A stretch of 64,000 bases of DNA. Source: Deltaproteobacteria bacterium. GTDB taxonomy: Bacteria; Desulfobacterota; Desulfobulbia; Desulfobulbales; Desulfurivibrionaceae. The notes beneath the pieces are model-generated. The model saw only the letters and a list, made by a program, of their open reading frames with translations. It made no database searches and was not told the DNA's origin. Of this stretch, positions 1-64,000 are shown one piece after another. How positions within the stretch are numbered: the stretch's first letter is position 1; every line of letters starts with the position of its first letter. The stretch lies in assembly GCA_013349285.1 (NCBI GenBank), contig DUZU01000007.1:1-64000 (forward strand), in the 5' to 3' direction. The translations under genes and the position numbers were made by a program.

Positions 1-12
1 TTTTTTTGCAAT

Positions 13-40
13 TTGACATCTGCCGTAGGTGGAGTATAAT
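13..40 (+). promoter_or_regulatory. Consensus sigma70-type promoter upstream of secDF
   Basis: TTGACA at 13-18, 16-nt spacer, TATAAT at 35-40; first downstream CDS starts at 122. Confidence 0.75.
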
Positions 41-121
41 CTCGCCGCGACATAGTACTTAAATACGTAATAAATATATAAGATAGCCTGAAGATAATTC
101 CATCAACACCCAGGAGTTGTT

Positions 122-2680
122 ATGCCAAGTTCCCTGCGTTGGAAAGCCGGCCTGCTTTTTTTCATGATCATGTTCTCGGTAATGACGGTGCTGCCGTCGT
201 TCAAGTCCGTGCCCGACTGGTGGGCGAAATACCTGGCGCCGGGCGGTTTGCGCCTGGGCCTCGATCTCCAGGGCGGCATGCATCTGGTGATGAAGGTCAA
301 CCTGGCCAAAGCCATTGAAAACAACCTGGACCTGGCGGCCCAGGATCTCAAGGAAGCCTTGGCCGAAAAAAAGATCACCGTGGTCCGCACCTCGTCGCCG
401 GATAAAACCCAGGTTATTCTCACCCTGCCCAATACCGGCGCCCTTGACACCGTAAAACAAGTGCTCAAGGATGATTTCCCGGAACTGGACAGCACGATCC
501 AGGCCGAAGAGGGCAGCTTCCCCCGCATCTTCCTGAGCCTCAATGCTGAAAAAATCGACTTTATCAATAATAATGCGGTCAACCAGTCCCTGGAAATCAT
601 CCGCAACCGGATCGATCAGTTCGGCGTGGCCGAGCCGGTTATTGTCCGCCAGGGCGCCGATGAGATCATCATCCAGTTGCCCGGGGTCAAAGACGCGGAC
701 CGCGCCCTGAGCCTGATCGGCCGCACCGCCCAGCTCGAATTCAAGCTGGTGGATGATGCCGCCGGTCTCAACCTGAATCAGCTGATCAACCAGGCCGTCC
801 AGGCCGGCCAGTGGGCCGAAGGCGAGAGCCGGAGAAAACTCAACCTGGCCCTGCAGAATGCTCTGCCGGCGGGTTCCGAGCTTTATTTTGAAAAGGATGT
901 GGACAAAAAGACCGGCAAGGAGACCAAGACCCCGATCCTGATCAAGTCCCAGGTTTTGCTCACCGGCGAGATGGTCAAGGATGCCCAGGTCCGGGTGGGG
1001 GGCAATTTCAACGAGCCCTATGTCAGCCTTGATTTCACCGGCCGCGGCGGCAAGATCTTCGGCCAGGTCACCGAGAAAAACGTCAACAAACGCTTTGCCA
1101 TTGTCCTTGACGAGGTGGTCCGTTCGGCCCCGGTTATCCGCGAAAAAATCATGGGCGGCTCCGCCCAGATCTCCGGCAGCTTCTCCTATGAAGAGGCGGC
1201 CGATCTGGCCATTGTCCTCAGGGTCGGCGCCCTGCCCGCCCCGGTGGAAATCATCCAGAACCTGACGGTCGGCGCCTCGCTGGGTAAAGACTCGATCCAG
1301 AAAGGGTTGATGTCCGGTGTTTTGGGCACCATCCTCGTGTTGATTTTCATGATGATCTACTACCGGCTTTCCGGCCTGATCGCCAACGCCGCCTTGATCC
1401 TCAACGTCCTGATGCTTTTTGCCGGTCTGGCGATGATGGGCGGCACCCTTACCCTGCCCGGTATTGCCGGTATCATCCTCTCCATCGGCATGGCGGTCGA
1501 CTCCAACGTTCTGATCTTTGAGAGGATGCGCGAGGAGTTCGCCCTGGGCAAAACCGTGAAGTCAGGCATTGAAGGCGGCTACGACAAGGCCTTCTGGACC
1601 ATTGTCGACTCCCAGGTCACCACCCTGATCACCGCCCTGGCCCTGTTCATGTTCGGCACCGGCCCGATCAAGGGCTTTGCCGTCACCCTGTCCTTGGGCG
1701 TCTCCTTAAACCTGTTGACCACCCTGTTCGGCACCCGGCTGATCTATGACCTGCTCTATTACAGCAAGCGGTTGAAACCGCTCAAGTTCCTGCAGTTTAT
1801 CAAGAAACCCAATCTCGATTTCATGGGGATTCGCAAGTTCACCATTACAATTTCCGCAATCCTGGTTCTGATCGGCCTCTTCTCCTTTGTCGAGATCCTG
1901 CTCGGCCAGGCCAACCTGGGCGTCGATTTTTCGGGCGGCACCATTGTCCAGTACAAATCAAGTGCGCCGTTCACCTTGAAAGAGGTGCGCCAGGCCCTTG
2001 ACAACAGCCAGATCGAGGGCGCGGTGCCCCAACAGGTGGAGAATGAAAACCGGTTGATCATCAAGGTCAAAAAATCGGAAAAGGTGGTCGGCCATATCAC
2101 CAAAGAGGTAACCGAACTGCTCAACAACCGGCTGCCGGACAAAAATTTTGAGATTGAAAGCCAGTCGGAAATCGGCTCATCGGTGAGCGATGTTCTGCGC
2201 AACAAGGCCCTGCTGGCCATTGCCATTTCCCTGCTGGGAGTAATCTTCTACCTGGCGATGCGCTTTGACATGACCTTCGGCGTTGCCGCCGCCGCGGCCA
2301 CCTTCCACGATGTCCTGGTGGTGCTCGGTCTCTGCTGGCTGATGGATATGGAGATCACCCTGCTCATTGTCACCGCCCTGCTTACCCTGGCCGGCTACTC
2401 CCTGAACGACTCGGTGGTTGTCTTTGACCGGATCCGGGAAAACATGAACAAAGCACCGGGCACCAGCTTTGCCGCGACCATCAACAATAGCGTCAACGAG
2501 GTGCTGGGCCGAACCATTGTTACATCATTAACCACGGGCCTGGTCCTGGTCGCCCTTTATGTCTGGGGCGGCTCGGTGATCCATGATTTCTCCTTTGCCT
2601 TGCTTGCCGGCCTGGTGGTGGGAACCTATTCATCAATCTTTGTGGCCAGTCCGCTGCTCCACCTCTGGCGCCGCGACTAG
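122..2680 (+). CDS. secDF: Fused protein translocase subunit SecDF
   Basis: 852-aa ORF; SecD motifs (GLDLQGG, SIGMAVDSNVLIFERMREE) followed in the same frame by SecF (LGVDFSGGT, YSLNDSVVVFDRIREN); SD-like AGGAG upstream. Confidence 0.95.
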   Translation: MPSSLRWKAGLLFFMIMFSVMTVLPSFKSVPDWWAKYLAPGGLRLGLDLQGGMHLVMKVNLAKAIENNLDLAAQDLKEALAEKKITVVRTSSPDKTQVILTLPNTGALDTVKQVLKDDFPELDSTIQAEEGSFPRIFLSLNAEKIDFINNNAVNQSLEIIRNRIDQFGVAEPVIVRQGADEIIIQLPGVKDADRALSLIGRTAQLEFKLVDDAAGLNLNQLINQAVQAGQWAEGESRRKLNLALQNALPAGSELYFEKDVDKKTGKETKTPILIKSQVLLTGEMVKDAQVRVGGNFNEPYVSLDFTGRGGKIFGQVTEKNVNKRFAIVLDEVVRSAPVIREKIMGGSAQISGSFSYEEAADLAIVLRVGALPAPVEIIQNLTVGASLGKDSIQKGLMSGVLGTILVLIFMMIYYRLSGLIANAALILNVLMLFAGLAMMGGTLTLPGIAGIILSIGMAVDSNVLIFERMREEFALGKTVKSGIEGGYDKAFWTIVDSQVTTLITALALFMFGTGPIKGFAVTLSLGVSLNLLTTLFGTRLIYDLLYYSKRLKPLKFLQFIKKPNLDFMGIRKFTITISAILVLIGLFSFVEILLGQANLGVDFSGGTIVQYKSSAPFTLKEVRQALDNSQIEGAVPQQVENENRLIIKVKKSEKVVGHITKEVTELLNNRLPDKNFEIESQSEIGSSVSDVLRNKALLAIAISLLGVIFYLAMRFDMTFGVAAAAATFHDVLVVLGLCWLMDMEITLLIVTALLTLAGYSLNDSVVVFDRIRENMNKAPGTSFAATINNSVNEVLGRTIVTSLTTGLVLVALYVWGGSVIHDFSFALLAGLVVGTYSSIFVASPLLHLWRRD

Positions 2681-2693
2681 GAGTTGCTTGAAG

Positions 2694-3431
2694 ATGATTG
2701 CTTTGGATCTGCCTGAAAACATCAGGGAAATGGCGCCCGGGGAAAAATTTCAGTTCCGCTGCCACCCGGAGGTTGCCTGCTTCACCGATTGCTGCCGGCA
2801 ACTGGACCTGGCCCTGTCGCCCTATGATGTCTTACGGCTGCGGGGGCATCTTCAGCTCTCCGCCGCCGAGTTCCTTGAGAAATATGCCCTGATCGAGCAG
2901 GAACCCGGCGCGACCTTTCCCACGGTGTATCTGGCCATGGTCGACGACGGCCGGGCCAGCTGCCCCTTTGTCAGCGCGCAAGGCTGCAGGGTCTATGCGG
3001 ACCGGCCAGGGGCCTGCCGCATCTATCCCCTGGGCCGGGGCGCTTTTTCCGCGCCGGACGGCTCCAGCCAGGAGCTGCATGTATTGATCCGGGAACCACA
3101 TTGCCAGGGCTTTGACGCATCCGCCCCCCGCGACCTTGACGACTGGAAAAAAGACCAGGAGCTTGCCACCTATAACCAGGTCAACGATGAGTTACTCGCC
3201 GTCCTCCAGCACCCGCGGGTAAAACAAGGGCTCCAGCTGTCGGCCAATGAGCGGGAGGCCTTTATCCTGGCCCTCTACCGGCTCGACGAGCTGCGCGAAC
3301 GCCTTGGGGCAAACAGCCTGGAGCCAAGCCTGGAATTAAGTGACCATGAGCGACAAATGGTTGCCGACGATGATCTCGCCCTGTTACGATTCGGCATCAG
3401 GTGGGTGCAACATGCCTTGCTCAACAAATGA
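2694..3431 (+). CDS. YkgJ-type cysteine cluster protein (zinc/iron-chelating)
   Basis: Cys-rich pattern FRCHPEVACFTDCCRQLDLALSPYDVLRL ... CPFVSAQGCRVYADRPGACRIYPLG; ATG at 2694 preferred over the longer ORF overlapping secDF. Confidence 0.8.
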   Translation: MIALDLPENIREMAPGEKFQFRCHPEVACFTDCCRQLDLALSPYDVLRLRGHLQLSAAEFLEKYALIEQEPGATFPTVYLAMVDDGRASCPFVSAQGCRVYADRPGACRIYPLGRGAFSAPDGSSQELHVLIREPHCQGFDASAPRDLDDWKKDQELATYNQVNDELLAVLQHPRVKQGLQLSANEREAFILALYRLDELRERLGANSLEPSLELSDHERQMVADDDLALLRFGIRWVQHALLNK

Positions 3432-4131
3432 GACAGATTCAACCAGCTTCCCCGAGGCCATCATCGGCATGAAAACTTCCCGCAGCGCCGTACTTTCCCC
3501 TAAACTCATCGACCAGCTTCTTGATATTTCCCGGGAATACAGCGAAACCGAAGGCGGCTGCCACGGCTATGACCACTCGGAAAGGGTGCATACCCTGGCC
3601 CTGCATATCGGTCGCCTGATGAACGCCCGGCTCGACATCCTGAGCGCCGCCGCCCTGCTCCACGACATCGGCCGCCAATATGAGACCAAGTCCCAGGGCA
3701 AGATCTGCCATGCGCTCAAAGGGGCGGAAATGGCCAAGGCAATCCTCACCGAGCTTAAATTTCCCGAGGATATCCAGCAGGAGATCATCCACTGCATCGA
3801 ATCCCACCGCTACCGCAACAACAATATCCCGCAGAGCCTGGAGGCGAAAATCCTCTTTGACGCCGACAAACTCGATTCGATCGGCGCCATCGGCATCGGC
3901 CGCGCCTTTCTCTTTGCAGGCCAGGTCGGCGCCCGCTTGCACAACCAGGAGGTGGATATCGAAAAAACCTCCTCCTACACCAGGGAAGACACCGCCTACC
4001 GGGAATTCCTGGTCAAGCTCAGCAAGGTGAAAGACAAGATGCTGACCCCGGAAGGCAAAAGGCTGGCCCTGGAACGCCACGAGTTCATGGAAATCTATTT
4101 CAAACGCCTTGAAAAGGAAATCAACGGGTAA
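3412..4131 (+). CDS. HD-domain phosphohydrolase
   Basis: HD signature CHGYDHSERVHTLALHIG...AALLHDIGRQ...ESHRYRN; start at 3412 or 3469 uncertain. Confidence 0.85.
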   Translation: MPCSTNETDSTSFPEAIIGMKTSRSAVLSPKLIDQLLDISREYSETEGGCHGYDHSERVHTLALHIGRLMNARLDILSAAALLHDIGRQYETKSQGKICHALKGAEMAKAILTELKFPEDIQQEIIHCIESHRYRNNNIPQSLEAKILFDADKLDSIGAIGIGRAFLFAGQVGARLHNQEVDIEKTSSYTREDTAYREFLVKLSKVKDKMLTPEGKRLALERHEFMEIYFKRLEKEING

Positions 4132-4133
4132 CC

Positions 4134-4835
4134 ATGGATAAGCCCTCAAAAAACACCGTAGTCATCATCGTCAACGAACTCAGGAAATCAATCCTGCTGC
4201 TGACCCTGACCCTGGTGCTGGCCAGCCTGGCATTCTACTATTTTTCCACCCCGCTCCTGAACTTTCTCCAGGACCACCTTGAACAGAAGCTGGCCTTTTT
4301 CACCATTGCCGGCCCCTTTCTCGCCCATGTCAAGATCTCCCTGGCCCTGGCTCTGTTCACCTTCATGCCCGCCATTATCTACTGTTTCTGGCGCGCCCTG
4401 GCCAAGCCCTTCAAGCTCAGCCGCCTCAACGTCTTCTGGTTCGTGGTTTTCACCTGTCTGCTTTTTTACGCGGGTACGGCCTTCTGTTATCTGCTGACCC
4501 TGCCCTACGGCGTTAAATTCCTGCTCGGTTTTCAATCGGAACAGCTCAGGGCGGTGATCTCGATCAACCGCTTTGTCTCCTTTGTCTCCATCTTCATCCT
4601 GGCCTTCGGCTTTATCTTCGAGCTGCCGATCTTTATGATCTTTTTGGCCAAGACCGGGCTCATCGCCCGCAAAACCTTTGAAAACAACCGCCGCTACGCC
4701 CTGCTCGTCATCAGCATTGTCGCCGCCCTGCTCACCCCGACGCCGGACGTGGTCAATATGCTGCTCATGGGCGGCCCGCTCTACATTCTGTACGAAGCCG
4801 GGATCCTGGTGCTCAAGTTCCTCAGAATACCCTGA
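4134..4835 (+). CDS. tatC: Sec-independent translocase subunit TatC
   Basis: Multi-TM protein with TatC-like FELPIFMIFLAKTGL and LTPTPDVVNMLLMGGPLYILYE. Confidence 0.9.
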   Translation: MDKPSKNTVVIIVNELRKSILLLTLTLVLASLAFYYFSTPLLNFLQDHLEQKLAFFTIAGPFLAHVKISLALALFTFMPAIIYCFWRALAKPFKLSRLNVFWFVVFTCLLFYAGTAFCYLLTLPYGVKFLLGFQSEQLRAVISINRFVSFVSIFILAFGFIFELPIFMIFLAKTGLIARKTFENNRRYALLVISIVAALLTPTPDVVNMLLMGGPLYILYEAGILVLKFLRIP

Positions 4836-4975
4836 GGCAAGCTCTGCACAAATAGGACGATTGCATGATGGCCCGTTCTATGCTATTAAATTTTGTTACG
4901 AGATGGGAACGCGAGCAGTTTTATTGGTCAGGATCGTCCTGATAAACGGAAAAACGGGTTATACTTCATACCGAT

Positions 4976-5290
4976 ATGCCATCAAGATTTTCCCTGCAAG
5001 AGCGCAAAAAAATTATTTTACTAAGCACCCTGATCTTCTTGATCGTCGGGGCCTGGTCTATTTTCGGGCCATTCGGCGCCTTGAAATATTACCGGGTCGC
5101 CGGTGAGCTTAAGGAGGTGCAGACCAGAAACAAAGGGCTAACCCAGGCCAACGACAATCTGCGCAAGGAAATAATCAAGCTCCGGACCGACCCGGCCTAT
5201 CTTGAAGAAGTGGCTAGAAAAGAGTTCGGCCTCCTCAAGAAAAACGAGGTGGTCTATGACTTCAAACCCCATGAAAAGCGGCATCATTAA
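4976..5290 (+). CDS. FtsB/DivIC-like septum formation initiator
   Basis: Short single-TM protein with coiled coil and DivIC-type tail DPAYLEEVARKEFGLLKKNEVVYDF. Confidence 0.85.
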   Translation: MPSRFSLQERKKIILLSTLIFLIVGAWSIFGPFGALKYYRVAGELKEVQTRNKGLTQANDNLRKEIIKLRTDPAYLEEVARKEFGLLKKNEVVYDFKPHEKRHH

Positions 5291-5353
5291 TCGGCAAAAG
5301 CCAAGTCAGCTCTCCCGCCCCCCTGGGATCCAACAACAATCCGCGGCCCAGCC

Positions 5354-5938
5354 TCAGCCCACCCGGGCAAGGTCATCGATAATCCAGCGCGCCGCGTCAT
5401 AAAGATCCTCGGCCACACTCACCGGCTGGATCTGCTGATGGGGGCCGATATACTCCCGGTCGCCCCGCCCGTAACCGCTCAACACCAACAGCCCCTTGGC
5501 CTTACAGGCCGCCGCCGCCTTGAGATCGGACCAGCGATCGCCGACCACATAGGAACCGGCCAGATCGAGATCCAGCTCCCTGGCCGCTTCCGTAAAAAGG
5601 CCGATCTTTGGTTTGCGGCAATCACAGGCCAGCCGGAACCTCTCCTCCTTGGCCTCGGGATGATGAGGGCAAAAATAGATCCCATCGACATGGGCGCCGG
5701 CCGCCGCCAGCTCTTTATTCATCTTGGCATGCACCTCGCCGACCAGGCTTTCCGGAAAATAACCCCGGGCCAGACCGGACTGATTGGTGACCACCACCAC
5801 CGGGATAGACTGCTCATTAAGCAGACGAATACCGGCCGCGGCCCTGGGCAGCATCACAAACCTGGTGATATGGTTGATATAGCCCATCTGCTCGTTGATG
5901 GTTCCATCCCTGTCTAAGAATACCGCCGGTCGCATCAC
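5354..5938 (-). CDS. gmhB: D-glycero-beta-D-manno-heptose-1,7-bisphosphate 7-phosphatase (HAD)
   Basis: FLDRDGTIN, TNQSGLARGYF, CPHHPEA...CDCRKPKIG zinc loop, VVGDRWSDL. Confidence 0.9.
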   Translation of the reverse strand: MMRPAVFLDRDGTINEQMGYINHITRFVMLPRAAAGIRLLNEQSIPVVVVTNQSGLARGYFPESLVGEVHAKMNKELAAAGAHVDGIYFCPHHPEAKEERFRLACDCRKPKIGLFTEAARELDLDLAGSYVVGDRWSDLKAAAACKAKGLLVLSGYGRGDREYIGPHQQIQPVSVAEDLYDAARWIIDDLARVG

Positions 5939-7041
5939 AACTCCTCGTTGGCCTGCAACAGTCTGCAGGTTTGTTCAAATATCTCATCCACGCCGATCTG
6001 CAGCATGCAGGCAAAATCGTTCTGCTTGCAATGGGTTTTCATACAGGGGCTGCAGGCCAACTCCTTTCTCACCACCACCGATCTTTCGGAAAAAGGGCCG
6101 GTGGCCACATCATTGGTTGAGCCGAAAATTGCGACCAGGGGGGTATCCTGGGCCGCCGCCACATGCATCAGCCCGGAATCGTTGGTGACAAAGGCGTCAC
6201 AAAGGCCGATCAGGGCCATGGCCTGGGCCAGGGTGGTGTTGCCGGTCAGATCGACCACCCGGCCCGGCGCCGCCTCTTTGATCTCCGCGGCGGCCGCGTT
6301 ATCGCTCTTGGTGCCGAACACCAGCAGCGTCGCCTGCCGCTCCTCGGCCAGCCGGGCGGCCAGTCCGGCATACCGTTCCGCCGGCCAGCGCTTGGCCGGG
6401 CCATAGGCCGCCCCGGGATTAAGGCCGACGACCACCCCCTTGCTTTGTTCAGCAATGAGCTGCCTGGCCCAGGTCATGGTATCATCGGAGAGCCGCAAAA
6501 AAAGTTTATCCGCCCCGCAGCTCAGGCCGAGATCACGCATCAACCCCTGGTAATAATAGACATGGTGTTTGCCCCTGATGCTTTTTTTGATTTTCACCCC
6601 GTGGCTCAAGAGCAGACTGCGGCCATCCCGCTTATAGCCCGCCCGCACCGGGATCCCGGCCAATTTGACGAGCAGGGCCGCCTCAAAGGCATTCTGCAAC
6701 AGGATGGCCAGATCAAAATGCTTGGCCGCGATTTCCCGGCTCAACCGCCAGAGGCCGCCAAGGCCATGGTGCAGGGTGTTCTTATGATAGAGCATCACCT
6801 TATCCACATGGGGACTGGCGAGAAAGATATCGGCAACCCACGGATAGGCCAGCACCGTGATCTCGGCATCGGGGAAATTTTGCCGGATGGTGCGCACCGC
6901 CGGGGTGGTCATCACCGCGTCGCCAATCCAGTTGGTGGAGCGAATCAATATTTTTTCAGGCGCTAATTGATTAATTGTCCGAGGCATAAAAAGGGCCTTT
7001 GCTGTTAAGTTAAAAGAGAAGCAGAATTGCTCTTTTGCCAT
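5935..7041 (-). CDS. waaF: Lipopolysaccharide heptosyltransferase II
   Basis: IRSTNWIGDAVMTTPAVRTIR, NPGAAYGPAKRWP, TNDSGLMHVAAA, FGSTNDVATGP; start may be 6987. Confidence 0.9.
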   Translation of the reverse strand: MAKEQFCFSFNLTAKALFMPRTINQLAPEKILIRSTNWIGDAVMTTPAVRTIRQNFPDAEITVLAYPWVADIFLASPHVDKVMLYHKNTLHHGLGGLWRLSREIAAKHFDLAILLQNAFEAALLVKLAGIPVRAGYKRDGRSLLLSHGVKIKKSIRGKHHVYYYQGLMRDLGLSCGADKLFLRLSDDTMTWARQLIAEQSKGVVVGLNPGAAYGPAKRWPAERYAGLAARLAEERQATLLVFGTKSDNAAAAEIKEAAPGRVVDLTGNTTLAQAMALIGLCDAFVTNDSGLMHVAAAQDTPLVAIFGSTNDVATGPFSERSVVVRKELACSPCMKTHCKQNDFACMLQIGVDEIFEQTCRLLQANEEL

Positions 7042-7231
7042 AGCCCGTCAAGTTTTTTCTCTTAACAAAGTAGAGCCGCGACTAAAATCCCACCCTGACT
7101 AACCCCAATTTTCCACCCGGCCAAAATCATCGGCACCGATAACTTAGCGAAGAATTGTTCTTCTTTGTTGCAATTATATGTATAGAATGGTAAATAATTT
7201 CGTTTCAGAAAAAAGCACATCCCTGAAAATA

Positions 7232-7261
7232 CTCCTTTGGTGCCCGCGAAGCGGGTTGGAG
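7232..7261 (+). promoter_or_regulatory. Stem-loop in the rpsB 5' leader
   Basis: CTCC-N7-CCCGC-GAA-GCGGG-N2-GGAG nested inverted repeat, 42 nt upstream of the rpsB ATG (7304). Confidence 0.45.
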
Positions 7262-7303
7262 CTATGGGATGGACGCCACAACCAAAATTACAGGAGAAGT
7301 AGA

Positions 7304-8059
7304 ATGTCTTACATTACCATGAAGGAAATGCTCGAGGCCGGTCTTCATTTCGGTCACCAAACCAGTCGCTGGAACCCCAAGATGAAACCCTTTATCTTTG
7401 GGGCCCGTAACAAAATCTATATCATCAACCTGGACAAAACTCTGCCCCTGTTCAACAAGGCCTATGAGTATGTTGCCAAAACCGTTGCCAAAGGCGGCAC
7501 CATCCTTTTCGTCGGCACCAAGCGTCAGGCCCAGGATATCATTAAAGAAGAAGCCGAGCGTTGCGGCATGTACTTCATCAACAACCGCTGGCTGGGTGGT
7601 ATGCTGACCAACCATCAAACCATCAAAAACAGTGTTGATCGCCTGAAGAAATATGAATCCATGCAGGAAGACGGCACCATCAATCAGTACAAAAAGAAGG
7701 AAGCCCTGCAGATCCAGAAAGACACGGTCAAACTCGACCGCAACCTGGGCGGCATTAAAAACATGAAGGGACTGCCTTCCGCTATTTTCCTGATCGACCC
7801 TAAACGGGAAAAAATTGCGATTGAAGAAGCCAACCGTCTCGGCATTCCGGTAATCGCCATTGCCGACACCAACTGCGACCCGGATGGCATTGACTTTATC
7901 ATCCCGGGCAACGATGACGCCATTCGTTCCATCAAGTTGCTCACCTCCAAAATGGCGGAAGCCGTCATCGCCGGCAAGGAGCAACACACCGAAAGCCTCA
8001 AAGCGAAAACCGACAAGAGCGAAACTGCGGAAGAGCAGGCCAAGATTGAAGAGGCATAA
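7304..8059 (+). CDS. rpsB: 30S ribosomal protein S2
   Basis: [43 protein letters not shown] upstream of ATG 7304; ORF-track start 7178 rejected. Confidence 0.98.
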
Positions 8060-8173
8060 GCCCTAACATCGGTTGCAACAAGTAGATTATCGAATCGAGT
8101 CCGGTATGAGTTTGTAAATCATGCCGGACCTTTCTTTAGAAACGTTAGATCTAACTATCATAAGGACAGAGCC

Positions 8174-8767
8174 GTGAGTATTACAAGCCAAATGGTAAAA
8201 GAACTCCGCGATAAAACCAACGCGGGGATGATGGATTGCAAAAAAGCATTGACCGAAACCAATGGCGATATGGAAAAAGCCATTGACCTTCTCCGCCAGA
8301 AAGGTCTGGCCGTTGCCCAGAAACGGGCCGGTCGCGCCACCAGTGAAGGCGTTATTGAAACTTACATCCACGCCGGCGGCAAACTCGGCGCCATGGTGGA
8401 AGTAAACTGTGAAACCGACTTTGTTGCCAAAAACTCCGACTTTATCGAGTTTGCCAAAAACGTTGCCATGCACGTGGCCGCCGCCGCGCCGGTTTCGATC
8501 ACCCGTGAGGATGTCGACGAGGAACTGGCCGCCCGTGAGCGCAACATCTTCAAACAGCAGGCCATTGACTCCGGCAAACCGGAAAATATCGCCGAAAAAA
8601 TGGTTGGCGGCAAAATGGACCGTTTTTTTGCGGAAAGCTGCCTTATGGAGCAGAAGTTTGTAAAAAACCCCGATCTTTCCATCCAGGATCTGCTGAACGA
8701 GCTGGTCGCCAAACTCGGCGAGAATATCAGCATTAAACGTTTTCAACGTTTCCAGGTTGGCGCATAA
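8174..8767 (+). CDS. tsf: Elongation factor Ts
   Basis: VKELRDKTNAGMMDCKKALTETNGDMEKAIDLLR; CETDFVAKN. Confidence 0.98.
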   Translation: MSITSQMVKELRDKTNAGMMDCKKALTETNGDMEKAIDLLRQKGLAVAQKRAGRATSEGVIETYIHAGGKLGAMVEVNCETDFVAKNSDFIEFAKNVAMHVAAAAPVSITREDVDEELAARERNIFKQQAIDSGKPENIAEKMVGGKMDRFFAESCLMEQKFVKNPDLSIQDLLNELVAKLGENISIKRFQRFQVGA

Positions 8768-8796
8768 AGATCAACAACCGGATAAGTGATCAGACC

Positions 8797-9525
8797 GTGA
8801 CTAAAGCAAAATACCAGAGAGTATTGTTGAAGTTAAGCGGCGAAGCCCTGATGGGTGACGCCGCTTTCGGCATCAGCACCAAAATGCTGGGATACCTGGC
8901 CGACGAGATTCAGGATCTGGTGGCGCTTGGTGTCCAGACCAGCCTGGTGATCGGCGCGGGCAACATCTTCCGCGGGGTGGCCGGGGCCTCGGCCGGCATG
9001 GAACGCTCCTCGGCCGACAATATGGGAATGCTGGCCACGGTGATCAACTCCCTGGCCCTGCAAGACGCCTTGGAACAGAAAGGAATTTCCACCAGGGTGC
9101 TCTCCGCCATTCCGATGATGACGGTTTGCGAGGCCTATTCAAGACAAAAAACCATGCACCACCTGCGTAAAGGCCGGGTGGTAATTTTCGCGGCGGGCAC
9201 GGCCAACCCCTATTTCACCACCGATACCGCCGCGGTGCTCAGGGCGCTGGAGATCGATGCCGATCTGATCTGCAAGGCGACCAGGGTGGACGGCGTTTAC
9301 GACAAAGACCCGCTCAAACACGACGATGCGGTCAAGTTTGACTCCCTCAGTTACACCGAGGTGTTGACCCGCCGACTCAGAGTCATGGATATGGCCGCCA
9401 TCTCCCTGGCGATGGATAACAAAAAAGCCATTATGGTTTTTGACATGAATATTGCCGGCAATATGAAAAAAGCCATTATGGGCGATCATATCGGCACGCT
9501 GATTAGAGGAGAAGATAATGAGTAA
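8797..9525 (+). CDS. pyrH: UMP kinase
   Basis: RVLLKLSGEALMGD, VIGAGNIFRG, TGNPYFTTDTAA-like TANPYFTTDTAA. Confidence 0.97.
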   Translation: MTKAKYQRVLLKLSGEALMGDAAFGISTKMLGYLADEIQDLVALGVQTSLVIGAGNIFRGVAGASAGMERSSADNMGMLATVINSLALQDALEQKGISTRVLSAIPMMTVCEAYSRQKTMHHLRKGRVVIFAAGTANPYFTTDTAAVLRALEIDADLICKATRVDGVYDKDPLKHDDAVKFDSLSYTEVLTRRLRVMDMAAISLAMDNKKAIMVFDMNIAGNMKKAIMGDHIGTLIRGEDNE

Positions 9526-10072
9526 AGTTATCGATGCCATGAAAGAAAAGATGGACGCCAACATCGAGGCCTACCGCCGCGACCTGGCCAAGGTCAGAAC
9601 CGGCCGCGCCTCGATCGCCCTGTTTGACGGAGTTAAAGTTATCGCCTACGGTTCGCCCATGCCCCTGAACCAGGTTGCGACCCTGACCCTGCCCGAAAGC
9701 AGAATGATCGTTATCCAGCCTTGGGACACCCAACTGCTGCCCGCCATTGAAAAAGCTATTCATTCCTCCGACCTCGGCCTTACCCCGTCCAGTGACGGAA
9801 AAATAATCAGAATCAGCATCCCGCAGCTCACCGAAGAACGCCGGAAAGAATTGGTTAAATCCGTCAAGAAAACCAGCGAGGAGTTCCGGGTCGCGGTGCG
9901 CAACTCGCGCCGGGAAGCAATCGATGCCTTGAAGTCTCAGAAGAACGACAAAGAAATTGCAGAAGACGATTTCTTCAAGCTGCAGGACGAGGCACAGAGC
10001 GTAACCGATTCTTTCATCAAGCAGATCGACACTATTTTGGCCGAAAAAGAAAAAGAGGTTATGGAGGTATAA
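9518..10072 (+). CDS. frr: Ribosome recycling factor
   Basis: LAKVRTGRASIALFDGVKV...QPWD...GLTPSSDGKIIRISIPQLTEERRKELVK. Confidence 0.98.
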   Translation: MSKVIDAMKEKMDANIEAYRRDLAKVRTGRASIALFDGVKVIAYGSPMPLNQVATLTLPESRMIVIQPWDTQLLPAIEKAIHSSDLGLTPSSDGKIIRISIPQLTEERRKELVKSVKKTSEEFRVAVRNSRREAIDALKSQKNDKEIAEDDFFKLQDEAQSVTDSFIKQIDTILAEKEKEVMEV

Positions 10073-10147
10073 ACCCCTCGCCTTGCGGCCCGGCCCCATC
10101 GGCTCAAAGAAAAAATCAGAATACCGCTGTCAGCTGCCTAGTTATAT

Positions 10148-10888
10148 ATGCCAGAGCTTGATCCTCAAAATCTACCGCAACACGTTGCCATCATTATGGA
10201 TGGCAACGGTCGTTGGGCCAAGCAACGCGGCAAGATCCGGGTTATGGGCCATAAGGTCGGCGTCGAATCCGTCCAGGAAATTGTCCGCACCGCCCGTGAG
10301 CTTGGCATCAAAGTCCTCACCCTTTATGCCTTTTCCACTGAAAACTGGAAAAGACCGGCCATGGAAGTGCAAGCCTTGATGGGACTATTAAAGTCCTACC
10401 TGGAAAGCGAACTTGCCAACATGGTCGAAAACAACGTCAGCCTGCGCTGCATCGGCCAGCAACAGAGAATTCCCCCGGAAGTGGTTAAGGTTTTGGACCG
10501 GGTTATTGCCGAAACGGCAAATAATGATGGCCTAATCCTCAACCTTGCTTTAAGCTATGGCAGCCGAAACGAAATTATCCAGGCTGTTCAGGCCTTGGCC
10601 GCCGAATGCCTACAGGGAAAAATAAGGCCGGAGGCAATAAACGACCAGGCCCTGGCCGACCATCTTTATACCGCCGGCCAGCCTGATCCTGATCTGCTCA
10701 TCCGCACCGGCGGCGAGGCAAGGCTCAGTAATTTTCTTCTCTGGCAGGCCTCATACGCCGAGTTATACTTCACGGAAACCCTGTGGCCTGATTTCAGAAA
10801 AGATGCGTTTCTTACCGCAATTATTGATTTTCAACAACGCCAGCGGCGTTTCGGCAGAACCGGGGAACAAGTTACAGGGGCGGAATAA
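10148..10888 (+). CDS. uppS: Isoprenyl (undecaprenyl) diphosphate synthase
   Basis: HVAIIMDGNGRWAKQRG; TLYAFSTENWKRP; PDLLIRTGGEARLSNFLLWQASYAELYF. Confidence 0.97.
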   Translation: MPELDPQNLPQHVAIIMDGNGRWAKQRGKIRVMGHKVGVESVQEIVRTARELGIKVLTLYAFSTENWKRPAMEVQALMGLLKSYLESELANMVENNVSLRCIGQQQRIPPEVVKVLDRVIAETANNDGLILNLALSYGSRNEIIQAVQALAAECLQGKIRPEAINDQALADHLYTAGQPDPDLLIRTGGEARLSNFLLWQASYAELYFTETLWPDFRKDAFLTAIIDFQQRQRRFGRTGEQVTGAE

Positions 10889-10938
10889 GTTACTCATCCC
10901 CTTTTGGCGTTAAAAAACCGAACCCAAGGCGGCTTTTA

Positions 10939-11739
10939 ATGAAAAGAGTCATCACCGGAATCTGCATCAGCGGCCTGTGGCTGCTCCTGCTTTTCACATC
11001 TCCCTTCCCCATTTTTTGGCTGACCATAACCCTGGTGGCCGCAGTCGCCCTGGCCGAATATTTTACCATTGCCCTGCCCAAGCAAGACAAACACTACCGC
11101 CTGCTGCTCATTCTCCTCGGCCTGCTGCCTCTGATCGGCGCCTATCCCGGCCACAACCTGCTGATGCTCTGCGGCCTGACCATTGCCCTGCTGGCCCTGC
11201 TCATCTTCAGCATATCCCGTTACAGCGCCCTGGCTCAGCCTTTTGAATTTATCAGCCGAGCCGGTTTCGGCTTTTTTTACATCAGCCTGTGCATCGCCCA
11301 TCTGATTTTATTAATGGACCTGCTCCAGGGCAGATTTTTACTCCTTTTGTTAACGGCCATCACCGCCGGCTCGGACACTGCCGCCTATTATTCCGGCAGA
11401 CTTTTCGGCAAACACAAACTGAGCCCGGCGATCAGCCCGGGTAAAACCATCGAGGGTTTCATCGGCGGGGTGGTTGGCAGTGTGATGGCCGCCATGGTGG
11501 TAAAATATTTCTTTCTGCCTGATTTCAGTTACTTATGGGTGGGACTGACGGCGGTGGCCTTATCCTGCCTGGGCGTGGTCGGCGACCTTTCCGAATCGGT
11601 TATCAAACGCACCTTTGCGGTAAAGGATTCAGGTTCGATTTTGCCGGGACACGGAGGGGTGCTCGACCGGATCGACTCCCTGCTTCTCACCGCCCCGGCC
11701 CTTTATTACATCGTGATTTTTTACATTATACTCAATTAA
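10939..11739 (+). CDS. cdsA: Phosphatidate cytidylyltransferase
   Basis: Multi-TM; SPGKTIEGFIGG; C-terminal SVIKRTFAVKDSGSILPGHGGVLDRIDSLL signature. Confidence 0.97.
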   Translation: MKRVITGICISGLWLLLLFTSPFPIFWLTITLVAAVALAEYFTIALPKQDKHYRLLLILLGLLPLIGAYPGHNLLMLCGLTIALLALLIFSISRYSALAQPFEFISRAGFGFFYISLCIAHLILLMDLLQGRFLLLLLTAITAGSDTAAYYSGRLFGKHKLSPAISPGKTIEGFIGGVVGSVMAAMVVKYFFLPDFSYLWVGLTAVALSCLGVVGDLSESVIKRTFAVKDSGSILPGHGGVLDRIDSLLLTAPALYYIVIFYIILN

Positions 11740-11796
11740 CAATTACTCAGCCCGCCGGACCGTTACCGGACATGCGGATAAACCTGCCACGGATTA

Positions 11797-13026
11797 ATGA
11801 TGAAAAATATTTCACTGCTTGGCTCCACCGGCTCCATCGGTTGCAATGTCCTTGACGTGGTCCGCCAGTTTCCCGGCCGTTTCCGCATTGTCGGCCTGGC
11901 GGCCGGCAACAACGGCGCCCTGTTGCGAGAACAAATCGAAGCCTTTAATCCGCAAAAAGTTTCGATCGCCGATGCCAAGCTTGCCGGCGACCTGGCCCAG
12001 AGTCTGCCTCCGGGCTGGTCGGACAAGATCGAGGTCGGCACCAAAGGCAACATCAGCGTTGCCACCATCCCCGAAGCCGACACCGTGGTCTCGGCCATTG
12101 TCGGGGCGGCGGGGCTCACCCCCACCCTGGCCGCGATCGAGGCCGGTAAAAACATCGCCCTGGCCAACAAGGAAACCCTGGTCATGGCCGGCAACCTGGT
12201 GATGGATGCGGTCAAGCGCTGCCGGGTTACCATGCTGCCCATCGACAGCGAACACAATGCCATTTTCCAGGCCCTGGAAGCGGGCCGCCGCGAGGATGTC
12301 AACAAGATCCTGCTCACCGCCTCTGGCGGGCCTTTTCAGAATAAGAGCATGCGCGAGCTGTGGGATGTCTCCCCGGAACAGGCCCTGGCCCACCCCAACT
12401 GGACTATGGGCAAAAAAATCTCCATTGACTCGGCTACCCTCATGAACAAAGGGCTTGAGGTGATCGAGGCTAAATGGCTTTTTGATATCGAGGTGGAAGC
12501 CATCGAGGTTCTCATCCACCCCCAGAGCATCGTCCACTCCATGGTCGAGTATAAGGACGGCTCGGTGATCTCGCAGATGGGCATTCCGGACATGCGAATA
12601 CCCATTGCCTATGCCCTGTCCTACCCGGAGCGACTCCGGCTCAAGCTGCCGAGGCTGGATTTGTTCAACACCCACGACCTCTCTTTCCACCGGCCTGATT
12701 TCGAGAGATTTCCGGCCTTGAAACTGGCCTATCAGGTCTGCAAGCGGGGCGGCACCTTGCCCGCCGTTCTCAATGCGGCCAACGAGGTGGCGGTTGACGC
12801 CTTTTTAAACCGAAAAATCCGTTTCCCGGAAATTGCCCTGACCGTCGCCGAAACGGTCAATCGCCTGCCCGGCGAGGCGGCCTTGACCATCAAGTCCGTA
12901 CTTGATGCGGACCTGGCGGCCCGAATGCAGGCGGAATCAATAATTGAAGCATACAACATCAATTCCAAACAGCGGCTCGGCGAAGAGATATTAAGCCCCG
13001 ATCTGCCGCCCGGCCTCAAATCATAA
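11797..13026 (+). CDS. dxr: 1-deoxy-D-xylulose 5-phosphate reductoisomerase
   Basis: [46 protein letters not shown]. Confidence 0.98.
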
Positions 13027-13043
13027 CCATAAAAGAATCCAAT

Positions 13044-14111
13044 ATGAACTCAGTTATCGCCTTTATCATTGTCCTTGGCCCCCTCATCTTTATCCATGAA
13101 TTCGGCCATTTTATCTGCGCCAAACTTTTCGGCGTGCGCATTCTCAAGTTTTCGCTCGGCTTCGGGCCCAAGGTTGTAGGCTGGAAAGCCGGGGAAACCG
13201 AATACCTGCTCAGCGCCTTTCCCTTGGGCGGCTATGTTAAGATGTACGGCGAAAACCCCCTTGACGAGGTGGCCGAAGATCAGCAGGCCTTTTCGTTTTC
13301 CCACAAATCCTTGGCCCAACGCTTCTGGATCGTATTCTGCGGCCCGCTTTTCAATCTGCTTTTCGCGGTTTTTCTTTTTGTGATCATGTTCAGCATCAGC
13401 GGGGTCTCCAAGCCGGTTACCGAGGCCAGGATCGGCTATATCTCCGCCGGCTCCCCGGCCGAAACCGCCGGTCTGATGGCCAACGATCTCATCCTGGCCA
13501 TTAACGACCAACCGGTTGAGACCTGGAGCGAGGTTTCCAACCTGATCCGCTTGAGCAACGGCAAGCCGGTGGTGCTTGCCATTCAACGTAACAACCAGCA
13601 ATTGAGCATCACCGGCCAACCAAAGATCGAGGAAGACAAAAATATCTTCGGCGAGGTGATCGACACCCGCTACATGCTCGGAATCAGAGTTGCCGACGAA
13701 GTTGTCGATCTATCTTTAGGCGAGGCGACCCAGGCCGGTTTTATACACACCTGGAACCTGATCGACATCACCATCCAGGGCATTGTCAAGATTGTCCAGA
13801 AGGTGGTGCCGGCCAGTGAACTTGGCGGCCCCATCCGCATCGCCCAGATGGCCGGCCAGCAAATGCAGGCGGGCTGGCTCAACCTCATCCATTTTGCCGG
13901 CCTCTTAAGCGTCAGCCTCGGGGTGCTCAACCTCTTCCCCATCCCCATTCTCGACGGCGGCCACCTGGTGTTTTTCGGGGTGGAGGCCATTCGCCGAAAG
14001 CCGTTAAGCATGGAAACCCGGGAACGGCTGCAAATGGTGGGCCTGATCCTGCTGCTCTCGCTGATGCTCTTTGTTTTTTATAATGATTTCATGTTCATCA
14101 GCCACAATTGA
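13044..14111 (+). CDS. rseP: Site-2 zinc metalloprotease RseP family
   Basis: HEFGH motif; PDZ domain; NLFPIPILDGGHL. Confidence 0.95.
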   Translation: MNSVIAFIIVLGPLIFIHEFGHFICAKLFGVRILKFSLGFGPKVVGWKAGETEYLLSAFPLGGYVKMYGENPLDEVAEDQQAFSFSHKSLAQRFWIVFCGPLFNLLFAVFLFVIMFSISGVSKPVTEARIGYISAGSPAETAGLMANDLILAINDQPVETWSEVSNLIRLSNGKPVVLAIQRNNQQLSITGQPKIEEDKNIFGEVIDTRYMLGIRVADEVVDLSLGEATQAGFIHTWNLIDITIQGIVKIVQKVVPASELGGPIRIAQMAGQQMQAGWLNLIHFAGLLSVSLGVLNLFPIPILDGGHLVFFGVEAIRRKPLSMETRERLQMVGLILLLSLMLFVFYNDFMFISHN

Positions 14112-14119
14112 CCTTAACC

Positions 14120-14854
14120 ATGGCCACAGCACACCCTGATAAACTCGCCGGCCCGGTGGTCCTGGCCATCGAAACGGCCGGCCTCTGCGGCAGCATCGCT
14201 CTGGTCACGCCGGGCCAATGCCTTGGCGAATTGTCGATCAACACCAGGGGCACCCACTCCAAAAGGTTGCTCCAGTCGATCAACTGGCTGCTGACCCAGA
14301 CCGAACTTGACTGGCCTGATATTGCAGCCATCGCCGTCAGCCTGGGGCCGGGAAGTTTTACCGGACTGCGGATCGGCTTGAGCACCGTCAAAGGAATCTG
14401 CATGGCCACCGGCAAACCCCTGCTCGGCGTCTCCAGCCTTGATGGCCTTGCCTGCCAGTTCCCCTATCTGCCCCAGCAGATCTGCGCCATTATCGATGCC
14501 CGCAAAAAAGAGATCTATACGGCATTCTACCGTAATTCCGAACAGGGCACGGCTATTCGCACCAGCGACTACCGGGTCATGGCCCCGGAAAATCTGCCGG
14601 CTCTGATCGACGAAGCCACCATATTGGTCGGCGACGGGGCAAAGCTCTATGAGAATTTTTTCAGAAAAGAGTTGGCCGAACAAGCCTGTTTCGCCCCGGC
14701 CGAACTGCACTTCGCCCGGGCGGCGGCCATCGGTTTTTTAGGGCTGGCGCAACTGCAACAAGGGGAATTCATCGAAGCGGCCACCGCGGTCCCGATTTAC
14801 ATCCGGGCCTCTGACGCCGAGCTTGAATTTGACAAGAAAAAGAAACGGGATTAA
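14120..14854 (+). CDS. tsaB: tRNA t6A biosynthesis protein TsaB
   Basis: LAIETAGLCGSIAL...SLGPGSFTGLRIGLSTVKGI...DARKKEIY; ATG 14120 (TTG 14108 also possible). Confidence 0.9.
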   Translation: MATAHPDKLAGPVVLAIETAGLCGSIALVTPGQCLGELSINTRGTHSKRLLQSINWLLTQTELDWPDIAAIAVSLGPGSFTGLRIGLSTVKGICMATGKPLLGVSSLDGLACQFPYLPQQICAIIDARKKEIYTAFYRNSEQGTAIRTSDYRVMAPENLPALIDEATILVGDGAKLYENFFRKELAEQACFAPAELHFARAAAIGFLGLAQLQQGEFIEAATAVPIYIRASDAELEFDKKKKRD

Positions 14855-15486
14855 AAACCGAATTCGGCCAACAGATCGTCAACTAGATTCTGCTTTAGTG
14901 GCGATGCGGTTGTCGAGTCATGGACCTCGCGGAGCAATTCCTTCTTTTTCTCCATATTTTCAACCGAACCATCCTTCTTGATGTTGAGAATAACCAGAAC
15001 CTCGATCAGCCAGCAACGGATCTGGTTGAGCTCCTCAATCATCTTTTCCATCTTCTGCCGGGCCGCATCCTGATAAGACTGAGAGGCGATGATATCATAC
15101 ATGGCCGCCTTTATTTCGGTCAGCGCCAGCTGCGGCGTCGAGCCCTGCTCCACCCCCTGGGCGGCAAGAAGCTCTTCCAGCCTTGCGACCTGACTGATCA
15201 CCTCATCGGACTTATCAAGCACGGCATTGGTGGATTGCTCCATGAGCTCGACAACATCCATGGCCTGACTAACCACACTGGGGGCCTGCTCACCGGCGCT
15301 GGCCAACGGCAATTGCACCGTCTGCATGTTCACCAGCATGGTATTGATTTTCTTGGCCAGGGTCGACAACAGCCCTTCCGCATTGACCTCCGGCACCGTC
15401 TTTCCGTATTCACCATGGAGAAAGGCATCGGTGAGCTCAACCAGAGAGGCTATACTCTTTTCTATTTTTATATTGACATCCGACAT
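14851..15486 (-). CDS. CheZ-like protein phosphatase candidate
   Basis: Helical protein with ASQSYQDAARQKMEKM (DxxxQ as in the CheZ active site) and C-terminus LVDDLLAEFGF resembling the CheZ CheY-binding tail (QVDDLLDSLGF). Confidence 0.65.
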   Translation of the reverse strand: MSDVNIKIEKSIASLVELTDAFLHGEYGKTVPEVNAEGLLSTLAKKINTMLVNMQTVQLPLASAGEQAPSVVSQAMDVVELMEQSTNAVLDKSDEVISQVARLEELLAAQGVEQGSTPQLALTEIKAAMYDIIASQSYQDAARQKMEKMIEELNQIRCWLIEVLVILNIKKDGSVENMEKKKELLREVHDSTTASPLKQNLVDDLLAEFGF

Positions 15487-15592
15487 GAAGGATCAGCTAC
15501 TCGCAAGTTTAAATAATTAAATAAATATTAATAACATAGTAACGAAATATAAAATGGAAAGCAATCGCAGTTTCTATTTAAATAACGTTGGC

Positions 15593-17332
15593 TCAACGAT
15601 AACGGTTTACTGTTTTATAAAACTCTTTTTTTGATAAATACATAAGGCGATCGGCCTCCTTAACCAACTCCTCGACCGGATACATATCGCTGCCCGCCCG
15701 ACCGAGACTGACGGTTACCGGAAATTTTTCACCATCGGGTAAGGGGATGGTTAAATTGTTAAAAATTTCATTCTGCAACCGCACCACAAAACGTCCGGCA
15801 CTGGCATCATCACAGTCGCCGAGAATAATAACAAACTCATCCCCACCGGTTCTGGCCGCGATATCGGTATGACGCAGGGTTTGCGAAAAGGCCTTCGCCG
15901 CCGTGACGATCAGCTGATCACCGGCATCGTGTCCGTATTCATCGTTAATTTTTTTCAACATATTAATGTCGGCAACCACCACCGCAAAATTAATATTATA
16001 GTTCTTAAATTTCTCTGCTTCCTCATCAAAGGCCTTGCTGAAGTATGCCCTGTTAAAAAGGCCGGTCAAGGAATCATTATGGGCTTTTTCCTCAAGCTGG
16101 CGCAACAGCAGTTGATTATGGAGATAGGATCCCAGCGGTTCGGCTACCAGCTTGAGCATGTCGACCTCCTCCTTGGAGATCTTACCCTCCAGGGCAAGAA
16201 GCCCTACCCTTTGTGAATTGGCTCCGATCAGGGGCAGCTGGCACGATTCATCCCACGGCAAAAAATTATCATTTACGATTTGCTCTGTTTTGCAATCTTG
16301 CAATTCCCGGGAGAGACAAGCCTTGCTTAATTTTTTTACCGCTCCGTCATCAAGCCCCCGCTCTTTAATCAACCAGATATTGCCCGCCCTGACATCATTG
16401 ACCACAACCGCCACCGACCCCTTATGCAAAAGGGGCAGCACATTATCGAAGAAATAATCGATCACCCCTTTAACATTAGTCTCTTTCTGCATAAAGGTGC
16501 CGAAATCGACAAGGCCGGACAGAACATTATTTTTTTCGTCAATCTCCTGCTGGTTGGCCCTGATCTGTTCGATGAGGCCGATCTGCCGGGTAATATCGCG
16601 AAATATCAGAAACCCGCCGTCCCCCTTGGGGGAAACCGCAAAAATTTCGGTGTAAAACTGACCCTCAACCTCATGGCTCTTCTTTTTGCCGTCCGCCGCG
16701 GCAAACCCTTCAAGGGCCGGGCACCCCTCACAGGGATCATCATAACCGAGCATATTGAAACAATAGCCATGATTCTCCCCGGCAAACATCTTCGCAACAC
16801 TGCTGTTTCGCCGTTGAATCTTGAATTCCTGACCAACTACCAGCAGGCCGTCCGGGAGATGATCCATGAGTTGCTCAAGCAGTTCATGTTCATCCAGGCT
16901 CACTCGCCGGCGGCGCTCCAGTAAAATATTTTTGGCATGCAATTCCTTGCGATCAAGATCGGTCTGCCGCAACAAGGTAATCTCTCGGGTCACATCATGG
17001 AGAGTCAGAAGTCGGTTACCCTGCCAATTGCGGCAGTATACATTGACGAATATATCGCCAAGCTGACCGTTAACGGTGACGGATTGCCGGATGGGCTGCT
17101 CGGCGGCGTCATTTTCACAGGAACAGTTATCACAGATCCGGTCATTACCGAACAGCAGTAAATGACAGGGTTGGCCGTTTAACTCCTTCCCGGCTTTTTC
17201 CCATATATTTTCAGCGATGCGGTTGGCAAACAACAAGTTGCCATCATTGCCACAGAGAATAAGACCGACCTGGGCCGATTCAAATAATTCCTGAATTTCC
17301 CGGTCTAATATTTGTTTTACCGAAGATTTCAT
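15593..17332 (-). CDS. Diguanylate cyclase: PAS-PAS-(GAF-like)-GGDEF
   Basis: Intact TGGDEF with upstream RHTD I-site; NDSLTGLFNRAYF; PAS domains with CxxC-containing loops (ICDNCSC, DPCEGCP). Confidence 0.88.
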   Translation of the reverse strand: MKSSVKQILDREIQELFESAQVGLILCGNDGNLLFANRIAENIWEKAGKELNGQPCHLLLFGNDRICDNCSCENDAAEQPIRQSVTVNGQLGDIFVNVYCRNWQGNRLLTLHDVTREITLLRQTDLDRKELHAKNILLERRRRVSLDEHELLEQLMDHLPDGLLVVGQEFKIQRRNSSVAKMFAGENHGYCFNMLGYDDPCEGCPALEGFAAADGKKKSHEVEGQFYTEIFAVSPKGDGGFLIFRDITRQIGLIEQIRANQQEIDEKNNVLSGLVDFGTFMQKETNVKGVIDYFFDNVLPLLHKGSVAVVVNDVRAGNIWLIKERGLDDGAVKKLSKACLSRELQDCKTEQIVNDNFLPWDESCQLPLIGANSQRVGLLALEGKISKEEVDMLKLVAEPLGSYLHNQLLLRQLEEKAHNDSLTGLFNRAYFSKAFDEEAEKFKNYNINFAVVVADINMLKKINDEYGHDAGDQLIVTAAKAFSQTLRHTDIAARTGGDEFVIILGDCDDASAGRFVVRLQNEIFNNLTIPLPDGEKFPVTVSLGRAGSDMYPVEELVKEADRLMYLSKKEFYKTVNRYR

Positions 17333-17472
17333 TTTACCTTTTGTAAGTTCCAGGAAAACAGCTGAGCGAAAATAAATTTAAAGTTTATAACCCTAACAAT
17401 ATTTCATCATTATAAATAGATAATTCAACAAAAAAAAAATAAAAATACATAAGGCTACCCATCTGGAATCAT

Positions 17473-20400
17473 TCAGCAAAACCCCTCCACCTCCCGCCAT
17501 TTTTCATCCAGTCTTTTAGCTGAAACCGAAAACGCCGTTCCCAGCTCCTGGGCAAACAGCGAAACCTTGAACTCCTCGATCATCTCCCGGTACTGGCCCA
17601 GCAGCGCCAACAACTCGGACGGAGGGTTGGCGATCTGCGCAGCTTGAGCAAAACGTTGTTCGTGCACGGTCACCTGTTGCGCCTTGGCCTGGTCCTTGGC
17701 CGGCGCCACATGGGCCCGCTCGATACGAATGGCCAGCGCCTTGAGATAACGAGGCAGGGCTCGCAGCTGTTTGGTGGAAAAATTAAGGAGAAAATCATGG
17801 GGAACAATCAAGTTGACCTGGCTGCGGTATTCGCCGAATCGATTGGCCGGATCCTTGCCTGTTTTACTCAGTCCGGCAAATTTGGAGATCAGATCAAGAC
17901 AATGTCTTCTTTCCTGTAACACCTGAACTACCAGTTCATACAACGCACGGCACATTTGATAGAGCCCCTGCTTGCGGACCAGGGCAACTCGCTCGGCAAA
18001 TTCGGCTTCACTGGGCAGCGCCCCCTCCCCTACAGCAAAGACCTCGCCCATAACCAAGGCAAAGATGTCCGCGTTCACCTGCTCATGACTGCCGATGCCT
18101 TCGTACAGCGCCCAATGGCTCCGGGGGATGGCGATATCTTTCCTAACCGCCTTCACCTGCTTGCTGAATTCGGCCAGGTAAAGGCTCAACAGGGCCTGCC
18201 GGGTATTACGGCGCCCCTGCGCCCGGTCGGTATAAAGCTTGCGACTTACCCCGCCCTTTTCATCCATGGCAAGCCCCGGGTAGACAAAGCCCTGGAGATC
18301 CCCAGCATGGCCGGTCACCGGCAAGCGCTCCTCGATCTGAGAAAATTGTTCGGGCCGGATATTAGCCTGTTCCCACTTCTCTTTAAGGGCGGCGAGACTG
18401 CCTTGGTCCATGCCGACCCCGCCCCCGGCTCCGCCCACCTTTCTCAACAGATTAAAATCCCTGGTTTGCTCAAGGACCTTGCCTTGGTGATCAATCAGCC
18501 GGAAACGGAATTTAAGATGGGGAGGCAGATCGCCGACCGGCCACTGGCTTGCCAAAATCCGCACCCGATACGCATCCAGAATTATCTGTTCCAGCGCCCG
18601 GTAAAGGGAGCCGTGATAAGGCCTCAGGTCACCGACGATCTCGGCGGCGGTCTGCGCCAGGGGAATCAACTGCTTGCGCAAGGCCTTGGGCAGGCCCTTC
18701 AACAGAAAAACGATCTTTTCCGTGAGCAACCCGGGCACCAGCCATTCGAAAAACTCCAGCCGCAGATGGGGCAGCAGACTGATCGGGATATGGGCCGTGA
18801 CCCCGTCATCCTCCTCCCCCGGCGCAAAACGATAGGATAGCGGGACCTCGAACTCGCCGGCCATGACGGTAAGCGGATATTGCTCCAGGGTCTTTTCTTC
18901 GGGCAACTCTTTGAGAATATCCCTTTCCGTCATGCAGAGAATCGAGTCGGAGCCCAGTTCTTTCAGCCAGCGGTTCAGGCTGCGCTGGTCACAGATCCCG
19001 GGTTTGACCCGCTCTTCATAAAATTGAGCCAGGGTATAATCATCGACCATTACATCCCGCTTGCGAACCCTGTCCTCCATGGACTGCAGTCGCTCGAGCA
19101 GATCATTATTCTTCTCGAGAAAGCCATAGTTGCCCTTGATCTCCCCCTCGACCAGGGCCGACTGGATAAAGATCTGGCGGGCCTCCTCCGGCTTGACCGT
19201 GGCGTAATTGACCTTGCGGCGGGCCACGATAACCAGGCCGAACAAGGTGACCTTGGCAAAGCCCACCACCTGCCCCCGCCCCTTTTCCCAATGGGGTTCG
19301 GAATAACTGATTCGACAAAGGCTGCCGGCCAGGGGCTCTATCCACTCGGGCTCAATGGTTGCCACGGTCCGGGCATAGAGCCTGCTGGTTTCAACAATCT
19401 CCGCCGCCATGATCCAGGACCCGCTCTTATTAAAAAGCGCGGAGCCGGGAAAGACCATGACCTGCCGCCCGCCGGCGCCCTGATAGATATTTTTTTCCTT
19501 CTTGAGCGCGATATTCCTGAGATTTCCGCTGAGAATGGCCCGGTGGATATCAGCCACCGCCGCCGGCTGGGTATTAATGGTATAACCATCCTCCTCTTTG
19601 AGGATCGAGGTGATCTGCTCATGGATGTCGCGCCACTCGCGCATTCGCTGAAAAGAGAGGTAATGGCTTTTACAAAACTTGCGCATCCGGCTCAGGCTTT
19701 GCAGCTTATCAAAGGAGTCATGATAGGCATCCCAGAGCTTGAGGAAAAACAGGAAATCGGAATCCACCTTGGTAAAACGGGCATGGGCCGCATCGGCCTC
19801 CTTCTCCTTGTCCGCCGGCCTTACCCGCGGATCCTGGATGCTCAAGGCGGCGGCAATCACCGCCACCTCGCGCAGGGCGTTATGGTCCCGGGCCTCGATA
19901 ATCATCCTCGCGATCCGGGGGTCAAGGGGCAGACGGGCCATCAGCCTTCCCTTGCCGGTCAGCCGGCGATCATCGGTAAGGGCGCCGAGCTCGGCCAACA
20001 GGGCATAGCCATCCTGAATGGCCCGCCCCGAGGGGGGATCGACAAAGGGAAATTTTGTCGGCTCGCCCAGCTTGAGATAAATCATCCGCAGGATGACCTC
20101 GGCCAGATTGGAGCGCAAAATCTCGGGCAGGGTGTACTCGGGACGATTATTGTAATCATCCTCCCCGTACAGGCGCACGCAGATACCGGGCCCGACCCGC
20201 CCGCAGCGCCCCTTGCGCTGTTCGCAACCGGCCCTGGAGATCGGCACGATCGGCAGCTTGCTGGTCCGGGCCCGGACATTATAGGTGGCCAGCCGAGCCA
20301 GCCCGGTGTCCACTACGTAGCGGATCCCGGGCACGGTGATCGAGGTTTCCGCCACATTGGTGGCCACCACGATTTTCTGGCTGCCGGCCGGCCTGAATAT

Positions 20401-21237
20401 TTTTCGCTGATCCGCGGGCGACAGCCTGCCGTATAAGGGCAGGACCAGAGGGGCCGACCCGGCGGGGCCGACTTGCCGCAAACTGCTCTCAATCGTCTCG
20501 ACCGTCTCCCGGATATCCCGTTCGGTGGGCATGAAAACCAGGATATCGCCATGCCGATCATGGCGGCGCAACTCAAGCACCGCCTGCACCGCCTGATTCA
20601 CATAGGTCTGCTCGCCCTCTTCCTCCTCTTCCGGGTCAAGGGGCAGATAACGCACCTCCACCGGAAAACTCCGGCCGGAAACCTCTATAATCGGAGCCCG
20701 GTTAAAGCTGGCGGCAAATTTTTCGGTATCAATGGTCGCGGAAGTGATGATCACCTTGAGATCATGCCGCCTGTCCAGCAACCGCTTGAGCATGCCGAGC
20801 AGAAAATCGATATTCAGGCTGCGCTCATGGGCCTCGTCAATAATGATGGTGTCGTAGGCACTAAGCTCCCGGTCGCCCTGGGCCTCGGCCAGGAGAATGC
20901 CGTCGGTCATGAACTTGATCCGGGTATTTTTGCCGGTGCGATCCTGAAAACGGATCTTGTAGCCCACCAGATCAGCCTGGCCGCCTAACTCCTCGGCGAC
21001 CCGCTCGGCCACCGAAATGGCGGCAATGCGGCGAGGCTGGGTACAGCCGATCTTTTTCTTTAAGCCCCGCCCGGCCTCCATACACATCTTGGGCAGCTGG
21101 GTCGTTTTCCCGGAACCGGTTTCCCCGGCCACAATCACCACCCGATGATTACGGATCGCCTCGATTATCTGTTGGCGATGCTCGACTATGGGCAGGCCTT
21201 CGGGATATTCTATATCTATGCTGTTTTTATCTGTCAT
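17473..21237 (-). CDS. hrpA: ATP-dependent RNA helicase HrpA (DEAH box)
   Basis: VAGETGSGKTTQLPK, DEAHERSLNIDFLLG, SATIDTEKFA, QRKGRCGRVGPG; 1254 aa. Confidence 0.96.
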   Translation of the reverse strand: MTDKNSIDIEYPEGLPIVEHRQQIIEAIRNHRVVIVAGETGSGKTTQLPKMCMEAGRGLKKKIGCTQPRRIAAISVAERVAEELGGQADLVGYKIRFQDRTGKNTRIKFMTDGILLAEAQGDRELSAYDTIIIDEAHERSLNIDFLLGMLKRLLDRRHDLKVIITSATIDTEKFAASFNRAPIIEVSGRSFPVEVRYLPLDPEEEEEGEQTYVNQAVQAVLELRRHDRHGDILVFMPTERDIRETVETIESSLRQVGPAGSAPLVLPLYGRLSPADQRKIFRPAGSQKIVVATNVAETSITVPGIRYVVDTGLARLATYNVRARTSKLPIVPISRAGCEQRKGRCGRVGPGICVRLYGEDDYNNRPEYTLPEILRSNLAEVILRMIYLKLGEPTKFPFVDPPSGRAIQDGYALLAELGALTDDRRLTGKGRLMARLPLDPRIARMIIEARDHNALREVAVIAAALSIQDPRVRPADKEKEADAAHARFTKVDSDFLFFLKLWDAYHDSFDKLQSLSRMRKFCKSHYLSFQRMREWRDIHEQITSILKEEDGYTINTQPAAVADIHRAILSGNLRNIALKKEKNIYQGAGGRQVMVFPGSALFNKSGSWIMAAEIVETSRLYARTVATIEPEWIEPLAGSLCRISYSEPHWEKGRGQVVGFAKVTLFGLVIVARRKVNYATVKPEEARQIFIQSALVEGEIKGNYGFLEKNNDLLERLQSMEDRVRKRDVMVDDYTLAQFYEERVKPGICDQRSLNRWLKELGSDSILCMTERDILKELPEEKTLEQYPLTVMAGEFEVPLSYRFAPGEEDDGVTAHIPISLLPHLRLEFFEWLVPGLLTEKIVFLLKGLPKALRKQLIPLAQTAAEIVGDLRPYHGSLYRALEQIILDAYRVRILASQWPVGDLPPHLKFRFRLIDHQGKVLEQTRDFNLLRKVGGAGGGVGMDQGSLAALKEKWEQANIRPEQFSQIEERLPVTGHAGDLQGFVYPGLAMDEKGGVSRKLYTDRAQGRRNTRQALLSLYLAEFSKQVKAVRKDIAIPRSHWALYEGIGSHEQVNADIFALVMGEVFAVGEGALPSEAEFAERVALVRKQGLYQMCRALYELVVQVLQERRHCLDLISKFAGLSKTGKDPANRFGEYRSQVNLIVPHDFLLNFSTKQLRALPRYLKALAIRIERAHVAPAKDQAKAQQVTVHEQRFAQAAQIANPPSELLALLGQYREMIEEFKVSLFAQELGTAFSVSAKRLDEKWREVEGFC

Positions 21238-21531
21238 TTAAGCCACTTAGCAAGCATCACCCTTTACCGGAAACATAATTTTCACCTGCGGATTACAAGA
21301 AATAAAACCAGGGAAAAATCTTTTTTTATAAAAAATCTTTAAGAGTAATGCGGAACATGTCGAAAATAATGTAGAATTTTTAAAATTACGTAAGTACAAT
21401 AATAACAATTTCCCTATAAAAATTCAGGGAAGTAGAATAGAATCTTCTCAAAAGAAAGTAATTGCACCATATAATTTATATTAAAGACAACGCACTGATT
21501 TTTTTTGAGAGTCGACAAGAGGAGAGAGAGT

Positions 21532-22617
21532 ATGGCAGATGAAATGGGGAATATTGACACAGCCATCCAGGCTTCACAGAAAACCGTTGTCTCCAGGGAA
21601 AAAGAAATAGGAGAAGACGCGGAACGCCCGAAAGGTCCGGTCGGCCTTGATATCGGCACCAGCCATATTGTCATGGCTCAGAATAAAGGGAAAAATATTC
21701 ATACCGTAAAACAGCTCAATGCCTTTTTTACGATTCCTTATTCCAAGTTCACCAAAAAAATTCTTCTTGAAAACGAAGTCACCTTCTTTGAAAAGAATGA
21801 AATGTTTTACATCTTAGGTTACTCGGCGGAAAACTTTGCCAACATGTTCAACACCAATACCCGCCGCACCATGGAAAAAGGACTGCTCTGCTCCCGCGAG
21901 GACGAGGGGATCAACGTCCTGCAGGCCATTATCCATACCCTGATCAAAAAGCCGAAAAACCCCGGCGAGGTTATCTGCTTCAGTATGCCGGGCAACCCCA
22001 TCGACAGCCGCAACTCCGTTGTTTACCATGAGTCGATCATCAAGATGTTCCTGGCCTCATTGGGTTACAACCCGATGTCGATCAACGAAGGCCTGGCCAC
22101 GGTCATGGCCGAACTGGCCGAGGACAATTTCACCGGCATCGGCATCAGCATGGGCGGCGGCATGTGCAACGTCTGCCTGGCCTATCTGTCGGTGCCGGTC
22201 ATTACCTACTCCATTGAAAAAGGCGGCGATTATATCGATCAGATGGTCGGGGTGTCGGTGGGCGAACCGGCCACCAAAATCAAGACCACCAAGGAAAATT
22301 CCTTTAAACTTTCCAAGGCCCCGAAAAACAGGATTGAAACCGCCCTGCATATCTACTATGACGACCTGATCCACAGCTTGCTGCACAGCCTGCAGGATGT
22401 ACTGCACTCATCCGATAAAATTCCGAAAATCGCCAAGCCGGTGCCGATCGTACTGGCCGGCGGCACCGTGCTGCCGAGCGGCTTTAAGGAATATTTCGAA
22501 AACGCCCTCAAGAACTTCAACCTGCCGGTTGATATCTCCGAGGTCAGGGTCGCGGATGACCCCCTCAACACCACCGCCAAAGGCGCGATGGTCATGGCCC
22601 TATCCGAAGAAATCTAA
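21532..22617 (+). CDS. Actin-superfamily (MreB/ParM-like) ATPase, family not resolved
   Basis: Phosphate-1 GLDIGTSH, Connect-1 INEGLATVMAE, Phosphate-2 GIGISMGGGMCNV, Adenosine VLAGGTVLPSGF, Connect-2 TAKGAMVMAL; SD AGGAGAGAG before ATG 21532. Confidence 0.75.
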   Translation: MADEMGNIDTAIQASQKTVVSREKEIGEDAERPKGPVGLDIGTSHIVMAQNKGKNIHTVKQLNAFFTIPYSKFTKKILLENEVTFFEKNEMFYILGYSAENFANMFNTNTRRTMEKGLLCSREDEGINVLQAIIHTLIKKPKNPGEVICFSMPGNPIDSRNSVVYHESIIKMFLASLGYNPMSINEGLATVMAELAEDNFTGIGISMGGGMCNVCLAYLSVPVITYSIEKGGDYIDQMVGVSVGEPATKIKTTKENSFKLSKAPKNRIETALHIYYDDLIHSLLHSLQDVLHSSDKIPKIAKPVPIVLAGGTVLPSGFKEYFENALKNFNLPVDISEVRVADDPLNTTAKGAMVMALSEEI

Positions 22618-22631
22618 TTCTCTTTTAAACG

Positions 22632-22675
22632 AAAAAAACCGGAGTGCCCTTTTGCAGGCGCTCCGGTTTTTTTTT
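22632..22675. terminator. Rho-independent terminator between convergent genes
   Basis: AACCGGAGTGCC-N8-GGCGCTCCGGTT stem (one G-T pair) followed by T9; flanked by A-run on the other side. Confidence 0.85.
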
Positions 22676-22714
22676 CCATCACTACCGAAAACACTGGATT
22701 TTAACGCAGCCGAC

Positions 22715-25273
22715 TCATAACACCTTCTTCTTGCTTTTCAGCCCGGCCTCAACCTGTTTGCCATCCTTGACCTCCAACGCTTGTTCGCCGATCAGTTTAT
22801 CCCCGTAAAAAAAACGGACCTTCCACGCCCCGAAAATATTCTTGGCCTTGGCCGGGATGGTATAAGCCTCCACCTGCCTGCGCATATACCGAACCATCTG
22901 CTTTGCGGTTCGCACCCTTTTACCGTCAGGGGCAAACCACTGGATCTCCACCGGAATCGCCTGACCGGCCGGCATGAAATTAACCGAATAAAGCACCCCG
23001 ATGGTCATCCCCGGTTTACCGGAAATATGGGCGGGATTGCCGACAAACATCTGGTGCCGCAACAGATTGGCCTCAATATCGCTGAGATTGTTAAAGGCGG
23101 AGGTCAACTCCGACAACTGGCGGAAGGAATAATTAACCAGACCGGCGCTTTCAATATCAAGGCTCCAAATTTTAACGTTTCGTTCGGAAATATTGCCGGG
23201 CGCCGCCGCAACCCCACTGTTTTGTTCTTCAACCAAACCGACACCGCTGTTGTTGCTCTGGGGCTCGGGCAGCTTAAACCCCTTGCTGGTATTAATATTT
23301 TTTGCCCGACCGAGGTTCTTGGCGTTCTGGAGGGTGACATTGGTCAGATTGCTGTTGCTGAGATTACTCCGATTAAGATCGCTGTCATTGAGATTGGCCC
23401 CGGTCAGATCGGCGTTGCTAAGGTTGGCGTCGGTCAGATCGGCCCACCGCAAATCAGCGCCTTGCAGGTTGGCGCCGCTCAAGTCGGCATTGGTCAGATC
23501 GGCGTTGCTCAAATCGACATTACTCAGATCGGCGTTGGCAAGCTTGGCATCGATAAGATTGGCGTTACGCAGATCAAAGCTGGTCATCTTGGCGTCGCTT
23601 AAAACCGTGGAACGCAGACTTTTCAGATTAAACTTTTTAGCGGCGGTCAGGTTGATGCCGGTGAGATTCGCCCCTTTTAGGTCGGCATTGCTCAGATCGG
23701 CATTGGTCAAATTGGCCCCGGTCAGATCCGCCTTGTTCAGATAGGTATGATTAAGATTGGCTTTGGTAAGATCAGCATTACGCAGCACCGCGTTATTCAG
23801 GTTGGCCCCGGTCAGATCGGCATTGTCAAGATCGGCCTTGCCCAGATTTATTCCGGTCAGATTGGCGTTTATCAGTTTTGCGTGGGAGCTAAGATCTGTT
23901 TCTTGCAAATTGGCCCCGGTCAGGTTGGCCTCGGTGAAATCGGCGCGGGCCAGGTCCGCCTGCATAAGATTGGCCTCGGTCAGATTGGCCTGGAGAAAAT
24001 TAACGCCGGAGAGATCGGCGCCAATCAGGCTGGCCTCGGTCAAGTTCGCCCCCCTCAGATCGGCCTCTTCCGCCTCAACCGCATCAAGGTTCGCCCCGTG
24101 CAGATTGGCCTGGGCCAGGATCGCTTTTTCCAGATCCGCGCCGGTCATAACCGCCTTGCTGAGATCAGCCTCGGCAAGGTTCGCCTCGGAAAGATCCACC
24201 CCCCTCAAATCGGCGCCATAGAGCAAGGCGCGGTTAAGGTTGGCTTTAAGCAGCCGCACTCCCTGCAGATTGACCCGGCTCAAATCAACCTGCACCAAAA
24301 TTGCTCCGGCCAAATCGGTTTTCTGCAGAAAGGTTGAGGTTAGGTTGGTCTGGGTCAGATTGGCCCGGCTCAAATCAGCGGAACTAAAATTGGTTTTCGT
24401 GAGAACGGCGTTGGAAAAATCCGCCTGGCCGGCATCGCAGCCCGAACAATCAGCCTCAAAAAGAATCGCCCGGGACAGAGTAGCCTGGACAAGGTTGGCT
24501 GAGCGCAGATTACTCTTGGAGAGATCGGCCTCGATCAAGTTGGCCTGGGACAAATCGGCTGAAGAAAGATCGGCCTTACTCAACTTGCATTCAAAAAGAA
24601 CGGCCCCGCGGAGATCTGCGCCGCTTAAATCGGCCTGAATCAAATTGGCCTGACTGAGATCAACCCCGCGCAGATCGGTGTCCCGCAGGTTCGCCCCCTC
24701 GAGATTGGCCTGATGAAAACTAATCCCCCGCAGGTCACTGCCCGCCAGATTGGCCTTGCGCAGATCCCGGCCGGCAAAGCTATGCTTGCTCTTAATCTGC
24801 TGCGGCAGAGCCCCATAACCCTTTTTTTCCTTAACCGCGATATTACCCGGAAGCCCCGGTGCGGGAATAGAGACCACTGAGAGTCGCGGGCCCGGAATCA
24901 GCCGCCCATACTTCCCATAAGAATACCAGCCGCCGACAAACAACAGCGCCGCAACCACCATGGATGAAACAATCACCCCGGGTCGACTGAAAAAAAGGCG
25001 CAGACGCCCTTTGGCAACAACCTTGCAGATGGCGGTATTCTCGGAATTACAACGGGGGCAAGGAACCTTTTTCCCGACAAAGATGGCCGGAACCATCTTT
25101 TTAAAACTGCACTTTTTACACTTGAAAACCGCCTGCTCGCCATTGGCTGCACGGGAAACAGGCACCTCACCGATATGAACCGGATGTTTGCACCGGGGAC
25201 AAGGCGCGGTTTTGCCGGCATGACGCGGCTGCACCTTGGTGGAATAACCGCATTTTTCACACTTAAAAAGCAT
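22715..25273 (-). CDS. Membrane-anchored giant pentapeptide-repeat protein with two N-terminal zinc ribbons
   Basis: CEKC...CPRC and CKKC...CPRC ribbons; TM IVSSMVVAALLFVGGWYSYG; long A(D/N)LXX tract; non-repeat C-terminal domain of about 150 aa. Confidence 0.92.
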   Translation of the reverse strand: MLFKCEKCGYSTKVQPRHAGKTAPCPRCKHPVHIGEVPVSRAANGEQAVFKCKKCSFKKMVPAIFVGKKVPCPRCNSENTAICKVVAKGRLRLFFSRPGVIVSSMVVAALLFVGGWYSYGKYGRLIPGPRLSVVSIPAPGLPGNIAVKEKKGYGALPQQIKSKHSFAGRDLRKANLAGSDLRGISFHQANLEGANLRDTDLRGVDLSQANLIQADLSGADLRGAVLFECKLSKADLSSADLSQANLIEADLSKSNLRSANLVQATLSRAILFEADCSGCDAGQADFSNAVLTKTNFSSADLSRANLTQTNLTSTFLQKTDLAGAILVQVDLSRVNLQGVRLLKANLNRALLYGADLRGVDLSEANLAEADLSKAVMTGADLEKAILAQANLHGANLDAVEAEEADLRGANLTEASLIGADLSGVNFLQANLTEANLMQADLARADFTEANLTGANLQETDLSSHAKLINANLTGINLGKADLDNADLTGANLNNAVLRNADLTKANLNHTYLNKADLTGANLTNADLSNADLKGANLTGINLTAAKKFNLKSLRSTVLSDAKMTSFDLRNANLIDAKLANADLSNVDLSNADLTNADLSGANLQGADLRWADLTDANLSNADLTGANLNDSDLNRSNLSNSNLTNVTLQNAKNLGRAKNINTSKGFKLPEPQSNNSGVGLVEEQNSGVAAAPGNISERNVKIWSLDIESAGLVNYSFRQLSELTSAFNNLSDIEANLLRHQMFVGNPAHISGKPGMTIGVLYSVNFMPAGQAIPVEIQWFAPDGKRVRTAKQMVRYMRRQVEAYTIPAKAKNIFGAWKVRFFYGDKLIGEQALEVKDGKQVEAGLKSKKKVL
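23315..24778 (-). repeat. Pentapeptide (15-nt period) coding repeat tract
   Basis: Near-continuous A(D/N)LXX translation over about 490 residues, roughly 95-100 pentapeptides. Confidence 0.9.
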
Positions 25274-25715
25274 ACGGCCTGTCCATCAGTAAAAGGGGAT
25301 GCGTTATGATAAGGATAAACGAATTAAGCAAAACAGCTCTCTCTGCCTTTTGGGGGTCGGGATAACATTATGTTAAATTATCGGCAGAAACAGGCTTAAG
25401 CTTCAATCCTTTTCCAATAACCGCCCCATTGTTTTTAACAAAAATCATGGCCATGGTTAAAAGTTATCTTCTGGACGCCGGCAAACAACATCGCCCACCA
25501 ATGATAGTTAATACGCAAAAAGATCCGGCCGGGGATGCAATCGATCTTCTTAAATGTTGCCATTCGGGCAAAGTCAGTTAAAATGTGATATGAAGTAAAA
25601 TAACTGTTAAGATTGCGCATTCATTATTTTTTAATTTTCCATATTTCTTTCAGCTTCAACCCTAAAGCGCCGATAGAAGTAAATAACAACCAGTAGATTA
25701 ATAGGCGTCTTAAAA

Positions 25716-28559
25716 TTGCCCGTCGACAAAAACAATAAACAGACATTAAGGGAAAAGAACAAACCCAAAGTCGGAGTCTCCGGGGGGAACAAAGATTCTT
25801 TCGATCCCAAAGAGCAGGCGATTAAGTACAAGGCCTACCGCCACATTTTTTCGGCCCAGGATATCCGCAAAGGTCTCGACGAAAAGACCATCATCAGTAA
25901 GATCAAAAAGAGTAAAAGCCTTGCCAGCCGTTACCAGCAGTATGTAGAAATGCTTGAAGACGGCTCTCGCAGCGGCATGGTCTACCCCTGGCAGAATCCG
26001 TTCAATAAATTTCTTTTCTGGACCGCTTACTGGATTCCCCGCTTTTTTAAATGGGGGACACTGACCTTTCTCTGCCTCTTTGTCCTCAACTACATCCCCG
26101 GCCCGACCCAGCACATCATCGAACTGCTCGTTGTCCACTCCATCTATGACACCGCCCCGATCAAGCGCTTGCCCGCCAGCCTGGAGACCTATGCCCATTC
26201 CGCGAAAATTACCGATCAGTACGGCACCGTCATTAAATCATACGGCAAACGGCTGGTCACCAAGGACATCCCGGATGAGGTCAGAAAGGCTCTGCTGGCC
26301 TGCGAAGACCATTACTTCATGCCCCACCCCAGCAACCCCTGGTACGTAAACGCCTTTCTTATCCATCCCGGGGTGAGCTGGTTCAACCTGGTGGGCGCGG
26401 TCAAGGACACCCTGATGGGAACCCCCCGCGGGGCAAGCACCATTGTCATGCAGAATGCCAAGAAAATTTTGGGCAACCAAAAAAGGACCTTGGCCCACAA
26501 AATCGAAGAGATCATCATCTCCTATATGATGGTCACCAAGTTCGGCAAGGACCGCAATCTGAATTTCTACATTAATACAGTGCCGGTCGGCGCCAACATC
26601 TATGGGTTTACCTCCGCGGCCAACAATTATTTCAAAAAGGATCTGGATGAGGTTAACATTCAGCAACTGGTCGCCATCTCCTCCTTTATTCCCAATCACA
26701 ACCGGCAGCTCGCCTTTTACGAGATCATCAAGGGCAAATCATTCGGCGAGCTTTCCCCGTCCAGACAGAATCATGCCAGAAGCGCCATCAACAAAATCAA
26801 CCTGGCCCTGACCTACCTGCGGGAGCACCGGGAGATTACGGAAGAAGACTACCGCAACTGGTTGTTGAGCGATGAAGAATCCATCCGCCGCATCGGCTTC
26901 AGGGATTTTCGCTCCCCCCTCTACGGCGAAGAAGAATGGACATCCTGGAACGTGATTAAAGAGGTCACCTCGCAGAGCTACCACATCGACGGCCGCGAGG
27001 TTTCCGGCACCCAACTGCTGCTCGACGAGCGAGGGGATGTGGTTATCGAAACCGGCGTCGATCTGGCCCTGGTCGACAAGATCAAGGAGATCATCGGCAA
27101 CTTCCTGCAGAGCAGTTATTATCAGAATGTCATCCGGCAAAGCAACCTCAAAACCTGGCAACTGGACCTCGAACGCTACACCAAAAGCAATCGCACTCCG
27201 CCTTATCATGATTTCACCAGCTTTTTGAACTACCTCAACCGCCATCTCAACGTGGGGGTGATCATGATGAACCAGGAAGGCGAGATAGTGGCCTATGTCG
27301 GCGGCAAGGAGTTTCTGCAAACCCGGGACGGCGAGGCCCTGGATGTGGACGAGGGGGCCAAGGCCGATGACAACGCCATTATCATCGACTTGATGAACAC
27401 CAAGGCCAAAATCACCCCCTCATCCACCATCAAGCCGATCATCGCCTACTACGCCATGGTGGTAAACAACACCAAACTGCATAATCGCTTTGTGGACAAA
27501 CCCATTGAATACAAATATGTGGAAAGCGCGGGGAAGGAAATGTGGCTGCCCGGCAACTGGTACGATTACGACACCCGGGGCACCGGCGCCAACCGATACC
27601 TGGGCCGCCAGTACAGCCTGCTCGAGGCCCAGGTCGTCTCGATCAACACCATCTTTGCCCGGCTTTACACCAACCGCCAGCTGCGCAACACCATGCTCCT
27701 GGACCTGGACGAGGTCGGACTTGACTACAATAAAGAGGATGCCAAATATTGGCCGTTCGGCATCGGCGCCTCCAATGTCTCGGTGCAGCAATGGCTGGGC
27801 ATCTACAACGCCTTTCTCGACGGCCAGTATCGAAATCCCTCTTTCGTCAAAGAGGTGACGGTCAACGGTGAGGTGATCTACAGCCGCAAAGCAGATGAAC
27901 GGCTCAAGCCCATTCCCCTGTTCGACGCCAAGCAGGAACGGGAAGCGGAAATGCAGGTTCTCTATGAGATCTGCAACCGCGGGACGGCGTCCGCCATGCA
28001 GACCGAGTTCAAAAATCACAAAAATCTGGTTTCCGGAAAAACCGGCACCGCTCCGCTCGGTAAATCCACCATCTTTATCAGTAATTTCAACCCGTACCAA
28101 GACCGCCAGGGCCATAAAGATAAAAACCTGACCATGATGGTCCAGGTCACCTCCAACACCGGCGGCTACAAGAGTGTGGGCCAATCGGGCAACGGGCCGG
28201 TCAAAATCGCCGGACAAATATACAACCATCTTTTCCAGGAAGAGATGGTTGAAATGATGGACCGCAAAATCGACGATGCCAAACGCAAAAACTCCCATTT
28301 CCGCAACAACCATGTTTATTGGGCCAATGTAAACCGGTATATGGACCACCTGCTCAACAAGAAATGCGGCAGCGACTATATCTATCAAAACATCATCGGG
28401 GTAGACGGCTACGATGAAGCGCTCGAACAGATCCTAAACAGCACCAACAAGATTTACACCGGCCGGGATACTATTTTCGATCAGCTCGTCCATTATTATT
28501 GCGATCAGGAAAAAAGGGTGAAAATGGATTCACCTCAACCTTCGGTAAGCGGTAACTAA
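25716..28559 (+). CDS. Divergent class A penicillin-binding protein (GT51 + transpeptidase)
   Basis: GT51 LLACEDHYF...HPGVSW...[13 protein letters not shown]...[11 protein letters not shown]...[14 protein letters not shown]; transpeptidase STIK, SIN, SGKTGTA; start is TTG or further downstream. Confidence 0.82.
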
Positions 28560-28680
28560 AAAAAAGAAATGCGCCCGGATTTTTCAGGGCAAAGGCATCC
28601 TGCTTTACAAAAAAACTACTCCATGGCATATTGGCAACGTTTATTTGCCATCATCATCAAACCAGAGACGAGAGAATATA

Positions 28681-29196
28681 ATGGCCAGAATAGGAAGAAA
28701 TGATCTCTGCCCCTGCGGCAGCGGGAAGAAATTCAAAAAATGCTGCGCCGGCAATCCGGCCGTCCAGAAGCCGGTGCAAACCGAGCCGCCTTCGGTAAAT
28801 CGTGAGGTAAAAAAAATCCAGGCCAGCGCGGTCGCCCAACAGGCAGCCATGTTCTCCTTGGGCGTCTTTGTCCTTTTTGCAACCAAAGAGGGTGACGCCT
28901 GGCTGCTGGAAGTAACCGACATGGACGCGATTCAGGTTGCAGAGGCCGGCAAGGTGATCGAGGTGGAAATCAAGGAAAATCCGGAAACCATCGAAATCAA
29001 CTGGACCCACAAGTTTACCGTAAAAAACAAAAAATTCGTCCTTACTTCATATAAAGACCAAAGCGAACAAACCAAGGAGAGCTACCCGGCCCATTCCATC
29101 CTTGCCGCGGTCAAAAAAATTCGCAAACGAATCCCGAAGGAGCTGTTGAGCAGCCTGCATCTTGATGAGGAGAGTGGGGAAACCGCGGCACAATAA
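28681..29196 (+). CDS. SEC-C motif-containing protein
   Basis: N-terminal [20 protein letters not shown]. Confidence 0.85.
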
Positions 29197-29338
29197 CCAA
29201 AGAATATCGCCATCAATAATTTTTAACCTGGACAACGATTAAGAATATACTTAACTTATAAAAAGATTATAGATGATGCTGATCAGCATCGGTAATTCAA
29301 ATAAGTTTTCTTGATCACACGGCCAGGAGGAACACGTT

Positions 29339-29554
29339 ATGCCCATTTATGAATTCCGTTGCCAGGAATGTAAAAATCCCTTTGAGGCACTGGTGACTTC
29401 GTCAGCCGCCATCAGCGAAGTAAGCTGCCCCAAATGCAACAGCAAGAACATCAAAAAAACTATTTCCGCCGCAAGCTTCAAGATCTCATCCGGCAACAGT
29501 TCGATCCCGGCCGGCGCTCTATCCGGCTGCTCATCAAAATCAGGGTTTTCCTGA
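29339..29554 (+). CDS. FmdB-family zinc ribbon protein
   Basis: MPIYEFRCQECKNPFEALV...VSCPKCNSKNIKK. Confidence 0.9.
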   Translation: MPIYEFRCQECKNPFEALVTSSAAISEVSCPKCNSKNIKKTISAASFKISSGNSSIPAGALSGCSSKSGFS

Positions 29555-29600
29555 GCCTGATCCACATACAGCCCGGGCGGCTGTAATGACAACAAAGCAT

Positions 29601-29642
29601 AAAAAAAAACCGCCGGCCAATTAGGGCCGTCGGTTTTTTTTT
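29601..29642. terminator. Bidirectional rho-independent terminator
   Basis: A9 - ACCGCCGGCC-N6-GGCCGTCGGT (one mismatch) - T9 between convergent genes. Confidence 0.85.
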
Positions 29643-29682
29643 ATACATTTTTTAAAACAAAAAACAGATACCGCTACCCCTC

Positions 29683-31926
29683 TTACAGCAATTTGCCCAT
29701 GAAATTAAAAGTACTCTGCCGACTGCCGCCGCGGCCGGTGCCGCCAAGCTGCTTGAAAATAGCAGTCAGATCACCCTTGCGGGGCTGCATGTTGCACAGA
29801 TCGACCACGATATACTGGATGCCATGGGCGGCAAGTTCAGGCACAAAGGGCAACAGAGAAAAGGGCTCCTGGGCCACGGCAAGGGTTTGCCCCCACCGCT
29901 TTTTCAGGATGACCACCTCTCCCTTGGGGCTGACCAGGGGCTGATCATATTTAAAAAACTGGGGCGCAAGCCTTGAGGTAAAGAGCGGCGGCTGGCCGTA
30001 CACGGTAAGACCGACAGGGATTTCCGACTTATGGCTGCAAAAATCAACCAGATTGACCCGATCGGTTTCAATGGCGAGCTGACTGCCGAGCAAACCTAGA
30101 TTGGCCAGGGCCCGCACACTCACCGAATTAAGGACATTGACCGTATAATCGGCGAAAAGCCGCAGCTTGGCGGTGGGCCTGGGGCTGACTTTGGGCTCTC
30201 TGCCCTTGCGGGTATGGGCGATAACCACCTTCTCATCCAGGTAGGCCATATCGAAAAAAAGCCGTTGGCTGATATGGCCGAGCTGCCAGGCATGGAACCC
30301 GCTTTGCTGTAAAGAGGAGATGGCGTCCCGGTAAAATGGAAGATCATCCTCAAGAATTATCGGCGGCAGCGCCCAGGTCAGCCGCCGCTGCAGGGGCACC
30401 AGACTCCTTTTATGACGGGCCAGTTGCCCGTAAGTCTCCTTGGTCAGAGAAATGACCACCCGAGCCGGCGGCGTGGGGGGATGCTGTTTCAAAAAATCAA
30501 GGTTATCTATCTTGAGCCACCATTCAACCGGCAGCTGCACATCATGGCCGCGCCGGCCTTTGCCGCGCCCGGCCGGAACCCGGCCCTTACGGTCATCCGG
30601 TTTTTTTAAAACCATGCGTTTGGGCCGGCCCAGCAGACTGTGGACAATCTGCTGCATATACGCTTTTTCGGTAAGGGATTGCACCTGCTTGGCAAAGCGG
30701 CCGGGATTAACCCCCTTGCCTTTACCCACCTTCTGCAGTCGTTCACTCACATCAACCTTGAACAGGCTGTCCCCTTTATTGACCGCCTCCGGCATCAACA
30801 AAGTCACCCGGCAGCCCTCCTCAGCTCTGGGTACCGAACGGCCGTTGACCACAAGCTCTTTCAGGGTAAAGCCTTGCCGCTCACCGCTCTTTTCCTGATG
30901 CACCCGCAACCGGTCGCCGCTGCGCACCGTTTCCTTCAGGGTCAGGGTCGCCCGGCCGTCGGCAAACTTATCGATTTTGCCCAAAAATATTCCCACATTG
31001 CCGGAATGCTGCGGAACGATAATATCCGTGGGCCCACCGCTCAGGAAATAACCGGGCGAGGCCTTGCGGCCCATGGCCATACTCAACATATCCTCGGCAT
31101 CGGCCAGGGCCTTGTCGTCACCCGGCTGATCAAGCACCTGCCGGTAAGCACGGACCACGGACGACACATACTGCGGGTTGCGCATCCGCCCCTCGATCTT
31201 CAGGGAAGATACCCCGGCGGCCTGCAGACGGGGGATGAGCTTTAGCCCGGAGAGATCATTCATGGAAAAAAGATACCCGGCCTGGGACTTATCTCCCTTG
31301 CCGCCCCAGGTATAACGCCGACGGCATGGTTGCACGCAACGGCCCCTCAGGCCGCTTTTGCCGCCGAGATAACTGCTGAACAGGCATAACCCGGAGTAGC
31401 TGAAACAGAGTGCGCCATGGACAAAGACCTCAAGTTCCACCTCACTCTGCGGGCTGATCCGGCCAATCTCCTCAATAGGCAACTCCCGCGCCAACACCAC
31501 CCGCTTAAAGCCCATTTCCGTAAACTGCCGCACGGCCATGGAATTATGGGCGCCCATCAGGGTACTGGCATGGAGGCGCAACCTGGGGAAATAGCGATGG
31601 GCGATATGGTAGATCCCCAGGTCCTGCATGATGATGGCATCCGGCTTCAAGGCGTCGAGGGCGCCGAGGATCTCCACGGCCTGCCCCACCTCTTCCTCCC
31701 GCATCAGGCTGTTCATCGCCATGTAAACCTTGACCCCGTTTTTATGACCGTAGTCGATCATGGCGGCGACCTCGGCCAGAGTAAAATGTTTGGCCAGAGC
31801 CCGGGCATTAAAGGCGGGCGCCCCGATATAGACGGCATCCGCCCCCGCGGCAACCGCCGCTTCAAAGGCTTCGATAGTACCGGCCGGGGCCAGCAGTTCC
31901 ATTGTTTGGTTTGATTTAGTTACCAT
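29683..31926 (-). CDS. Peptidase U32 family protein (RlhA/YegQ-like)
   Basis: MELLAPAGTIEAFEAAVAAGADAVYIG; FVHGALCFSYSGLCLFSSYLGGKSGLRGRCVQPCRRRY; start may be 31902. Confidence 0.92.
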   Translation of the reverse strand: MVTKSNQTMELLAPAGTIEAFEAAVAAGADAVYIGAPAFNARALAKHFTLAEVAAMIDYGHKNGVKVYMAMNSLMREEEVGQAVEILGALDALKPDAIIMQDLGIYHIAHRYFPRLRLHASTLMGAHNSMAVRQFTEMGFKRVVLARELPIEEIGRISPQSEVELEVFVHGALCFSYSGLCLFSSYLGGKSGLRGRCVQPCRRRYTWGGKGDKSQAGYLFSMNDLSGLKLIPRLQAAGVSSLKIEGRMRNPQYVSSVVRAYRQVLDQPGDDKALADAEDMLSMAMGRKASPGYFLSGGPTDIIVPQHSGNVGIFLGKIDKFADGRATLTLKETVRSGDRLRVHQEKSGERQGFTLKELVVNGRSVPRAEEGCRVTLLMPEAVNKGDSLFKVDVSERLQKVGKGKGVNPGRFAKQVQSLTEKAYMQQIVHSLLGRPKRMVLKKPDDRKGRVPAGRGKGRRGHDVQLPVEWWLKIDNLDFLKQHPPTPPARVVISLTKETYGQLARHKRSLVPLQRRLTWALPPIILEDDLPFYRDAISSLQQSGFHAWQLGHISQRLFFDMAYLDEKVVIAHTRKGREPKVSPRPTAKLRLFADYTVNVLNSVSVRALANLGLLGSQLAIETDRVNLVDFCSHKSEIPVGLTVYGQPPLFTSRLAPQFFKYDQPLVSPKGEVVILKKRWGQTLAVAQEPFSLLPFVPELAAHGIQYIVVDLCNMQPRKGDLTAIFKQLGGTGRGGSRQSTFNFMGKLL

Positions 31927-32087
31927 TTATCACGATTAAGTCGAAAACGACCATTTGCTCCTTTGATTAATATTATCACAACCCTTATACTGTTTTTTAA
32001 CGGAATGGGCACTCAAATAGAAATTACCCATAACCTGTCAATGACCGGCGCCTAAGCCTTGTCATTCTCTTTTTCGCCATTTACAGT

Positions 32088-34220
32088 GTGATCATGTTGA
32101 AAAAGTTTTTTACCAGGTTGCTTGATACGCTGGCCCCCAGGGAGGGGTTGCTCCTGATGGGGCTCGCCGTGGCGGTCGGCGCCGGAACCGGGCTGGCCGC
32201 GGTTTTTTTTATCAGGCTCATCTCATTTATCCATAATTTTTCCTATGGCGGGGCAGTCGAACTGCTGCCCGCCCTTGGCCGCTGGTGGTTTGTCATCATC
32301 CCGGTGATCGGCGCCCTGATCAGCGGCCCGATTATCGCCTATTTTGCGCCGGAAGCCAAAGGGCATGGGGTGCCGGAGGTCATGAGCGCTCTGATTATGC
32401 GCGGCGGGCGCATCAGACCCCGGGTGGCGCTGGCCAAGATCTTCGCTTCGGCCCTGTGCATCGGCAGCGGCGGTTCCGCCGGCCGCGAAGGACCCATCGT
32501 CCAGGTCGGCTCAACCTTGGGCTCGGTTGCCGGGCAATGGCTGGGCCTATCCGATGAACGACTCAAAAACCTGGTGGCTTGCGGCGCGGCGGCAGGCATC
32601 GCCGCCACCTTTAACGCGCCCATTGCCGGAGTTGTTTTTGCGGCGGAGGTGCTGTTAAGCGAGCTGCAGGTATCGGTGTTCAGCAACGTGGTTATCTCGG
32701 CGGTTTCCGCCTCCATTGTCAGCCAGATCTTTCTCGGCGCGAGGCCGGCCTTCGTGGTGCCGGGCTATGCCATGCACTCGCCCTGGGAAATCATGCTCTA
32801 TGTCATCCTCGGCTTTATCGCCGCCCTGGTCGGCATTATGTTTATTCGCATGCTCAATGCCAGCGAAGACCTGTTTGACCGCTGGCAATTCCCCGCGTAT
32901 CTCAAACCGGCGCTGGGCGCCCTGCTCCTCGGCCTGCTGGCATACGGCTATCCCCACGTTTCGAGCATGATGGAGGTCTATGGCAGCGAAACCAGACTGG
33001 GGCTGCCCCTGATCAACAACATGCCCCATGTCTACGGCTCGGGTTTCGAATTCCTTGATCAGGTGCTGAAGGGGCAGGCGCCATTCTGGCTGTTAGCCCT
33101 GCTCATCATCTTGAAACCCCTGGCCACCTCTTTTACCCTGGGCTCGGGTAACTCCGGCGGCGTTTTCGCGCCATCGCTTTTTACCGGCGCCATGCTCGGC
33201 GGCGCCTTCGGCTATCTGGCCCGCGGAATTTTTCCGGAGATGGAAATCGAGGTCGGCGCCTACGCCCTGGTCGGCATGGCCGCCGTTTTTGCGGCAACCG
33301 CCCGGGCGCCGCTGACCTCCATGTTGATCGTTTTCGAGATGAGCAACGATTATCGACTGATCCTACCGTTAATGGCGGCCGGCATGGTCGCCTCTTCCGT
33401 GGCCGAATGGCTGCACCCGGATTCGATCTACACCATAAAATTGAGCAAAAAAGGGATTCGCTTCCGTTCCGGCAAATATCTCGACGTCATGCAGGGAGTG
33501 ATGGTCGAGGAGATGATGGAAAAAAACCCCATCACCATGCACAGTTCTCAAAGCGTGGCCGAACTTTTCGCCGCGCTCCAAGAGACCCATCTGCACGGCT
33601 TCCCGGTCCAAGATGAGACTGGCAACCTTTATGGCATCGTTACCATTCAGGATCTGGAGCGAACCATTCAAAAACTTGAAAACAACAAACAACCCGACAA
33701 GCCCACTCTCAGGGATATCAAGGTCGGCGACGTCGCCACCCCGGACCCGGTCACCGTATTTCCCGATGAACCGATCTGGTCGGCAATCCATAAAATGGCG
33801 CCCCGGGATCTTGAGCGATTGCCGGTGGTCTCCCGGCGGAACCCCGCCCGCATGGTCGGCCTTATCAGTCGCAGCGATATCCTGCGGGCCTATGATGTTG
33901 CCCTGGTTCGCCAGCAGCACGAGCAGTACGACCAGGCCAGGCTGAACCTGCGCACCGCAAAATATCTTGAATTTATCGATGTGATCGTCGACCGGGACTG
34001 CCCTTATGTTGAGCATAACCTGGCCGAAATCCCCCTGCCGAAAAATGCCAATCTGGTCTCCATCGAGCGGGACGGCCTGATCCTTATCCCCCATGGCGAC
34101 ACCAAGATCATGGCGGCGGACAAAATCACCATTCTCTGTCGCAAAGAACTTATCGGCAAAATCCGTTCACTGCTGGGTTCAGGAAAAATTGGAGGAGGAA
34201 AATGTTTGAGCAAATCCTAG
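32088..34220 (+). CDS. ClC-family chloride channel with CBS pair and TrkA-C (RCK_C) domain
   Basis: GSGGSAGREGPIVQVGS, GSGNSGGVFAPSLFTGAMLGG; C-terminal CBS repeats and RCK_C-like tail; ATG 32094 alternative start. Confidence 0.92.
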   Translation: MIMLKKFFTRLLDTLAPREGLLLMGLAVAVGAGTGLAAVFFIRLISFIHNFSYGGAVELLPALGRWWFVIIPVIGALISGPIIAYFAPEAKGHGVPEVMSALIMRGGRIRPRVALAKIFASALCIGSGGSAGREGPIVQVGSTLGSVAGQWLGLSDERLKNLVACGAAAGIAATFNAPIAGVVFAAEVLLSELQVSVFSNVVISAVSASIVSQIFLGARPAFVVPGYAMHSPWEIMLYVILGFIAALVGIMFIRMLNASEDLFDRWQFPAYLKPALGALLLGLLAYGYPHVSSMMEVYGSETRLGLPLINNMPHVYGSGFEFLDQVLKGQAPFWLLALLIILKPLATSFTLGSGNSGGVFAPSLFTGAMLGGAFGYLARGIFPEMEIEVGAYALVGMAAVFAATARAPLTSMLIVFEMSNDYRLILPLMAAGMVASSVAEWLHPDSIYTIKLSKKGIRFRSGKYLDVMQGVMVEEMMEKNPITMHSSQSVAELFAALQETHLHGFPVQDETGNLYGIVTIQDLERTIQKLENNKQPDKPTLRDIKVGDVATPDPVTVFPDEPIWSAIHKMAPRDLERLPVVSRRNPARMVGLISRSDILRAYDVALVRQQHEQYDQARLNLRTAKYLEFIDVIVDRDCPYVEHNLAEIPLPKNANLVSIERDGLILIPHGDTKIMAADKITILCRKELIGKIRSLLGSGKIGGGKCLSKS

Positions 34221-34501
34221 AAGTTATGCCGGATGGCTACGGCTATTATCTTGCCGGGGCCACCTGTGCGGCCATAATTGTGCTGAATATTTTCGACCGG
34301 AAAAAAGCGCAACAGCTCATCAAAGGAGCAATCACCATCATCGCCCTGTTCATTGCGGCGATGGTTGTTTATACCATTTATATCAAGGCCCAAAGCGAAG
34401 GTGATTTTGAGCGGCTAAGAAAGGGCGACCAGGAAAAGGAATCGAGCAATCCCCGTTACTATCAAGACCTTGATAAAAAATACAACCTTGACCAGCAATA
34501 A
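34202..34501 (+). CDS. Small membrane protein, probably two TM segments
   Basis: Strong SD GGAGGAGG 5' of ATG 34202; overlaps the ClC gene by 19 nt; hydrophobic AGATCAAIIVLNIF and AITIIALFIAAMVVYTIYI. Confidence 0.7.
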   Translation: MFEQILEVMPDGYGYYLAGATCAAIIVLNIFDRKKAQQLIKGAITIIALFIAAMVVYTIYIKAQSEGDFERLRKGDQEKESSNPRYYQDLDKKYNLDQQ

Positions 34502-34540
34502 AAAAAGGCGGTAAGGGGGTAAACCCTTTGCCGCCTTGAT
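34499..34540 (-). terminator. Rho-independent terminator
   Basis: On the minus strand AAGGCGGCAAAGGG-loop-CCCTTACCGCCTT followed by a T run. Confidence 0.75.
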
Positions 34541-34560
34541 CAGCTAACCACAAAAAAATT

Positions 34561-35019
34561 CTATTTATACTGCAAGGGCAGTCCGGCCTTTTTCCAAGCG
34601 GAAATGCCGCCGCTGAGATTGTAGATTTCCGGATACCCTTTGCGGTAGTAATATTGACCGATCCCATAACTGCGACCGCCGACGGCACAGACCAGCAACA
34701 TGGGCTGCCCGGTGGGCAAACTCGCCCTGCCCTTGGCCAGATCACTCATCGGAATCAGCCGGGAGCCTTCAATATAACCCTCCCGCAACTCATCCGGTTC
34801 CCGGACATCAATGAGCAACAGATCTTGGCGATTACCGAGCATAAACTGCGCCTCCTGGGGGGTCACCGACCGAAAAACCGAAGCCGCCGAAGAGGTTTTC
34901 GCTACCGCCGTGCCCGGCTCCGATCCGGCCTGGGATTCAGGCTTATCGCCGGAACATGAAACAACCATGGCCAAGAGCAGAATCATTGTCCAAAATATTT
35001 TAAAATACCCTTTCATCAC
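34561..35019 (-). CDS. Rhodanese-domain lipoprotein
   Basis: Lipobox-like LLAMVVSC; LLIDVREPDELREGYIEGS; active-site loop CAVGGRS. Confidence 0.88.
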   Translation of the reverse strand: MMKGYFKIFWTMILLLAMVVSCSGDKPESQAGSEPGTAVAKTSSAASVFRSVTPQEAQFMLGNRQDLLLIDVREPDELREGYIEGSRLIPMSDLAKGRASLPTGQPMLLVCAVGGRSYGIGQYYYRKGYPEIYNLSGGISAWKKAGLPLQYK

Positions 35020-35347
35020 CTTTTCCCCTATCTAATTTCGATCAAAACACCCAACCAGGCGGGCAGAGATAATAACCTTAGCAAGTAAATCATCGGCCAA
35101 AAACAACCGTGATATTTATAAGCACAACCATCCGATTTTGCAACGACTTCCACAAAAAAAACACCTCGCGGCCCAGGCCACCACCATGATCAACCAACTG
35201 CTTTATCGTAACTTTCAACAACAACCCCCTCTATTTTTCAATTTCTTACAAAAACAAGTTGAAAACATTTAATCATTTTATTAAATTACTATATTTAAGA
35301 ACTTAATTATATTCTTATATGCGCTCTTTATTTTTGCGAGGAAACCA

Positions 35348-36508
35348 ATGATCAAAAAAATATTCACCCTCTTTTGCCTGCTTCTATTGACCGGAGCCCT
35401 GGCTGAACCTGCCCGGGCCGGCCTGACCACGGAGCTACAGACCCTGGTCAGCCAAGGCGCCATCTTAAAAAATGAGTTATCAGACATTGCCGTTGGCCAA
35501 GGCAATACCTGTAGCCAACTGGGGAGCCTGAACAGCTCGTTCGCAACTTACCTGACCGCGGTTGAGCTTATCACCAGTCAACTTTCCGCTCCGTTATCCA
35601 TCAGCCTCGATGACCTCGCCGCCCTGGACGATCTCTCCTCTTTGACCTATTTCATGTCGGCGGATAGCACCAGAATATCATGGGAACTAAGGGGGATCGA
35701 AGATAGCGCCGAGTTATTCGAATACCGGGCCGCTCTCAGCGCCATGCTTACCTTATCCAAGGATATCGGCACCATGGCCAACCGCATTCTGGAAATGGCG
35801 GATCGGATCCTGGTCATGACCGACAATATCGGCGCCATGGCGGATCGCATCCTGATCACTCAGCAGTTGCAGAACAGCAACATCGCCCTCACCCAGAATT
35901 CGCTTGGGGCAACCCAGCAGAACATGGTCATCCTGAGCGACAGTATTTCTTCGATTGCTTACAACTTAAGCCTGGGCCTTATCCAGGACGACACCAATGC
36001 CCTGGTTGATGAAATGGGCATCACTACCCTTACCAGTGACAACATGGCAAGTGAACTGGATCGACTGGCCGCACTCTCCAGCCTTCTGTTGGCAAACACC
36101 GTTAACCTTTACACCTGGATGAGCACGCAAAGCAGCCACGCCAGCCATTACATCAACGGCGACACCCTCACCGCCCTGGGAGATCTCTCCGCCATCAACC
36201 TGACCTTGGCCCAATCCCTGGAGCTATATGCCGACACCATCAACCAGTTGAGTCCCCTGACCCAAACCGCCGTCTTGGCCGAGGCCACGGCCGGCATGCT
36301 GCAATTAACCGCCGATATCGGACAGATGGCAAACAGGATCATGGAGATGGCCGACAAAATAATCATTATGGCCGACAACATCGGGCTGATGGCAGATAAT
36401 ATTGTCGCCACCCAGGAACTCCAGCAGACCAATATCGAGCTAACTGAAAGTTCACTGCTCACTGCCCAAAACACTACCATTTCCGTGATCAAAAACATGG
36501 GGCTCTAG
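35348..36508 (+). CDS. Exported heptad-motif protein, paralogue A (unknown function)
   Basis: Signal peptide MIKKIFTLFCLLLLTGALAEPARA; two copies of DIGxMANRIxEMADxIxxMxDNIGxMADxI; SD GAGG before ATG. Confidence 0.85.
   Translation: MIKKIFTLFCLLLLTGALAEPARAGLTTELQTLVSQGAILKNELSDIAVGQGNTCSQLGSLNSSFATYLTAVELITSQLSAPLSISLDDLAALDDLSSLTYFMSADSTRISWELRGIEDSAELFEYRAALSAMLTLSKDIGTMANRILEMADRILVMTDNIGAMADRILITQQLQNSNIALTQNSLGATQQNMVILSDSISSIAYNLSLGLIQDDTNALVDEMGITTLTSDNMASELDRLAALSSLLLANTVNLYTWMSTQSSHASHYINGDTLTALGDLSAINLTLAQSLELYADTINQLSPLTQTAVLAEATAGMLQLTADIGQMANRIMEMADKIIIMADNIGLMADNIVATQELQQTNIELTESSLLTAQNTTISVIKNMGL
35744..35935 (+). repeat. Heptad motif copy 1 of paralogue A
   Basis: MLTLSKDIGTMANRILEMADRILVMTDNIGAMADRILITQQLQNSN. 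Confidence 0.85.
36296..36505 (+). repeat. Heptad motif copy 2 of paralogue A, C-terminal
   Basis: MLQLTADIGQMANRIMEMADKIIIMADNIGLMADNIVATQELQQTN; starts 70 residues before the C-terminus. Confidence 0.85.
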
Positions 36509-36538
36509 GATCAAGAGCTTAGCTTGAGGAAAAATAAA

Positions 36539-37711
36539 ATGACCTTGTTTATTCGCAACCTGTTAATCCCGACCCTTGGCCTGCTGGCCGCCCTTACCCT
36601 GCAACCGACAACTGCCGCGGCCGCCATCCTGGACGAGTTGCGAGGACTCGTCAGCCAGGCAAACAATCTCGACAGCCAACTAAAAACAATATCGCTGAGC
36701 ACCGACAGCATCTGCGCCCCCCTGGTGGCGGCCAACCAACAAGCGCGAGAAATGATCGACAGCATCAACCTGGTTGATCAAAGCCTTGCCGCCCCGATCC
36801 AGATCGATGATGAAATGATGACCGCCTTTGACGAGCTTTTTTACGCAAGCGCCAGCCTGGCCAATGAAGAGGTAAGACTGTCCGGCGACCTGACGGCCCT
36901 TTCTTCGACAACCAATGCCATCACCTTAAAGGATGGCATTGTCGCCATGCTCCAACTTTCCGAGGATATCGGCACCATGGCCGACCGAATCGGCGAAATG
37001 GCGGACAAGATCCTGATCATGTCCGACAACATCGGCAGCATGGCGGACCGCATCCTGCTCACCCAGGAAATTCAGAACCAGAATATCCTCATCAGCCAAC
37101 AGTCCATCCTCCAGACCCAGACCAACATTCTCAGCCTGGTCGCGGTGGTGGAGAGCAGCAGCAATGACCTCGACCTCAATACGCTCATTGCCCAAGGAGA
37201 AACTTTGGCCGCCCAGATGGCGGCGGTTATCCTCAACCCTTTCACCATGGCAACCCAGCTGCGCAATGTGGCCGAGGATGTGAACACCTTTCTCGCCGAA
37301 ATCAAGACCACCAGTGACGTCATTAATCAACAGGCAACGACCGGCACCATGACGATCAATGCGACAACCCTGACCAGCCTTGCCAATCTGTCCATCATGC
37401 TCACCTCGCTCGGCACGGCAATGGATGGCTATGTCCTGGCCATTGAAGGACTGCAGGCCATGACCTCCAGCCGGACCCTGGAAGACGCCCTGGGCAGCAT
37501 GCTGCAACTTTCCGCCGATATCGGGGTGATGGCCAACCGTATTCTGGAAATGGCGGACCTGATTCTCGAGATGGCCGACAACATCGGGATGATGGCCGAC
37601 CAGATCATTGCCACCCAGGAGCTGCAGAGTGTTAATGTGGCTGCCACCCAGGCCTCGATTTTAGCGGCCCAGGATCTGGCAATTTCTTTGATTGCGGCAA
37701 GAAATCTGTAA
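36539..37711 (+). CDS. Exported heptad-motif protein, paralogue B (unknown function)
   Basis: Signal peptide MTLFIRNLLIPTLGLLAALTLQPTTAAAA; two motif copies; ATG 36539 with GAGGA SD (ORF-track TTG at 36524). Confidence 0.85.
   Translation: MTLFIRNLLIPTLGLLAALTLQPTTAAAAILDELRGLVSQANNLDSQLKTISLSTDSICAPLVAANQQAREMIDSINLVDQSLAAPIQIDDEMMTAFDELFYASASLANEEVRLSGDLTALSSTTNAITLKDGIVAMLQLSEDIGTMADRIGEMADKILIMSDNIGSMADRILLTQEIQNQNILISQQSILQTQTNILSLVAVVESSSNDLDLNTLIAQGETLAAQMAAVILNPFTMATQLRNVAEDVNTFLAEIKTTSDVINQQATTGTMTINATTLTSLANLSIMLTSLGTAMDGYVLAIEGLQAMTSSRTLEDALGSMLQLSADIGVMANRILEMADLILEMADNIGMMADQIIATQELQSVNVAATQASILAAQDLAISLIAARNL
36947..37138 (+). repeat. Heptad motif copy 1 of paralogue B
   Basis: MLQLSEDIGTMADRIGEMADKILIMSDNIGSMADRILLTQEIQNQN. 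Confidence 0.85.
37499..37708 (+). repeat. Heptad motif copy 2 of paralogue B, C-terminal
   Basis: MLQLSADIGVMANRILEMADLILEMADNIGMMADQIIATQELQSVN; also 70 residues from the C-terminus. Confidence 0.85.
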
Positions 37712-37749
37712 CAGAAGCCTCCGGGGCAGGCATTGGCCAAAAACAACGC

Positions 37750-38451
37750 TTAAAGCCAGACCTGCCCCTTCTTCCTCCCCCTGCCCCGCTTGAAAAACGG
37801 CAGCAAGGCCACCCCGGCCGCAAAACCGCCGACATGAGCCCACCAGGCGACCCCGCCCTCGACCAGTTTGCCCACAACAAGCTGGTGGACCGCTCCCTGC
37901 AAAAACTGAAAGACAAACCAGAACCCGATAAAAAAGAAGGCGGGAATCTCGACCAGATAAAAAAAGATAAAAATTGGGGCAATGGTCAGAATCCTGGCCT
38001 TGGGATAAAGCAGAAAATAGGCGCCGATCACCCCGGAGATTGCGCCGCTTGCCCCGATCATCGGCGCCACGGAACCGGCATTGGAGAGATATTGGGCAAA
38101 AACGGAAACCACCCCGCACAACAAATAAAAGGCCAGGTAACGGCCATGACCCATCCGATCCTCAACATTATCGCCAAAGATCCACAACATCCACATGTTG
38201 GAAACGATATGCAACAGGTTGCCATGGAGAAACATCGAACTGATCACGGTCGCATAGCTGTGGACGGTTAAGGCCGCCGCCGCTTTTTCGGCGGCAAAGC
38301 GCGCCGGAATAAAACCGTTACTGACAATAAAAGGCTCAAGACCGATTCCCAGGGAAAGCTCATACAGAAAAAAAACAACATTGACCCCGATCAACGCCAG
38401 GTTGACCCAGGGAAAAAGGGCGGATCGGATATTGTCTTTAAGGGGAAACAT
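37750..38451 (-). CDS. Rhomboid family intramembrane serine protease
   Basis: GASGAISGVIGAY catalytic Ser motif, MFLHGNLLHIVSNMWMLWIFG, HVGGFAAG catalytic His. Confidence 0.93.
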   Translation of the reverse strand: MFPLKDNIRSALFPWVNLALIGVNVVFFLYELSLGIGLEPFIVSNGFIPARFAAEKAAAALTVHSYATVISSMFLHGNLLHIVSNMWMLWIFGDNVEDRMGHGRYLAFYLLCGVVSVFAQYLSNAGSVAPMIGASGAISGVIGAYFLLYPKARILTIAPIFIFFYLVEIPAFFFIGFWFVFQFLQGAVHQLVVGKLVEGGVAWWAHVGGFAAGVALLPFFKRGRGRKKGQVWL

Positions 38452-38457
38452 AAAGGA

Positions 38458-39846
38458 TCAGCCGGCAGAAGAGCTGTCGCAACCAACCGGTAACACAAAA
38501 AAGAAGTTATTGCCTTCCGCGGTGGGCTCGTAGCCGACCACCCCGCCATGGATTTCGATTACCTGCTTGATAAAGGCCAGGCCATGGCCGGTGCCGGGCA
38601 ACATCTTGCTGCTCTCACCCCGAATGCCGTCGGTAAAGATGATCTTTGCTTCACTGCCGCTCAGATGCCGACCGGTGGTAAATACATTAAACTTAATCCC
38701 GGATTTACCCGGCCCGAAATAATCATGGATATACTCCCGGCCATAGGCGATGGCCTTGCGGGGTAAACCGGCATGATCGATTATGCTTTCGGTATATTTG
38801 ACCGCGTTGGAAAAAAGATTGGCATAAACCTGGGAGAGCAGCCCCACATCCACCTGCAGCAAAAGCTCTTCGCCATGCATATCTCCCGGCCGCTCCACCT
38901 CAATGCCCCTGGCCCTGAACCGGCTCATGAAATGATCGAGCTGGGGGGTGACTATTTCGGTGTCAACCGAACAGTTGCGCGATCTGAGCACGAAACGGCC
39001 CTTGGCAAAATGATCGCGCCTAAAGAGGCTTTCGAGAAACAGGCTGTAGTTGGCATGATGCTCCAGCAATTGCCGATAGTTGGCCTGCAACCGCTGGTAC
39101 AGATTGGTCACCTTATCGCCTACCAGCTGACAACTCTGCTCCAGATCGACCCCTGGTTTTTTCAACTCTTTCAAAAGCTCTTCCAGATCACCGACCTCCT
39201 TGATTCTTTTCTTGAGCCGGTTGAAGAGATGTTTGAAATACATATTGGGGGTAATGACGTTGTGCTCGATATCCATTACCAGGGTATTGATAAACTTGAG
39301 ATGACGAATATTTTCTTGAGCAATCAGGCGGTTGTGCAGGTTGAAGCCGATCCGGTTCGAATATTTGCGCATGAAAAAACGATCCGCCTCGGATAATCGG
39401 GCAAGGGGAAATACCTCCAGCATCCCCATCACCTCCATATCCAAGGTCAACTTTTCGGCGGTTTGCAGCGTCGCCGGCTTCCGGCAGATCGGAACCAGCA
39501 GTGAGTTCTCGGTTTCATAACAGTGATTAGAAAGAAAGACCTCGATCGGACTCGGTTTGGGTTTTCGGAGCAACCCCTTGCGGCTGTCACTTACCAGGAC
39601 CAGATTTTCGCGTCTTTCATCCAACAGATGAAGTCGGCTGTCAAATCCGAGAAAAAGTTTAGGGGCGGCGACACAGATCCGGTAGAAATCTTCAGGGGAA
39701 TCAAACTCCTGGGCCAGATCGAAAAAAGTATGGAGCAGATCATTCTGCGCGGCGCCGAAGGCATAGCTCTTGTAGCTCCCGCGTTTTTCAATGATCCGCG
39801 CACTTACCTGCTGCAGATCCTTACAACTACATCGTGCAGAGCCCAT
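38458..39846 (-). CDS. Sensor histidine kinase-like protein
   Basis: Possible H-box VMDIEHNVITP; ATPase N box VYANLFSNAVKYTES and GTGHGLAFIKQVIEIHGG. Confidence 0.78.
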   Translation of the reverse strand: MGSARCSCKDLQQVSARIIEKRGSYKSYAFGAAQNDLLHTFFDLAQEFDSPEDFYRICVAAPKLFLGFDSRLHLLDERRENLVLVSDSRKGLLRKPKPSPIEVFLSNHCYETENSLLVPICRKPATLQTAEKLTLDMEVMGMLEVFPLARLSEADRFFMRKYSNRIGFNLHNRLIAQENIRHLKFINTLVMDIEHNVITPNMYFKHLFNRLKKRIKEVGDLEELLKELKKPGVDLEQSCQLVGDKVTNLYQRLQANYRQLLEHHANYSLFLESLFRRDHFAKGRFVLRSRNCSVDTEIVTPQLDHFMSRFRARGIEVERPGDMHGEELLLQVDVGLLSQVYANLFSNAVKYTESIIDHAGLPRKAIAYGREYIHDYFGPGKSGIKFNVFTTGRHLSGSEAKIIFTDGIRGESSKMLPGTGHGLAFIKQVIEIHGGVVGYEPTAEGNNFFFVLPVGCDSSSAG

Positions 39847-39931
39847 TCTCTTCCCCTGCGGCCAAATGCCCCATGATTAATCCTCAACACCATCCGGCAA
39901 TAAATACTAAAAGAATCAGGGTCTGATGATA

Positions 39932-40462
39932 CTACCTGGATTCAAGGATTATCTCGTCGTGGCCGTCGCTTTCCGCCAGGCGGACATGGACATGTTCATT
40001 CTCGGCGACCTGCAGATCCAGCCCCACGTAATCAGATTGGATGGGAAGTTCGCGGCTGCCGCGATCGACCAGGGTGGCGAGTTGGATACAACGGGGCCGG
40101 CCGATGTCCATCAACGCATCAAGGGCGGCCCGGATGGTCCGACCGGTGAAGATAACGTCATCAACCAGCACCACCACCATACCCTCTATGGTAAAATCGA
40201 TATTGGTTTTTTTGACCACCGGATTCTGGGTCACCAGGCTCCAGTCGTCACGATAGAGCGTGATATCGAGACTGCCGGTGGGAACATCGATCTTTTCCTG
40301 TTCCTGGATGATCTTTTGAATCCGATCGGCCAGAAAAACACCGCCGGTATGAATCCCGATGATGGCAAGATTGGCGACCCCGTGATTGTTCTCAACAATC
40401 TGCATGGCAATCCGATTGATGGAACGACTGATATCATCCGCCGACATGATCTGTTTTTTCAT
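39932..40462 (-). CDS. pyrR: Bifunctional pyr operon regulator / uracil phosphoribosyltransferase
   Basis: GIHTGGVFLADRI...VVLVDDVIFTGRTIRAALDAL...RPRCIQLATLVDRG.RELPI. Confidence 0.95.
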   Translation of the reverse strand: MKKQIMSADDISRSINRIAMQIVENNHGVANLAIIGIHTGGVFLADRIQKIIQEQEKIDVPTGSLDITLYRDDWSLVTQNPVVKKTNIDFTIEGMVVVLVDDVIFTGRTIRAALDALMDIGRPRCIQLATLVDRGSRELPIQSDYVGLDLQVAENEHVHVRLAESDGHDEIILESR

Positions 40463-40508
40463 TATCCCTACCCTCTCCTTAAATTACCCGGTTGCCCCAG
40501 GTCACCTC

Positions 40509-40553
40509 AAAAAACAAAGGCGGCATCCACTTAAATGGAGCCGCCTTTGTTTA
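40509..40553 (-). terminator. Rho-independent terminator after purN
   Basis: 13-bp perfect arms AAACAAAGGCGGC / GCCGCCTTTGTTT; T run on the minus strand. Confidence 0.85.
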
Positions 40554-40558
40554 ATGCA

Positions 40559-41125
40559 TCATGGCCAGAAATAATCAATTCCCTTGGCGATCACCTTGTT
40601 GATCGCTTCGGGAAAAGCCTCACACTCCGCGGCAAAAACCTTGGCCGCCACCTCGGCCGGGGTGTCGTCATCGGCAAGGGATACACATTTCTGCACGATT
40701 ATCGGCCCCTCGTCATAAACCTCGTTGGCAAAGTGGACGGTACAGCCGCTCACCTTTACCCCCCTTGCCACCGCGGCCCGATGCACCCGCATCCCGTACA
40801 TCCCGGCCCCGCAAAAAGAGGGAATCAACGATGGATGAATGTTGATAACCGCCCTTTTCAACCGCGCCGGCGGCTCATAGAGCTTGAGAAACCCGGCCAG
40901 CAGCACCAACTCGACGTCATAATCCGCTAAAATGGCGTTGATCGCCTCATTATCCGCGGCATGAAAGGCGGGATAACCATACTTTTGAGCCTTCTCCAGC
41001 CCGAGAACACCCGCAACATTGGAAACCACCACCTCGATGCTGCCCTGCATGGTCCCGGCCGCAATCCGATCATGGAAATTATCCAGGGTCCGACCGGAGC
41101 CGGAGAGGAGTACCGCCATCTTCAT
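40559..41125 (-). CDS. purN: Phosphoribosylglycinamide formyltransferase
   Basis: AVLLSGSGRTLDNF; INIHPSLIPSFCGAGMYG; CTVHFANEVYDEGPII. Confidence 0.95.
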   Translation of the reverse strand: MKMAVLLSGSGRTLDNFHDRIAAGTMQGSIEVVVSNVAGVLGLEKAQKYGYPAFHAADNEAINAILADYDVELVLLAGFLKLYEPPARLKRAVINIHPSLIPSFCGAGMYGMRVHRAAVARGVKVSGCTVHFANEVYDEGPIIVQKCVSLADDDTPAEVAAKVFAAECEAFPEAINKVIAKGIDYFWP

Positions 41126-41134
41126 AACCGACTC

Positions 41135-41749
41135 CTATTTAAAGTAGGGATTGGCGTCAACATCAACGTTTTTGAGCCAATTGACAATACCGGTGTCATA
41201 CTTGCTGGTCAGATCAAAAACCTTTACCGCCAGCCGAAAACGGGTCTTGAGGGTGGTGTTGCCGGTGGCCTTGATCTCGGCCAAAACCTGGGGATAATCG
41301 GCAGGGTCGACGATCACCGTCACATCCTGAAAATTCTTGGCCGAAGAGCGGAGCATGGTCGGGCCGCCGATATCGATATTCTCAATGGCATCGCCCAGGG
41401 TGCAATCGGCGTTGGCCACGGTTTTTTCAAAAGCGTAGAGATTGACCGCCACCAGATCGATGGCCTGCAAGCCATGCTCCTTCATCTGGGCCAGATGATC
41501 GGGGTTGGTTTTCTGGGCGAGGATCCCGCCGTGCACCTTGGGATGCAGGGTTTTGACCCGGCCGTCGAGCATCTCCGGGAAACCGGTGAACTCGGAAACA
41601 TCCTTTACCTTGATCCCGTTGTCCCGCATCTTCTTGGCGGTGCCGCCGGTGGAGAGGATCTCGATGCCCAGGGCCTCAAGCTCACGGGCAAAGCCTTCGA
41701 TGCCGGATTTATCGGTCAAACTGATTAATGCTCTTTCCATCTTTTTCAT
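41135..41749 (-). CDS. purH: IMP cyclohydrolase (PurH N-terminal MGS-like domain only)
   Basis: [35 protein letters not shown]...[15 protein letters not shown]...[18 protein letters not shown]; ends after 204 aa, no AICAR transformylase domain. Confidence 0.92.
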
Positions 41750-41898
41750 TATCTTCTCCCTCTGCTATATGCTCATATCAAAATGATTAATTATTAAAAG
41801 CCGACCTTCTTCAACAAGGTCATCTTACCGAAAAATACAAACTTTAAATGTACCCTTTATCTTTATCAAAATGCAACAAAAGTGCTATGTTTTTCCAC

Positions 41899-42282
41899 TT
41901 ACTCCTTGCGGATAAAGCTCTTGATCATTCGCCGGTCCCGCTTGCTCGGCCGCCCGGCCGGGGCAACATTGGCCGCCCGGATGAGACGGCGTTCTTCGCC
42001 GGCGCTCAGACGGGCCGCCCTGCTCTCTTCTGTCTCCAGATAAAGCAGGGCCGCTTCCGGGGCGCCCCGCCGAACGGCCGACAATTGCCGAACCATAATG
42101 ACATACTCATCCGTCCCTTTGCGAATCCGAATCTCCTCTCCGACCTCAACGCCGCGGGCCGCCTTGGCCCTGGCCCCGTTGACATGAACCTTGCCGCCGT
42201 TGATGGCCTGGGCGGCCAAGGATCTGGTCTTAAAAAAACGGGCGGCCCACAGCCATTTATCAAGTCTTATTTTTTTTTCCAC
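41899..42282 (-). CDS. hslR: S4-domain RNA-binding protein (Hsp15-like)
   Basis: IRLDKWLWAARFFKTRSLAAQAINGGKVHVNG. Confidence 0.85.
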   Translation of the reverse strand: MEKKIRLDKWLWAARFFKTRSLAAQAINGGKVHVNGARAKAARGVEVGEEIRIRKGTDEYVIMVRQLSAVRRGAPEAALLYLETEESRAARLSAGEERRLIRAANVAPAGRPSKRDRRMIKSFIRKE

Positions 42283-42411
42283 TGCCCTAGCCTGCGCGCC
42301 CGTGTTTTTATAACGATATTTTATTACAATATAGCATCAGGCAACCATCTGCGCCATAGCGCAGCTTTACGCTTTCAGCTTTGGGCTAAATAGTGTATAA
42401 AACTGCCCATC

Positions 42412-43149
42412 ATGAAACTTAAAACCGTGGGCATAAAAAACATCAACTATCCGGTTACGGTCCGTGAAAAATCCGGAGGCTTGCAGCAAACAGTTGCCAG
42501 CATCAGCCTGCAGGTGAGCTTGCCGCGCCAGTATCGGGAATCCTGCGTCTCCACCTTTATTGAAGTACTCAATAAATACCAGGAGGAGATGAGCAACCGG
42601 ATCTTCAGAAATCTGCTGGCCGAGGTTAAGGAAAAACTGCGGGCCGAATCCGCCCATGTGGAGATGACCTTTCCCTATTTCCTTGAAAAAAAGGCGCCGG
42701 TCACCGGTACGGCCGGCCTCATGGAATATAACTGCCGCTTCACCGGCGGCATCGGCAAGGATGAGGATTTCATCCTGTCGGTCAAGGTGCCGGTAACCAC
42801 CCTCTGCCCCTGCTCAAAAGAGATCAGCGAATTCGGCGCCCACAACCAGCGCGGCGAGGTAAGCCTCAATGTGAAATACTCCGCCTTCATCTGGATGGAA
42901 GACCTCATTGCCATGGCCGAATCCGGCGCCTCCTGCGAGGTTTACTCCCTGCTCAAAAGACCGGACGAAAAATACGTTACCGAGAAAGCCTACACCAACC
43001 CCATGTTTGTTGAAGACGTGGTACGCAAGGTGGCGGAAATGGCCCACGACCACCCGGACATCACCTGGTTTTCCGTGGGGGTTGAAAGCTTTGAGTCGAT
43101 CCATAAACACAACGCCTACGCCTATGTGGACAGCGACGAGATGCGCTGA
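42412..43149 (+). CDS. folE2: GTP cyclohydrolase FolE2 (type IB)
   Basis: VPVTTLCPCSKEISEFGAHNQRGEVSL; overall FolE2 length and C-terminal FESIHKHNAYAYV. Confidence 0.93.
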   Translation: MKLKTVGIKNINYPVTVREKSGGLQQTVASISLQVSLPRQYRESCVSTFIEVLNKYQEEMSNRIFRNLLAEVKEKLRAESAHVEMTFPYFLEKKAPVTGTAGLMEYNCRFTGGIGKDEDFILSVKVPVTTLCPCSKEISEFGAHNQRGEVSLNVKYSAFIWMEDLIAMAESGASCEVYSLLKRPDEKYVTEKAYTNPMFVEDVVRKVAEMAHDHPDITWFSVGVESFESIHKHNAYAYVDSDEMR

Positions 43150-43246
43150 AGAACTCGCTTATTTCCATAAAATCCCCCCGCCAATTTTCCCTTTAACTTA
43201 AAGATTTTTTGTCCTCAAAATTCAGAGAACAACGTATAATGTCTTC

Positions 43247-44896
43247 ATGAATCTTTTAATGCTAGGAAGCTTGCTGGGCGGGGTCGGCCTTTTCATGCTC
43301 GGCATGCAACTGATGACCGACGGTCTGAAGATTGCCGCCGGTCACACCCTTCGTAATATCCTGCAAAAATCCACCCGAACCGCCATCCGCGGCCTGCTGT
43401 CCGGCGCCTTTATCACCTCGCTGGTGCAGTCATCCAGTGCCATTACCGTGGCCACCATCGGCTTTGTCAACGCCGGCTTGATGAACCTCAGACAGGCGAT
43501 TACCATTACCTACGGCAGCAACATCGGCACCACCATGACCGGCTGGCTCGTTGCCCTGGTCGGCTTTCAATTCCACATCAAGGTCTTTGCCCTGCCCCTG
43601 ATCGGCTTCGGCATGCTGATCCGCCTGATTAAGGGCAACAGCCGCTACGGCGCACTAGGGCTTGCCTTGGCTGGTTTCGGCGTATTTTTTATCGGCATTG
43701 ACATTTTAAAAGACGCCTTTGCCGGGCTCGGTGAAACCATCGACCTGGCCGAACTCGGCGGCGGAGGGCTGATCGGCCACGCTATCTTCATCGGCATCGG
43801 CTTTCTCCTGACCCTGGCCATGCAATCGTCCAGTGCCGCCATGGCCATCGCCCTGACCGCGGCGGCCGGCGGAATCATCCCCTTGGACAACGCCGCCGCA
43901 GTGGTCATCGGCGCCAACATCGGCACCACCTCCACCGCCGCCCTCGCCGTTATCGGAGCAACCCCCAACGCCAAACGGGTGGCGGCGGCCCACGTTATCT
44001 TCAATATGGCCACCGGCGTTATCGCCCTGCTGATCCTGCCCCTGCTGCTTCAGCTGTTGCTGAGCCTGCCCGGCAATTTACATCTCAACATCTCCATTAC
44101 CACCCTGCTCGCCCTGTTTCACACCATCTTCAACCTTCTCGGCGTCTTCCTGATGTGGCCCTTTACCGATAAACTGGGGGCTTATCTTAAAACCCTTTTC
44201 CGTACCGCGGAAGAGGACGAAGCACACCTGGTCTACCTTGACAACAACCTGGTGCACATGCCGGTGCTCGCCTTCCACGCCCTGGCGGAAGAACTGAAAC
44301 GACTCGGCATCATCGCCCGAAGGATGGCCAAGGGCGCGATCAGCAGCGAGGCAGGCCCGAGCCGCCTCCTGGAATCAGACCAGCGCGTTTTATTGAAACT
44401 GGAGATCAAAATCGGCAAATTCATCAACGAGGTCCGCCGGGGCGGCTTGCCGGAAAAGCTTGATCACGCCCTGCCCCACGCCCTGCGGATCACCAGTTAT
44501 TACCGGGAAGTGGCCGATGTGGCCATCCGGATCGCCCAGATGCAGCAGGGCAAACCGGTCGAGGATGAAAAACTGGCGCTGGAGATAAGTCTTTATAAAC
44601 AGAATGTGGTCAGGCTGCTCGATGCAACCGATGTCGGCCAGGCAGAATTTTCCCTGCAAGCATGCAACAGCTATTTTGAAGAACTAGAAGGGGAATACAA
44701 ACACCTGAAAAACCTGCTGCTTAAGGCCGGCACCAAGGACGAACTGCCGGTGACCCAGATGGTGACCCAGATTGATCTGATGAGCGACATCAGAAGAATA
44801 GCCGGCCAGATGGAAAAGGCGGCCTGTTATCTGGTCTCAATGACCACCGCCGAGGTGGAAAGCCAGGAGTTGCCCCCAGAGGAGGAGGCGGCATAA
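43247..44896 (+). CDS. Na/Pi cotransporter family protein with PhoU-like C-terminus
   Basis: GLFMLGMQLMTDGLK; twin QSSSA motifs (SLVQSSSAITVATIGF, MQSSSAAMAIAL); GANIGTTSTA. Confidence 0.92.
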   Translation: MNLLMLGSLLGGVGLFMLGMQLMTDGLKIAAGHTLRNILQKSTRTAIRGLLSGAFITSLVQSSSAITVATIGFVNAGLMNLRQAITITYGSNIGTTMTGWLVALVGFQFHIKVFALPLIGFGMLIRLIKGNSRYGALGLALAGFGVFFIGIDILKDAFAGLGETIDLAELGGGGLIGHAIFIGIGFLLTLAMQSSSAAMAIALTAAAGGIIPLDNAAAVVIGANIGTTSTAALAVIGATPNAKRVAAAHVIFNMATGVIALLILPLLLQLLLSLPGNLHLNISITTLLALFHTIFNLLGVFLMWPFTDKLGAYLKTLFRTAEEDEAHLVYLDNNLVHMPVLAFHALAEELKRLGIIARRMAKGAISSEAGPSRLLESDQRVLLKLEIKIGKFINEVRRGGLPEKLDHALPHALRITSYYREVADVAIRIAQMQQGKPVEDEKLALEISLYKQNVVRLLDATDVGQAEFSLQACNSYFEELEGEYKHLKNLLLKAGTKDELPVTQMVTQIDLMSDIRRIAGQMEKAACYLVSMTTAEVESQELPPEEEAA

Positions 44897-44909
44897 ACTT
44901 TTGCCCTTC

Positions 44910-45614
44910 TCAATCTTTTGCCCGGCCCGCATAACGCCAGTGCCAAGGCTCCCAGAGAAAGCCATTCTTGTCGTTTTGCCGGTAACTTAATACAAAATCA
45001 TATTTTCGGGCGTTTTGCCCAAGCCATTTTTCCGCTTCCGAGCCGTGAAAAGTCCAGTCACTGGGCACCAGATCAACAGCGGTGCCGGTCATGTGTTCTG
45101 AATATCCCGGCGGCGCCACCCCTTTGGCAATATCATAAAAATCACGGCCGGCCTGCAGCTGACGCAGATAGATACTGCGCTGATAAAGCAGGCTGCGATA
45201 GCCGGAGTCAACCTGCAGGATAACCCCATCGTTGCGGGCCGCCGAGACCATCCGCGTCAAAGCCTCGGCCGTGGCGGCGGTCACATAAATTTGCGCTTTG
45301 GGATAGGTAAACTCATAGGGCAACACCACCAGATTTTTCCCCTCGGAACTAAGGCCAAGATCAACCCGATGGCCCTGCCAAGGGCGGCGCACCTCGTAAC
45401 GCTTGCCGTGGAGGGTGACATACTCGCGCCTGGCCTCGGGCAGCATTTTACTGCGGCCATCAAGCACCGCCACCTTTGCAAAAGGCTGCTCCAATTCCTC
45501 AACAGGGGGGACGAGAATGGCAGGACGCTTACCATCCCCCGGCCCAACAACACAACCGGCAAGACAGAGATAAATCAATAACCCCAGCAGATATACCCCG
45601 CGCCCGGTTCTCAT
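44910..45614 (-). CDS. VanY-type D-alanyl-D-alanine carboxypeptidase lipoprotein
   Basis: Lipobox LCLAGC; SGYRSLLYQ; SEHMTGTAVDL; EPWHWRY. Confidence 0.9.
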   Translation of the reverse strand: MRTGRGVYLLGLLIYLCLAGCVVGPGDGKRPAILVPPVEELEQPFAKVAVLDGRSKMLPEARREYVTLHGKRYEVRRPWQGHRVDLGLSSEGKNLVVLPYEFTYPKAQIYVTAATAEALTRMVSAARNDGVILQVDSGYRSLLYQRSIYLRQLQAGRDFYDIAKGVAPPGYSEHMTGTAVDLVPSDWTFHGSEAEKWLGQNARKYDFVLSYRQNDKNGFLWEPWHWRYAGRAKD

Positions 45615-45654
45615 AATTATCTATCTCTTGGTTGAAGTCACTAACCGCGCAAGG

Positions 45655-46326
45655 CTAAAACCGATAAAGACCTTTAGCCGCAATAAATTTACCCACGCCC
45701 TCGGGCACCAAAGCGTCTACGGCATGGCCCAATGCAACCTCTTGCCGCAGATGACTTGACGAAACAGCCACCGGGGTCAGGAAAAGATCATATATTCTAC
45801 CAAGCCGCCCCGCGCATTGCCAACAGCTTTCATCAGCCGCTCGCTGATAGCCGGCAAAACTCGACTTGATGATCTCGGCAACCTTGGTCCGGCACTGATC
45901 CGGCCGCGCAGCCACTACGAAATGGGTATAATCGACAAGCTCTGTATATTCTTTCCAGGAAGCGATCTCGGCAAAGGCATCCATGCCGATCACAAAAAAC
46001 AACTCCACCGATTCCCCTAATAACTCCCGCAATGAACGCAGGGTATCGATACTGAAGGAGGGCCCCAGCCGTTTTGCCTCAAGATCACTGATAAAAAAGC
46101 CGGACCTCTCCCGAAGGGCAAGGTCCAGCATGGCCAATCGGTCAGCAAAGGAGGAAATCCGGTAGGTTAATTTATGGGGGGGCTGGGCAGACGGCACAAA
46201 CAGGACGCTGTTAAGCTCAAAACTTTTTTTTACCGCTTCGGCAAGGGCAAGATGGCCGTTGTGCACCGGGTCAAAGGTGCCGCCCAAGATGCCGATCCGG
46301 TGGCCTAAATTTTGCGGAAGCTCCAT
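45655..46326 (-). CDS. nadD: Nicotinate-nucleotide adenylyltransferase
   Basis: IGILGGTFDPVHNGHLALAEAV; SSSHLRQEV-like C-terminal motif. Confidence 0.95.
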   Translation of the reverse strand: MELPQNLGHRIGILGGTFDPVHNGHLALAEAVKKSFELNSVLFVPSAQPPHKLTYRISSFADRLAMLDLALRERSGFFISDLEAKRLGPSFSIDTLRSLRELLGESVELFFVIGMDAFAEIASWKEYTELVDYTHFVVAARPDQCRTKVAEIIKSSFAGYQRAADESCWQCAGRLGRIYDLFLTPVAVSSSHLRQEVALGHAVDALVPEGVGKFIAAKGLYRF

Positions 46327-46338
46327 AATCCCAGCAGC

Positions 46339-47595
46339 CTAGCTTCTGACCTGGCCGTCCCCGTACACAATGAACTTCTTGGTGGTCAATTCCTTGAGGC
46401 CCATGGGGCCATAGGCATGGAGCTTGGTGGTGCTGATGCCGATCTCCGAGCCCAACCCGAACTGGCCACCGTCGCTGAATCTGGTCGAGGCGTTGACCAT
46501 GACCGCGGAGGCGTCAACCTCCCGCAAGAAGCGCTGGGAATGGGCATAATTATTGGTGATAATCACCTCGGTATGCAGGGAACCGTACTGGACGATATGG
46601 TCCATGGCCGCCTCCATGTCGTCCACCACCTTTACCGCCAGAATCAGATCGAGAAACTCCATCCCCCAATCCGTGGGCAAGGCCGCCTTGATCTCCGGCA
46701 GAATCGCACCGGCGCGCTTACAGCCGCGCAGCTCGACCCCGGCGTCCTTGAGGGCGGCCCAGACCTTGGGCAGAAACAGCGCAGCCTCGTTTTTGTGAAC
46801 CAACAGGGCCTCTAGGGCATTGCAAACCCCGGGCCGCTGCACCTTGCCGTTCATGACGATATCGACCGCCATCCCATGGTCGGCACTTTCATCGACAAAA
46901 ACATGACAGACCCCCTTGTAATGCTTGAGGACAGGAATCCGAGAATTTTCGGCGACAAAACGGATGAGCCCCTCGCCGCCCCGGGGAATGATCAGATCGA
47001 TCTGCTCTTCCAAGGTCAGCATGACATTGACCGCCTCGCGGTCGGCCATCGGGATCACCTGAATGGCGGCGGCATCGATATTCTCGGAAGCCAAGGCCTC
47101 CTGGAGCACCTTGGCCAGGGCCAGATTGGAGTTGATCGCCTCGGAGCCGCCCCGGAGGAGAATGGCGTTGCCCGCCTTCAGGCAAAGCGACGCCGCATCC
47201 ACCGTGACATTGGGACGCGATTCGTAGATCATGCCGATCACCCCCAGCGGAATCCGCATCCGACCGACGGTAATCCCGGAGGGCTGTTTGTTCATTTCCG
47301 AAATCTCCCCCACCGGATCGGGCAGGGCGATTACCTCCTGCAACCCCTTGACCATGGCGGCCATCACCTTGTCGGAGAGTTCGAGCCGATCAAGCATGGC
47401 AGCGGAAAGGCCCTTGGCGCGACCGGCGACCAGATCCTTTTGATTCTCCTGCTGGATATAATCCTTCTGCGCCATCAGCGCATCGGCCATTTTGAGAAGG
47501 GCGTTGTTCTTGGCCGTGGTGGAGAGATTGGCCATGGTCCGCGCCGCCTTTTTCGCGGCATGGGCCATCTGCTGAATGGTTTCCTGAATGGACAT
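46339..47595 (-). CDS. proA: Glutamate-5-semialdehyde dehydrogenase
   Basis: IPLGVIGMIYESRPNVTVDAASLCLKAGNAILLRGGSEAINSN; VNASTRFSDGGQFGLGSEIGIST. Confidence 0.97.
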   Translation of the reverse strand: MSIQETIQQMAHAAKKAARTMANLSTTAKNNALLKMADALMAQKDYIQQENQKDLVAGRAKGLSAAMLDRLELSDKVMAAMVKGLQEVIALPDPVGEISEMNKQPSGITVGRMRIPLGVIGMIYESRPNVTVDAASLCLKAGNAILLRGGSEAINSNLALAKVLQEALASENIDAAAIQVIPMADREAVNVMLTLEEQIDLIIPRGGEGLIRFVAENSRIPVLKHYKGVCHVFVDESADHGMAVDIVMNGKVQRPGVCNALEALLVHKNEAALFLPKVWAALKDAGVELRGCKRAGAILPEIKAALPTDWGMEFLDLILAVKVVDDMEAAMDHIVQYGSLHTEVIITNNYAHSQRFLREVDASAVMVNASTRFSDGGQFGLGSEIGISTTKLHAYGPMGLKELTTKKFIVYGDGQVRS

Positions 47596-47855
47596 TGCTT
47601 GCTCCTATCCTAACTTTTTCAAAAGGTTCCAGGTTGATCACAACCCATGGCAACTCATGTCATAAACCTGCAAAGCGACCACCCTGCGCTGATGGCGGGG
47701 AGCCGATGGTTTAAGACGCTGAAAACTCTTTGAGGTAACTCTAATTTTTCAACATACCGCAGGAACCGAAAAGCACAAGGGCCATGGCATCCGGGGCACA
47801 CTTTTTTTGATCCTTCCTCTCGGGCAACAGAAGAAGGGCTAAGAAATTTTCATCA

Positions 47856-47922
47856 CCAAACCAAGAGGCGAACCCTTATCCGGCATGTTCATTTCTTGGT
47901 TTGGGCAAAGGGCGTCGCGCCC
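47856..47922 (-). other. Paired inverted repeats just downstream of the proB stop
   Basis: CCAAACCAAG (47856-47865)/CTTGGTTTGG (47895-47904) plus GGGCG-TCG-CGCCC (47910-47922). Confidence 0.6.
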
Positions 47923-47924
47923 GA

Positions 47925-50101
<2,177 letters not shown>

Positions 50102-50159
50102 CTAATGTCAGCAATTTTGCTGCGGTTCAGGAATGAACCGCAGCAACAAGCAAACTTTT

Positions 50160-50423
50160 TTAGTTGGACTCAACAGGGTAAACGCTAACCCTTTTTTTAT
50201 TGCGACCATATTTTTCATAGGTCACAACGCCATCAACCATGGCGAACAGGGTGTAATCACGCCCCAGGCCAACGTTGGTGCCGGGATGAATCACCGTTCC
50301 CAGCTGACGAACAAGAATATTGCCGGCCCGAACCACCTGACCACCAAAACGTTTTACCCCGCGCCGTTGCGCGTTACTGTCCCGACCGTTCTTTGAGCTA
50401 CCGCCCGCTTTCTTATGTGCCAC
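50160..50423 (-). CDS. rpmA: 50S ribosomal protein L27
   Basis: [29 protein letters not shown]. Confidence 0.98.
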
Positions 50424-50453
50424 AATAATACCTCTTGTGTTTAAACAATTCTA

Positions 50454-50765
50454 TTAGGCTGAAATTTCTTTAATTTCAAGGGCAGTATACTCCTGCCGAT
50501 GGCCGTTCTTTACCCGATAACCCTGGCGACGCTTTTTCTTGAAAACAAGCACTTTCTTGGCTTTATCCTGTTCAACGATCCGGGCGGTAACTTTGGCGCC
50601 GTCAACAACCGGCTGACCAACTTTAACGTCATCGCCGTCTGCTACCAGCAGAACATCGGACAATTCAATGGTATCGCCAACGTTACCGGCAAGTTTTTCT
50701 ACCCGAAGACGCTCACCAGCTGCAACTTGATACTGTTTTCCGCCGGTACGAATGATTGCGTACAT
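50454..50765 (-). CDS. rplU: 50S ribosomal protein L21
   Basis: MYAIIRTGGKQYQVAAGERLRVEKL; ATG at 50765 rather than ORF-track 50780. Confidence 0.97.
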   Translation of the reverse strand: MYAIIRTGGKQYQVAAGERLRVEKLAGNVGDTIELSDVLLVADGDDVKVGQPVVDGAKVTARIVEQDKAKKVLVFKKKRRQGYRVKNGHRQEYTALEIKEISA

Positions 50766-50795
50766 AATTTCCTCCAACAACTGAACTCGTCAAAT

Positions 50796-50816
50796 AACGG
50801 CCAGTGGACAGCCGTT
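50796..50816 (-). promoter_or_regulatory. Small stem-loop in the rplU leader
   Basis: AACGGC/GCCGTT inverted repeat (9-nt loop) about 30 nt upstream of the rplU ATG. Confidence 0.35.
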
Positions 50817-51030
50817 GCGTAAAATTCTTCTTTTTAACTTCACCAAACAGGCCTCTGAAACAGAGTAACCACCTGCCCTCAACCCGACTTTAGCCATCGG
50901 AGCAATCCGATATTTCGCCGGGTGCGTGAAACAGACATAGATACCCACAACCAACCTTTTTGTCAAGCCATAATAAAACGAAATGCTCGACAAAAACAAA
51001 CAGACCCCCATTATTAAAAGAGATGGCGGT

Positions 51031-52584
51031 CTAGGCCAATTCCGCCCCCCAGATCATTTCAAACTTTTCCAGATGCAGATCCTTGACCGGCTTGATGGTG
51101 ATCTGCTTATTGGTCGCATTCTGCAGGTAATCTATGGTTGAGGCCTCCTCCTTGAGCATCATCGCCGCAACCTTGGGATGAACCCTCAAGGTCACGTTTA
51201 CATCGGCCATCTTGGGGGCCTCGCGCTCGACCTTGCGGAAGATATCATAACAGATGGTGCGGCTCGATTTGAGCATCCCCTCGCCATGGCAATAGAGGCA
51301 CGGCTCGCACATCATATGGGCCAGATCCTCGCGGTTGCGTTTACGCGTCATCTGCACCAGCCCGAACTCGCTGACCTTGAGGATATTCACCCTGCTCTTG
51401 TCCTTCTTGGCCGCCTCCTTGAGCGCGGCAAAAACCTCGTCCCGGTGGGCCTCCTCTTCCATATCGATAAAATCGATAATAATGATCCCGCCGATATTGC
51501 GCATCCGCAGCTGGTAGGCGATCTCCTTGACCGCCTCCATGTTGGTCTTGAAGATGGTTTCCTCCAGGCCGCTTTTGCCCACATACCTGCCGGTATTCAC
51601 ATCGACCACGGTCAAGGCCTCGGTGGTTTCAATGATGATATAGCCGCCGCAGCGCAACCAGATTTTTTTGTCCAGGGCGCGGTTGACATCCATCTCAATG
51701 CCGTAGGCATCAAAGATCGGCATATTGCTCTCGGAAAGATGAACCCTGCCCTTGAGGCGCGGGGCAAAGGTTTCGACAAAACGCAGTACCCGGCCAAAGG
51801 TTTTTTCATCATCCACCACCACCCGGTCCACATCCGGCGAAAAAATATCGCGGACCACCCGCAGGGTGATATCAAGATCCTCGTACACCAGACTGGGGAC
51901 CGGGGCCTTGGCGGCAACATCCTGCACCTCATCCCAGGTATGGAGCAAAAACTCCATATCCGCTTCCAGGTCCTCATTGGTGACATTTTCCGCCACCGTC
52001 CTCACGATAAAACCGGTGCCGGCCGGCCGCAGGGTTTCGATATCCTGGCGCAGCTGCTGCCGGACCTCTTCATCTTCAATCTTACGGGAGATCCCGATAT
52101 GATCGGTCATCGGCATGAAAACCAGATTCCGGCAGGGCAAGGTTATATGACAGGTGAGCCGGGCGCCTTTGGTGCCCATGGGCTCTTTGCAGATCTGCAC
52201 CATAATGGACTGGCCTTCGGTGAGCAGGTCGTCGATATTAAGGCCCGGGGTGCGATGGCTCAGGGAATCCGGCGTCTCGCTGCCGCCGCAGCAACCGGTA
52301 CCGGCGCCATTGCCGCCGCGGTCACACTTGGCCATCCTTTTTTCAAACTGATCGGTACTGATATGCACATCATCAACGTACAAAAAGCCGGTGCGTTCAA
52401 GGCCGATATCGACAAAAGCCGCCTGCATGCCGGGCAGAACCCGAACAACCCGCCCCCGGTAGATATTGCCGACCAACCCTTTTTCGCAGGGCTGCTCAAG
52501 ATAAAACTCTACCAGGTTGCCGTGTTCAACCAAGGCAATCCTGATTTCATAGGGAGTCGCATTTATTAACAATTCAGTAGACAT
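51031..52584 (-). CDS. rng: Ribonuclease G/E family
   Basis: STELLINATPYEIRIALVEHGNLVEFYLE; GNIYRGRVVRVLPGMQAAFVDIG; IIIDFIDME; CLYCHGEG. Confidence 0.95.
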   Translation of the reverse strand: MSTELLINATPYEIRIALVEHGNLVEFYLEQPCEKGLVGNIYRGRVVRVLPGMQAAFVDIGLERTGFLYVDDVHISTDQFEKRMAKCDRGGNGAGTGCCGGSETPDSLSHRTPGLNIDDLLTEGQSIMVQICKEPMGTKGARLTCHITLPCRNLVFMPMTDHIGISRKIEDEEVRQQLRQDIETLRPAGTGFIVRTVAENVTNEDLEADMEFLLHTWDEVQDVAAKAPVPSLVYEDLDITLRVVRDIFSPDVDRVVVDDEKTFGRVLRFVETFAPRLKGRVHLSESNMPIFDAYGIEMDVNRALDKKIWLRCGGYIIIETTEALTVVDVNTGRYVGKSGLEETIFKTNMEAVKEIAYQLRMRNIGGIIIIDFIDMEEEAHRDEVFAALKEAAKKDKSRVNILKVSEFGLVQMTRKRNREDLAHMMCEPCLYCHGEGMLKSSRTICYDIFRKVEREAPKMADVNVTLRVHPKVAAMMLKEEASTIDYLQNATNKQITIKPVKDLHLEKFEMIWGAELA

Positions 52585-52789
52585 GACAAGTAACCACACA
52601 TTTGGTTGGCATTAATATCCTAGATTAGAAACAAACTGCAAAACATATCACTTTTGCCGGCCAACCTTAAACAAAGGCCAAAGACAACAAAGAATAAAAT
52701 GATCCTCAAAGATCAGGGTCTCTTGATCAGCTTCCCGTCAGCTTCAGCCAAACAATCATTTAATGTTGCAGCTGCACCTCCTAAATTAA

Positions 52790-55342
52790 TCAAGGATGCA
52801 CATTATACCCTTCGCTCTTTACTTTCAAGACTCTAATTTGCTGAACTTCATTATCAGGCAAGGCAAAAAGGGTGGCCACCATCTCCACCGGCTTGACCCC
52901 GGCCACACTCGGCTCGCTGATCAATCCCAGGGAAAGCTCCTGGTCCGGGGTAATCGCCAGCTCGTGCAGCAACGGCCGCAGGTCAACGGGCCGCTGCTTA
53001 CCTTTGCGGACAAATGAGGCGGGAATGCTTTCCCGGGCCAGGGCCGCCTGCACCGCCTCATGGCTCGGCATCTTTGCCAAGCGGAGTCGATACCAGACAA
53101 TCGCCTTACTCGGCTGGTCCTTGCCGCCCAAGGTGACCTGGCGGACCGTGAAGCCTCCGGGCAATTGCCGGTTGAGCAGATCGATAAAGGCGGGAATGTC
53201 GGCGGGCGGTTCATAGAGATCAACCACCATATATTCGACCAGGCTTTCCGTGCCCAACGGCAAAGCCGGGCTGAAGGACACCTTGGGCGAGGGATTAAAA
53301 CCCTGGGAAAAATTAAGGGGCAGCCGCGCCCGGCGAAAGGCCCGGTAAAAGACCTGAATCAACTCAAGATGGCTCAGCAATCTGGCATTATCCAACCGGG
53401 AGTAATCTATCCGGTAGTAAAAATGGGGGCCTGTCTGCGGCTGGGGCGGTTTGGCGCCGGACTCCTCCGCCGGCAACGGGCTGGACGGCGGGGCCACGGC
53501 AACCGCCCTTGGGCCCGCCTCTTTTTTCAGCTGCTGGACAATGGGCTTCACTGTTTTAAAATCACAGAGGCCGCATTTCTGGCAACCATGCACCCGGCAA
53601 TCCGGGGTGTAGGCCTCGGCCAAAGCCTTTTCATATTCCTCGACATAAAAGCTATCATCCACCCCGGCGTCAAGGTGCTGCCAAGGCAAAACCTCGGATG
53701 GCGAACGGCGGCGCATATATGCATCAAGATCGATCCCGCATTTTTCAGCGGCCATCCGCCAGCGGACGAGATTGAAATGATCGGACCAGGCGTCAAAGCG
53801 GGCGCCCAGCAGCCAGGCCTCTTCAAGCAAGAGCGAAAGCCTGCGATCCCCCCGGGAAAAAACCCCTTCCAGAAAACTCATCTTGGGATCCTGCCACTTA
53901 AACTTCGTGGCCTTGCCCCGGAACTGCCCCCGCAAAAAATCAATCCGGCCATAACCTTCGTCAAGGGTGAGCTGGGGCTCCCGCTCAAAGGGGGTATGGG
54001 GCTTGGGCACGAACACTCCGCCGCTGACCGTGACCTTGGTCCGGCCGCCCTTGCCTTTTTTCAGGACCTTGGCGGCCAACTCCGGAATGGCGGCAATATC
54101 CTCCTCGGTTTCGGTGGGCAGCCCGAACATAAAATAGAGCTTGATCAGATTCCAACCCAACCCGAAAGCAGCCTCGGCGGTGGCCAACAGATCTTCCTCG
54201 GTAATCCCCTTGTTGATCACCCGCCGCATCCGGTCGGTCCCGGCCTCGGGGGCCAGGGTGAAACCGGTCTTGCGCACCCGCTTGATCTGCTCCATGATCT
54301 CCGGGGTCAACGAGCCCACCCGCAGCGAGGGCAGCGAAACGGAAACCTTTTGCCGGGCAAATTCATCCATCAATTTCAGCAACAGATCGCTGAGGCAGGA
54401 ATAATCACCGGTGCTCAGGGAAAGCAGAGCCATCTCATCAAAGCCGCCTTCGGCAATACCCTTAACCGCCAACTCAAAGATCTTGTCCGGATCCCGCTCC
54501 CGAACCGGGCGATAGATAACCCCGGCCTGGCAGAAACGGCAGCCCCGGGTGCACCCTCTGGCAACCTCGAGACCCAGCCGGTCATGGACGATCCGGGTAA
54601 GGGGAACCAGAGGCGGATGGCCCTGGCTGACCTGGTTCAGATCAGGCAGAATCCGGCGGCGGACCCGGGCCGGCTGCCCGCCGGCAACCTTCATCCCGCT
54701 AAAATTACCATTCTGATCATAGCCGGGCTGATAAAAGGAAGGAACATAGACCCCGGTAATCTCGGCCAGCCGGCGCAAGGTCGCCTGACGATCTTCGCCC
54801 GCCTGTTTTGCCGCGATCATGGCCTCGGCGATCTCAATTATCGCCTCTTCACCGTCCCCCAGCAGGATGGCGTCGAAAAAATCAGCCACCGGTTCCGGGT
54901 GAAAGGCGCAGGGCCCGCCGCCGAGAACCAGAGGATAACTCTCATCCCGCTCCGCAGCCCGCAGCGGAATATCCGCCAGCTTGAGAATGGTGAGGATATT
55001 GATGTAGCAAAGCTCATAGGGCAAGGTGATGCCCAGCACGTCAAAATCACGCAGGGGGCGTTGCGACTCCAGGCTGAACAGGGGCAAGCCATGCTCGAAC
55101 AGCAGTTTTTCAAGATCGAGATCCGGGGCATAGACCCGTTCCGCCAACAGGTTCTTCTGCTCATTGACCAGATGATAAAGGATCTGCAAGCCCTGATGGG
55201 ACATGCCGATCTCATAAAGATCCGGAAAGGCGAGAACCATGGTCAGATCGACTTGTTGCCAATCCTTGTTGACCACGTTAAATTCGTTGCCGCCGTAGCG
55301 GCTGGGCTGCTTGACCTGGGGCAACAGGGTGTCATATTTCAT
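52790..55342 (-). CDS. Radical SAM protein (TIGR03960-like) fused to a DUF2344/TIGR03936-like domain
   Basis: ARGCTRGCRFCQAGVIYRPVRER radical SAM CxxxCxxC; C-terminal YRIDYSRLDNARLLSHLELIQVFYRAFRRARLPLNFSQGFNPSPKVSF. Confidence 0.92.
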   Translation of the reverse strand: MKYDTLLPQVKQPSRYGGNEFNVVNKDWQQVDLTMVLAFPDLYEIGMSHQGLQILYHLVNEQKNLLAERVYAPDLDLEKLLFEHGLPLFSLESQRPLRDFDVLGITLPYELCYINILTILKLADIPLRAAERDESYPLVLGGGPCAFHPEPVADFFDAILLGDGEEAIIEIAEAMIAAKQAGEDRQATLRRLAEITGVYVPSFYQPGYDQNGNFSGMKVAGGQPARVRRRILPDLNQVSQGHPPLVPLTRIVHDRLGLEVARGCTRGCRFCQAGVIYRPVRERDPDKIFELAVKGIAEGGFDEMALLSLSTGDYSCLSDLLLKLMDEFARQKVSVSLPSLRVGSLTPEIMEQIKRVRKTGFTLAPEAGTDRMRRVINKGITEEDLLATAEAAFGLGWNLIKLYFMFGLPTETEEDIAAIPELAAKVLKKGKGGRTKVTVSGGVFVPKPHTPFEREPQLTLDEGYGRIDFLRGQFRGKATKFKWQDPKMSFLEGVFSRGDRRLSLLLEEAWLLGARFDAWSDHFNLVRWRMAAEKCGIDLDAYMRRRSPSEVLPWQHLDAGVDDSFYVEEYEKALAEAYTPDCRVHGCQKCGLCDFKTVKPIVQQLKKEAGPRAVAVAPPSSPLPAEESGAKPPQPQTGPHFYYRIDYSRLDNARLLSHLELIQVFYRAFRRARLPLNFSQGFNPSPKVSFSPALPLGTESLVEYMVVDLYEPPADIPAFIDLLNRQLPGGFTVRQVTLGGKDQPSKAIVWYRLRLAKMPSHEAVQAALARESIPASFVRKGKQRPVDLRPLLHELAITPDQELSLGLISEPSVAGVKPVEMVATLFALPDNEVQQIRVLKVKSEGYNVHP

Positions 55343-55499
55343 ATGCGTTTATATCCAAAAACTCTCAACAACCAAAGAAAGGAGGTTGATATATTTTATA
55401 AAAAATTGATCGAAAGAAAATATCAATCACAAGGACAACAAAAGAGCTACAGGTGGAAAACTCGCCACAAAGTCCCGGCGCAACCAAACAGCCGCGCCG

Positions 55500-56324
55500 T
55501 CATTCAATGACCTCCCGCTGAAAACCCGCGGGCAACCTTACCACAAAATCACGCTCGGTAAAATGGGCATCGACGAGCAACTCGCTAAAAGCCAATTCCA
55601 TCACCGACCCGTTCTTGGTGCTGGCATGCACCTCAATCAGAGCGGGCAGGCGACATTCACTTTTTTCACCAGCGGATTTATGCTGATAGCCCAGATAACG
55701 GACATCCATCAGGGTGTGCTGATCTTCATCAACCACGATATGGCGAAGGATGAGCTTTTCTTGCGGATCAAAAAGCAGATGCCGGCGCACCGTTTCCCGG
55801 TCATAAGCCAGCTCAAACCAGAGACCACGGCCTTCGCCATCCTCAGCCACCGCAAATATCTCTAATTCTTCCGGAGCAAGCCGGCCGGCCAACCAAAAAA
55901 AAGCATGTTCAGGCTCAAAACCCTTGGGCGCGTAGTCTTTAAATTTTTGGGCGGTGACAACCCCTTCATACCCCTTGGCCTCGGGGACCACCACATACCG
56001 AAACTTTTCGCCATCGACACTGAGGATAACCAGGGGCTGACCAAGGGGGTTGAGACCGACAAACTTCAGGTAAGCCGGGCTCATGGCCTGCAGGAAACCC
56101 TGCAGGGAGCCTTTGTGCAAAACGGATTTGACAGTGGCCCGGACCTGTACATCCAGACAGCAATTACACTCCTGCTGACTGGCCACCACCTGCAGAAAAT
56201 CAACTTTAGCCTGCTCCCGGACCGCGGCCTCCAGCGAAACCGTGGCGGGCAGAGTCGCACAACCTGTTACCCACAAAAGGAAAAAAGTTAGCAGACTACA
56301 AGTTTTCACCAACCCAAAGCTCAT
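55500..56324 (-). CDS. Outer-membrane-type lipoprotein, LolB/DUF4292-like
   Basis: Lipobox LLWVTGC; beta-rich protein preceding the TPR gene; family call tentative. Confidence 0.55.
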   Translation of the reverse strand: MSFGLVKTCSLLTFFLLWVTGCATLPATVSLEAAVREQAKVDFLQVVASQQECNCCLDVQVRATVKSVLHKGSLQGFLQAMSPAYLKFVGLNPLGQPLVILSVDGEKFRYVVVPEAKGYEGVVTAQKFKDYAPKGFEPEHAFFWLAGRLAPEELEIFAVAEDGEGRGLWFELAYDRETVRRHLLFDPQEKLILRHIVVDEDQHTLMDVRYLGYQHKSAGEKSECRLPALIEVHASTKNGSVMELAFSELLVDAHFTERDFVVRLPAGFQREVIE

Positions 56325-58057
56325 TGCCCACTACCCTGCGGCGAAGCCAACGACTCTAATTTACGGCGAACGATATCCGCCTTTTCATCCTCGCCATAAA
56401 GCTCGATCGATCGGCCAAAGGCCTGCCGGGCGCCCTCGATATTTCCCGCCTTGAGCAGGGCTTCGCCGAGATGCTCATAGATCGTCGGATCATCATCGGA
56501 CAACTCGACGGCCCGCTCCAGCTCCTCAACCGCGCGGCCATAGGCCCCCTGTTGATAGTAAACCCAGCCCAGGCTGTCCCGGATAAAACCATCTTTGGGC
56601 TGCAGCAAAACCGCGCGCTCGATATAGACCTTGGCCTGCTCAAGATTACGCCCCTCCTCCGCCCAGCTGTATCCGACATAATTCAAGGCGCGGGCATGGT
56701 CGGGATCACGCTTGATGACCTCCTCCATCTCCCGCATCGAACCTTGATGATCATCAATCTTATGCAAAAAAAGCCCGTACTCATAGCCGACATCACTATT
56801 ATCGGGAAAATCGACAAAGGCCTTTTTAAAAACCGCGTGGCCCTTATCAACCTTACCCTGTTGCTGATAAACCATCGCCAACCCCACGTAAAAAACAAGA
56901 CTGCGGTGGGCGCTGTCAGCAATGGCGTCAAGCAGTAAAGACTCGGCCGCGGCCTGATCTCCTTCTTCCTGGAGGATCTTGACCAACATCAGCAACGATT
57001 CCCCATATGAGGAGCTGCCCGGCTTCACCTGGCCAAGAATTTTTTTAACAGAGGCCATATCCCCCTGCTGATAATAGGCCAGGACCAGCATGGAGCGCGC
57101 CCCCTCCGAGTCGGGCTTGCGGGCGAGCACCTCGGTCAGACGGGCGATCGCCGCATCGTAGCGGCCGTTATCAATCAGGATCTTGCTAATGGTGAAATCA
57201 AGTTTATCAACATCCGCCACCTCTTTGCGCAACTCTTCCAACTCGGCCAGGGCCTCATCGATCTTCCCCTGCTGCAGATAGTTATTGGCCAGATAACGGC
57301 GGGCCCTTTCATCCGGGCCGCTTTCCTCGATTATCCGCCGATAGAGCGCAATGGCCTTGTCAAAATTCTTTTCCTGCTCATAAAGATCCGCGGTTTCATA
57401 AGCCAGCATCGCCGACCAGTTCAACGACAGCGCTTTTTCATAGGCGGCCATGGCCTTGACGTTAAAACGCAACTCCTGATAAAGCTTGGCCAGATAATAA
57501 TAACCGGCATAGGACTCAGGATCGAGCTCGACCATATGCTCCAGCACCTGCTGGGCATTTTCATACTGCCGATAGCGGGCGTAAAGGCCGCCGAGCATCA
57601 ACATCACATTAAAATTCCTGGGCTCTTCGGCCAAAATCTCTTTATAGATCGCCACCGCGTCCTTGGGCCGCTGCATGGAACTATAAAGGTTGGCAAGCAG
57701 CGAGCGGGCGCCGATATTTTTCGGTTCAAGCTCGATTATTTTTTCAATCCAGGCCACGCCCTGTTCACGCTGATCGGTTTTCACCAACAACAGGGCCAGG
57801 GTCTCCATGACATGAACGGCCCGCCGGTCGCAAAGCAGGGCCTGTTTGTAGGCATAGATCGCCTCGTCATAATGATCTTCCAACTCCGCCGATTTGCCCC
57901 ACAGAAAATTAAAATAGGAACAGCCCCGGTCAACCGCCTCATCGTAGGGCTCAAGTTCAGCCGCAAAAGGCGGCTGATCGGAAACGCCCTGATTCGTCGA
58001 CACGCAGGAGATGCAGCCGAGCATCAGACAACCCATGACGATAATCCGTTTCCACAT
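56321..58057 (-). CDS. TPR-repeat lipoprotein
   Basis: Many tetratricopeptide units; lipobox LMLGCISC following MWKRII; ORF-track start 58276 overlaps tmk and is unlikely. Confidence 0.85.
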   Translation of the reverse strand: MWKRIIVMGCLMLGCISCVSTNQGVSDQPPFAAELEPYDEAVDRGCSYFNFLWGKSAELEDHYDEAIYAYKQALLCDRRAVHVMETLALLLVKTDQREQGVAWIEKIIELEPKNIGARSLLANLYSSMQRPKDAVAIYKEILAEEPRNFNVMLMLGGLYARYRQYENAQQVLEHMVELDPESYAGYYYLAKLYQELRFNVKAMAAYEKALSLNWSAMLAYETADLYEQEKNFDKAIALYRRIIEESGPDERARRYLANNYLQQGKIDEALAELEELRKEVADVDKLDFTISKILIDNGRYDAAIARLTEVLARKPDSEGARSMLVLAYYQQGDMASVKKILGQVKPGSSSYGESLLMLVKILQEEGDQAAAESLLLDAIADSAHRSLVFYVGLAMVYQQQGKVDKGHAVFKKAFVDFPDNSDVGYEYGLFLHKIDDHQGSMREMEEVIKRDPDHARALNYVGYSWAEEGRNLEQAKVYIERAVLLQPKDGFIRDSLGWVYYQQGAYGRAVEELERAVELSDDDPTIYEHLGEALLKAGNIEGARQAFGRSIELYGEDEKADIVRRKLESLASPQGSGQ

Positions 58058-58130
58058 TGGCGCCGCCGAATATTTTTTTAAAATAAGGTTCTCCACTCTC
58101 TTCACTGCCCGATTATTTGATGATGCGCAT

Positions 58131-58751
58131 TTATAAGGAAAAAAGCTCTGCAACCTGATCCAAAACCAGCCGATGGACGGTTGCCGCATCCCCGGTACAA
58201 TCCACTCGGCGGATATAATCCCCTTCCAGATCGGCAAAAATCGCCGCGACCTTATCCAGCATACTCTCCTGTTCAAAGTCGTTCAAGATCTCCCCCCGTA
58301 ATTTCTGAACCCGATGCACCCCCACGGCAACAGGCGCCTCAAGGATGATGACCAGATCCGGAATCGGGGCAAACTTTTCGTTTTCGGCAATAATCGTCCG
58401 GGGATCATGCCCGGCCGCCCCCTGGTAGGCTGCGGTTGAAAAATAGTAGCGGTCGCAAAGAACGACTTGGCCGGCGGCCAGGGCCGGGGCTACAACCTCG
58501 CGCACATGCTCCCGCCGATCATCCATAAAGAGCTGCAGCTCCTGCTCCGGGGTGGCGCTGCTTCTATCCTGGAAAAGCTTCCTTATCTTTTGGCCGTATT
58601 GCCCGTCGGTGGGCTCCCGGGTAGCCACCACCGTCATCCCCTTCTGTTCAAGGACGCGGGCGAGCATTTCGATCTGGGTGGTCTTGCCGGTGCCGTCAAT
58701 CCCCTCAAAGACGACGAACAGCCCTTTTCTGTTGCGGTTATGTTTTGTCAT
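58131..58751 (-). CDS. tmk: Thymidylate kinase
   Basis: FVVFEGIDGTGKTTQIEMLA; TREPTDGQYGQKIR; VVLCDRYYFSTAAYQGA. Confidence 0.97.
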   Translation of the reverse strand: MTKHNRNRKGLFVVFEGIDGTGKTTQIEMLARVLEQKGMTVVATREPTDGQYGQKIRKLFQDRSSATPEQELQLFMDDRREHVREVVAPALAAGQVVLCDRYYFSTAAYQGAAGHDPRTIIAENEKFAPIPDLVIILEAPVAVGVHRVQKLRGEILNDFEQESMLDKVAAIFADLEGDYIRRVDCTGDAATVHRLVLDQVAELFSL

Positions 58752-58787
58752 TCTATTATGGATGGTTTTAATTTTGTAAAAAAATAC

Positions 58788-59798
58788 TCAACAGCCTCTA
58801 TTTTTCGCAATATCGGCGGCCAGCACATAGGCGGCGGCAAGGCTGGCCGGATCAGCGATACCTTGCCCGGCAATATCATAGGCCGTGCCATGGTCGACCG
58901 AGGTACGGACAATGGGCAGCCCCAGGGTGACATTAACCCCGTCGCTGAAATGGAGCAGTTTAAAGGGGATAAGCCCCTGATCATGATACATGCAGACAAC
59001 ACCGTCAAAATGGCCGGCGGCCGCCTTATGAAAAACCGTATCCGGCGGATATGGCCCGCTCACCTGCCAGCCCGCTCTCTGGGCCGCGGCCACCGCCGGC
59101 GCGATCACCATCTCCTCCTCCCGGCCGAACATCCCCCCCTCCCCGGCATGGGGATTGAGCCCGGCCACGGCCAGCCGCGGGTGGGCCAGACCGAAATCGC
59201 CTTGCAAGGCCTGCCCGGTGATGGCAATCATCCGCAGCACCGAATCGAAGGTAACCGATGAAGCAACACTGGCCAGGGATTGATGGATGGTGACTAGGGT
59301 GACCTTGAGCCGGGTCCCGGCCATCATCATCGCATAATCCTCGGCGCCACAGAGGCTGGCCAGCATCTCGGTATGCCCTGGAAAATCATAGCCGCCGGCC
59401 TGCAGGGCGGTCTTGGTGATGGGACAGGTCACCATCGCCGACAACTCGCCGGCCCTGAGCAGCCGAACCGCCTCCTCGATATAACCGCCCATGGCCCGGC
59501 CGGTTTGTCGGGTGGGCCTGCCCCAGCTCAGGTCGCGGCCCAGATCCGAAAGGGCAAGGACATTGACCCGGCCCGGGATGATTGCCCCACCGGGCTGCCA
59601 GGGGGCAATGGGCAGATCTATCTTCAAGGCCGCCGCCGTCCGCGCAAGCACCCCCAGATCCCCGATCACCACCGCCGGCCGGGGCTTTTCCCGCCCTGCA
59701 TCGGCAAGAAAGCGCAGAACAATCTCCGGACCGATCCCCACCGGGCAGCCCATGGTAATCGCTATTGGTTTTTGGATGACGGAATCATTGGCAGACAT
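58788..59798 (-). CDS. pdxA: 4-hydroxythreonine-4-phosphate dehydrogenase
   Basis: ITMGCPVGIGPEIVL; GHTEMLASLCG; MYHDQGLIPFKLL; RTSVDHGTAYDIAG. Confidence 0.97.
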   Translation of the reverse strand: MSANDSVIQKPIAITMGCPVGIGPEIVLRFLADAGREKPRPAVVIGDLGVLARTAAALKIDLPIAPWQPGGAIIPGRVNVLALSDLGRDLSWGRPTRQTGRAMGGYIEEAVRLLRAGELSAMVTCPITKTALQAGGYDFPGHTEMLASLCGAEDYAMMMAGTRLKVTLVTIHQSLASVASSVTFDSVLRMIAITGQALQGDFGLAHPRLAVAGLNPHAGEGGMFGREEEMVIAPAVAAAQRAGWQVSGPYPPDTVFHKAAAGHFDGVVCMYHDQGLIPFKLLHFSDGVNVTLGLPIVRTSVDHGTAYDIAGQGIADPASLAAAYVLAADIAKNRGC

Positions 59799-59801
59799 TA
59801 A

Positions 59802-60239
59802 TCAGGCTCCATAACACAACTCAAAAGCATTTTGCACGATTTCCATTTCCGGCTTATCTCCGGCGCCAAGGGACACCGCCACCACATCAAAGCGGGCCTC
59901 TCTGTTTTCCATTTTATTTTCAGCAAGATAGAGCAAGGCCACTTTGGAAATCTGCCGACATTTGGCCGGGGTCACCGCCTCCAGGGGATGGCCGCAGCTT
60001 CGATCCCGCCTGGTTTTAACCTCAATAAAAACCAGGGTCTTGTCATCCTCGGCGATAATATCTATTTCACCGAGGGCCGTCCGATAGTTTTTGGCGATAA
60101 TTCGATAACCCTGCTTCTTAAGGTGCTGCCGGGCAAGTTTTTCACCCAGAATGCCGACGGAGAGATTATCCGCCTTTACTTTTTTGGGTTTTCCAAACAT
60201 GCGCGCACCGGCTTGAAGCTTAAACGATGGATCCCGCAC
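59802..60239 (-). CDS. YraN/UPF0102 family endonuclease-like protein
   Basis: LGEKLARQHLKKQGYRIIAKNYRTALGEIDIIAEDDKTLVFIEVKTRR; true start probably near 60200. Confidence 0.92.
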   Translation of the reverse strand: MRDPSFKLQAGARMFGKPKKVKADNLSVGILGEKLARQHLKKQGYRIIAKNYRTALGEIDIIAEDDKTLVFIEVKTRRDRSCGHPLEAVTPAKCRQISKVALLYLAENKMENREARFDVVAVSLGAGDKPEMEIVQNAFELCYGA

Positions 60240-60919
60240 GGGCCATGTTCTTTTATGAGCCGACGATGTTCGGCCGTGGGATAACCCTTATGTTTTTTAA
60301 AATTGTACACAGGATACCGCTCATGAAAGGCTTCCATCATCTCATCCCTGGTAACCTTGGCGATAATTGAAGCGGCGGCAACAGAGGCGCTGCGGGAGTC
60401 ACCCTTGATCAGGGGCTGCTGGGCAAGGGCAAGGGGCACCTTGAATTTGCCGTCCACCAACAAAAAATCCGGGGCAACCGACAGCTGCTCAACCGCTTTT
60501 TTCATGGCCAGTAACGAGGCCTGCAGAATATTAATCCGGTCAATATCCGCAGGGGAAACAATCCCGATGCCGATCATCGCCTTAATCTCACGCAAGGTAA
60601 CGGCCAGCGCCTTCCGGGCTTTTTCTGTAATTTTTTTTGAATCTTGAAATATCTGATAGTCACAATCAGGAGGAAGAACTACACAGGCTGCCACCACCGG
60701 TCCGGCAAGAGGGCCGCGGCCAACCTCATCGGTGCCGGCCACGGTAGCGTAGCCTTGGGCAAACAGCGAACGTTCGATGGAAAAGGTATCTGCCCCGGAT
60801 GAATCCGGCCACAGTGAAATGGTCTCGGGCAAGACGCACCACCTTTGTTTAAACAGGAGAAACGGTTTCCCGCAACACCAAAACAAACGTTGAGGACAAG
60901 ACACTAGAAACCACGGCAA
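60176..60919 (-). CDS. rnhB: Ribonuclease HII
   Basis: VAGTDEVGRGPLAGPVVAACVVLP; KGDSRSASVAAASIIAKVTRDEMM; N-terminus uncertain. Confidence 0.95.
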   Translation of the reverse strand: MPWFLVSCPQRLFWCCGKPFLLFKQRWCVLPETISLWPDSSGADTFSIERSLFAQGYATVAGTDEVGRGPLAGPVVAACVVLPPDCDYQIFQDSKKITEKARKALAVTLREIKAMIGIGIVSPADIDRINILQASLLAMKKAVEQLSVAPDFLLVDGKFKVPLALAQQPLIKGDSRSASVAAASIIAKVTRDEMMEAFHERYPVYNFKKHKGYPTAEHRRLIKEHGPCGIHRLSFKPVRACLENPKK

Positions 60920-60953
60920 CAGTTATCACCATGGCTAAAAGAGAAAAAAACAG

Positions 60954-60996
60954 CAAAAAAATGGAGCGGGGAAAGAAAACTCTTTCCCCGCTCCAT
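60954..60996 (-). terminator. Rho-independent terminator after rplS
   Basis: 15-bp perfect arms ATGGAGCGGGGAAAG / CTTTCCCCGCTCCAT with 6-nt loop; T run on the minus strand. Confidence 0.92.
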
Positions 60997-61006
60997 AAAA
61001 TAAATG

Positions 61007-61354
61007 CTAGTTAATGCCCTTCTCGCGGATCCTGGCAGCCTTGCCACGAAGGTCGCGCAGATAGTAAAGCTTGGAGCGGCGAACCCGACCCCGGGTTACC
61101 ACCTCGATTTTCTCGAGACGGGGGTTATGGAGGCAGAATGTTTTCTCAACGCCGACCCCATGGGAAATCTTCCGCACGGTGACACTGGCGTCCATGGTGC
61201 CACGCCGACGACGAATAACAATACCCTGGAAAAGCTGAACCCTTTCCTTGGCACCCTCGATGATGCGAATATGTACCTGTACCGTGTCCCCCGGACGAAA
61301 ATCCGGAACATCATGCCGCATGTTTTCCTGGTCGATCTGATCAATAATATTCAT
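61007..61354 (-). CDS. rplS: 50S ribosomal protein L19
   Basis: [34 protein letters not shown]...[18 protein letters not shown]. Confidence 0.98.
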
Positions 61355-61425
61355 AGCTTTTCCTTTTCAAGAACCTCACGTTAACGTGATTGCACAGGGC
61401 AATTATAGCCGCCCAAAATATTTAT

Positions 61426-62019
61426 TCAATGTTTTCCCAACAACCTGTCCATCACAATGGCCGCAGCCGAGCGAACAGACAGATGATTATACGAGCCATA
61501 ACCTGATATCGGCGGCAACTGACCGTCCACATCAGCAAAAACGTCGGAAGTCATGCCCCAGGCCGTGCCGAACAAAATCAAATGCGGCACCCCGGCAAAA
61601 ATCTTTTCCCTGGTCTCGGCAAAGGAGTCCTGGGTGCCATGGGCCTGGGCGCTGGTGGCCAGCACCGTGGGACGCTTTTGCCATTTTGCACTAACCATCT
61701 CATACAACTCGGCAAGATCCTTACAGAGCCGGACAATGGAAAGCGCTTCCTTCCGATTTACATTATATGTCGAACCGTGCCCGATCAGCCAATGGTCCAG
61801 GATATCCTGCACCAGTTCATGCTGATCCTCATACGGGGTCACGATATATAAGGTATCAATCCCAAATGTGCAGCCGGCCCTGGCAATATCATGCAGATCC
61901 AGGTTGGTTACCGCCGAGCCGATGGTCTCACCGTGTTTGTTGCTGACCGGGTAATGGACCAGGGCCAGATCAACACGAATATCTTGTGCCGGCATCTCTT
62001 CAGCTTGGGGCTCGGTCAT
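61426..62019 (-). CDS. RNA methyltransferase (SPOUT-like, Methyltrn_RNA_4 type)
   Basis: VDLALVHYPVSNKHGETIGSAVTNLDLHDIARAGCTFGIDTLYIVTP; located between trmD and rplS; ATG overlaps trmD TGA (TGATG). Confidence 0.88.
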   Translation of the reverse strand: MTEPQAEEMPAQDIRVDLALVHYPVSNKHGETIGSAVTNLDLHDIARAGCTFGIDTLYIVTPYEDQHELVQDILDHWLIGHGSTYNVNRKEALSIVRLCKDLAELYEMVSAKWQKRPTVLATSAQAHGTQDSFAETREKIFAGVPHLILFGTAWGMTSDVFADVDGQLPPISGYGSYNHLSVRSAAAIVMDRLLGKH

Positions 62020-62792
62020 CAGTGTTCTGCCGGTAGATCCTGCCAACCGGCCTCCCGCAGCTTGGCCAACAAGCCCTGCTTTTTTAAAATTTTCAACTCG
62101 CCGGCGCTAAAGCGCATCCTGGGCACAAGTTCCGGCCGCTTGGTCATGGTCTGCTCAATCTCGGCCAGCAACCGCCACACGGCAACCGCGCCGTGATCAC
62201 CGGAAAACAAAACCTCCGGCGCCGCCATGTCTTCAAATACCCTGGGCCGGGTATATTGCGGATACTTTAAGCCGCCCCGGCTGAAGGTATCAAAGTCGGC
62301 AGAGTCGGCACAACCGAGAACCCCGGGCAACAAGCGGGTAATGGAGTCAACCATTACCATGGCCGCCAACTCGCCGCCGGTGAGGATATAATCGCCGATC
62401 GATATTTCCTCATCAACGTATTTGGCGATGAAGCGTTCATCCACCCCTTCATAACGGCCGCAAACCAGAACAAGATGGTCCAACTGGGCCAACTCCTCGG
62501 CAACCGCCTGATTATAAGGCCGTCCCTGGGGGCTTAACAGGATTACCCGCCCACCAGGAGCCTGCCGCCGGACATCGGCCACTGCCGCGGCCAGGGGTTC
62601 CGGCTTCATCACCATGCCTTCACCGCCGCCAAAGGGGCGATCATCGGTCATCGCATGTTTATCAAGGGCATAATCCCTGATATTATGTATCTCAATCCGT
62701 ACCTGCTCTGCGGCCAGAGCGCGGCGGATAATCCCCTCCTGCAACGGAGATTCCAGCAAACCGGGAAAAATAGTGAGAATATCAAATCTCAT
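62019..62792 (-). CDS. trmD: tRNA (guanine-N1)-methyltransferase
   Basis: MRFDILTIFPGLLES; DDRPFGGGEGMVMKPEPL; LVCGRYEGVDERF; SIGDYILTGGELAAMV. Confidence 0.98.
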   Translation of the reverse strand: MRFDILTIFPGLLESPLQEGIIRRALAAEQVRIEIHNIRDYALDKHAMTDDRPFGGGEGMVMKPEPLAAAVADVRRQAPGGRVILLSPQGRPYNQAVAEELAQLDHLVLVCGRYEGVDERFIAKYVDEEISIGDYILTGGELAAMVMVDSITRLLPGVLGCADSADFDTFSRGGLKYPQYTRPRVFEDMAAPEVLFSGDHGAVAVWRLLAEIEQTMTKRPELVPRMRFSAGELKILKKQGLLAKLREAGWQDLPAEH

Positions 62793-62859
62793 GCTGGACT
62801 CTGTCCCACTTGTTCACAGACCAACCTTCAGGCCGAAAATCATGACCGGAAAGGGACAG

Positions 62860-63408
62860 TTAATAATTTATCTCAAGCAACCCCGGCGGAGGGGCAATAA
62901 TCAGAGCCTGTCCTTGCTCATCAAGGCCTATCACAAACTCCTTGATGGCCGGCACCAGATATTCACGACCCTTGTTCTTAATCACCAGCAGAGAATGTCC
63001 CGGGGTGGCCATCAACGAGGTCAAGGTACCGACGGATTCTCCCCGCTCGGTAACCACTGCCATCCCCTGCAACTCATGCCAGTAATAAAAACCCGGTTCC
63101 AGCTCAGGCAAATCCGCCCTGGCAATCCGAACCTCCAAACCGCGCAAATCTTCCGCCGCATTGCGATTATCAACCCCGACCAGCTGGACAATCGCCACCT
63201 TGCCATGGGTCCGGCTAGCAGCCACCTCATAGGTCCGGGATCGGCTCTCGCCCTCTTCCGCAAGGATCAGTTCGGAATAATGGTCGAAATCATCGGGATA
63301 GGAAGAATAGGGATGGATCCTTATCTCGCCTTTAATACCTTGCGCCTTAACAACCTTGCCGACCACGATATAATCGTGGCGCAGGAAGCCGACATCAATG
63401 ATTTCCAA
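62860..63408 (-). CDS. rimM: Ribosome maturation factor RimM
   Basis: VGKVVKAQGIKGEIRIHPY; FYYWHELQGMAVVTERGESVGTLTSLM. Confidence 0.94.
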   Translation of the reverse strand: MEIIDVGFLRHDYIVVGKVVKAQGIKGEIRIHPYSSYPDDFDHYSELILAEEGESRSRTYEVAASRTHGKVAIVQLVGVDNRNAAEDLRGLEVRIARADLPELEPGFYYWHELQGMAVVTERGESVGTLTSLMATPGHSLLVIKNKGREYLVPAIKEFVIGLDEQGQALIIAPPPGLLEINY

Positions 63409-63412
63409 AAAA

Positions 63413-63652
63413 CTACTCCACTATCTCAAGCCGGGCCTTCATCTTGTCAATGCCCGCCGCAGCGGAAAGCACCGAACGCATGGCACGGGCGGTACGCCCC
63501 TGCTTGCCGATGACCTTACCTAACTCATCCTTGGCAACCCGCAGCTCAAAGACCCTGGTGTCTTCACTCTCGGTTTCAGTTACCTGAACCGAGCCGGGAT
63601 CATCCACCAGCTGAGAGGCCATAAAACTGACTAATTCTTTCATGCTCGCCAT
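63413..63652 (-). CDS. khpA: KH-domain RNA-binding protein
   Basis: LRVAKDELGKVIGKQGRTARAMRSVLSAAAG; encoded between rpsP and rimM. Confidence 0.94.
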   Translation of the reverse strand: MASMKELVSFMASQLVDDPGSVQVTETESEDTRVFELRVAKDELGKVIGKQGRTARAMRSVLSAAAGIDKMKARLEIVE

Positions 63653-63897
63653 TACTCGGCAACGCTGCTCTTAACAAGCAGACTTTTCACGGTGTCGGAA
63701 GGCTGAGCGCCTTTATCGAGCCAAGCCTGTACACGATCCTGCTTGAGGCTAACCAACGCCGGGTTCTGACAAGGATCGTAGGTGCCGACCACTTCCAGGA
63801 ACTTGCCGTCACGGGGTGACTGGGAATCAGCTACCACGATACGGTAAAAAGGGTGTTTTTTGCGGCCCATTCGAGTCAAACGAATACGTACAGCCAT
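63652..63897 (-). CDS. rpsP: 30S ribosomal protein S16
   Basis: [42 protein letters not shown]. Confidence 0.98.
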
Positions 63898-64000
63898 GTT
63901 GTCTACTCCTTCTGTAATTAACGCTAAAGCCGAATTACGCTCGGCTTCGTTTCAATCTATCTAGTTAAACCTTTAGGTCTTTTCCGTTTCTTGCCACCGC

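Follow-up and report, generated by a model that had tools for sequence, protein, structure and literature searches.

Two adjacent genes for predicted exported proteins, in each of which the same strict seven-residue pattern recurs in two separate places, raise the question of what such a repeat is for and to which protein family, if any, it belongs. They lie in the window (the whole stretch of DNA analysed, 64,000 nucleotides) and are called A and B below.

Genes and export signals

The original prediction had described two neighbouring paralogues of 386 and about 390 aa, each with a signal peptide and with two copies of a heptad block. All of this was found again at the locus: both reading frames are on the plus strand, separated by a gap of 30 bases; signal peptides of the SPase I type were recognised by inspection; and four blocks are present, starting at residues 139 and 323 of A and at residues 143 and 327 of B.

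35348..36508 (stop included), plus strand: gene A, predicted exported two-unit protein, 386 aa (open reading frame; orthologues in 11 genomes; dN/dS < 0.3)
36539..37711 (stop included), plus strand: gene B, predicted exported two-unit paralogue of A, 390 aa (open reading frame)
35336..35342, plus strand: Shine-Dalgarno-like GCGAGGA of gene A (read in the sequence)
36526..36529, plus strand: Shine-Dalgarno-like GAGG of gene B, inside the gap between A and B (read in the sequence)
35348..35419, plus strand: signal peptide of A, residues 1-24, ending ...EPARA before G, putative SPase I site (sequence inspection)
36539..36622, plus strand: signal peptide of B, residues 1-28, ending ...TTAAA before A, putative SPase I site (sequence inspection)

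Gene B most likely starts with the ATG at 36539, which gives 390 aa and has the GAGG 9 bases upstream; the TTG at 36524 is less likely, since it would absorb the Shine-Dalgarno sequence into the gene. The two proteins share 37–38% identity, are acidic (net -26 and -27 for A and B, respectively) and are rich in Leu, Ala, Ser, Thr and Ile. Read by eye, both signal peptides consist of Lys/Arg, a hydrophobic stretch and A-x-A, and signal peptides were predicted by inspection in all A and B proteins as well as in all complete single-unit relatives (see below). No further transmembrane or hydrophobic span was detected in A or B, and a search for the lipobox [LVI][ASTVI][GAS]C found no cysteine at the cleavage site of either protein, which therefore do not qualify as bacterial lipoproteins. 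Judged from these features, A and B should be exported proteins, either periplasmic or released.

A single cysteine is left in each mature protein:

35510..35512, plus strand: codon of Cys55 of A, the sole cysteine of mature A (unique in the mature part in 11/11 A proteins)
36713..36715, plus strand: codon of Cys59 of B, aligned with Cys55, the sole cysteine of protein B (unique in the mature part in 11/11 B proteins)

In all 22 A and B proteins it aligns to one position of the first unit, where the single-unit proteins have no cysteine. An unpaired, conserved cysteine in an exported protein suggests that an intermolecular disulfide may be formed, e.g., between A and B.

The heptad block

35762..35866, plus strand: heptad block 1 of A, DIGTMANRILEMADRILVMTDNIGAMADRILITQQ
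36314..36418, plus strand: heptad block 2 of A, DIGQMANRIMEMADKIIIMADNIGLMADNIVATQE
36965..37069, plus strand: heptad block 1 of B, DIGTMADRIGEMADKILIMSDNIGSMADRILLTQE; also detected as a 21-base tandem repeat
37517..37621, plus strand: heptad block 2 of B, DIGVMANRILEMADLILEMADNIGMMADQIIATQE

Each block comprises five heptads. The copies within one protein had been placed about 180 residues apart; a regular spacing is indeed kept, and the figure can be corrected to exactly 184 residues in all 22 A and B proteins from 11 genomes. The second copy had also been said to start exactly 70 residues before the C-terminus, which is right when the count begins at the ML-x-LS ahead of DIG, but not from DIG itself, where the distance is 64 residues in the pair and 63–65 across all homologues, the single-unit ones included.

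Within a block, 12–14 of 28 comparisons at a lag of seven residues are identities, versus 2.1–2.5 expected from shuffling, and for each of the four blocks this score was reached in none of 20,000 shuffles. A two-class test for hydrophobicity periodicity on the same blocks was not significant (P 0.13–0.5); the signal is therefore one of residue identity at lag 7. The proposed heptad register is real, as is also seen from short relatives, which differ by whole 7-residue deletions. Identity between the blocks at third codon positions is 0.46–0.78 where the residues are identical; the blocks have thus diverged at synonymous sites and are not a recent DNA repeat.

Among the 11 orthologues, mean pairwise identity is 0.84 in the blocks versus 0.58–0.62 outside, and the dN/dS of the blocks was 0.017–0.144 in ten comparisons, nine of them below 0.09. 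The block is therefore the most constrained element, as had been proposed, and the homologues keep it. The proposal that the sequence between the blocks is much less conserved holds only in part: it is less conserved than the block, but a dN/dS of 0.11–0.26 outside the blocks means that the whole protein is under purifying selection.

Across 45 distinct blocks, the Asp before I-G, a Glu, two Met, N-I-G, an Ile and two Gln never change. The polar residues D, E, N, T, Q and Q are kept in 44–45 of the 45 (D, E, N, Q and Q in every one), positions f and g are conserved in addition to a, d and e, and in the middle heptad Gly at b and Asn at g are invariant. Methionine at position d is practically never replaced by Leu or Ile in these blocks; in the 14 aligned proteins it is invariant at 4/4 positions of the N block and at 3/4 of the C block, far above the conservation of methionines elsewhere in the same proteins. 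Since the polar residues are invariant too, the block is more than an Ile/Met core stripe.

Domain unit and duplications

The block had been likened to a coiled coil, with much less conserved sequence between the copies. This picture is incomplete: the block does not stand free between linkers that lack conservation, but is part of a helical domain of about 180 residues which also exists singly. Judged from the sequences, the domain is about 180–184 residues long and the block is its C-terminal part, not the unit itself; A and B each contain two such units.

35420..35962, plus strand: unit A-N, modelled as a five-helix bundle (model; tree clade AN, support 99/98)
35963..36505, plus strand: unit A-C (homologous to A-N and B-N outside the block; tree clade AC, 100/99)
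36623..37168, plus strand: unit B-N (homology outside the block; tree clade BN, 100/98)
37169..37708, plus strand: unit B-C (homology outside the block; tree clade BC, 100/97)

A profile of the pair found exported relatives with a single unit in 10 genomes of the same order; they have 213–238 aa and one block, at 63–64 residues from the C-terminus. When the block was cut out, N and C units still matched each other (hhalign E 3e-7), as did single-unit proteins (S) with N units (E 4e-11) and with C units (E 3e-19), values which may be inflated by the helical composition. A maximum-likelihood tree contained five clades (AN, AC, BN, BC and S), each supported at 98/95 or better, in which A-N grouped beside B-N and A-C beside B-C. 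The unit clades and the homology outside the block indicate that a single-domain exported protein was first duplicated internally and that this gene later gave rise to A and B by a second duplication; support for this order, with the internal duplication as the older one, comes from the tree.

Structure model and known families

A model of one unit, built on eight unit sequences (from the window and one further locus, L028), was an all-helical bundle of five helices with a pLDDT of 82.3 and a pTM of 0.78; the other four versions had pLDDT values from 75 to 50. In this model the block takes in the last part of helix 4 and the first part of helix 5; the helix is broken at T-D-N, just before the invariant N-I-G. 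A model of full-length A from a 4-row alignment reached only a pLDDT of 49 and had one long helix through each block. Of the predicted coiled coil with a methionine stripe, the heptads are retained, but the best unit model (pLDDT 82) interrupts the helix within the block.

When the unit model was compared with solved structures by Foldseek, the top three matches were 6zpp, 5j5l and 5j5k, with E values from 4.5e-3 to 2.2e-2. The first (E 4.5e-3, probability 1.00) had TM scores of 0.56/0.63; 5j5l and 5j5k, which are AFMP4P with arachidonic or palmitic acid, had TM scores of 0.51–0.53. No match was found at E <= 0.001, and generic helical bundles followed close behind. A search of a viral fold library with the unit model gave a best E of only 0.037. 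The top three are of the HsbA/Mp1p type. HsbA recruits enzymes to hydrophobic surfaces (PMC6859710). Mp1p is secreted, binds palmitic acid and has two tandem homologous lipid-binding domains which arose by duplication, besides 13 single-domain homologues (PMC4999278); g7941 was described as a 5-helix bundle (PMC10462633). As modelled, the unit would be a five-helix bundle of a size similar to that of the exported domains of this type (TM 0.51–0.56), and the occurrence of single-domain and, by duplication, of tandem two-domain versions is a pattern seen in the A/B family as well. However, HsbA/Mp1p-type proteins are fungal and do not match the invariant heptad block, whereas the A/B family belongs to one bacterial order and lacks a PF12296 sequence match: neither A nor B was matched at E <= 10 when the genome was searched with HsbA PF12296, and profile searches of the PDB had no HsbA chain among their matches. 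The model weakly suggests a striking likeness of fold, which falls short of significance by E value and is not family membership.

That no named domain would be recognised was confirmed, since nothing in Pfam, NCBIfam (best E 0.023) or PHROG (no match) was above the cut-off. In 10/14 members, about 46 residues of the block weakly resemble the profile of DUF7162 (PF23721; best E 1e-5); the scores of 23.5 and 18.0 bits, or 15.9 and 14.3 bits in a genome-wide search, are below the curated cut-off of 27 bits. Against the whole genome the E value was 0.03, and the profile also matches weakly in unrelated control genomes. Membership in DUF7162 was therefore rejected as sub-threshold and probably generic heptad similarity; a sub-threshold match to CesT_Tir_1 was likewise rejected and taken as heptad similarity. 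No literature on DUF7162 or on the heptad motif was found. In profile searches of the PDB, E values below 0.001 were obtained only with designed antiparallel coiled coils and helical bundles (8qae, 8a3k, 9no8). These share heptad-patterned helical hairpins and bundles with A and B, but they are artificial, and the similarity is compositional and lies mostly before or outside the block.

Distribution and genomic context

The A–B pair is present in 11 genomes, and B is always directly downstream of A (11/11). Full-length members of the family were found in 20 genomes out of 263; these 263 make up the sample of the order and of the class alike. Samples of 396 genomes of the phylum yielded matches from the same order alone and none in about 380 others; the scan of other phyla used a single-protein query, which reaches close relatives only (one locus, L028). 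Plasmid and phage collections contained no copies of the family. In the genomes covered so far, the family was seen in one bacterial order. Two further matches were not accepted as members, one inside an MlaD-like protein (G045) and a weak one with an E of 0.009 and 26% identity (G055).

The genome carries dsrA and is therefore that of a dissimilatory sulfur metaboliser, probably of the Desulfobulbales. Two genes, named here from a reading of their sequences, flank the pair, which stands alone. Downstream of it is a rhomboid-like gene, which runs towards it; on the other side is

34561..35019, minus strand: rhodanese-like gene with a signal sequence, divergent from and adjoining A (also adjacent in three genomes of a sister genus)

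This adjacency probably reflects a neighbourhood by descent rather than a partnership. In three genomes of one genus (L022, L023, L024), A and B are located between a cysteine-desulfurase-like (csd) and a rhodanese-like gene; in 12 sibling genomes (among loci L127-L140) the csd-like and rhodanese-like genes are 22–197 bases apart, without A and B. Occupied and empty versions of one site thus exist within a genus, and the pair is therefore accessory. Its loss from the site is at least as likely as an insertion, because the adjacency of rhodanese and A is common to the window's own genus. Inspection of the neighbours of homologues across families revealed no conserved gene partner. Of the "exported or envelope system" that had been suggested, undescribed exported proteins therefore remain, but nothing points to a whole system. 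No mobile-element genes were seen adjacent to the pair, and the 22 A and B genes contain no frameshifts.

Two side observations concern single loci. G047:C38 (L026, about 600-806) contains what is left of a B-type C-terminal unit, degraded and interrupted by stops, in a genome which also has an intact A–B pair. Between G018 and G023 (L023, L024), identity is 94% for the A and B proteins and only 85% for the neighbouring csd-like proteins, a contrast hinting at local gene exchange.

Short block-bearing proteins

A block that is shorter or otherwise altered was also found in other contexts, in a few short proteins:

L074, 9401-10000: short block protein, followed by a segment read as Ig-like (no Pfam match)
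L070, 8823-9581: short block protein, followed by a segment read as Ig-like (no Pfam match)
L075, 7102-7497: short block protein
L071, 8884-9762: block-like segment, 293 aa, no signal peptide, MADRI/MATQI heptads, Cys-rich end
G074:C214: fifth short block protein

In the alignment, two of these proteins are shorter in the block by exactly one heptad. A full-length member is also present in 4/5 genomes with a short block protein, versus 20/263 overall (hypergeometric P 1e-4). This co-occurrence fits docking of block to block; it also fits a local birth of the short proteins from family genes in the same genomes.

Possible function of the pair

Of the possible roles, one in the structure or at the surface of the cell envelope appears most likely. 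The reading which we prefer, with a probability of roughly 40%, is that the block assembles A and B into an exported heteromeric complex or scaffold that can be linked by disulfides. An older single-domain exported protein became, by internal duplication, a tandem of two predicted helical bundles of about 180 residues, and duplication of the two-unit gene led to an obligate A–B pair. The block could be the main packing surface between domains, whether within a chain, between A and B, or with single-domain or short block proteins; the outcome would be a heteromeric exported scaffold or complex, with A and B chains possibly joined via their single cysteines. Assembly is favoured because all four units share the block with single-unit proteins and even with short proteins that look unrelated, because conservation includes f and g besides a, d and e, more than a buried core by itself would require, and because the short relatives change by whole heptads. 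Several points speak against it. The short proteins could owe their co-occurrence to birth from family genes, and the one at L071 8884-9762, without a signal peptide, could not meet exported partners; the conserved polar residues might just as well belong to a binding site for a ligand or cofactor; the lack of a neighbour conserved across families leaves no tie to envelope assembly; and the full-length model of A is poor. A bolder version, in which the pair polymerises as an A–B helical scaffold in or outside the envelope, founds an undescribed order-specific family and has in the block a universal docking module in common with single-domain and short block-bearing proteins, seems improbable to us.

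The leading rival, next after assembly, although doubtful in itself, is that the unit is a five-helix domain for binding hydrophobic ligands (fatty acids or lipids) like HsbA/Mp1p; A and B would then be exported tandem two-pocket carriers or surface-adsorbing proteins, with the flexible side chains of methionines lining the pocket. That all three best solved-structure matches are of this type, and that single and tandem domains occur as in Mp1p (PMC4999278), agrees with it; but no E value reached 0.001, generic bundles were close behind, the model came from eight sequences with pLDDT values of 82 to 50 in its five versions, PF12296 and the PDB profile searches gave nothing, and a ligand pocket alone leaves the invariant polar residues unexplained. 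We hold it unlikely that the block forms a long, unbroken coiled coil with a methionine stripe, through which rod-like A and B would dimerise or trimerise. The perfect I-xx-M-xxx-I heptads, the variation in length by whole heptads, the long helix per block in the low-confidence full-length model and the designed coiled coils as best PDB profile matches would be expected from such a rod; the best unit model breaks the helix at T-D-N, however, the middle heptad has invariant residues of the kind typically seen at a cap or kink (Gly at b, Asn at g), and the designed proteins match mostly the region before the block. It is very unlikely that a ladder of Met and Asp binds a metal or cofactor, e.g., Cu(I), and that A and B serve as exported metal or redox proteins: the near-invariant d-position methionines, practically never Leu or Ile, would suit this, but the block has neither His nor Cys, its methionines recur every seven residues on one face instead of in MxxM/MxM clusters, and metal-related neighbour genes are absent. 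Least credible is a decaying or selfish coding sequence without cellular function, i.e., a lineage-specific accessory pair kept by chance. The patchy occurrence (of 15 siblings, 3 have the pair at the csd-rhodanese site and 12 lack it) and the degraded copy at G047:C38 could be taken in its favour; strong purifying selection on A as well as B (dN/dS mostly 0.02-0.26) makes it unlikely, and intact frames in 22 genes and the lack of adjacent mobile-element genes also speak against it.

At present, A and B represent a well-delimited orphan family with putative roles only. Should the preferred reading, assembly through the block, be right, this would be an undescribed exported protein family with a clear path from one domain to two domains to two genes, and its block motif would be stricter than in most coiled coils; if the match to the fungal lipid-binding fold held, an unexpected bacterial counterpart would have been found. 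The pair is a concrete target for structure determination and pull-down.

Another gene of the window

A pentapeptide-repeat protein of 852 aa is encoded at 22715-25273 on the minus strand; its N-terminal region resembles a zinc ribbon, with CxxC, one of its segments is hydrophobic, and its gene causes the 15-base tandem repeats at 23477-23991.
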